A stretch of DNA of 36,422 bases from Opitutaceae bacterium EW11. GTDB lineage: Bacteria > Verrucomicrobiota > Verrucomicrobiia > Opitutales > Opitutaceae. The stretch lies in assembly GCA_003054665.1 (NCBI GenBank), contig QAYY01000011.1:1-36422 (forward strand). The letters are read 5' to 3'. Under the pieces are notes generated by a model, which was given only the letters and a program-made list of their open reading frames with translations, had not been told where the DNA came from and ran no database searches. The translations under genes and the position numbers were made by a program. Shown here in pieces: positions 1 to 36,422 of this stretch (positions are counted from its first letter, which is position 1; every line of letters starts with the position of its first letter).

Positions 1-269
1 GGCTCTGAACTATGGCGCCCAGGCAAAATCCCAGGAAGAGGTGGCACGAAGGTCCGTCCGCATTCGCAACATCGGTAGCGCCGGCAATGAACCCACATCC
101 ATGCGGGCCGGCCGCATAGATCGAGATGCTGCACCCGACGTTCATACCTGCCTTTGCTGTGGAGCCTGCTGGCTCCACAGCAAAGGCAACTCTCGGGCTG
201 CTGCTCTAGTTCCACTTCCATCAGCACCTCAGGTTTGCTGTGCACCCTCAGGAGCCGATACCCCTTCAT
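1..269 (-). CDS. ISL3-family transposase, N-terminal fragment (runs off the left edge)
   Basis: The minus strand has an open frame from an ATG at 269-267 to the window edge, giving 89 residues. It begins MKGYRLLRVHSKPEVL and contains a Cys-x2-Cys pair (C28, C31) and a second pair (C67, C70, in RCCECGRTF), separated by SRLHSKGRYERRVQHLDL. This order of Cys pair, basic GRYERR segment, HLD, then CxxCGRTF is the zinc-ribbon head of ISL3 transposases, which bind the terminal repeats before the DDE catalytic domain. The catalytic part lies outside the window, so intactness cannot be judged. The plus strand of the same segment is also open and in frame with the phosphatase gene downstream, but reads as non-coding in that direction. 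Family assignment is by recalled motif pattern only. Confidence 0.8.
   Translation of the reverse strand, partial: MKGYRLLRVHSKPEVLMEVELEQQPESCLCCGASRLHSKGRYERRVQHLDLCGRPAWMWVHCRRYRCCECGRTFVPPLPGILPGRHSSE
150..187. repeat. Perfect 17-bp inverted repeat inside the transposase gene
   Basis: Bases 150-166 (GCCTTTGCTGTGGAGCC) are the exact reverse complement of 171-187, with a 4-base loop TGCT. The hairpin falls inside the codons for the first Cys pair and the following SRLHSKG of the transposase, so it is constrained both as protein and as RNA or DNA structure. No T-run follows on either strand, so it is not an intrinsic terminator. A role in damping translation of the transposase mRNA is possible but is inference. 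Confidence 0.85.
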
Positions 270-288
270 CGTTAGCTCTATCATCGCA

Positions 289-324
289 GGGGACATGTCT
301 GCTGGTTCTCAGCGGCATGTCCCC
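289..324. repeat. Long imperfect palindrome, possible IS terminal structure
   Basis: GGGGACATG at 289-297 is the exact reverse complement of CATGTCCCC at 316-324. Inside it, CTGCTG (299-304) pairs with CAGCGG (310-315) with one G-T wobble, leaving one bulged base and a short loop. It lies 20 bases upstream of the transposase start codon. It could be the terminal inverted repeat region of the insertion sequence, or an independent REP-like palindrome; without the other IS end this cannot be decided. Confidence 0.7.
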
Positions 325-394
325 ATTCTTTGATGAAGAGCCGCGCTGCGATAATTTGAGTGCTGCGGCGCGGGCGATGGGCGATCGTTGGGCC

Positions 395-1198
395 ATGCAG
401 CTGAACGAAGTGCTTGAAGACGTCGTGAAAATTGCCCGCGGAGCCGGGGAGATCATCCTGCGGCATTTTGCGGCTCCGATCCCGACGGCGACGAAGACCA
501 GTCGCATCGACATCGTGACCGCGGCGGACAAGGAAGCCGAGGCCTTCATCGTGCGAGAGCTGATCCGACAGTTTCCCGGCCATCACATCGTGGGAGAGGA
601 AGGCGGAGGGCAGGGCGCGGCGGCGGCTTCGGCTCCGTACCACTGGTTCGTCGACCCGATCGACGGAACGGTGAACTTCGCGAGCAAACTCCCGCATTTC
701 TGCACGAGCATCGCACTGGCCTCTCCTGACCGTCAGCCGCTCCTCGGCGTGGTGTTCGATCCGACGCGCAACGAGCTTTTCACGGCCGTGCGCGGCAGCG
801 GGGCCTTTCTGAACGGGAAACGGCTGCGCGTGACGGAAACCGCCGAATTGATCGACGCGGTGATCACGAGCGGTTTCCCCTACGACAAGCACACCAACCC
901 CGACAACAACCTCAAGGAATGGGCGGCGTTTCTCGTGAAGATCCGCGGCGAACGCCGCTTCGGTTCGGCCGCGCTGGATCTCTGCTACGTCGCTGCGGGA
1001 AGGCTCGACGGCTATTGGGAAAAGGACCTGAAACCCTACGACGTCATGGCCGGCCTGCTGCTGGTTCGCGAGGCCGGCGGCGTTGTCTCGGATTACCAGG
1101 GGAGTGCTGATCCGCAGCTGCAGGAGCGCGGTCGCTACGCGGCCAGCAACGGCCGTATTCACGAAGCCATGCTGCGCGTCTTGCAGAGCGTGGCTTGA
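395..1198 (+). CDS. Inositol monophosphatase family protein
   Basis: Predicted Mg2+-dependent, Li+-sensitive sugar or inositol phosphate phosphatase, cytoplasmic. From the ATG at 395 the product is 267 residues, the usual length for SuhB/IMPase proteins. Visible family motifs are the metal ligand glutamates in VGEEGGG, motif 1 WFVDPIDGTVNF with both metal-binding aspartates, and motif 2 PYDVMAGLLLVREAGG near the C-terminus (Tyr replaces the more common Trp before the Asp). An in-frame ATG at 377 is an alternative start. The frame stays open further upstream, but that part overlaps the transposase on the other strand and is unlike any IMPase, so it is excluded. No convincing ribosome-binding site is seen at either start. 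Substrate (inositol-1-phosphate, NADP or fructose-1,6-bisphosphate) cannot be told from sequence. Confidence 0.9.
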   Translation: MQLNEVLEDVVKIARGAGEIILRHFAAPIPTATKTSRIDIVTAADKEAEAFIVRELIRQFPGHHIVGEEGGGQGAAAASAPYHWFVDPIDGTVNFASKLPHFCTSIALASPDRQPLLGVVFDPTRNELFTAVRGSGAFLNGKRLRVTETAELIDAVITSGFPYDKHTNPDNNLKEWAAFLVKIRGERRFGSAALDLCYVAAGRLDGYWEKDLKPYDVMAGLLLVREAGGVVSDYQGSADPQLQERGRYAASNGRIHEAMLRVLQSVA

Positions 1199-1211
1199 GG
1201 GCGCCCGGTGC

Positions 1212-1796
1212 TCAGACGGACGACTTCGAGGGCGACGGGCCTTCGAACCGTTCCGCGAGGAAACGCTTCACGCGTTCCACCGAACGCTCCTTCTCGCCGG
1301 TCTTGGTTCCGATCATGCACAGCCCGACACCGTGCCGTGCGAGCGTCTTCTCGATAACCTCGATGAAGACGCCCTTCCCGGGCATTTCTTTGCCGCCGAT
1401 CGACGTCGTATCCACCCCGCAGCTCGGCGACCGATCGACGCCGAGCAGGCCCAGGACGACGAAGCCGTGCCGTTGGTAATCCGACAGATGGGAAGCGAGT
1501 TCTTCAGCCTTTTGCTGGAGGACGTTTCTGGGCTGCTCGGAATCCATCAGATTCCGGATCCTGGAGTTTTCCTGCAGGAGCGGCCGCGAGGCGCCCCGTG
1601 CGTCTTGGCGCTCCAGACCTAGGCACAGCAACTCAGGGCAGGGGAGTTGGATGATGCCGATTTGGTGCTCCAGGAGCAGCTCGACGATCTCGCGAAACTG
1701 GCTCGGGAAATCCGCCGTGCCGTCGGAGATGGCGCATTGGTTGAGAAGGCAATGCGCCACAACGATGACTCTCTTGCTGCGTGCGTCGTCGAACAT
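1212..1796 (-). CDS. TudS-related putative desulfidase (DUF523-like)
   Basis: A 194-residue cytoplasmic protein. It has HCLLNQC near the N-terminus (C16, C21), LPCPELLCLG (C53, C58) and GVDRSPSCGV (C126). This spacing of HCLLN, PCPE and SPSCG is typical of the DUF523/TudS-like group, in which three Cys hold a [4Fe-4S] cluster used to remove sulfur from thiolated nucleobases. Assigning that activity here is by family only; the nearer relatives are described as putative desulfidases. The gene is convergent with the phosphatase, with only 13 bases between stop codons and no visible terminator. Next on the same strand, 238 bases upstream, is the EamA transporter, so cotranscription is possible but unproven. 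Confidence 0.75.
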   Translation of the reverse strand: MFDDARSKRVIVVAHCLLNQCAISDGTADFPSQFREIVELLLEHQIGIIQLPCPELLCLGLERQDARGASRPLLQENSRIRNLMDSEQPRNVLQQKAEELASHLSDYQRHGFVVLGLLGVDRSPSCGVDTTSIGGKEMPGKGVFIEVIEKTLARHGVGLCMIGTKTGEKERSVERVKRFLAERFEGPSPSKSSV

Positions 1797-2034
1797 GGGT
1801 GTGTTTTTTTGGCGTTCACTCTGCGGACCTGGAGGGAGATCGCGGGTTGACTAGCCGCTGAAGGATCGAAAGCGGCGTTGCCACGGTGAGGTCTCTCTCG
1901 CTGCCCGCTGTCGCCGATCGAGACTGGCATCAGATCAAGCGGTCGGTCGCCGCGTCAGTCAATGCGCGTGTCGTTTCGCGGGAGTGCCGCTCGGCGTTTC
2001 GTGTCGCCGACGAGTCGGGGCGTCGGGCGAACGA

Positions 2035-2931
2035 CTAGCTCCGTTTGGCGGACGTCGACGTCGGAGGGCGGCGCAGGACCAGCACGTTTCCCGTCAGGCA
2101 GAGCGCGATACCGGCCACCGTCGTCACATGAAGCTGCAATCCTTCAAACAAGGCGGAGAGGGCCAACGCGACGATCGGAATCGCGGCGCCGGTGTATCCA
2201 GCGCGATCCGCGCCGATCCGGCCCACGAGCGTCAGGTAGGCGCCGAACGCGAGGATCGAGCCGAAGAAGGCGAGGTATCCGAGCGACGCGAGATAGGGCA
2301 GGCTGGCATCGAAGACGAAAGGACGACCGGCGAGCCATGCGTAGGAGGCTACAAACACCGCTCCATACAGCATGCCGAACGTGTTCAACTGCACCACCGG
2401 CATGCCCGCCTTCTGGTTGCGCGCGGCCATCAGGTTGCCGAGGCACGCAGAAGCCGTGCCGGCGACCGCAAAGAGCGCACCGATGCCCGCCTGGCGTCCG
2501 CCGGCCGCCTGCCTGATCTCGGGCAAAAACACCAGGGCAACGCCCGCCACTCCGAACGCGGCGCTGAGGAGCGTGAGCCGTTTGACCGGCTTCCCGAAAA
2601 AGACGCGCGTGCCGAAGATGTTGAAAAACGTGATGAGCGAAAAGATGACCGCGACGAGGCCGGAGCTGAGGCGAGCTTCCGCGAGGTAGATGCAGACGTA
2701 GTTGAGGCCGAAGAGCAGCGCGCCCTGCAGTGCCATGGCGAAGTGCTGGCCAAACGAATACCTCAGGGTGAGACCTCGTATCCGGCACCAGGCGACGAGC
2801 ATGATCCCCGCGAGGGCGAAACGGTAGGCGACCGAGACCTCCGGCGGCACCGCGCCCAGCTGGAACTTGATGGCCAGCCAGGTCGAACCCCAGATCACGA
2901 CGGCGGTGACATACAGGAAGAGCGTGTTCAT
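2035..2931 (-). CDS. EamA/DMT-family transporter
   Basis: A 298-residue inner-membrane protein with about ten predicted helices arranged as two EamA repeats, the usual drug/metabolite transporter size. The first helix contains AVVIWGSTWLAIKF, a hallmark start of this family, followed by PPEVSVAYRFALAGIML. The second repeat begins around residue 145 (GIGALFAVAGTASACLGNL) and ends with ALSALFEGLQLHVTTVAGIALCL split by short loops. The frame remains open 41 codons further upstream, but that stretch is Arg/His-rich and unlike a transporter N-terminus, so the ATG at 2931 before TLFLYVTAVV is preferred. The substrate cannot be predicted; the family exports amino acids and other small metabolites. 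It is divergent from the Dabb gene across about 240 bases. Confidence 0.9.
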   Translation of the reverse strand: MNTLFLYVTAVVIWGSTWLAIKFQLGAVPPEVSVAYRFALAGIMLVAWCRIRGLTLRYSFGQHFAMALQGALLFGLNYVCIYLAEARLSSGLVAVIFSLITFFNIFGTRVFFGKPVKRLTLLSAAFGVAGVALVFLPEIRQAAGGRQAGIGALFAVAGTASACLGNLMAARNQKAGMPVVQLNTFGMLYGAVFVASYAWLAGRPFVFDASLPYLASLGYLAFFGSILAFGAYLTLVGRIGADRAGYTGAAIPIVALALSALFEGLQLHVTTVAGIALCLTGNVLVLRRPPTSTSAKRS

Positions 2932-3173
2932 GCGGGTTCGAAAACGGGTGCCTAACCGTCGGTGGTGGGCGCAAGGTAAATCTGCGAAAACGACTCTGTG
3001 ATTCCCGCGTCCGCGGGCCGCTGCACTCATCGGAAAAGTGTACAAACCGGACAATCTCCGCGGTCGTTCCGATCACCGCGTGCCCCGGCCCTCGGTTGTC
3101 CGCGAACGATTGCACAAAAGACCTGCCGCCATCGGGCTTGCCTTCTCGGCCGGACGCCAAACAACAGGCGTGC

Positions 3174-3473
3174 ATGCTCGTTCACTCCGTCCTCTTTTGG
3201 CTACGCCCCGATCTGTCCCCTGCCGACCGCAACGCCTTTCGGGCCGGCCTTGAATCGCTCCGCGCCGCGAAAACCGTGGAGAGTCTCTACATCGGCTGTC
3301 CGGCGCCGACTCCCGACCGTCCGGTGATCGACAGATCGTATGCGTTCGCCCTCACGATCGTTTTCAAGGACGTCGCGGCGCACGACGCCTACCAGGTGGA
3401 TCCGCTGCACCTCGCGTTTGTGGAAAACCACAAGGCGAAGTGGACGCGCGTTCAGATCTACGACGCCGCCTGA
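3174..3473 (+). CDS. Dabb (stress-responsive alpha/beta barrel) domain protein
   Basis: A 99-residue protein starting MLVHSVLFWLRPDLSP, matching the Dabb pattern: an initial HxVxFxL strand, then an amphipathic helix (SPADRNAFRAGLESL), a middle strand with YIG, a strand YAFALTIVFKD, and a closing helix with Tyr-Pro-His replaced by VDPLHLAFVENH. Dabb proteins form dimeric ferredoxin-like barrels; many have no known activity and some act as cyclases. The ATG at 3174 places the conserved first strand at the N-terminus. An open stretch upstream (from 3096) is outside the domain and is excluded. The gene stands alone on the plus strand between two minus-strand genes. Confidence 0.85.
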   Translation: MLVHSVLFWLRPDLSPADRNAFRAGLESLRAAKTVESLYIGCPAPTPDRPVIDRSYAFALTIVFKDVAAHDAYQVDPLHLAFVENHKAKWTRVQIYDAA

Positions 3474-3554
3474 GCGGCGCCCCCGGGGCCGGTCGAAGTA
3501 AACCCAGCGACGAATCCCCCCCCGATCGTGCGGGTGGTGCCGGCTGCGGGCAGG

Positions 3555-4844
3555 CTATTTTGCCTTTGCGGCCTGGATGAACGGCTTGAACAGCGCGGTC
3601 TGGGCGGCGGGAAAACGTCCGTGGATTCGCACGCCGTCGTCCTGCTGTTCTTCGCTCTGGATGTGTCCAAGCGCGTGCAGCTTCGCAATGACGTCGTAGC
3701 GGGCGTGGGGGATGAAAAGCTCGGTGGTCGCGAACTTGTCCGCGATCAGCTCGGCGCACCGTTGCTCCAGCGTCGAAACGCCTTCGCCGGTCTTGGCGCT
3801 GACGAAGAGTCCGTCGCGCTCGAGATGCAGCGCGCGTGAGCGCATTTCGTCGGTCGCGCTGTCCACCTTGTTGAACACCGTCAGAATCGTCTTCTGATCG
3901 GCGCCGAGTTCGCCCAGCACGCTCAGAGTCGTGGCGTGGTGCTTTTCGAGATTGGGATTGGTGACGTCGATGACGTGTATCAGGAAGTCAGCGACAACCA
4001 CCTCTTCAAGCGTGGCCTTGAACGCCTCGACGAGGTCGTGCGGGAGGCGGCGGATAAAACCCACGGTGTCGGTCACCAGGAGTTTCTGATGGTTCGAGAG
4101 CACGAGCTGCCGCGTGGTCGGGTCGAGCGTCGCGAACAACTTGTCCTCGGCGAGCACGTGCGCGCCGGTCATCCGGTTGAGCAAGGACGATTTCCCGGCG
4201 TTCGTGTAGCCGACGATCGAGCAGGTCGGCACCGGAACGCGCATGCGGCGGCTTCGCTGCACTCCGCGCTGCTGCACGACGTGCTTCAGCTCCTCCCGCA
4301 GGTGCGCGATGCGGTCGCGCACGATGCGCCGGTCCTGTTCGAGCTGGGTTTCGCCTTCGCCGCCCAGCGCGCCCTTGCCTCGCTGCCGGGAAAGGTGGGT
4401 CCACGCGCGAGTCAGGCGCGGGAGGGAATACTCCATCCGGGCGAGCGCCACCTGGAGCACGGCTTCGCGGGTGTGGGCGCGGTCGGCGAAAACCTCGAGA
4501 ATCACCTCCTCGCGGTCGATCACCACGAGGCCGGAAAGCTCCTCCCAGTTGCGCTGCTGGGCAGGGGAGAGCGACTCGTCGAAGACAATGACGTTCGCGC
4601 CTTCGGCCTTCGCCAGCTCGATCAGCTCCTTCGTCTTTCCGCTGCCGAGGAGCGTGGCGGGCGTCGCCTGGCGGAGGTTCACCAGGACCGAACTCGCCAC
4701 CGCCATGCGCAGATTCTCCACCAGTTCCTTGAGCTCGGCCAGGAGTTCGGCGCCTTCACCGGCCGGCATATCGGCTGTTTGGACGCCGATGAGGAAGGCG
4801 CGATCGAGTTTTGCGGGACGGGAGGATTCGAGAAAGTCTGCCAT
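3555..4844 (-). CDS. hflX: GTPase HflX
   Basis: A 429-residue GTPase that in studied bacteria binds the 50S subunit and splits stalled ribosomes, often after heat or antibiotic stress. The N-terminal HflX domain carries LGSGK (66-70) and VIVFDESLSPAQQRNW. The linker has GETQLEQDRRIVRDRI. The G domain shows G1 GYTNAGKSS (212-220), G3 DTVG (259-262) with FIRRLPHDLVEAF after it, G4 NKVD (325-328) and G5 SAKTGEG (349-355). All nucleotide-binding residues look intact and the length is normal for the family. It is a single gene, divergent from the aminotransferase across 189 bases, with no hfq or other classic partner beside it. Confidence 0.96.
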   Translation of the reverse strand: MADFLESSRPAKLDRAFLIGVQTADMPAGEGAELLAELKELVENLRMAVASSVLVNLRQATPATLLGSGKTKELIELAKAEGANVIVFDESLSPAQQRNWEELSGLVVIDREEVILEVFADRAHTREAVLQVALARMEYSLPRLTRAWTHLSRQRGKGALGGEGETQLEQDRRIVRDRIAHLREELKHVVQQRGVQRSRRMRVPVPTCSIVGYTNAGKSSLLNRMTGAHVLAEDKLFATLDPTTRQLVLSNHQKLLVTDTVGFIRRLPHDLVEAFKATLEEVVVADFLIHVIDVTNPNLEKHHATTLSVLGELGADQKTILTVFNKVDSATDEMRSRALHLERDGLFVSAKTGEGVSTLEQRCAELIADKFATTELFIPHARYDVIAKLHALGHIQSEEQQDDGVRIHGRFPAAQTALFKPFIQAAKAK

Positions 4845-5033
4845 TCAGGGGAGCCGATAACCTATGGCGCAGGCTACGGGGGTCAATCGCGCGGGGGACG
4901 ACGGCTTCTGCCGGCACACGGAGTTGTCCCGCCCGGCGCGGCTCGCGCGGCGCGCTTCTTCCGACCGTGCCGACGCCTCCGTTTGTCCGACTTTGGCGCT
5001 TGGCGCGGCGGGCTGGCGTGACAGGTTCGGCTT

Positions 5034-6368
5034 ATGATGACGCCTGGATTTCCGGGGCCGAAGAGTGCGGCGATGATCGAAGAGCTGCGCCGCTACGTGA
5101 TCGCGGATCCGTATCCGTTTGTTGTGGACATCGAGAAATCCGAGGGGATGTGGCTCGCGAGCGTCGACGGGCAGCGGCTGTTCGACTGGGCGGGCTACTA
5201 CGCCTCGAAGTGGATCGGCCACAACCATCCGCGGTTGCTGGAGCCGGAGTACCTGAAACGCCTGGGGTACGCGGCGAACAACAAGATCGCCAACGTCGAT
5301 TTCCTCACGCCGGAGTGCCTCGAGTATTACCGAGCCCTGCACTCCGTGGCGCCGCGTTGCATGCAGAATCCGCGACTCGAGATCTACGCCGTGAACTCCG
5401 GCGCGGAGGCGGTGGAGAACATGATGAAGTACCTCATCAATCTCCACGACCGGCGGCACGCGCCGGCGCAGGTCGGACGGACGTCGTCACGGGTTCGCCG
5501 GTTCATCTACTTCGATCAGGCGTTCCATGGACGCACGGTGTTTGCGCTCAATATCACCGAGCTTTCGCACGATCCTGTGATCACGAAGGATTTTCACGGC
5601 CTCGTGCGCGGGAACATTCAGATCCCGTTTCCCGCCATCGATGCCGACGAGGAGGCGCTGCAGAACCGGTTCCGCACGAATGAAGCACTGCAGCGGGTCG
5701 AACGCAGCCTGAAGGAGCACAAGGGAGAGATTGTCGGCATCATCGTCGAACCCATTCAGGGCGCAGGCGGGCATCGGGTCGCCGAGCGAGAGTTTTTCCA
5801 GGGGTTGAGCCAGCTCGGACAGGACTACGGCGTTCCGCTCGGTTTCGACGAAGTCCAAACGGCGGGCGGTCAGACCGGTTCCTTTTTCATGGCCGACCAA
5901 CTCGGTCTTCCGTATCCGCCGCAGGCGATCGCAGCGGCGAAGAAGATGGGCAACGGCGTGCTCTACATGCTGCATCCGATGGAAGACGAGGGGGTGCTCG
6001 ACTCCACCTGGGGCGGAACCCTCGCCGACATGGTGCGTTTCGTGCAGGAGCTGAAGATTGTCCGCGAAGAGCAACTGATCGAACAAGTGCCGGCGAAGGC
6101 CGCGCATCTGGTGGAGACACTCAAGGCTCTGCAGCGGGCGTTTCCGGACAAGGTCCGCAACGTGCGCGGCGCCGGTCTCTACCAGGGATTCAGCCTCTCC
6201 TCGCCGGCGTTGAAAGGCGCCGTCGTCGAGGCGGCGCTGCAGCAGGAATCCCTGCTGCTCCTGGGCGCCGGACGAACGAACATCCGGCTGCGACCGAACC
6301 TGAACGTCACCGCCAGCGATATCGACCTGCTGGGCGAAAAACTCCGCTCTGTGCTGCAGCGTCTCTGA
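5034..6368 (+). CDS. Class III PLP-dependent aminotransferase (lysine 6-transaminase / GABA-transaminase type)
   Basis: A 444-residue fold-type I aminotransferase. Landmarks are YYASKWIGHNHP (54-65), the cofactor phosphate loop NSGAEAVENMMKY (121-133), AFHGRT (163-168), VEPIQGAGG (238-246), the PLP-nitrogen Asp in FDEVQTAGG (Asp272), the Schiff-base lysine in AAKKMGNG (Lys303/304) and DSTWGGTLADM (323-333). The KK pair before the active-site glycine, and the overall layout, resemble L-lysine 6-transaminase and eukaryotic-type GABA transaminase more than ornithine or acetylornithine enzymes; the exact substrate is inference. The start has two adjacent ATGs (5034 and 5037). No lysine or GABA pathway gene is adjacent, so context does not help. 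Confidence 0.85.
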   Translation: MMTPGFPGPKSAAMIEELRRYVIADPYPFVVDIEKSEGMWLASVDGQRLFDWAGYYASKWIGHNHPRLLEPEYLKRLGYAANNKIANVDFLTPECLEYYRALHSVAPRCMQNPRLEIYAVNSGAEAVENMMKYLINLHDRRHAPAQVGRTSSRVRRFIYFDQAFHGRTVFALNITELSHDPVITKDFHGLVRGNIQIPFPAIDADEEALQNRFRTNEALQRVERSLKEHKGEIVGIIVEPIQGAGGHRVAEREFFQGLSQLGQDYGVPLGFDEVQTAGGQTGSFFMADQLGLPYPPQAIAAAKKMGNGVLYMLHPMEDEGVLDSTWGGTLADMVRFVQELKIVREEQLIEQVPAKAAHLVETLKALQRAFPDKVRNVRGAGLYQGFSLSSPALKGAVVEAALQQESLLLLGAGRTNIRLRPNLNVTASDIDLLGEKLRSVLQRL

Positions 6369-6481
6369 AAACCGGCGCGGGCCCAGCCTCGGCGGTTCGG
6401 CTGCTCGTCGGTCCCGCGAAACGAGCGTCCAATTCGCCCTGTCGGTTGACGATTCTCGGTTGATCGACTGCTGTGTCGGCA

Positions 6482-7387
6482 ATGGGCGCACGCTTCTCGA
6501 CGATCTCTCTCCCGGGTCGGCCGAGACCGAGGCGGGTTTCGGCGCCTTCGCCGGTCGACAAAAAGCGCGAGTGGGATCGGCGCTCGGCGCATTGGGCGAG
6601 GGTGGCGGTCGTCGGGCTCGTAGTTGCGGCACTTTCGGCCTGTGTCAGCCCGCCGCCGCCGGCATCGAGCGGGCGTCCGAAAGCCGTCAAACCGCCGTTC
6701 TCCTACGAAGCCCTCGGCGTGCGAAACTCGTGTTTCGTCGAGTCCGTCCATTTCTACGACCGCTATCTCCAGAAGGAAAAAGGAGCGCCGGGTCCGGTCT
6801 GGACGCGGATTCTCCAGTGGGGAAACCAGGAAGGGGACTTCAAGATATCATCCGGTCATGCGGTGACCGTTTTTGCGCGAGGATCCGATCTGTTTTATTA
6901 CGACATCAACTTCGGCGTCCTGCCGCTGACGATTCCCGTGGACCGCCGCGGCGATATCACGGAAGTGGGGCCGGCGGTCTTTGCGCAATACCCGAAGTTT
7001 CGGCCGATCTTCGCTCGTTACCGTGACGACTTTCCCCAGCAGGCGCCGAAAAAACCGGTCGACTTTCTCTTTTACCACCCCAACGGCGACGTGCGTGACG
7101 CGACACGCGTGGCCAACGAACTCGGCCGCTTCCGGCCAGTGCGCGTAATCGAGTTCGAAATGACGGAGAACGGCCGGGTTCGCACGTCGGCCGCGGCGGT
7201 GTTCGTTTTCGGCGCCCGGGTTTGCCTCTATTTCCCGACGCATGGCACGCACGTTTCCCGCCCCCACGATGGTTCTGTCGACGATTTGCGATATATTGGC
7301 GCTGTGGTGCGTCGGCTTTTCCCCACAGCCAAAGATGTGCGCTGGCAACCGGGCGGCTATCTTCTCTTCCCGCCGAAAGAGAAATAG
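6482..7387 (+). CDS. Unrecognised lipoprotein with a possible Cys-His-Asp triad
   Basis: I do not recognise this family. From the ATG at 6482 it is 301 residues; a GTG at 6473 is an alternative. Numbering from the GTG, residues 42-56 form a hydrophobic segment ending in LSAC (Cys57), a lipobox, followed by a Pro-rich linker, so the product is probably an outer-membrane or periplasmic lipoprotein. The 40 residues before the signal are unusually long and basic, so the true start may be internal. The folded part has NSCFVES (Cys87), SSGHAVTVF (His129) and FYYDINFG (Asp144), a Cys, then GHA, then D order that resembles papain-like and transglutaminase-like hydrolases. Catalysis is inference. The C-terminal part (residues 185-300) is mixed strand and helix with no motif I know. 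Confidence 0.8.
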   Translation: MGARFSTISLPGRPRPRRVSAPSPVDKKREWDRRSAHWARVAVVGLVVAALSACVSPPPPASSGRPKAVKPPFSYEALGVRNSCFVESVHFYDRYLQKEKGAPGPVWTRILQWGNQEGDFKISSGHAVTVFARGSDLFYYDINFGVLPLTIPVDRRGDITEVGPAVFAQYPKFRPIFARYRDDFPQQAPKKPVDFLFYHPNGDVRDATRVANELGRFRPVRVIEFEMTENGRVRTSAAAVFVFGARVCLYFPTHGTHVSRPHDGSVDDLRYIGAVVRRLFPTAKDVRWQPGGYLLFPPKEK

Positions 7388-7393
7388 GCGCCC

Positions 7394-7554
7394 TGTAGTG
7401 GAAGGGTGACTACACTTCTCCTCTACGGACCCTGCAATTCGCCGTCAGTTTTCATTACCATTGTCGTCTTACGCTTGCGTCTGTAACTGGCGGCGGCATT
7501 AACGCCTCGTCCGATTTCAAATTAAACGTAAACGTTTTTGAGCCGATAAGGCTC
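7394..7554. promoter_or_regulatory. Intergenic segment with four inverted repeats
   Basis: The 182 bases between the lipoprotein and the response regulator hold several symmetric elements. TGTAGT/ACTACA (7394-7399 and 7409-7414) is a short hairpin just after the lipoprotein stop. An 11-bp inverted repeat with one wobble (7440-7450 and 7485-7495) encloses ACGCTTGCGT (7471-7480). AAACGT-AA-ACGTTT at 7524-7537 looks like a dimeric repressor operator. GAGCC/GGCTC (7540-7544 and 7550-7554) lies just before the GTG start. The segment is visibly more AT-rich than flanking genes, consistent with a promoter and leader. Which regulator binds is unknown. Confidence 0.45.
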
Positions 7555-7569
7555 TTAGCCCCTTACCCT

Positions 7570-8010
7570 GTGACTGCCCCTGAAGAAAGCGGAACTCTGG
7601 GTTTTGCGCCCGGGTGCGACCTGCCTGCCTCGGCCGTTTTGATCGTCGACGACGACGATTCGATCCGGACTCTCTCGAAGTGGGTGATTCAACGCGCGGG
7701 ATACTCCGTTCTCACGGCCCGCGACGGACCGGAGGCGATCGAGTGTTATGCCCGCGAACTCGACCACATCGGATTGGTGTTGCTCGACCTCACGATGCCC
7801 CGGATGACCGGCGCGGAGGTGCTCGCCGAACTGCGAAAATTCAGGAAGCGCATTCCCGTCGTCCTCATCACGGGCTATGGCGAGGATGCGCTGCGCGACG
7901 AAGAACGCGTCGGCGTCGCGGGTGTGATCCAGAAACCCTTTTCGCCTGAGACACTCCGGACGCTCCTCGCGCGCTACATCCCGGCGGCGGCTCGAAAACA
8001 GCCCGCCTGA
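7570..8010 (+). CDS. Single-domain response regulator (REC)
   Basis: A 146-residue protein that is essentially one receiver domain after a 20-residue leader. The acidic pocket is VLIVDDDD (27-30), the phosphoacceptor is Asp73 in LLDLTMP, the switch Thr is T101 in LITGYG, and the conserved lysine is K122 in QKPF. There is no output domain, so it probably works by phosphorelay or by protein contact, as CheY or Spo0F-like proteins do. It starts with GTG at 7570. The only histidine kinase in the window is 2.7 kb downstream, beyond two other genes on the same strand; pairing them is speculation. Confidence 0.93.
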   Translation: MTAPEESGTLGFAPGCDLPASAVLIVDDDDSIRTLSKWVIQRAGYSVLTARDGPEAIECYARELDHIGLVLLDLTMPRMTGAEVLAELRKFRKRIPVVLITGYGEDALRDEERVGVAGVIQKPFSPETLRTLLARYIPAAARKQPA

Positions 8011-8089
8011 GCGAGCGGTTATGTTAATTTATTGAGGGCGCCTTTAGTTTTTGTGTAGTTCATTGGCGAAAACTTAACGCTGGCGGTCT

Positions 8090-8302
8090 ATGAGCTTCTC
8101 CTGCCCTCACTTCGATATTGATCGCGATGCCTGCCTTCGCCTGAAAACCGACTGCATTCCGGGGCGTCTGGGCTGTGTCTTGCGCGATAATTCCGTGTTC
8201 TCCGTAGCGGCCGAAGAACGCGTGGCGCAGCGCAAGGAGGAGCAGGCTCGACCGGATTCTCCGTTGCTCGACGGCGCTCGCCGCAAGCCGCCGTCTGCCT
8301 GA
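8090..8302 (+). CDS. Small four-cysteine protein of unknown function
   Basis: A 70-residue protein beginning MSFSCPHFDIDRDACLRLK, with Cys at 5, 15, 22 and 29 (C-x9-C-x6-C-x6-C) and His7. It then has a short strand-like segment (CVLRDNSVFSV) and a charged, probably disordered tail. The N-terminal half looks conserved in style: dense Cys, Gly and Pro turns (TDCIPGRLGCVL) that could bind zinc or an iron-sulfur cluster. I have an impression of similar short proteins in Opitutaceae but cannot name a family. It lies 79 bases after the response regulator on the same strand, with an AT-rich gap, so it may have its own promoter. No clear ribosome-binding site is visible. Confidence 0.6.
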   Translation: MSFSCPHFDIDRDACLRLKTDCIPGRLGCVLRDNSVFSVAAEERVAQRKEEQARPDSPLLDGARRKPPSA

Positions 8303-8564
8303 AAGCCGAGCTGATGCCCTGAGCCGGATTGCTGGCTTGGCCGGCGTGATAGAGCGCCCGCGTCGCAAAAGTCCGGGGGTGTCACAGAGGAGGGCCGACG
8401 CCTGTTCGCCGTAGAGGGAGTGCGTCCGGCCTCGTTTTGCTGCCAAAAGACAGAGCGGGGACTCGAACGCGCAAAGGGCTGCCAGCTGAATCGGGGGGGC
8501 GGACGCAGGTTGGCGGTTCCCGCGCTTGCCGCGCTCCAGGGCAATCTTCACGGTGCCCGGTTTC

Positions 8565-10361
8565 ATGTCGTCGTTGTTCAATCTGCTCGATGTCAGCCTG
8601 TCGTTCGGCGGTGCGCCCGTCCTGGATCACGTCAATTTCCAGACCGACGTGGGCGAGCGCGTCTGTCTCCTCGGGCGCAACGGGGTGGGCAAATCGACCC
8701 TGATGCGGGTGATCGCGGGAGATTTGAAACCCGACTCGGGCAGCGTCTTTCGTCAGCCGGGCACGGTCTTTCGCCGCGTCGAACAGCAGGTGCCGACCGA
8801 CGTCGCGGGACGCGTCCACGATATTGTCGCCCAGGGGCTGCGGCCGTTGCACGACCATGAGGAAAGCTGGGAGGGAGAGCTCCGTCTGGAAAAATGGCTG
8901 GAGCGTTGCCAACTCCCTGCTGACGCGGAGTTCGCGTCCCTGTCCGGCGGACTGAAGCGGCGGACGCTGCTTGCGCAGGCGTTGGTGGCCGAGCCGGAAC
9001 TGCTCCTGCTCGACGAGCCGACCAATCATCTCGATTTCGAGTCGATCGCCTGGCTGGAGGAGTTCCTCGTCGGGTCGAAGCTGACCCTCTTTTTCGTCAC
9101 CCACGATCGCGCCTTCATGCGCAAGGTGGCGACGCGGCTGGTCGAACTCGACCGGGGTCTGCTCACCAACTGGGCTTGCGACTACGAGACCTATCTGGTC
9201 CGCAAACAAGCCGTCATCGAGGCAGAAGAGAAGCAGCGTGCCGCGTTCGACAAGAAGCTCGCGCAGGAAGAGGCGTGGATTCGGGAAGGCGTCCGGGCGC
9301 AGCGATCGCGAGCCCAGGCGCGTATCCAGCACCTCACGAACATGCGCGCCGAACGGCGGGCGCGGCGCGAGCGGCTGGGGCAGGTGAACCTGCGGCTCGT
9401 CGACGCGGAGCGTTCCGGCCAGAAGGTGATCGACGTGGAGGGAATGTCGTTCCGCTACGATGGCGGCCCGTGGATTGTGCGCGACCTCACGACCACGATC
9501 ATGCGCGGAGACAAGATCGGCATCCTCGGCCCCAACGGCGCCGGGAAGTCGACGTTGATCAAGCTCCTGCTCGGCCACCTGCAGCCGACAGAGGGCAGGA
9601 TCGAGCACGGCACCAACCTCGAGATCCTCTATTTCGACCAGCTTCGTTCCCAGATCGACGACAACCGCTCCGTGGCCGACAACATCGCGAACGGCAACGA
9701 GACCGTCACGATCGACGGCCGAACCCGGCACGTCATCAGTTACCTCCAGGAATTTCTCTTCGAGCCGAGCCGTTCGCGGACTCCGGCGCGGGTGCTCTCC
9801 GGCGGAGAACGAAACCGGCTGCTGCTCGCGCGGCTGTTCACGAAGCCGGCCAACGTGCTTGTCATGGACGAGCCGACCAACGATCTCGATACCGACACGC
9901 TCGAGCTGCTCGAGTATCTCCTGGTCGAATACTCCGGCACGTTGCTGCTCGTGAGCCACGATCGCGTGTTCCTCGACAATGTCGTCACCAGCACGCTGGC
10001 GCTGGAAGGCGAGGGGCAGATCGGCGAATACGTCGGCGGCTACCAGGACTGGATCCGCCAGCGGCCCGTCCCCGCGCCGAAACCGGAGCCTGTCCGTGAG
10101 GAGAAAGCCGCGAAGGCCCCGGCGGCGCCGAAGCCGAAAAAACTGACGCAGAAGGAGCAGCGCGAACTGGAGGCCCTTCCAGGAAAAATCGACGAACTGG
10201 AAAAAGAACAGGCCTCGATCACCGCCCAGCTCGGCGACCCGACCCTGTATCAACGCCAGCCGGCTGCTGCTCCCCAGCTCCAACAGCGTCTCGGCGAGAT
10301 CGAGTCGGCGCTGGCCGAAGCGTTGGCGCGGTGGGAAGACCTGGAGCAGCGTTGGGGCTAG
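8565..10361 (+). CDS. uup: ABC-F family ATPase, Uup type
   Basis: A 598-residue cytoplasmic protein with two tandem ABC domains and no membrane segments. The first has Walker A GRNGVGKST, signature LSGGLKRRT and Walker B LLLLDEPTNHLDF. A charged inter-domain linker with EAEEKQRAAFDKKLAQEE follows. The second has GPNGAGKST, LSGGERNRL and VLVMDEPTNDLD. The C-terminus (about 490-598) is a charged coiled coil with KPKKLTQKEQREL, the feature that marks the Uup branch of ABC-F. These proteins act on the ribosome or on branched DNA; Uup affects transposon excision and ribosome function in E. coli. The ATG at 8565 precedes the first ABC strand (LFNLLDVSLSFGG); thirteen upstream codons are in frame but not part of the domain. 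Confidence 0.94.
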   Translation: MSSLFNLLDVSLSFGGAPVLDHVNFQTDVGERVCLLGRNGVGKSTLMRVIAGDLKPDSGSVFRQPGTVFRRVEQQVPTDVAGRVHDIVAQGLRPLHDHEESWEGELRLEKWLERCQLPADAEFASLSGGLKRRTLLAQALVAEPELLLLDEPTNHLDFESIAWLEEFLVGSKLTLFFVTHDRAFMRKVATRLVELDRGLLTNWACDYETYLVRKQAVIEAEEKQRAAFDKKLAQEEAWIREGVRAQRSRAQARIQHLTNMRAERRARRERLGQVNLRLVDAERSGQKVIDVEGMSFRYDGGPWIVRDLTTTIMRGDKIGILGPNGAGKSTLIKLLLGHLQPTEGRIEHGTNLEILYFDQLRSQIDDNRSVADNIANGNETVTIDGRTRHVISYLQEFLFEPSRSRTPARVLSGGERNRLLLARLFTKPANVLVMDEPTNDLDTDTLELLEYLLVEYSGTLLLVSHDRVFLDNVVTSTLALEGEGQIGEYVGGYQDWIRQRPVPAPKPEPVREEKAAKAPAAPKPKKLTQKEQRELEALPGKIDELEKEQASITAQLGDPTLYQRQPAAAPQLQQRLGEIESALAEALARWEDLEQRWG

Positions 10362-10699
10362 CCTCTTTCTCGCGGACTCCCCGCATTGTTCGTTCGGTCC
10401 GAACGGGGCTCGATCGCGTCGGATCTTCCAAGTTCCACGACCGCTCTGACGCTCGAAACGTCGCGTCTGCGAGACCGCCTTCGCTACGCCCGGGCGGCTG
10501 GCTGAAATATCTGGGCAACGGGCGGGGCGATTGCTACATGTCGCCTTCCCATGCGGTGCTTAGGCATAACGAAAGCCGCGGCGAATACCCCTCCGAGCGG
10601 CTCAGGATTTGGCGGAGTTGTGCCGATAAGAGGGAGTGCCTCCGGTGACGCGCCGGCGCACTCGGCGCCAGAGCTTTTGTGCCGCGGAGGAATTCACGC
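10362..10699. other. 338-base gap between uup and the kinase
   Basis: I see no convincing gene, RNA or terminator here. The last bases hold a good ribosome-binding site, GGAGG at 10686-10690, nine bases before the kinase GTG start. A promoter for the kinase is expected in this gap but no clear -35/-10 pair stands out. Confidence 0.5.
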
Positions 10700-12436
10700 G
10701 TGTCCAACCCCATGAACCCAGACGTCCCTGCTGACGCATCCCAAAGCGCCAGCCCGGAAACCAGCGTATCCGCACTTCCCCAAGATGGACCGCGCTGGCA
10801 GCAGCTTTGGTCGAATTGGCCGAGCATCACGAGTGCCCTCGTCGCGGTGGTCGCCCAGCCGAGCTACGAGGTGGAGTACCTGAATCCGGCCGGCCGCGCG
10901 CTGCTTGGCCTGGATAAGGATCTCGTTCTCCAGGAGCGCACGCTGATGGAGTTCATGGCCAATCAGTGCCTCTGGACCCTGTTGAACGACGCCACGCCGA
11001 CGGCTTGGCGCGTTGGGTCCTGGACGGGGGAGATCGACCTGCGGCGTTCCAACGGTGACGAGTTTCCCGCGCTCGCCACGGTCACCGTTCTGCGGGCGAC
11101 CAAAGGCTTTCCCGACACGCTGGTGATCGTCGCTCGCGATATCTCCGAGACGCGCCGGTCGGTCCTCGCCCTCAAGCGGGACCAGCGCTACCTACGCGCG
11201 CTGATCGAGAACGTCCCCGACATCATTTACTTCAAGGATCTCGAGAGCCGGCTGGTCCGTGTGAACTACTCCTACAGCCGCCGATGCGGCGTGGCGGATC
11301 CGGAGATGCTGGTTGGCAAAACGGATTTCGACCTTTTCACGGCGGAGCACGCCCAGGCGGCCTACGATGCGGAGCAGGAGATCATCCGCACGGGACGACC
11401 GGTGCTGAATCTTGAGGAGAAAGAAACGTGGCCGGACGGCCGTATCACCTGGGTGGCGACAAACAAGATGCCGTTCTACAACGAATACGGCCAGGTCGTC
11501 GGCACCTTCGGCGTGACTCGCGACATCACCGCCCGGAAACACACCGAGGCGGCGCTGGCCGAATCGCAACGGCGACTGATCGAAGCCTCGCGGCTCGCGG
11601 GCATGGCGGAGGTTGCGAGCGGCGTGCTGCACAACGTCGGGAATGCGTTCAACAGCGTGAACACCTCCGCGTCGTTGATCGGCGACCACCTCCGCGTTTC
11701 GCGCCTCGGCAATCTCGCGAAGGTCGTCCAGATGCTCGAGGAACATTCCGCCGACCTCGTGCAGTTCCTCACCGAGGACGCCCGCGGCCGGCAGCTTCCA
11801 GTCTACCTCAAGCAACTCGCCTCCCAGCTGGTCAACGAGCGGGACTCGCTGGTTGGCGAACTCGAGACCCTGCGCAAGGGCATCGAGCACATCAAGGCGG
11901 TGATCGCGATGCAGCAGAGCTACGCGCACGCCTCGAGCCTCCTCGAGGACTTGTCCCTTGCCGAGCTGCTCGACGAAGCGCTCCTGATCAGCGCGTCGTC
12001 GTTGACGAAAAACCGGGTCAACATCGTGCGCGATTTTGCGCCCACGGCGCCGGTGCATGCCGCCCGGCACCGTGTGCTGGAGATTCTCGTCAATCTCATC
12101 CGCAACGCGGAGCAGGCGATGGCGGACGTGCCGGAAAACGAACGCCGAATCGCGTTCATCATCCGTCCGTCGGACGAATCGCGCGTCCGCCTTTCGGTGC
12201 GCGACAACGGCGTGGGCATTCCGAAGGAAAACCTGCACCGGATTTTCTCCTTCGGCTTCACCACGAAGCGCAAGGGCCACGGCTTTGGCCTGCACAACTC
12301 CGCCCTCGCGGCGAAGGAAATGAACGGAGTGCTCCAGGCCTTCAGCGAAGGCCCGGGGAAGGGCGCCGAGTTTGTCCTGGTGCTGCCCACGTCTCAAACC
12401 GTGGATACAACCGCACCGATCCCGTTGCCGCAGTGA
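10700..12436 (+). CDS. PAS-PAS sensor histidine kinase with HNxGN phosphoacceptor box
   Basis: A 578-residue soluble sensor kinase with no membrane segments. PAS1 spans about 38-148 and ends VIVARDIS; PAS2 spans about 160-280 with NVPDIIYFKDLESRL and ends GVTRDITARK. The region after it has GMAEVASGVLHNVGNAFNSV, placing the likely phosphorylated His at 311 in an HNVGN context rather than the usual HELRTP. A helical segment (330-415) leads to a HATPase domain with N box NLIRNAEQA (466-474), G1 DNGVGI (502-507), FTTK (520-523) and G2 GHGFGLH (526-532). No receiver or output domain is attached. GTG at 10700 is chosen because GGAGG sits nine bases upstream; an ATG at 10712 is also possible. It probably signals to a separate response regulator. 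Confidence 0.92.
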   Translation: MSNPMNPDVPADASQSASPETSVSALPQDGPRWQQLWSNWPSITSALVAVVAQPSYEVEYLNPAGRALLGLDKDLVLQERTLMEFMANQCLWTLLNDATPTAWRVGSWTGEIDLRRSNGDEFPALATVTVLRATKGFPDTLVIVARDISETRRSVLALKRDQRYLRALIENVPDIIYFKDLESRLVRVNYSYSRRCGVADPEMLVGKTDFDLFTAEHAQAAYDAEQEIIRTGRPVLNLEEKETWPDGRITWVATNKMPFYNEYGQVVGTFGVTRDITARKHTEAALAESQRRLIEASRLAGMAEVASGVLHNVGNAFNSVNTSASLIGDHLRVSRLGNLAKVVQMLEEHSADLVQFLTEDARGRQLPVYLKQLASQLVNERDSLVGELETLRKGIEHIKAVIAMQQSYAHASSLLEDLSLAELLDEALLISASSLTKNRVNIVRDFAPTAPVHAARHRVLEILVNLIRNAEQAMADVPENERRIAFIIRPSDESRVRLSVRDNGVGIPKENLHRIFSFGFTTKRKGHGFGLHNSALAAKEMNGVLQAFSEGPGKGAEFVLVLPTSQTVDTTAPIPLPQ

Positions 12437-12627
12437 ACTGCAGCGGGCTTCCCGACGAACACAGTTGACGAAAAACTGGGGCGGGCCGTGTGCATCCGGC
12501 GTGTCCGCTGGCCGACGGCCGTTCAGCGCGGGCATTCGCGGACGCCCGTTTCTCGAGTGAGAGTCATCCTGCATGCAGGGCGCGGCTCGGTGCGCCCGGC
12601 TGCTTTCGGCTCGCTATTGTGAACGGA

Positions 12628-12654
12628 CCGCCGTCCGCTGCGGACTTCGGTTTT
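12628..12654 (+). terminator. Weak terminator-like hairpin before the WYL regulator
   Basis: GTCCG (12633-12637) pairs with CGGAC (12641-12645) around a 3-base loop; flanking CCG and CGG extend it across a 2-base mismatch, and TTTT follows at 12651-12654. It may end kinase transcription, about 200 bases after its stop. The short stem and short T-run make this a weak call. Confidence 0.25.
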
Positions 12655-12712
12655 GACTCTTGCTCCCGCTCTGGTCGCTTTGCTGCCGCGGAACGCGAGG
12701 CGCCCCACTGAA

Positions 12713-13684
12713 ATGAATCGAACGGATCGGCTTGTCGCCATGGTCATGTACCTTCAAGGCCGCCGCCTGGTGCGAGCGGAGGACATGGCTGCGCATTTCG
12801 AAATCAGCGTTCGCACCGTTTACCGCGATCTTGCCGCGCTTTCGGAGTCCGGCGTGCCGATTTCGGGTGAGCCGGGGGTCGGGTACAGCCTCCTCAAGAG
12901 CTACTATCTTCCTCCGGTGATGCTGACGGAGGAGGAGGCGAGCGCGCTTTTCCTCGGAGCCGAGATGGCGAAGCGGTTTGCCGACGGTTCTCTCCGCACT
13001 CCGCTCGACGCCGCGGTGCTGAAGCTCCGCGCCGTATTGCCGCGGGAACGACAGGAGTTCGTCGACCAGATGGCGAAAAAGACCGTGATCGTCGGCCCGC
13101 ATCGGAATTCGGGGGCCAAGTCGGGCTCGCGCGAATGGCTGATGAAACTGCAGGAAGCCGCGGTGCGGCGCCGGGTCGTCCAGATGAGCTATCGTGCCCG
13201 TACCGGAGAAGAGGTAACTGCCCGCCGGGTCGAGCCGCTCGGAGTCGTCCTCTCGTCGGGCGTCTGGTATCTCGTCGCCTGGTGCCGGTTGCGCCGGAGC
13301 ATGCGCCATTTCCGCCTCGATCGGATGCTCCAGGTGGATCTCACCCAGGAGACTTTCGAACCGCGCCCGGAGTTTTCGCTCGTCCAGCACCTGCAATCGA
13401 TGCCTCAGGAGGAAATGACGCCGGTGCGGCTGCGCGTTTCGCGATGCGCGCTGGAGCGGGTGCGGCGGGAGAGTCACGTGGGCGTTCTCGAGGAGAAGGC
13501 GACTCCGGAGGGCGCCGAGATCACGACGGCGACCTACTCGCTGGACTGGCTCGCGTATTGGCTTCTGTCGTTCGGTGGCGAGGCCGAGGCGCTCGAACCG
13601 GAATGCCTGCGTCAAAAGGTGAGGGATTTGGCCGAGCGCGTGTCGCTGAAACACGCGGAGTCAACGGAGCCGCAACTTGTTTGA
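12713..13684 (+). CDS. YafY/WYL-type HTH transcriptional regulator
   Basis: A 323-residue cytoplasmic DNA-binding protein. Residues 1-60 form an HTH_11/DeoR-like winged helix (RLVAMVMYLQGRR, then ISVRTVYRDLAALSESGVPI, a typical recognition helix). A WYL domain covers about 137-215 (VQMSYRARTGE, RRVEPLGVVLSSGVWYLVAW, FRLDRM), and a WCX-like C-terminal extension follows to the end. WYL domains bind small ligands or nucleic acid; this three-part layout is typical of metabolite-responsive repressors that often neighbour VOC or SRPBCC genes, as here. The ATG at 12713 directly precedes the HTH. The perfect inverted repeat 19 bases after its stop is a candidate operator for the next genes. Confidence 0.92.
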   Translation: MNRTDRLVAMVMYLQGRRLVRAEDMAAHFEISVRTVYRDLAALSESGVPISGEPGVGYSLLKSYYLPPVMLTEEEASALFLGAEMAKRFADGSLRTPLDAAVLKLRAVLPRERQEFVDQMAKKTVIVGPHRNSGAKSGSREWLMKLQEAAVRRRVVQMSYRARTGEEVTARRVEPLGVVLSSGVWYLVAWCRLRRSMRHFRLDRMLQVDLTQETFEPRPEFSLVQHLQSMPQEEMTPVRLRVSRCALERVRRESHVGVLEEKATPEGAEITTATYSLDWLAYWLLSFGGEAEALEPECLRQKVRDLAERVSLKHAESTEPQLV

Positions 13685-13702
13685 TGAGATTGGGCTAACG
13701 CT

Positions 13703-13722
13703 CCTGACATAACGCTGTCAGG
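13703..13722. promoter_or_regulatory. Perfect 7-bp inverted repeat, candidate operator of the WYL regulator
   Basis: CCTGACA (13703-13709), six bases, TGTCAGG (13716-13722). It lies in the 73-base gap between the regulator stop and the first VOC start, 35 bases before that ATG, where a repressor would cover the promoter. Size and spacing suit a dimeric HTH protein one turn apart. No T-run follows, so it is unlikely to be a terminator. Confidence 0.6.
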
Positions 13723-13757
13723 GCGCTGCGGTAAGCTGTCGGCACATTCGCATCACC

Positions 13758-14129
13758 ATGATCCACGTCAAAGAGATCGCTTTCACGGGGTATCCCGTCA
13801 CCGACATCGCCCGCGCTCGGGCTTTTTACGAGGGAGTTTTGAATCTCAAGAGCTCGGCTGTCTGGGAAGACGGCGCGAAGGCGTGGGTCGAATACGACAT
13901 CGGCCCGAGCACGCTCGCGATCACCAACTTCTCGCCGGAATGGAAACCCTCGTCCTCCGGACCCGCCGCGGCCCTCGAGGTGGAGGATTTCGACGCTGCC
14001 GTGAAGGCGATCCGCGACGCAGGCGTGAAAATCGTGGTGGAGCCGGCCAGCAGTCCGGCGTGCAGGCTTTGCGTCATCCTCGATCCGGATGGCAATAGTC
14101 TGACGATCCATCGGCGCAACGCGGGTTAG
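13758..14129 (+). CDS. VOC (glyoxalase/bleomycin-resistance fold) family protein
   Basis: A 123-residue single VOC unit: strand AFTGYPVTD, helix IARARAFYEGVLNL, strands around AWVEYDIG and TLAITNF, then the second half with ALEVEDFDAAVKAIRDAG and CVILDPDGNSLTIHRR. The usual metal-binding first-strand His is Phe/Thr here, and the terminal Glu of the DPDGNxxE motif is Thr. It may therefore bind ligand without metal rather than be a glyoxalase. Substrate unknown. The 73-base gap after the WYL gene and same-strand order suggest a regulator-target pair. Confidence 0.88.
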   Translation: MIHVKEIAFTGYPVTDIARARAFYEGVLNLKSSAVWEDGAKAWVEYDIGPSTLAITNFSPEWKPSSSGPAAALEVEDFDAAVKAIRDAGVKIVVEPASSPACRLCVILDPDGNSLTIHRRNAG

Positions 14130-14203
14130 CCCGCTCGTTTTTTTGCTCACAGCACCGCGCGTCGCCCGTCACAGGCGGCGCGCCAGAAATGTCAGGAGAA
14201 GGA

Positions 14204-15037
14204 ATGACCGGTATGAAAGTTCAGACGATCAGCATCACCGTCCCGGCTTCTCGGGACGAAGTATTCACGTATTTGGCGGAGGTGGCGAACATCCCGCATT
14301 GGGCGCCCGAGTTTTGCCGGAGTATCCGGCGGTGTCCTACGGCCTGGAAGGTGACGACGCCGGCGGGCGAGCGTTTTTTTGCCGTTGAACCGGACCGACG
14401 CACCGGGGTGATCGATTTTCTCCTCGGCGAGCAGCTGGACGAAATGTCCGTTTTCCCGCTCAGGGTGATTTCGATGCCGCACGGCTCCGCCGTGATCGCG
14501 ACCTACTTCCAGGCCTTCGGCATGGCCAACGAAACGTACGACCGGGACTACCGCGCGCTTCTTGCGGCGCTGCGCGGTTTGATGCGCCGGTTCGGAGGAG
14601 GCGAACTGCACGCCGACGGCGAGGACGCCCCGTCGTTCTACCCGAATCTGGTGACCGGGCGGTTTCACGAGACGTGGGACTTCTACACGGAGGTCCTCGG
14701 TTTTCGCACCGTTGCGGAATGCGACGTCTATGTTCACCTGCGCCATCCTTCGGGCGCGCAATTCGGGCTTCTTCAGGAGGAGCAGGATGGGGCGCCTGCG
14801 GAACTCATCAGCTGCACGGATGGGCGCGGCTTCTGGCTGAGCATCGACGTTCCGGACGCCGACGCGGAGCACGCGCGTCTCCAGAACCTGGATGTGCCGA
14901 TCGTGGAGCAACCGTCGGATCAGCCCTGGGGCGAACGCCGGTTCATCGTTCGCGATCCCAACGGAGTCCTGATCTGGATCGCGCATCGCATACCGATCGC
15001 GGACCATCTGCCTGAGATGGCGGCGGCCGAAGCCTGA
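14204..15037 (+). CDS. SRPBCC-VOC two-domain fusion protein
   Basis: A 277-residue protein with two recognisable domains. The N-terminal part (1-135) reads as SRPBCC/START-like: ISITVPASRDEVFTYLAEVA, NIPHWAPEF, then WKVTTPAGERFFA. The C-terminal part (about 145-265) is a VOC unit: FHETWDFYTEVLGFRTVAE, RGFWLSIDVPDADAEHARL and RFIVRDPNGVLIWIA, again with the metal Glu replaced (Trp). AGGAG at 14194-14198 precedes the ATG at 14204; ATGs at 14189 and 14213 are alternatives. It follows the single-domain VOC gene by 74 bases on the same strand, so the two VOC proteins may share regulation by the WYL protein. Both folds bind hydrophobic or small ligands; activity unknown. Confidence 0.85.
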   Translation: MTGMKVQTISITVPASRDEVFTYLAEVANIPHWAPEFCRSIRRCPTAWKVTTPAGERFFAVEPDRRTGVIDFLLGEQLDEMSVFPLRVISMPHGSAVIATYFQAFGMANETYDRDYRALLAALRGLMRRFGGGELHADGEDAPSFYPNLVTGRFHETWDFYTEVLGFRTVAECDVYVHLRHPSGAQFGLLQEEQDGAPAELISCTDGRGFWLSIDVPDADAEHARLQNLDVPIVEQPSDQPWGERRFIVRDPNGVLIWIAHRIPIADHLPEMAAAEA

Positions 15038-15054
15038 GTCGGCCGGCGGAGCGG

Positions 15055-15085
15055 CGTGGGGCGGTGCGGGTGCGCGCCGCCCACG
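15055..15085. terminator. GC-rich hairpin between convergent genes
   Basis: CGTGGGGCGGTGCG (15055-15068) pairs with GCGCGCCGCCCACG (15072-15085) with one bulge and one wobble, just after the SRPBCC-VOC stop and before the convergent korB stop. The strong stem and position suit a bidirectional transcription end, but no T-run follows on either strand. Confidence 0.35.
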
Positions 15086-15187
15086 TCCATTCGCGGGCTC
15101 CGGTCAGGGTGCGATATCGCCGACGATGCTTCGACCAAATCGGCGCGCAGGATGGCGGCGATTCGCGTGCGCCTCGGGTCTGCAGCC

Positions 15188-16138
15188 TTAGCGCATCCGC
15201 GCAAAGGTCGACTCGAGCATGCTGAGCGCAGAGGCGCCTTTAGTGCGTTCGCGCGCCTTGGCGATCAGTCCGGCTTCGAGCGTATTTTTGGTCGGGCGCT
15301 GGATTTCGTAGAAAACGCCGAAATGGCCCGGCCATGGATCGAGCGCCAGCTTCAGGGCGGCGACCTCGTCACTGGGATCGTGCCGCTGGGCGTCTTCCGG
15401 CGAACCGTCGTTTTTCTTCAGCGCAATGGTGGGAAACGCGCCGCCCTTGCGAGGGTTGGCTCCGTCGTAGGCACCGGCGTTGAACTCGACGCATTCCGAG
15501 AGGATTTCCACCGCGGAGAAACCGTCGTGCCGCGCGGCGCGCTCCATCATTTCGACCATGTGGTTCACCTGGGCCGCGTGGCTGCGGGCAACGAACGTGG
15601 CTCCGCTGTTCAAGAGCGCGCGCATCGGATTCACCGGCCGGTCGATCGAACCGGTCGGATCCGTCTTGGATTTGAATCCCACCGGCGAGGTCGGCGAGGT
15701 TTGCTTTTTGGTCAGGCCGTAAACGGCGTTGTCCATGATGACGTAGGTCAGCCGGACATTCTTGCGTGCGGTGTGGACGAGGTGATTGCCGCCGATGGAA
15801 AACCCGTCGCCGTCGCCGCCGAAAACGAAGACGTGGAGATCGTCGCGCCCGAGGCTGATGCCCGCGGCGAACGGCAGGGCGCGGCCGTGAATGAAGTGCC
15901 CGCCGTGAGTGTTGACGAAGTAGGGAAACCGGGACGAACAGCCGATGCCGGCGAAGGTGACGATCTTCTCGTGCGGGTACTGGAGTTTTTCCAGGACGCG
16001 GTAAAAGGCCGCCAGCACGGCGAAGTCGCCGCAGCCGGGACACCATGTGGGATGATCGGCGACGAGCGCTTTTTTGGAAAGGGGGGCGCGGGGCGGGGTC
16101 GCCGTCTCGGAAGCCGCTGGAGCGGGGGAGGAGGGCAT
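15188..16138 (-). CDS. korB: 2-oxoacid:ferredoxin oxidoreductase, beta subunit
   Basis: A 316-residue thiamine-diphosphate subunit. Cluster-ligand cysteines are visible in TWCPGCG (C33, C36) and GIGCSSR (C67), with a further Cys in SECVEFN as the probable fourth. The ThDP/Mg site is GDGDGFSIGGNH (108-119) followed by NAVYGLTKKQTSPT. This pattern is that of the beta subunits of 2-oxoglutarate or related 2-oxoacid:ferredoxin oxidoreductases, which decarboxylate the oxoacid, form acyl-CoA and reduce ferredoxin. An Ala/Pro-rich leader of about 20 residues precedes the domain. It lies 22 bases downstream of korA and is surely cotranscribed. The 2-oxoglutarate preference is inferred from overall resemblance to KorB. 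Confidence 0.9.
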   Translation of the reverse strand: MPSSPAPAASETATPPRAPLSKKALVADHPTWCPGCGDFAVLAAFYRVLEKLQYPHEKIVTFAGIGCSSRFPYFVNTHGGHFIHGRALPFAAGISLGRDDLHVFVFGGDGDGFSIGGNHLVHTARKNVRLTYVIMDNAVYGLTKKQTSPTSPVGFKSKTDPTGSIDRPVNPMRALLNSGATFVARSHAAQVNHMVEMMERAARHDGFSAVEILSECVEFNAGAYDGANPRKGGAFPTIALKKNDGSPEDAQRHDPSDEVAALKLALDPWPGHFGVFYEIQRPTKNTLEAGLIAKARERTKGASALSMLESTFARMR

Positions 16139-16160
16139 GGGGAACGTAGTTGGCTTCTCG

Positions 16161-18029
16161 TTACGAACGTTGCGGGGAGGGCGCCGCCTTGTCCTGAAGG
16201 CGCCCGTAGGCGAGGTGGCGGGCGACTCCTTCGACGATCTCGAGCACCTTGAACGTGAGACCGTCGGTCTTGGTGATGCTCCGGATGGCGGGATTCGCGT
16301 AGCGGGCGCGCAGCAGCATCGCCAGCTGCCCGTAGCCGTAGAGCCCCTCGTCGTTCATCTCGACGACGATCGTTTCCTTGTAGCGGCTGATCCGTTCGTC
16401 GAGTCCGTTCGGCAGCGGATGTACGTGCCGCACGTGGAGGTGCCCGGCGCGAAGGCCGTCGGCGCGGAGGCGGCCGAGTGCCTCGCGGATGGGTCCATAG
16501 GTCGAGCCCCAGCCGATGAGGAGAATGTCGCCGGACGGGTCGCCCGTGATCTCGGGCACGGCGATGGAAGCACCCAGCTGCTTGAGTTTGTCGCGCCGCT
16601 TGGCGGTCATCCGGGCGTGCAGCGTGGGATTCGCGGTCGGGTGCCCCATGTCGTCGTGTTCCAGGCCGCTGACGGTCGGATAAAGACCGCTGGCCATCGG
16701 CGAACCCGGGGGCGCATGCCGCGTGATCTCTTGGAAGGGATACGGTTTGAAGTCCACCGGCCTCTCGCGCAGGTCGAGCCCGGGGTCCACCACGAGCGTC
16801 TTCAGATCCGGCTCTTCAAAGGCCTCGATGCGGGCGGAGAGCGCCTGATCGCTGAGGATGATGACCGGGGTGCTGTACTCCCGGGCGATACGCGCCGCTT
16901 CGATCGCAATATGGAAACAGTCCTCGACGTTTTTCGGCGCCAGCACCACGCGCGGAGCGTCGCCGTGGCTGCCGTAGATCGCCTGCATCAAATCGCTCTG
17001 CTCGACACTCGTGGGCAGGCCCGTGCTTGGGCCGCCTCGCTGCACGTTCACAACGATCAGCGGCATCTCGGCCATGACGCCCCAGCCGAGCGCTTCCATT
17101 TTCAGAGAGAGACCGGGACCGGAGCTTCCCGTTACCGAAACGTGGCCGGCATAGGCGAATCCGAGCGCCTGCGAAACGGCCGCGAGCTCATCCTCCGCCT
17201 GGACAAAGATGCCGCCGTATTTCGGGAGCTCCGAACGAAGCAGCTCCATGACCGAGGACCAGGGCGTGATGGGATAACCGGCTCCGTAGCGCACGCCCGC
17301 TGCAATCAATCCGTACGCGAGCGCGGTGTTTCCATCCATCGTCACCTGCGGACGCGCGGTCGCGGCGCGCGCCTTCGGTTCGAAACGAAAGGCATGTCCG
17401 ACGAGATTTTCCACCGGAAGCCCGTAGCCCGCATCGAAGGCGAGCAGGGCGTTGCGCACCACGTCCTCGGCTTTTCCGCCGAAACGTTCGCGCACAAGTG
17501 CGCGGAGCTTGTCCACGTCCAGGTTGAACGCTCGGGCGACGAGGCCCATCACGTACAGGTTCTTGCCCTTGTCCTTGCCCGCACCACCGACGGCTTCGAC
17601 CGTGCGGCTCGTGATCGGGATGGAAACGACGGTGAAGCGTTTGTCGTCGGGATTGGGTTGCACGTGATCGCTGTCGACGATCAGAATGCCGCCCGCGCGC
17701 AGCGACTGGATGTGAGATTCGTAGCTGTGCTGGTAGAACGCCACGAGCACGTCGGCCTGATCGCCGGCGGAGAGGATTTCTCCGGTTCCCATGCGCACCT
17801 GAAAGATCGACGGTCCGCCGGAGATCGTGGACGGAATGGTCATGTACGTCATGACCTCCTGGTCGCTGCGGCCGGCGAGCCGCGCGAGGAACCCGCCTAT
17901 CGTCTGGATTCCGTCCTGCGAATTCCCGGCGAGCCGGATCACGGCGTCAGGAATGGTTTGAGTGGCGCTGGAAGGGGAACTTGCGTCGCTGTCGGAGCCA
18001 CCAGCCGAGGGGTAATTGGGGCTGACCAT
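16161..18029 (-). CDS. korA: 2-oxoacid:ferredoxin oxidoreductase, fused gamma-alpha subunit
   Basis: A 622-residue subunit. Residues about 30-205 are the gamma (CoA-binding) domain: GIQTIGGFLARLAGRSDQEV, then QVRMG and DVLVAFYQHSYESH. The alpha (pyrimidine-binding) part follows, with GVRYGAGYPITPWSSVMELL, ELAAVSQALGFAYAG, SSGPGLSLKMEALGW and QRGGPSTGLPTSVEQSDL. Its C-terminal third (about 450-600) has the transketolase C-like domain with LIGWGSTYGPIREAL. The gamma-alpha fusion with a separate beta gene is the standard KorAB layout of two-subunit enzymes that lack the delta ferredoxin subunit. The ATG at 18029 is preferred to an in-frame extension to 18104 because the extra codons do not match the family. 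It is divergent from the DoxX gene. Confidence 0.92.
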   Translation of the reverse strand: MVSPNYPSAGGSDSDASSPSSATQTIPDAVIRLAGNSQDGIQTIGGFLARLAGRSDQEVMTYMTIPSTISGGPSIFQVRMGTGEILSAGDQADVLVAFYQHSYESHIQSLRAGGILIVDSDHVQPNPDDKRFTVVSIPITSRTVEAVGGAGKDKGKNLYVMGLVARAFNLDVDKLRALVRERFGGKAEDVVRNALLAFDAGYGLPVENLVGHAFRFEPKARAATARPQVTMDGNTALAYGLIAAGVRYGAGYPITPWSSVMELLRSELPKYGGIFVQAEDELAAVSQALGFAYAGHVSVTGSSGPGLSLKMEALGWGVMAEMPLIVVNVQRGGPSTGLPTSVEQSDLMQAIYGSHGDAPRVVLAPKNVEDCFHIAIEAARIAREYSTPVIILSDQALSARIEAFEEPDLKTLVVDPGLDLRERPVDFKPYPFQEITRHAPPGSPMASGLYPTVSGLEHDDMGHPTANPTLHARMTAKRRDKLKQLGASIAVPEITGDPSGDILLIGWGSTYGPIREALGRLRADGLRAGHLHVRHVHPLPNGLDERISRYKETIVVEMNDEGLYGYGQLAMLLRARYANPAIRSITKTDGLTFKVLEIVEGVARHLAYGRLQDKAAPSPQRS

Positions 18030-18222
18030 TGCAACCGGCACTCTGTCTTTTACCGACTTTGTGTCAATAAAAGCACTACGGAGTTGATGCGGCCTAATCC
18101 CCAACGCGCGGCGGTTTAGGCGGCCTTAACGGAGTTTCGCGGGGTTGCAGGGCGGCCGTGCTTCCAGTTGAACGTAGAGCTGAACGAAATAGCGCAAGAG
18201 GGGTCCGAAGCGGCCGAATCCA

Positions 18223-18648
18223 ATGAAGAAAATCCTCCAACTCCAGTTCCTGCCAACGAGCGCCGACCTGGCGCTGCTTCTCCTGAGGCTCTGGTTCGGC
18301 CTGCCGCTGCTTCTTTTGCACGGCATCCCGAAGCTGATGGATTTTCGTGCCGAGGCTGGCAGCTTTCCCGATCCGCTGGGAGTCGGTTCGCCCATCAGCC
18401 TGGGTCTGGCAATCCTCGGCGAAGTGGTCTGTTCGTCGCTCCTCGTGCTCGGTCTTTTCACGCGGCTCGCAGCTTTGGGCGCCGGAACAACGATGGCGGT
18501 GGCGTTCTGGCGCGTGCATCATCTCACGCTTCGCGGTGAGGCCAGTGGCGAACTCGCCTATGTGTACCTGGGCGTATTCGTCGCGCTCCTTCTTGCCGGC
18601 GCCGGGCGTTTTTCGCTCGATGCGCGAAGCGGCGGAGCGAAGGGCTGA
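18223..18648 (+). CDS. DoxX family membrane protein
   Basis: A 141-residue inner-membrane protein with four predicted helices, around residues 15-37 (LALLLLRLWFGLPLLLLHG), 60-80 (LGLAILGEVVCSSLLVLGL), 83-103 and 115-132. The pattern of a first-helix RLWFG with HGIPKL right after it, and LGEVVCSSLLVLGLFTR in the second half, is the DoxX/DUF417-like core. Relatives take part in thiosulfate metabolism or oxidative-stress complexes, but most are uncharacterised. The gene is divergent from korA (194 bases between start codons) and is followed by a long non-coding leader belonging to the next gene. Confidence 0.88.
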   Translation: MKKILQLQFLPTSADLALLLLRLWFGLPLLLLHGIPKLMDFRAEAGSFPDPLGVGSPISLGLAILGEVVCSSLLVLGLFTRLAALGAGTTMAVAFWRVHHLTLRGEASGELAYVYLGVFVALLLAGAGRFSLDARSGGAKG

Positions 18649-18841
18649 GGCGGCGGCGCCGCCTCGGGGAGGAATCCTCGACTTGAGCTCACGCGGACAC
18701 GCGACGACCGAACTCGCGGTTGTCGCGATCGCACGTTGGCTTCATCGACCGGCCATCGCGCAAGTGGCTGGCCGCTGGCAGTTTCCGGCGCTAGCTTGAC
18801 GCCGCTCGCCGCTGCGGCAGATTCCCGCCGTTCTTTGGACC

Positions 18842-18995
18842 GCAGCCTAAACCGCCGGCGCTTCCTCGCCGGCCGGTACGGGGGACCCAAATTCTCAGCC
18901 TCCGCTGAGACGGGGCGAACGCTCACTGGCGACAGTGGGCAAGGCCACTTCTGAGGCCAAGCCCGTCAGCTAACCTCGTCGGCATTCTGGAAGGG
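18842..18995 (+). promoter_or_regulatory. Cyclic-di-AMP riboswitch (ydaO/yuaA class)
   Basis: The leader of the potassium transporter carries the conserved ydaO core in order. GCC (18845-18847) is followed by TAAACC. A hairpin GCCGGCG...CGCCGGC leads to GGTACGGGGGACCC (18875-18888), hairpin TCTCAGC/GCTGAGA (18893-18899, 18904-18910), then GGGGCGAAC (18912-18920). Next come hairpin CACTG/CAGTG (18924-18928, 18933-18937), a GGCC/GGCC arm (18943-18958), and CCCGTCAGCTAACCTCG (18962-18978). GGC (18981-18983) closes with the first GCC, followed by GGAAGG (18989-18994). These blocks match what I remember of the Thermoanaerobacter and Bacillus aptamers, where ligand binding turns off potassium uptake genes. 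The class and the KimA gene downstream support each other. Confidence 0.93.
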
Positions 18996-19006
18996 CGATC
19001 CTCTGC

Positions 19007-19022
19007 CCCGTCGAGTGACGGG
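19007..19022 (+). promoter_or_regulatory. Candidate expression-platform hairpin of the riboswitch
   Basis: CCCGTC (19007-19012) pairs exactly with GACGGG (19017-19022) around GAGT. The right arm, extended by one base (TGACGGG, 19016-19022), is also the exact complement of CCCGTCA (18962-18968) in the aptamer core, so the two pairings exclude each other. This is the layout of a switching element. No T-run follows the hairpin, so control by Rho, by translation or by RNA decay is as likely as intrinsic termination. Confidence 0.5.
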
Positions 19023-19085
19023 TGCCAAGATCCCCAGTTCGCAACCCATGCCTCGGAGCGCGTTGGCGCACGGGGCTTCGTACTC

Positions 19086-21047
19086 ATGAAGAACTGGAGT
19101 CTGGGCGCTTCTCTGAAGGCGCTCTTCATCGGCCGTTCCCGCGATCTGTCGGATCAGCGGCTGTTTCATCATCTCTCGCTCGTGGCGGTGCTCGCCTGGG
19201 TGGGCCTCGGCGCGGACGGGTTGTCGTCCTCCTGCTACGGACCCGAGGAGTCCTACCGAACGGTTCAGGCGTATCCGGCGCTCAGCCTTTTCGTCGCGTT
19301 GGCGGCGGTGCTGACGATTGCGGTGCTCTGCGCGAGCTACCGCCAGATCATCGCGCGTTTTCCGTCGGGTGGCGGCGGGTACCTCGTGGCGAGCAAACTG
19401 CTTTCGCCCGCCGCGGGTGTGGTATCCGGCTCGGCCCTACTCGTCGATTACGTGCTGACGATCGCGATCTCCGTCGCGAGCGCGGCGGACGCGCTCTTTT
19501 CCGTCGTACCGGCCCATTGGCAGGCGTGGAAACTCGCTGCAGCGTGTGCCGGCGTCGTTGTGCTGACTTTGCTCAACCTTCGGGGAGTGAAGGAGTCCGT
19601 CCAGCTCTGGGTCCCCGTATTTTTCCTCTTCGTGGGAACGCATGCGGGCGCGCTGCTTTTCGCCTTCGGCGCCAATCTCGGAGGCTTTTCGGACCTGGCC
19701 TCGACTGCCGCTTCGCAGATCGCCTCCGCCCGGCACGACCTCGGTTGGTGGGGCATGCTCGCCCTCATGCTGCGCGCCTACAGCCTGGGCGCCGGCACGT
19801 ACACCGGCATCGAGGCGGTGAGCAACGGACTTCCGATCCTTCGCGAGCCGCGGGTCGAGACCGCCCGCCGCACGATGACGTACATGGGGGTGTCGCTTGC
19901 GGTCACGGTGTTCGGTCTGCTCCTGGCGTATCAGTTGTACGCGGTCGTCCCGGCGGAGGGCAAAACGCTCAACGCCGTGTTGCTCGAAGCCGTCACCCGG
20001 GGATGGCCGGCCGCTCTGGGGCGCTGGTTCGTCACGATCGCGATGGGCTCCGCCACGGCGCTGCTCTTCATCGCCGCGCAGGCGGGGTTTCTCGACGGGC
20101 CGCGGGTGCTGGCGACGATGGCGCTGGATCGCTGGTTCCCGGCCCGCTTTGCCGCGCTGAGCGACCGCTTCGTGACGCAAAACGGGATCCTTTTCATGGG
20201 CGGGACCGCACTCGCCGTGCTCCTCTTGACCCACGGTTCCGTCGGCACGCTCGTGGTGCTCTACAGTATCAATGTGTTCATTACGTTCTCGCTCTCGCAG
20301 CTCGGCATGGTGGTCGATGCCTGGCGGCGTCGCGGACAGGGCCCGGGCTGGCGCCGGCAGGCGCTGATCAACGGCTCGGGTCTGTTGCTTACCTCGGGCG
20401 TGCTCGTTTCGCTCTGCGTCACGAAATTCAGCGAGGGCGGATGGATCACGCTGGCGGTGACGGGCGTGGTGATCGCGGCCGCAGCCTACGTGCGCCGCCA
20501 CTACCGCAGCGCACACGCGGATCTGCAGCGCCTGGACGTCCTGGTCGACGCAATGCGCAAGGACCCGGGGAGCCTCGGCCGGCCTGCTGCGCCCGAGCGG
20601 GTCGCGGTGGTTCTGGTCAACGGCTTCAATTCGCTTGGCCTGCACACGCTCCTCGGCGTGGCCCGGCTGTTTCCGAACACCTTCGGCCGTTACGTCTTCG
20701 TTCAGGTGGGGGTGATCGACGCGGGCACCTTCAAAGGTTCGGAGGAGATCGCACGGTTGCGCGAGACGACGGCTGCGGGCGCCGAGCGTTACGTGGAGCT
20801 TGCGCGGCAGCATGGCTACGCGGCGGAGTCCGTTGTCGACCTCAGCCACGATATCGTCGGTGCGATCGACGAGATCGGGGACCGCGTGGCGGAGAAGTAT
20901 CCGGGCGCCGTGTTTTTCTCCGGGCAGCTGGCCTTTACGCACGAGACGCGGCTGACCCGCTGGCTTCACAACTACGCCGTCTTCGCTCTGCAGCGGATCT
21001 TCTGCCGCAAAGGCATGCCCTTCGTGATCGTCCCCGCTCGGGTCTAG
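19086..21047 (+). CDS. kimA: KimA-type APC-family potassium transporter
   Basis: A 653-residue inner-membrane protein with about twelve helices (residues 30-480) and a C-terminal cytoplasmic domain of about 165 residues. Key segments match what I recall of Bacillus KimA (YdaO): GADGLSSSCYGPEE (Asp44 and Tyr51 in the first helix break), SYRQIIARFPSGGGGYLV, GSALLVDYVLTIAIS, LNLRGVKES, and YTGIEAVSNGLPIL. KimA imports K+ using the proton gradient and is inhibited by cyclic-di-AMP both at the RNA and, in Bacillus, at the protein level. The leader upstream is a cyclic-di-AMP riboswitch, which strongly supports the call over a generic amino-acid permease. The start ATG at 19086 has no strong ribosome-binding site; it follows the riboswitch by about 90 bases. 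Confidence 0.9.
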   Translation: MKNWSLGASLKALFIGRSRDLSDQRLFHHLSLVAVLAWVGLGADGLSSSCYGPEESYRTVQAYPALSLFVALAAVLTIAVLCASYRQIIARFPSGGGGYLVASKLLSPAAGVVSGSALLVDYVLTIAISVASAADALFSVVPAHWQAWKLAAACAGVVVLTLLNLRGVKESVQLWVPVFFLFVGTHAGALLFAFGANLGGFSDLASTAASQIASARHDLGWWGMLALMLRAYSLGAGTYTGIEAVSNGLPILREPRVETARRTMTYMGVSLAVTVFGLLLAYQLYAVVPAEGKTLNAVLLEAVTRGWPAALGRWFVTIAMGSATALLFIAAQAGFLDGPRVLATMALDRWFPARFAALSDRFVTQNGILFMGGTALAVLLLTHGSVGTLVVLYSINVFITFSLSQLGMVVDAWRRRGQGPGWRRQALINGSGLLLTSGVLVSLCVTKFSEGGWITLAVTGVVIAAAAYVRRHYRSAHADLQRLDVLVDAMRKDPGSLGRPAAPERVAVVLVNGFNSLGLHTLLGVARLFPNTFGRYVFVQVGVIDAGTFKGSEEIARLRETTAAGAERYVELARQHGYAAESVVDLSHDIVGAIDEIGDRVAEKYPGAVFFSGQLAFTHETRLTRWLHNYAVFALQRIFCRKGMPFVIVPARV

Positions 21048-21174
21048 CGGAGACCAAAACGCTGACTGACCCCGGCGCCGCTTCGCGCGCCGGATTGGCC
21101 TCCTCAGAATAAGGAGACCGATCCGCGCTGAATGGGAGACCGCCGAATCGCCGGAGGGTAACGTCTGTTCAGGA

Positions 21175-21206
21175 TTCAGCCCTTCAGCCTTTCAGTCCTT
21201 CAGCCC
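21175..21206. repeat. Four tandem 8-bp repeats (TTCAGCCY)
   Basis: Consecutive units are TTCAGCCC, TTCAGCCT, TTCAGTCC and TTCAGCCC, preceded by a degenerate 7-base unit TTCAGGA at 21168-21174. The array ends five bases from the stop codon of the M2 peptidase gene (minus strand), in the gap between two convergent genes. It is a microsatellite-like array likely to vary in length. Confidence 0.85.
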
Positions 21207-21210
21207 TTTT

Positions 21211-23007
21211 CTACTCCCAGCCGATTTGCCGCCCCTTGTTCTGTTCCTCCAGCCACGTCATCAGCGGCTGGAAGTATTCCACCATCGCCTTCGTCGACAG
21301 ATCTTCGCCCGTGGCTTCGCGCAACACCTTTCGCCAATCTTCCGTGCCGCCCTTCTCCATGATTTTCCGCAGGAAGTCGCCGACTTCCTTGTTGTTGGCG
21401 TAATTGCAGGCCTGGACCGGCTGGTGGAGGATGTTCTTCGCGATGTAGGCGTGTAACTGGAATTTCAATACTGTCGCAAAGGCGTACGAGTAGTAGTAGG
21501 CGGGCGTGTCGTTGATGTGCGTCTTGGTGGCTGCGTCGCACCACTCCTCTCCACGCTCGGACGGAGGCTCGACGCCCTGGAAGTCGCGAACGTAGCTCCA
21601 CCAGCGTGCGTTCCACTGGTTCGCCGGGAGGTTGTGGGCGTAGATGTCGGCCTCCCAGTGCGTCATCGTGCCGGAGGACCAGAAGATGAACGCCACGCCG
21701 TTTGCGAGGGCATCGTTGAGTAGAAAGGCGGTCTGGTCGGCTTTGTAGTCGGAGGGAAGGACCCCGAGCGACTGCAGGTATGGCACTTGGCTCGAGGCCA
21801 GGGATATCAGTTCGCCCATGCCTTCGTGGAAGGCCGGATTGGCTCCGAGCCGCAGCAGAGGCGGGACCTCGGGGCGCGTGTAGCTCATGAAGTAGTAGCC
21901 GTGCCCGAGTTCATGATGGGCCGTGTAGAACCATTGGGCGTTGGGTTCGATGCTCTGCAGGGAGCGAATGTCGTTCGCGAGATCGATGTGCCAGCACGAG
22001 GCGTGCGTGTTCTTTTTCCGGGGGCTGCCCGCAGGGACGGGGTAGAGGTCTGACTTGGTCCAGAACGATGCGGGAAGGGGACGGAAGCCGAGGCCCGTGT
22101 AGAACTGTTCGGCGGTTTTGATCACCCACTCCGCGGTGTGGCCTTTGAAGCGGTCGTCGAGGTTGGCCGCGTCGACGAGCCCGGTCCACTCCTGCGCCCA
22201 GCGATTGTTGATCCAGTGCGCCGGGATCCGCTTCGGCACAGGCTGGTGATATTTCTCCGCCAAGCGGTATTTGGCCCACGTGTGGAGCTGAAGGTACAGC
22301 GGGCGGAGCTCGCGCATGAATTCCTCCTGCAGCTTCACCATCTCTTCGGTCGTCATGTCGTAGGATGCGACCTGGAGCGCGAAGTAGTCGGGATGCCCGA
22401 GCTCGCGTGCGACGCCGTTGCGCAGATCCCGCAGTTTGACCAGGCCCGGCCTGAGGGCGGGGCCTGACTCCTTTGACGCCTCCCATACGGCGCGCCGCTC
22501 GGCGAGGTCAGTCGAGTTCCCCAGCCGGTCGTCGATCTGATTCACCGTGATGGGCTTTCCCTGCAGCTGAAACGGGAAGCTGTTCAGGATCGAAGCCTGC
22601 TTGGTTTCGGCGGCGATGCGCGCTGCGACCAACTCTGGATTCGTCATCGGACCTTCGGCTGCGTTCAGCAGGACGCGCTGGAGCTCGCGGACGGTGATGT
22701 CGCTCAGCTGATCGCGCGACTTGAGAAGCTCCTTCGCTTCGTTGATCAGCGCAGGATTGCCGTTGAAGGCGGCATACGCTTTCCCGGCCGTCTCGGAGGC
22801 GGCGTCGTGCTCCAGCGTCACGTCGGTCGCGGCGGCCCATTGGGCTTCGCTGCTGACGGTGTAGAGGGCGCGGTAACCGGAGTTCACCAACGCGAGGAAC
22901 TGGTCGGCGCGCTCCTGAGCGGGCGTGGCGGCGACGAGAGCGAAAGGCAACAGGGACGGAAGCGCGACGCAGGCCGCGGCGCGGGCAAGGAGGCGGAGAA
23001 TTCGCAT
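21211..23007 (-). CDS. Exported M2-family (angiotensin-converting-enzyme-like) peptidyl-dipeptidase
   Basis: A 598-residue zinc metallopeptidase. Residues 1-27 are a signal peptide (basic start, hydrophobic core, VAA before TPAQE), so it acts in the periplasm or outside. The gluzincin motif is HHELGHG with ligands His365 and His369 and general base Glu366; the third ligand is Glu395 in AFHEGMGEL. PNAQWFYTAHHELGH and the later SYAFATVLKFQLHAYIA are typical of ACE-like enzymes, which release C-terminal dipeptides. Length fits single-domain bacterial M2 enzymes. No membrane anchor is seen at the C-terminus. It is divergent from the RND efflux operon across about 220 bases and convergent with kimA. 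Confidence 0.94.
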   Translation of the reverse strand: MRILRLLARAAACVALPSLLPFALVAATPAQERADQFLALVNSGYRALYTVSSEAQWAAATDVTLEHDAASETAGKAYAAFNGNPALINEAKELLKSRDQLSDITVRELQRVLLNAAEGPMTNPELVAARIAAETKQASILNSFPFQLQGKPITVNQIDDRLGNSTDLAERRAVWEASKESGPALRPGLVKLRDLRNGVARELGHPDYFALQVASYDMTTEEMVKLQEEFMRELRPLYLQLHTWAKYRLAEKYHQPVPKRIPAHWINNRWAQEWTGLVDAANLDDRFKGHTAEWVIKTAEQFYTGLGFRPLPASFWTKSDLYPVPAGSPRKKNTHASCWHIDLANDIRSLQSIEPNAQWFYTAHHELGHGYYFMSYTRPEVPPLLRLGANPAFHEGMGELISLASSQVPYLQSLGVLPSDYKADQTAFLLNDALANGVAFIFWSSGTMTHWEADIYAHNLPANQWNARWWSYVRDFQGVEPPSERGEEWCDAATKTHINDTPAYYYSYAFATVLKFQLHAYIAKNILHQPVQACNYANNKEVGDFLRKIMEKGGTEDWRKVLREATGEDLSTKAMVEYFQPLMTWLEEQNKGRQIGWE

Positions 23008-23108
23008 GACCGCAGCCTACCGAGGCGGAGGGCTCGGGCAAATCAAACGCCTGGGTTTTCACGCCGGCGCGCTCGGTAACGAACACGCCGGAGAACGTCC
23101 AGCATAAT

Positions 23109-23121
23109 TGACAGAGTGTCA
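23109..23121. promoter_or_regulatory. TGACA-N3-TGTCA palindrome in a divergent promoter region
   Basis: TGACA (23109-23113), GAG, TGTCA (23117-23121) lies between the divergent M2 peptidase and RND operon starts, where it could serve either direction. On the plus strand TTGACA (23108-23113) also resembles a -35 box. No matching -10 box is clear, and no regulator gene is adjacent. Confidence 0.3.
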
Positions 23122-23224
23122 GTAAGAGTGAGGCCCATCGATGCACTGGCTCAGTTTCTCTGCTTTTCTTTTTACCGTCTTCCGGCCGGTTGACCGGCTT
23201 CGCGCCGACGGTAGGATCTTTCGC

Positions 23225-24331
23225 ATGTTCGCTGCTTGCTCATCGATTCGGCGTGGCGGAACTACGGGGCCGCGGTCCCGCTTTGCGCGAGCCTGTCGGC
23301 TCTGGAGTCGGCTTGGTTTTGCGGTGACAGGGGCGGGTTTGCTGCTGGGCGGTTGTGGCCAGCGGCACTCCGGCGAGGTGGCGGCGCCGCTGGTTCAGGT
23401 GATCGCGGTTGCGCCGCGTGCCATCCAGGACGAAGTCGTCGCTTCGGGGACCATCGAGGCAGTCCAGAAATCACAGTTGGGGTTTCTGGTTCCAGGGCGA
23501 ATCGTCGCGGTGGACGTGGAGGAGGGGACCGACGTGGTGCCCGGGCAGCTGCTGGCGCGCCTCGAGGACTCCGACTACCGGGACCAGCTGGCGGCTTCGG
23601 AGGCGAGGCTCACCGAAGTGAAGGCCCGCTTTGAACGGATCAACCGGCTGCACGAGCTGGGAAGCGCCACCGCAACGGATTTTGAGAAACTCCAGAGCGG
23701 CCTCACGGAGGCGCAGGCCGCGGTCGATGTCGCTCGCCGCAGGGTGGAATACACGCGGTTGACCGCCCCGTTCGCCGGCAGAGTGGTACGCCATGGCCCG
23801 TCTGCGGGCACGGTCGTCGCTCCTGGGACGCCGGTGCTGTCGGTACTCGCCCCGGCCCCGGTTTGGGCGACCGTCGGGGTGCCGGAGGCCGAGGCGCGCA
23901 AGGTGCAGGTGGGGCAACCTGCGCACGTGATCCTTCCGGCGGTGCGGGAATTGACGGTGACGGGCCCCGTGGAGGCGGTGCTGCCCCAGGCCGACCCGCT
24001 GTCGCGCTCGTACACCGTGAAAGTCCGCCTCGAGAACTCCGACGGCAAACTGCCGCTTGGCGCGATTGTCACGGCCCGCATCGACGCAGGGGGCCAGCGC
24101 TCCGCGATCCTGATCCCGCCCCAGGTGGTTCATCGGTTTCCCGACGGCGCGCTCTTTGTCTGGGTGATCGACCCACAGCGCAGCACGGTATCGCGGCGGA
24201 TTGTCGGAATCGGTCCGCCTGAGGGCTCGGAAATCGAGATCGTGACGGGCTTGGAGCCGGGGGACCGCGTGGTGCGGACGGCGCCCGACGCGTTTTTCGA
24301 CGGCATGCCGGTGAGAACGGTATCCCCATGA
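23225..24331 (+). CDS. RND efflux periplasmic adaptor, lipoprotein type
   Basis: A 368-residue membrane-fusion protein. The N-terminus has a basic stretch, a hydrophobic segment and a lipobox LLLGGC (Cys44), so it is likely lipid-anchored in the inner membrane. The lipoyl half-motifs are GFLVPGRIVAVDVEEGTDV and APFAGRVVRHGPSAGTVV, flanking a helical hairpin (LAASEARLTEVKARFERI to EAQAAVDVARRRVEY). Beta-barrel and membrane-proximal domains follow. The ATG at 23225 is chosen with AGGA nine bases upstream; the frame is open to an ATG at 23141. The stop overlaps the pump start by four bases (ATGA), so translation is coupled. Confidence 0.92.
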   Translation: MFAACSSIRRGGTTGPRSRFARACRLWSRLGFAVTGAGLLLGGCGQRHSGEVAAPLVQVIAVAPRAIQDEVVASGTIEAVQKSQLGFLVPGRIVAVDVEEGTDVVPGQLLARLEDSDYRDQLAASEARLTEVKARFERINRLHELGSATATDFEKLQSGLTEAQAAVDVARRRVEYTRLTAPFAGRVVRHGPSAGTVVAPGTPVLSVLAPAPVWATVGVPEAEARKVQVGQPAHVILPAVRELTVTGPVEAVLPQADPLSRSYTVKVRLENSDGKLPLGAIVTARIDAGGQRSAILIPPQVVHRFPDGALFVWVIDPQRSTVSRRIVGIGPPEGSEIEIVTGLEPGDRVVRTAPDAFFDGMPVRTVSP

Positions 24332-27300
24332 GCCTTCTCCGCTGGCCGCTCAAACATCGCCACGTCGCGGTGGTGATGAGCCTCATCATTCTAGGGCTTG
24401 GGGTGCATTCGTTGCTGACGATGCCCCGGCAGGACACGCCGAAAATCCAGATTCACCAGGCTTTGGTGATGACGTGGTTTCCGGGAGCGACCGCGGCCCA
24501 GGTCGAGCAGCAGCTGACCCGGCCGATCGAGTCGTACCTGTTCACGTTTACGGAGATCAACCCGAAGAAGACCCACTCCGTCACGCGCGACGGTCTGGTC
24601 GTGATCACGGTGGAACTGCAGGAATGGGTGCCCGACAAGGAGGCCTTTTGGTCCCGCCTTCGCCTCGGGTTGGCGGAACTGAAACAGAAGAGCCTGCCTT
24701 CGGAGTCGATTGGACCGCTGGTCAACTCGGATTTCGGAGAATCGGTCGCGCTCCTCATCGGCGTGACCTCTCCCAAGCGCACCTATGCGGAGCTGCGGCG
24801 TTACCTCGAGCGCATCGAGGACGGACTTCGCACAGTCGACGGAGCCGGGAGGCTCGTGCGATACGGCGAACGCGAGGAGACGATCTATGTCGAAGCCGAC
24901 TCGCAGCGGCTCTCTCGTTACCGTGTCGGGCTTTCCCAGGTCGTGCAGGCGCTTCGACTTCAGAATGCGACGCCGTACTCCGGCACGCTGAAGACCGGCG
25001 ATCTGGCTGTCCCGCTTCATACCCGCGGGCGGTACTCGTCGCTGGAAGAGGTGAAGCAGCAGGTGGTCTATGCCAACCCGCTCAACGAGCAGGTCGTCCG
25101 CATCGGTGACGTCGCCCGGGTCGAGCGCAGGCTGGCGGATGCCGACTCGTTGCTCCGGATCAACGGACAGGACGCTCCGGTGCTGCTGCTCTCGCTCGAG
25201 ATGCAGCCGGGGCGGAACATCGTGGCTTTCGGCAAGGATGTTCAGGCGAAACTTGCCGAGCTTCGGGCTTTGCTCCCGGCCGATCTCTCGCTGCACGTCA
25301 TCAACGACCAGCCGGGCGTGGTCGCCACGGCCGTGAATCACTTCATCCGCGAGTTTTTCGTCGCTGTGGCGGCAGTGGTTCTCGTGACGATGCTATTGCT
25401 CCCGCTCCGGGTCGCGGCCATCGCGGCGATGGCGATACCCGTCACGATCGCGTTCACCTTCAAAGCGCTCGAGGTGCTCGGGATTCCGTTGCACGAGGTC
25501 TCGCTCGCCTCGCTCATCGTCGTGTTGGGCATGGTGGTGGACGACGCCATTGTGATCGCCGACAACTACGTCGAGAAGCTCGACGAAGGGCTGGACCACT
25601 GGGATGCGGCATGGAAGAGCGCCGGCGAACTGGCGGTGCCGGTTTTCACGGCCACCATCGCCATCGTCCTGGCTTTTGCACCGCTCGCGTTTTTCCTCAC
25701 CGGTTCAGTGGGAGAGTTCATTCGTGCTTTGCCGATCACCGTGGCGATCGCGCTGGTCGCGTCCTTTGTCGTGGCGATGCTGTTCACGCCGCTGCTCTGC
25801 TACACCTTCATCCGGCAGGGATTGAAGGCGCAGGGTCGCAGCATCGGAGCGAGCGTGCTGGACTTCGTGCAGCGGCGCTACACGGCGATGATCCACCCCA
25901 TCGTGCGCCATCCCTGGCTGGCGATCGCCGCCGGCGTGGCTTCCCTCGCGGCGGGTGCGGTGCTCCTGCTTGCGGTGCGGCAGAAGTTCTTTCCCGCAGC
26001 GGAACGCGCGCAATTTGTGATCGAGATCGACCAACCGCTCGGCACGCGGCTCGAGGCCACCGACGGCGTCGTGCGCAAGGTCGAAACCCTGCTCCAGGGG
26101 GACTCGAGAATCACGGGTTTCGCCGCGTTTGTCGGCACTGCCGCGCCTCGGGTCTACTACAGCTTCGCCCCGGAGTTTCCCCGCAGCAGTTACGGTATGC
26201 TCCTCGTCAATACGCACAGCGACAAGGAGACGGATGAGGCCGTGCGCGACTATGCGCGCAAATTTGCCGGCATCAGCGCGACGGCCCGGGTCAACGTGAT
26301 GAGTTTCCAGCAGGGTATTCCCGTCGAAGCCCCTGTGGAGGTGAGGATCGTGGGACCGGAGTTGGAGACGTTGAGAAGGCTTGGCGACGAGGTCCGGCGG
26401 GTTTTCCTCCGCGCGCCGGGGGCGACTCAAGTGCGCGACGATTTGCTCGATACTTTTGCGCTCGATCTGAGGGTGAACAACGAAGTCGCGAATCGGGCGG
26501 GGTTGGCGACCAGCGTGATCGCTTCGCAGGTGATGACGGGCTTCACCGGGCTCCCCGTGACTCAACTTTGGGAGCACGACGCGCCGGTGCCGATCGTCCT
26601 GCGCCTCGATCCGGCGCATCGGGAGACTTTCTCAGGTCTCGACGAATTCATGCTGCGTTCGCCGGTCACACAGGGTGCGATCGCCTTCAACCAAGTGGCG
26701 GACGTGGAACCGGTCTGGAGCGTGGGCCAGATACCGCGGCGAGCCGGTGTGCGGACCCTGACGGTTCGTGCGAATCCTGCGACCGACGTGCTACCTTCGC
26801 AGGTGTTGGCGCCGATCCGGGAGGAACTGGGGAAGATCAAGCTGCCGCCTGGCTATCGATTTGAAATTGGCGGCGAGTTCGAAGGGCAGGAGGAGACCTT
26901 CACGAAAATGGTCGGCGCGTTGATCGCCAGCGTCGTCATGATCTATCTCGTGCTGCTTTTTCAGTTCAAGAGCTCGCGTGAGACCGGGCTTGTCATGTTG
27001 GCAATCCCTCTGACGTTTTTCGGCGCGATGCTCGGCTTGGTGATGACGGGAAACCCGTTGGGGTTCACGGCCTCGGTGGGACTGATCAGCCTGGTGGGTA
27101 TCGTGATTCGAAACTCTATCATCCTCGTGGATTTTGCGGACGAGTTGAGGCGCCATCATCCGATGGATGCCGCGACGGCGGCAATCCGTGCAGGGGAGCG
27201 CCGGATGCGCCCGATCTTTCTCACTTCGATGGCGGCGGCCGTGGGCGTATTGCCGATGATCATCGCGCGCTCTCCGCTTTGGGCGCCTCTGGCCAGCGTG

Positions 27301-27417
27301 TTTTCGGTCGGTATCCTCTGGTCCATGGTAATGACTCTTCTGGTCATTCCGGCCGTGTACGGGCTCACGACAAAACGGTTTGTCCCGCCGATGGCGAAAC
27401 AGGAGGCGCATCCATGA
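24328..27417 (+). CDS. RND efflux pump, inner-membrane permease
   Basis: A 1029-residue AcrB-like proton-driven exporter with the usual 12 helices and two large periplasmic loops (about 35-335 and 555-855). The first helix is followed by MPRQDTPKIQIHQALV. The proton-relay aspartates are visible in the fourth helix as GMVVDDAIVIADNYVEK. The second half has GGEFEGQEETF before helix 8 and SVGLISLVGIVIRNSIILVD in helix 10. Length and motifs fit the hydrophobe/amphiphile exporters rather than heavy-metal CusA types. Substrates are unknown. It is the middle gene of a three-gene operon overlapping both neighbours by four bases. Confidence 0.95.
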   Translation: MSLLRWPLKHRHVAVVMSLIILGLGVHSLLTMPRQDTPKIQIHQALVMTWFPGATAAQVEQQLTRPIESYLFTFTEINPKKTHSVTRDGLVVITVELQEWVPDKEAFWSRLRLGLAELKQKSLPSESIGPLVNSDFGESVALLIGVTSPKRTYAELRRYLERIEDGLRTVDGAGRLVRYGEREETIYVEADSQRLSRYRVGLSQVVQALRLQNATPYSGTLKTGDLAVPLHTRGRYSSLEEVKQQVVYANPLNEQVVRIGDVARVERRLADADSLLRINGQDAPVLLLSLEMQPGRNIVAFGKDVQAKLAELRALLPADLSLHVINDQPGVVATAVNHFIREFFVAVAAVVLVTMLLLPLRVAAIAAMAIPVTIAFTFKALEVLGIPLHEVSLASLIVVLGMVVDDAIVIADNYVEKLDEGLDHWDAAWKSAGELAVPVFTATIAIVLAFAPLAFFLTGSVGEFIRALPITVAIALVASFVVAMLFTPLLCYTFIRQGLKAQGRSIGASVLDFVQRRYTAMIHPIVRHPWLAIAAGVASLAAGAVLLLAVRQKFFPAAERAQFVIEIDQPLGTRLEATDGVVRKVETLLQGDSRITGFAAFVGTAAPRVYYSFAPEFPRSSYGMLLVNTHSDKETDEAVRDYARKFAGISATARVNVMSFQQGIPVEAPVEVRIVGPELETLRRLGDEVRRVFLRAPGATQVRDDLLDTFALDLRVNNEVANRAGLATSVIASQVMTGFTGLPVTQLWEHDAPVPIVLRLDPAHRETFSGLDEFMLRSPVTQGAIAFNQVADVEPVWSVGQIPRRAGVRTLTVRANPATDVLPSQVLAPIREELGKIKLPPGYRFEIGGEFEGQEETFTKMVGALIASVVMIYLVLLFQFKSSRETGLVMLAIPLTFFGAMLGLVMTGNPLGFTASVGLISLVGIVIRNSIILVDFADELRRHHPMDAATAAIRAGERRMRPIFLTSMAAAVGVLPMIIARSPLWAPLASVFSVGILWSMVMTLLVIPAVYGLTTKRFVPPMAKQEAHP

Positions 27418-28760
27418 AACGGCTACTGGTACTGCTCACTTTGGCCGTACCTCTGACGGCGGAGCCGCCGTTGTCGCTCGACCAAGCGGTGAATCTTGCG
27501 CTTCGCGAGAGCAAAGGCGCGCAGCTGGCCCGCTTGAGGACGGAAGAAGCCGGCGTGGATCTCAAGGCGGCGAAATCCCAGCGGTACCCGCGCCTGAACG
27601 TGATGGGCATTGCCGGCGTGTACCTGTCGCCGTTCGACGTCTATTTGCGACGGGGAACGCTTTCGCCCTTCGTCGATGCGCTGGGCACGCAGGCAGGCCT
27701 CGGAGCGCTCACGCAGCAGATCGGGCCGGTGCCGTCGCAGGATTTTCTCCTCTATCGCGGTGGTCGAGAACAGTACATCGGCTCGGCAGTGCTGCTCCAA
27801 CCCCTCACGCAGCAGTTCCGGATCGGATCGGGAGTCGCCGCGTCGAAGAAAAACGCCGAGGGCGCCTCGCTCGCGGAGAACCAGGTGATCCAGCAGGTGA
27901 AGCGCGGCGTGGAGGAGTTGTTCGCCGGAATCCTGCTCGAGACTCGACGTGAGGCGTGGCATCGGGCCAAACGCGAGCTTCAGCAGGCGCAGCTGCGGGA
28001 TGCCGAGCACGCGCAGCAGGTCGGCGAAATGCTGGATGACGCCGTGCTCGGACTTCAGGCCGAGCTTGCGCAGACCGAGACCGATCTCATGCGCTCGGAG
28101 CAGCAGCGCGCCCGTTTGAGCCTTCAGCTCGGTGATTTGATCGGCCGACCGGGAGACGAACGGATCGCTCTCGCCGAGACATTGCCGCACCGCCAGGAAC
28201 ACCCGCTTTCGTATTGGATCTCGAAAGCGCCCCAGAATTTGGAGCACCGATCCGCGGCGACGGTGGCTGAGCGGGCGCGGCTCGGCGTGAGAGCTGCGAG
28301 GCAGGCGGAGATTCCCGACGTCTCCGCGTTTGTTTCGGGCTTTGTCCAAGACGGGCAGCAGATCCTTCCTGCCAACGGCGGTATGGTAGGCGTGCTGGTG
28401 AACTGGGAGGTGTTTGACGGCGGACAGAAACGTGCCGACGTGAGCCGTGGAATCGTGCGGCGCCGCCAGGCTGAGTTGGCCCAGGAGAAAACCCGCGAGG
28501 ACGTGGTGCGTCAGATGCGACTTGCGTATCAGGACTACCAGCACGCGACCGAACTCATCGGGCTCGCCGAAAAGGCGGAAGCCTACCGACGCAGGGCGGC
28601 TGAGCTGGCCCGTCAGTCGGTCGAGAACCAGCTTTCGCTCCCCAGCAAGGCGCTTGCGGCGGAAGCGGACCTGCGCAAAGCGGAGGCTGACTTGGTGGGA
28701 GCGCGCCTGCAGCAGCACCTCGCGCTGCTCCAGCTCTACGCCTTGACCGGCGAACTGTAG
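27414..28760 (+). CDS. TolC-like outer-membrane efflux channel
   Basis: A 448-residue outer-membrane factor. It has a short signal peptide (KRLLVLLTLAVPLTAE), then SLDQAVNLALRES, the standard opening of the family, followed by two repeats of long coiled-coil helices with strand segments. The helices include QQVKRGVEELFAGILLETR and QAELAQTETDLMRSEQQRA in the first half and EDVVRQMRLAYQDYQHATEL in the second. The ATG at 27414 overlaps the pump stop (ATGA), and AGGAGG at 27401-27406 is well placed before it. Together the three genes encode a complete tripartite pump. Confidence 0.93.
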   Translation: MKRLLVLLTLAVPLTAEPPLSLDQAVNLALRESKGAQLARLRTEEAGVDLKAAKSQRYPRLNVMGIAGVYLSPFDVYLRRGTLSPFVDALGTQAGLGALTQQIGPVPSQDFLLYRGGREQYIGSAVLLQPLTQQFRIGSGVAASKKNAEGASLAENQVIQQVKRGVEELFAGILLETRREAWHRAKRELQQAQLRDAEHAQQVGEMLDDAVLGLQAELAQTETDLMRSEQQRARLSLQLGDLIGRPGDERIALAETLPHRQEHPLSYWISKAPQNLEHRSAATVAERARLGVRAARQAEIPDVSAFVSGFVQDGQQILPANGGMVGVLVNWEVFDGGQKRADVSRGIVRRRQAELAQEKTREDVVRQMRLAYQDYQHATELIGLAEKAEAYRRRAAELARQSVENQLSLPSKALAAEADLRKAEADLVGARLQQHLALLQLYALTGEL

Positions 28761-28894
28761 GAAGCGTCGCGCGGTTGGGGTGTCCGAGCGCACGCGTCGA
28801 GCGAGGAGCGGGCCTGTCGTAAGCGGGCTCGGCGTTTGCGGCGACACCCGACGTCCGACGCCCTGGCTGTGTGAACCGCGAGTGAGTTGGCGGC

Positions 28895-28931
28895 AAAAAA
28901 GAACGCCCCGCACCAGGGTCGGTGCGGGGCG
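28895..28931 (-). terminator. Intrinsic terminator of ppdK
   Basis: CGCCCCGCACC (28904-28914) and GGTGCGGGGCG (28921-28931) form a perfect 11-bp GC-rich stem with a 6-base loop. On the minus strand it is followed by TTCTTTTTT (28895-28903 region), starting about 40 bases after the ppdK stop. This is a textbook Rho-independent terminator for ppdK; on the plus strand the T-run is missing. Confidence 0.92.
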
Positions 28932-28970
28932 GAAGTGTTTCGCGAGAAGCGAGCTTCGCGCGGGAGTGCG

Positions 28971-31775
<2,805 letters not shown>

Positions 31776-31805
31776 GGGTGTGGAAGTTGACTCGGTTTAG
31801 AAGAA

Positions 31806-31822
31806 TGAAGAGCGCCTCTTCA
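31806..31822. promoter_or_regulatory. 17-nt perfect palindrome upstream of ppdK
   Basis: TGAAGAG (31806-31812), CGC, CTCTTCA (31816-31822), ending 30 bases upstream of the ppdK start codon. It may be an operator or a hairpin in the 5' untranslated region. The divergent tatC gene starts about 130 bases away, so it most likely concerns ppdK. Confidence 0.45.
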
Positions 31823-31951
31823 AAACTCGCAAAGGAGAGAGGCAATAGAGCGGACTTCGCCTCTGTCAACGATGCAGAGGGCGAACCGTGGGATGCAGCC
31901 GGGGCGTGTGCAGGATGAGGTCGCTCCGGCCGGCTGGACGAAACGGAAGTC

Positions 31952-32824
31952 GTGGTCACATTCCTCGCTTCCGTTCGCGCCAAAAAGAACCAAGCTCCTC
32001 CTTTTTCATCGCCCGTGCCGCCTCCCAACGATCTCGAACTGAGCCAGGATTCCGATGCGGACAGGCCGAATCCTCGCGAGAAATCGATGGGTTTCTTCGA
32101 GCACCTCGAAGACCTGCGCTGGACGCTGGTGAAATGTGCGATCGTATTCACGATCTTTGCGACGGCCATCGGTTTTTACCTCAAGGAGTTCAATGACTTG
32201 GTGCTCTGGCCGCTTCACCATGTCCAGGCGACGCATCCCGGTTTTCTGCTCGAACTCGGCACAACCACGATCATGGAGGGTTTCACCGTTGTCGTGCAGC
32301 TCTGCTGTGTCGGTGGTGGTTTGTTGTCGGCGCCTTTCTGCCTGTTTTTTCTCGGGCAATTCGTCGCTCCTGCGCTGACCGAAAAGGAGATGAAGATGGT
32401 GCTGCCGACCTGTTTTGTCGCGGCTTTCCTGTTCCTTCTCGGCTGCGCGTTCAGCTTCTTCCTGCTCGTGCCGAGCACAATCAACATCTCCCTCGAGCTG
32501 AATCAGCTCTTCGGCTTTATCACACGGTGGACGCCGGGAAGCTACTACGGCTTGCTTATGTGGCTCGTGCTCGGAGTGGGCGCCGCGTTCGAGTTTCCAC
32601 TGCTGATCGTATTGCTGGTGTACATGGGACTGCTGCAGGTGGCGACGCTCCGGCGGTATCGTCGGCACGCGGTTGTCGTGATTCTCATCATTGCAGCTGT
32701 CGTCACTCCGACGCCGGATCCGTTCACGCAGCTGATGTTCGCGACGCCGCTCTATATTCTCTTCGAACTGGCCATTCTCGTGTCCAGCCGCGTCGAGAAG
32801 CGCCGCGCCGCAAGGCAGTCGTGA
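31952..32824 (+). CDS. tatC: Sec-independent translocase subunit TatC
   Basis: An inner-membrane protein with six predicted helices, the receptor subunit for folded proteins carrying twin-arginine signals. The core begins MGFFEHLEDLRWTLVK (the conserved HLxELR at the start of helix 1), followed by helices near FVAAFLFLLGCAFSFFLLVP, YGLLMWLVLGVGAAFEFPLL and a C-terminal region with AAVVTPTPDPFTQLMFATP, the conserved TPPD-like loop. The start is uncertain: GTG at 31952 gives 290 residues with an acidic, Pro-rich leader; GTG at 32015 and ATG at 32087 are alternatives, the last giving 245 residues, the common family length. No tatA or tatB is adjacent. Confidence 0.9.
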   Translation: MVTFLASVRAKKNQAPPFSSPVPPPNDLELSQDSDADRPNPREKSMGFFEHLEDLRWTLVKCAIVFTIFATAIGFYLKEFNDLVLWPLHHVQATHPGFLLELGTTTIMEGFTVVVQLCCVGGGLLSAPFCLFFLGQFVAPALTEKEMKMVLPTCFVAAFLFLLGCAFSFFLLVPSTINISLELNQLFGFITRWTPGSYYGLLMWLVLGVGAAFEFPLLIVLLVYMGLLQVATLRRYRRHAVVVILIIAAVVTPTPDPFTQLMFATPLYILFELAILVSSRVEKRRAARQS

Positions 32825-32906
32825 GAGGTCTTTCCGGCCAAGTAGGAACGCGCGTGAAGCCGTAACTCGCCGCCTTGGACGCACCTCCCGCGGAGGATAC
32901 CTGCAA

Positions 32907-33359
32907 TTAGGATAGTTTCGGCGCCCGTGCTGCCGTGATCACGGCGGATCGAGCTTCAGGATGCTCGTGGAGGTATCGGGAAAGCGCCTCGATCGCGCGG
33001 AACGTTTCGGCGCTGATGTGGTGCTCCATGCCTTCGACGTCGGTCGAGATGTCGTCCTCCGGAATCTCGAGCAGTCGGAGAAAGTCGGTCAGAAGCTCGT
33101 GACGGTGCGCGATGCGTTGCGCCACCTTTTCTCCGGCCCCCGTGAGGACCATGCCCCGGTACTTCTCGTATTTGACCAAGCCTTCCGTATCCAGCCGCTG
33201 AATCATGCTGGTCACGCTTGCCTGGGAAATCTTCAGCTCTCCCGCTATATCCTGAACGCGGGCGTACCCCTTGCGCTGAATCACCTCTCGGATCCGCTCC
33301 AGGTAGTCCTCGGCTGCGGCAGTCGTGCGAGGTGAGGTAGCGCTGGCGTTTTTAGCCAT
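32907..33359 (-). CDS. mntR: MntR-type manganese-responsive regulator (DtxR family)
   Basis: A 150-residue metalloregulator. The N-terminal winged helix reads EDYLERIREVIQRKGYARVQ, then DIAGELKISQASVTSMIQRL (recognition helix) and LVKYEKYRGMVLTGAGEK. The dimerisation and metal domain includes IAHRHELLTDFLRLLEI and DVEGMEHHIS, with Glu and His ligands (E and HH) typical of MntR. There is no SH3-like domain, so it is the short MntR form rather than DtxR/IdeR. The ATG at 33359 directly precedes the domain; an upstream open extension is rejected. No manganese transporter is in the window, so its targets are elsewhere. It is the last gene of a possible minus-strand operon. Confidence 0.88.
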   Translation of the reverse strand: MAKNASATSPRTTAAAEDYLERIREVIQRKGYARVQDIAGELKISQASVTSMIQRLDTEGLVKYEKYRGMVLTGAGEKVAQRIAHRHELLTDFLRLLEIPEDDISTDVEGMEHHISAETFRAIEALSRYLHEHPEARSAVITAARAPKLS

Positions 33360-33412
33360 CGGATGAAACGTCCCTGACCCGCGATCGACCGATCCCGGAC
33401 TGGGATGCGGAA

Positions 33413-33649
33413 CTACTGACCCGCACGCTTCTGCGCACGGTAAACGAGCCTGCACATCTGAATGGCGAGGTAGAAAACGCCCGACATGCAAGCAGACGCG
33501 AGGCAGGACCAGATGACGATGTTGGTCTTGTCGTTGGAAGGCACGTGCGAGGCGAGCACCGTCGCCATGAAGGCGAAGAAACCGAGAACCAAAACGGCAT
33601 CCACCGCGAGCGAAACGGGAGTAACGAGCTTGCTATCTGACTGTGCCAT
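33413..33649 (-). CDS. Small two-helix membrane protein, unknown function
   Basis: A 78-residue protein with two hydrophobic helices at about 10-34 (VSLAVDAVLVLGFFAFMATVL region) and 44-68 (NIVIWSCLASACMSGVFYLA), joined by a short polar loop SHVPSNDKTN, and a basic tail YRAQKRAGQ. The ATG at 33649 is chosen because upstream in-frame codons are Pro/Arg-rich and overlap the end of the glycosyltransferase gene. I do not recognise the family. It lies 109 bases after the glycosyltransferase and 53 bases before mntR, all on the same strand. Confidence 0.7.
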   Translation of the reverse strand: MAQSDSKLVTPVSLAVDAVLVLGFFAFMATVLASHVPSNDKTNIVIWSCLASACMSGVFYLAIQMCRLVYRAQKRAGQ

Positions 33650-33758
33650 GGCGCGGAAAAAGACGGATTTCGGCTGCGCTGTCCATGGAAAAGGGGGCCT
33701 CTCGGTCCTGTGCGGCCGGCCGACTGTGCTGCTGCCGGGCGGCCGCGGCAGCGAGAGG

Positions 33759-34649
33759 TCAGGAAGGGGCGCGGGAGGACTTGGGCGCGGCTTCTGACGC
33801 GATCTTCTTTCGGAGCTCGAATGCTTTTGCCACTGAAAGAAATTCATAAAATCCGTGGAGCTTGGCGAAGTAGAACCCCTCGCGGCCATCGAGGATGCCT
33901 CCTTGGATCAGGTACACGTAGAGAAAGCGGAGAAGGGGACGGCAGGGCAGCTTTCTCGCCAGCTGTTTGATCTTCCGCCGTGTTTTTGTCGCCCCCAGCT
34001 GGAGGTGCTCCGAAGCGTGCTGCGTCGACTGAACCTCGAGGGCAGCTTCCCAGTTTGAATATCGATTGTGCTTCTCGACGAACACGTCGACCGAAGGGAA
34101 TGCAAAGTGGTCCATCTCACTTTTCAGGCGTCCCGTTTCACCCTGGACGCTGATGTGTTCGTGGACCTCGTTGTCGCCGCTTTGGGTCGGGCCCATGACA
34201 AGCCGTTCGTAGCGTCCGAGACGGTGTTTCAGGAGGCGGAGATTCCAGTTTGGGTAGTAGGCGTGGCGAAGCCATTTTCCCATGAACATGAATCGGCGAT
34301 TGATCCAGTAGCCCGACTTCCCGTAGCCGTCGTGAGCTATAATGTCCGCGAATTCCTGCGCCGTCTCGGGCGGAAGGACTTCGTCAGCGTCGAGAATGAA
34401 CACCCATTCGTGGCTAAAGGGGAGACTCTCGAGCGCCCAATTCTTCTTCTTCGGCCATACACCGTTGAACTGAAACTGCACGACCTTGGCTCCAGCAGCC
34501 TCGGCGATCGCCTGTGATCCGTCGCTACTCTGGGAATCGACCACGAAGATCTCGTCCGCCCATGATACCGCCGCGAGGCAGCGCGGGAGATTCGACGCTT
34601 CGTTTTTGATCGGGATCAGTAGGGAGACCGGAACCTTGGTGGTGTGCAC
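33759..34649 (-). CDS. Family 2 glycosyltransferase (WaaE/KdtX-like)
   Basis: A 296-residue GT-A glycosyltransferase. It opens VPVSLLIPIKNEASNLPRCL, the nucleotide-sugar binding strand, then EIFVVDSQSSDGSQAIAE and the metal-binding DADEVLPPE in WVFILDADE. The middle carries YWINRRFMFMGKWLRHAYYP and RYERLVMGP with VHEHISVQG, a pattern seen in LPS core beta-1,4-glucosyltransferases of the WaaE group. The C-terminal third is amphipathic and basic (RRKIKQLARKLPCRP) with a short hydrophobic stretch (LLRFLYVYLIQGGILDG), suggesting association with the inner membrane face. The substrate is inference. No other LPS gene is adjacent. Confidence 0.9.
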   Translation of the reverse strand: MHTTKVPVSLLIPIKNEASNLPRCLAAVSWADEIFVVDSQSSDGSQAIAEAAGAKVVQFQFNGVWPKKKNWALESLPFSHEWVFILDADEVLPPETAQEFADIIAHDGYGKSGYWINRRFMFMGKWLRHAYYPNWNLRLLKHRLGRYERLVMGPTQSGDNEVHEHISVQGETGRLKSEMDHFAFPSVDVFVEKHNRYSNWEAALEVQSTQHASEHLQLGATKTRRKIKQLARKLPCRPLLRFLYVYLIQGGILDGREGFYFAKLHGFYEFLSVAKAFELRKKIASEAAPKSSRAPS

Positions 34650-35037
34650 GGCGAGGTGGATTAACGACCATCAACCGAGCGATCAGGAACATTGGCGATG
34701 AAAAATTTCCACGAACCAAGCTGCCGTTTGCCGGTCCGGGCGGGCCCTGATGACCCAAATCGGACTATCCCCGAGGCCGCTGCCTGAGTAGCGGCAGCGC
34801 GTTGTATTTATATCCCATCGCCCCGGGGTCGGGCATTGCCGTGGCCGCGCTTACGCAGCCTCAAGGGCGTTTTATACATTTATTACATCGGTCGCTAAAA
34901 TTATATCATTCGCATTTTGGTTGCACTCGGATCGCGTAAAAACCGACTGAATGAACGACTTCCAAATCCTCGTCGGTTGACCGTCCTTAAGTTCGGTCCT
35001 TTCTGGGCGAAACCTTCAGCCAAGAACACTGAAAAAT
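34650..35037. other. 388-base AT-rich divergent intergenic region
   Basis: This gap separates the glycosyltransferase from the S8-like gene. CGCTGCC/GGCAGCG (34778-34784 and 34793-34799) forms a 7-bp hairpin, with an overlapping alternative GCCGCT/AGCGGC. From about 34860 the sequence turns strikingly AT-rich (for example TTTATACATTTATTACAT and AAAATTATATCATTC), the most AT-rich stretch in the window and a likely promoter area for the S8-like gene. No precise -35/-10 pair or gene is claimed. Confidence 0.5.
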
Positions 35038-36422
35038 ATGCACGGAAATCACTATAGTTCTCCTTCCAAGAGCAGGCTGAGTTGCTGTCTGTTGTTTGCG
35101 GCGATGACGACGGCCCTTCCTTTCGCTCGAGCAGATTTTAAGGACGACATCGGCTTCACGAAATTGAAAGGCGAATACGGAGCGTCTCTGCCTGACGGAA
35201 GCGGCGTCCGCCTCGTGCAGGTGGAGTACATTCGGAATAGTTCCTGGGCCCCGCAGATCACCGGTTATCTTGCAGGAAAGACAGTTACGTACCTTTCAAC
35301 CTACAATTCGACGGTCGCCTCTTCGCATGCCTACGAGGTGGCTGGTTATTTGCTCGGCTCGGGTCAGAGTATGACCTCAGCAATCTCGAGCTGGAAGGCC
35401 AGCGAAGCGTGGGCGTTCATGGGGCGCGGCAATTTGAACGGTGGGCGGAATCTGGCCCCGAGCGTCGCAAGCTGGGACGTTGAAAACCACAGCTGGGGCG
35501 GCACCGACATTATTGGCGGCCTCAACATGCTGCTGAAGGAGGATTATAGAATCGAACGCGATAATGTCATTGCGTGTGTGGGCGTTGATAATGGCTCCAC
35601 ACTGTCGATGGTAGTGGCAAATACCTATAACGCGATCGCGGTCGGCACGGCGACGGGCGGCAATCCTGCCTGCGGCACGACCTTTGATACTGTGGGTCGC
35701 ATGAAGCCCGATCTCGTAGGCACGGCGACCTGGACGAGTTATACAACTCCGATGGTGAGCTCGAGCGCGATGATTCTTGTTGGGGAAACGAATCGCACTC
35801 CGGCTCTAGCCGAAGCACGCAGCTCTCTTGTCATCAAAGCCTTGCTTATGGCCGGCGCCACGAAAAGTCAGTTTCCCAATTGGTCCCACAGCCCGCAGCG
35901 TCCCCTGGATCCCACCTTCGGCGCGGGACAGCTGAATATCTATAATAGTTATAAAGCCCTAGTCGCCGGAAAGCAGGCGTCTTCGCTTTCTTCGCAAGTC
36001 GGCCTGAATGGTTGGGACGTTAATTCCACCTCAACATCGGGACGGAAACTGTATTTCTTCTCCGTTCCTGCCGGGAAGCGGATGACGCTCTCGGCAGTGC
36101 TTACTTGGTATCGCCACGTTGTTCCTGATGCCCTGTGGAACGTCACTTCTCGCCTGGAGAATCTCGATCTCACTCTCTGGCATGCGGCCGGTTACCAACT
36201 GGGTGGCCAGGTAAGCAAGAGCGCGAGCACCATTGATAATGTGGAGCACGTTTATGAAACGACGCTCCTGGCCGGACAGTATGCCCTTGAGGTGAATGCC
36301 TCAGTCGCGGGTGAGAAATACGGAATCGCGTGGAAGTCGACGCTGGTCGATGACCCTAACTCCGTTGCGCCGACCAATACGACTCCGACAACCACGACGG
36401 ACACGACTACGACGACGCAGAC
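35038..36422 (+). CDS. Secreted subtilisin-like (S8) protein, truncated by the window end
   Basis: The open frame runs from the ATG at 35038 to the edge, 461 complete codons. Residues 1-32 are a signal peptide (KSRLSCCLLFAAMTTALPFA, then RAD). The peptidase-like part shows DGSGVRLVQVEY, where S8 enzymes have the catalytic Asp but Glu63 stands here; SSHAYEVAGYLLG with His97; ENHSWGGTD (149-157); VIACVGVDNG; and RMKPDLVG followed by TWTSYTTPMVSSSAM with the probable Ser234. The following region (about 330-440) is beta-rich (YFFSVPAGKRMTLSAVLTW, AGQYALEVNAS), like a pre-peptidase C-terminal or P-domain. The last residues are a Thr-rich linker. A C-terminal anchor, if any, is outside the window. 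Codon usage is less GC-biased than in neighbouring genes. Confidence 0.85.
   Translation, partial: MHGNHYSSPSKSRLSCCLLFAAMTTALPFARADFKDDIGFTKLKGEYGASLPDGSGVRLVQVEYIRNSSWAPQITGYLAGKTVTYLSTYNSTVASSHAYEVAGYLLGSGQSMTSAISSWKASEAWAFMGRGNLNGGRNLAPSVASWDVENHSWGGTDIIGGLNMLLKEDYRIERDNVIACVGVDNGSTLSMVVANTYNAIAVGTATGGNPACGTTFDTVGRMKPDLVGTATWTSYTTPMVSSSAMILVGETNRTPALAEARSSLVIKALLMAGATKSQFPNWSHSPQRPLDPTFGAGQLNIYNSYKALVAGKQASSLSSQVGLNGWDVNSTSTSGRKLYFFSVPAGKRMTLSAVLTWYRHVVPDALWNVTSRLENLDLTLWHAAGYQLGGQVSKSASTIDNVEHVYETTLLAGQYALEVNASVAGEKYGIAWKSTLVDDPNSVAPTNTTPTTTTDTTTTTQ

Follow-up and report, generated by a model that had tools for sequence, protein, structure and literature searches.

Do members of the Verrucomicrobiota use a cyclic-di-AMP (c-di-AMP) riboswitch to govern potassium import? 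The question is raised by a gene and its leader in Opitutaceae bacterium EW11 (contig QAYY01000011.1). Note that "the window" refers to the whole stretch of DNA analysed, which is 36,422 nucleotides long. An earlier note, made from the letters alone, had described the ydaO/yuaA aptamer in front of a KimA-type transporter gene, between positions 18842 and 21047. The relevant features are as follows, with individual aptamer blocks read from the sequence.

18834–18999 (+): c-di-AMP (ydaO/yuaA) riboswitch aptamer, RF00379; 60 bits, full model
18845–18847 (+): aptamer opening block, GCC
18875–18888 (+): aptamer block GGTACGGGGGACCC
18912–18920 (+): aptamer block GGGGCGAAC
18962–18978 (+): aptamer block CCCGTCAGCTAACCTCG
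18981–18983 (+): aptamer closing block, GGC
19086–21047 (+): predicted kimA-type K+ importer gene, 653 aa, ATG start; APC/KUP-superfamily core plus C-terminal cytosolic domain

The Rfam covariance model RF00379 matched 18834–18999 on the plus strand, scoring 60 bits (gathering score, 38; E 1.2e-11). The match is full-length (model positions 1–134 of 134) and begins 8 bases upstream of 18842. Hence, the covariance-model check proposed in the earlier note gave a significant result, and the conserved blocks that it listed are all present, in order, on the plus strand. Across the 6.4 Mb genome, this is the sole RF00379 match at E <=0.001. The aptamer lies in sense orientation within the leader, and 86 bases separate the end of the match from the ATG of the kimA-type gene. 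When other RNA families were sought between 18700 and 19130, at lax thresholds, two matches were obtained, each far under its gathering score (14.1 bits where 38 is required, and 12.4 where 35 is), and neither was credible. The predicted ligand, judged from sequence, is c-di-AMP.

The downstream open reading frame stops at 21047, the end position given in the earlier note. In a sequence search of solved structures, its product matched Bacillus subtilis KimA (PDB 6s3k; E 6.3e-58, residues 31–484), which is the only solved relative by sequence. A profile of 23 sequences matched solved KimA with an E-value of 1.5e-85. The predicted structure (mean pLDDT 80.8, pTM 0.75) led to the same protein. 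Thus, the first three structural matches were all KimA entries, the closest being 8b71 (Z 50.7, model residues 38–653), while the top non-KimA transporter had a Z of 37.1. The overall rmsd of the structural alignment was 13.5 Å; this may mean that, in the model, the two domains of the importer are set at a different angle. The cytosolic domain was aligned by predicted fold, and its sequence-only alignment, the second stretch of the profile, was not significant. The KimA label therefore holds by both sequence and predicted fold.

Individual residues were also compared. According to PMC10284832, the K+ ligands of B. subtilis KimA are Asp36, Tyr43, Thr230 and Tyr377, and Tyr118/Asn237 form an inhibition-coupling pair; the same source states that E. 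coli laboratory strains have no c-di-AMP. Counting by hand on the 6s3k alignment, with the residue list from that source, the ligands correspond to D44, Y51, T240 and Y393, and the pair to Y122/N247. All six positions are invariant in 23 of 23 sequences, including that of the window. In the c-di-AMP pocket, His579 and Asn580 are kept as H628 and N629, Gln581 and Ser582 are changed to Y630 and A631, and Arg337 aligns with A353 (R354 is adjacent); note that residues 579–582 were read from the C-terminal profile stretch, which is not significant alone. The data support assignment of the product as a predicted K+ importer of the KimA type. Beyond it, the window contains an angiotensin-converting-enzyme-like M2 peptidase gene, adjoining kimA (21211–23007, minus strand), and an RND efflux adaptor and permease pair (23141–27417, plus strand).

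If the circuit operates, a diadenylate cyclase should be encoded elsewhere in the genome, as the earlier note predicted. One such gene was located.

L001:1462–2817, contig G000:C8 (−): predicted cyclase gene, EIIA + DacZ_P + DAC; the only DAC gene of the genome

The domain hit (G000:C8:93952-94329) has an E-value of 2.5e-21, and the DAC domain (PF02457) scores 77.7 bits against a Pfam cut-off of 27. The protein, of 451 aa, comprises PTS_EIIA_2 (19–145), DacZ_P (162–285) and DAC (314–439). Its EIIA part resembles PtsN structures and its DAC part resembles solved diadenylate cyclases. We aligned 30 cyclases, including that of the window genome; these are the best 30 of 75 listed matches, restricted to those with a locus given. 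The DGA motif (D373, G374) and the RH pair (R407, H408) occur in 30 of 30. The EIIA histidine, H66, is present in all 29 that reach the region, again including the protein studied here (L108, a 303-aa fragment, falls outside this count). DisA and CdaA carry an RHR motif; in the aligned cyclases, A, S or V stands in place of the last R. We predict, from sequence, that the protein is a diadenylate cyclase that synthesises c-di-AMP. Among the genomes searched, 371 of 387 in the phylum have DAC and 74 of 87 in the order have DacZ_P. In the order of the window, DAC E-values are mostly 1e-17 to 1e-24; elsewhere they are mostly 1e-30 to 1e-44, with exceptions both ways. The weaker values fit a separate cyclase class. 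One such class is DacD, for which a figure legend in PMC6741144 names Lacunisphaera, Coraliomargarita, Puniceicoccaceae and Opitutae members. The cyclase described here likely belongs to it.

The genome encodes further components. One gene has 7TMR-HDED, 7TM-7TMR_HD and HD domains, and we take its product to be a PgpH-like phosphodiesterase. One Kup and one KdpA gene are also present and, because both sit away from the single riboswitch, K+ uptake is not wholly under its control. TrkH was not found in the genome at E <=0.001. In E. coli, PtsN governs K+ transport; given this role, fusion of a PtsN-like EIIA domain to the cyclase suggests a deeper link to K+. One genome of a Gram-negative phylum has a full gene set for a c-di-AMP/K+ circuit, from cyclase and phosphodiesterase to riboswitch and importer.

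Next, we consider relatives. With strict filters, which may lose weak matches, RF00379 was detected in 23 of 387 phylum genomes sampled (22 above the gathering score) and in 84 of 384 class genomes. We inspected 103 riboswitches, that of the window included. Four matches from the class search had been dropped, one at a contig edge (G540:C130) and three below the gathering score (G490:C26, G664:C202 and G483:C105); that of G012 was kept, though also below this score. Two core motifs recur, AGCCCG in 97 of 103 loci and CTAAC in 98 of 103, and the window has both. Targets were called as the best seed match among open reading frames overlapping the riboswitch, or starting <=1500 bases after it, with family names checked on one representative per group. 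By this measure, homologues of K+ importers stand behind 59 of the 103 riboswitches (KimA 25, Kup 25, TrkH 5, KdpA 4). A further 24 precede Band_7/SPFH-group genes; these fall into three groups (13, 5 and 6 loci), each with a Band_7/SPFH representative, and examples are L032:2172-4106, L042:6269-8335 and L171:614-1969. Relatives of a USP-tailed permease account for 14, with a porin gene coming first in G163. The remainder are one porin (G677), one Na_H_Exchanger, one citrate synthase and three without seed assignment. In the permease L158:532-2340, the USP domain is C-terminal. No solved structure is related by sequence to the representative of this group, which might transport K+ or an osmolyte and be so far uncharacterised. 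The citrate synthase gene, in L026, is an unusual target, directly preceded by a strong RF00379 match (86.3 bits). Among KimA loci, 16 of 22 were scanned and 6 of these 16 have a riboswitch. The pairing of riboswitch and KimA also occurs outside the phylum, in records titled Gemmataceae (L115), Elusimicrobia (L120) and Planctomycetota (L126).

Two doubts about identity can be weighed against these data. First, the gene could encode a permease for amino acids instead of an importer of K+. Pfam does call AA_permease_2 (75.7 bits), and also AA_permease, while the sole NCBIfam match is kup, at 23.4 bits and so far under the cut-off of 539.6. However, the sole solved relative by sequence is KimA, the structural Z of 50.7 for KimA compares with 37.1 for the best other transporter, and none of the four K+ ligands varies among 23 sequences. 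Furthermore, 59 of the 103 riboswitches lead homologues of K+ importers, 25 of them KimA homologues. We consider a permease of this kind very unlikely. The other doubt concerns the aptamer, which could be a relic or have changed its ligand; its 60 bits do fall below the scores of the best relatives (89.9 bits in L003 and 92.8 bits in L126). Yet all quoted conserved blocks are intact, the full model is matched, the AGCCCG and CTAAC letters are kept, and genes for a cyclase and a phosphodiesterase exist in the genome. Decay or a new ligand is, in our judgement, less credible than even the permease. Hence, the reading we favour is that a KimA-type K+/H+ importer gene has a c-di-AMP riboswitch in its leader; we hold this to be highly probable as a single reading that includes the regulation described next.

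By analogy with Firmicutes, we infer K+/c-di-AMP-dependent repression of this importer gene. Plentiful K+ would raise c-di-AMP, so filling the aptamer, and less importer would be made. Conversely, scarce K+ would lower c-di-AMP and the importer would be made. Direct inhibition of the transporter protein by c-di-AMP might provide a second brake. This is possible but uncertain, because the c-di-AMP pocket of the protein is only partly kept. The circuit put forward in the earlier note is thus supported, in that the aptamer, importer and cyclase genes were all found. Its suggestion that this extends the circuit to a phylum where it is little studied is fair, but needs qualifying, since the introduction of PMC6488665 names Verrucomicrobia as one of the phyla in which c-di-AMP riboswitches are predicted. 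That source thus precedes the present work on the aptamer class, the KimA target and the predicted occurrence in Verrucomicrobia.

How might ligand binding be converted to an output? Two elements lie between the aptamer and the gene.

18983–19036 (+): putative expression-platform element, a stem-loop that follows the aptamer at once and shares its first bases with the end of the Rfam match; model R1
19050–19076 (+): hairpin predicted by MFE and centroid folds, immediately upstream of the start codon; its 3' strand has the SD-like GGGG (19072–19075)

In many relatives, the tail has a sequence like UUGGAAGGGCGAUCCUCUGG, then a variable hairpin, then CCACGGUCACCC. We drew 56 tails from the 103 loci by their 5'-arm pattern, so conservation of the 5' arm in the resulting alignment, A1, is partly circular. 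Removing two APC-type tails and one duplicate left 53, from which 33 were picked by eye for a recognisable 3' arm. On these 33, the proposed stem has 80.3% of cells paired, compared with <=56.3% for slid versions. The covariation score, 0.251, was reached by 0 of 500 shuffles (shuffled value 0.178), and slid versions gave <=0.136. One stem pair varies (G-C 21, A-U 5, G-U 5). The number of pairs changed on both sides, 6, is ordinary and was reached by 128 of 500 shuffles. The 3'-arm pattern occurs in 50 of the 56 tails; shuffling the 3' part gave a mean of 31.0 (sd 3.9), and at most 41 in 200 shuffles. The six misses include the window, where the 3' arm falls short of the pattern by one base.

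A covariance model, R1, was built from the 33 tails with the window excluded. In a search of the whole genome, which scored 150 of 4454 candidates, the only significant match was window 18983–19036 (E 1.9e-5); the next had an E-value of 1.41, so there was no second significant copy of the tail. Among the 102 other riboswitch loci, 48 matched at E <=0.01 (33 training and 15 non-training) and 54 did not. L110 and the Elusimicrobia-titled record L120 were also matched, and L130, among the matches, is the same DNA as L187. RNAalifold, applied to a MAFFT alignment of the 53 tails, returned just three other pairs and not the proposed helix. Similarly, relative to shuffles, the 56 tails were no more stable than the next 52 bases (mean z -0.97 and -1.10; Wilcoxon p 0.50). 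Hence, the helix rests on the 33 eye-picked tails, the pattern test and the finding, by R1, of a window not used in its making. We regard the stem-loop, from its sequence, as a putative expression-platform element. A predicted fold of the leader pairs CUGGAAGGGC, in the tail, with GCCCGUCAG, in the aptamer core. Anti-aptamer switching by this route was not supported since, over 103 loci, the tail-core duplex did not surpass those formed by shuffled tails (mean z -0.04) and was outdone by a reversed-core control (mean z -0.59). In the window itself z was -1.58, with 8% of shuffles equally good. The core itself is nearly invariant.

The mode of output was considered in the same way. A simple consensus scan found no terminator-like site in 18500–19300; shuffles gave a mean of 1.1 (sd 1.0), so a count of zero can readily arise by chance. 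An intrinsic terminator is not among the features that define RF00379. A promoter scan of this interval, which covered the sigma-70 type alone, was negative. The bases after the window stem, CAGUUCGCAACCC, lack a U run. Because no terminator-like site was found, the output is likely not termination in the B. subtilis style, and the leader probably does not use an intrinsic terminator. More likely, the stem-loop at 18983–19036 would act through control of translation start or protein-dependent termination. Separately, R1 gave no match at five KimA loci (L131–L134 and L137). In these, aptamer stem P1 is followed within a few bases by an SD-like sequence, GAGAGG or GAGAGA, and an ATG lies within ~25 bases, which suggests translation control there.

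Two other modes deserve comparison with this one. In the classical B. subtilis mode, c-di-AMP binding would let an intrinsic terminator form, stopping transcription before kimA. Such termination is reported for the B. subtilis prototype in PMC9960051, and for B. thuringiensis kdp in PMC6488665, and a stem-loop does come after the aptamer here. Even so, the scan yielded 0 terminator-like sites in 18500–19300, albeit a miss that shuffles make unremarkable, and neither the window stem nor the consensus of the 53 tails has a U run. We judge this mode unlikely. Alternatively, the leader could be a genetic ON switch, with c-di-AMP raising expression if, for example, the tail stem sequesters a C-rich strand that otherwise covers the ribosome site. 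In the 3' arm of the G271 tail, GUCUCC is exactly complementary to an SD-like GGAGAC before a possible start codon, and the window has CCCC in its 3' arm and GGGG before the ATG. However, these are single cases and, moreover, a K+ importer turned on by c-di-AMP contradicts known physiology. We rate an ON switch a little lower still, and retain repression through a non-terminator output as the preferred reading.

A wider proposal can be made, though tentatively, and as a whole we think it doubtful. Phosphorylation of the EIIA domain may gate the usually single cyclase in this order. Nitrogen/PEP phosphotransfer would then set c-di-AMP and, thereby, K+ import via riboswitches with a shared non-terminator stem-loop. 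SPFH genes might also be run phylum-wide, tying K+ homeostasis to membrane organisation. Irrespective of this, the wider set of loci raises testable questions: how a c-di-AMP riboswitch acts without an intrinsic terminator, why 24 of the 103 sampled have Band_7/SPFH-group genes behind them, and which signal reaches a cyclase through a PtsN-like EIIA domain. For c-di-AMP riboswitches of this phylum, our literature search gave just a listing, among the matches listed. Of those matches, mostly papers outside subscription, none concerned the tail element, SPFH targets or the EIIA-cyclase. The riboswitch output module in this setting and the sensor domain of the cyclase are little explored.

Finally, the system can be set beside those already known. 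Compared with the B. subtilis kimA (ydaO) riboswitch, the aptamer family (RF00379), target gene family and leader position are the same. Unlike its B. subtilis counterpart, the window has no terminator-like site in the interval scanned, a stem-loop without a U run, and a Verrucomicrobiota-type genome around it. The C. glutamicum nlpC c-di-AMP riboswitch, described in PMC9960051, has no canonical terminator either, and is probably controlled at translation, a mode that is only a candidate in the window. The nlpC target is a cell-wall peptidase, whereas that of the window is a predicted K+ importer. The importer model shares with B. subtilis KimA (6s3k, 8b70, 8b71) the fold, including the cytosolic domain, the K+ ligands and the Tyr118/Asn237 pair; identity is 27–28% over the structural alignments and the c-di-AMP pocket is partly kept. 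The cyclase has the same DAC domain as DacD enzymes and apparently the same taxonomic neighbourhood, while its PtsN-like EIIA and DacZ_P architecture is absent from the descriptions in the accessible part of PMC6741144.
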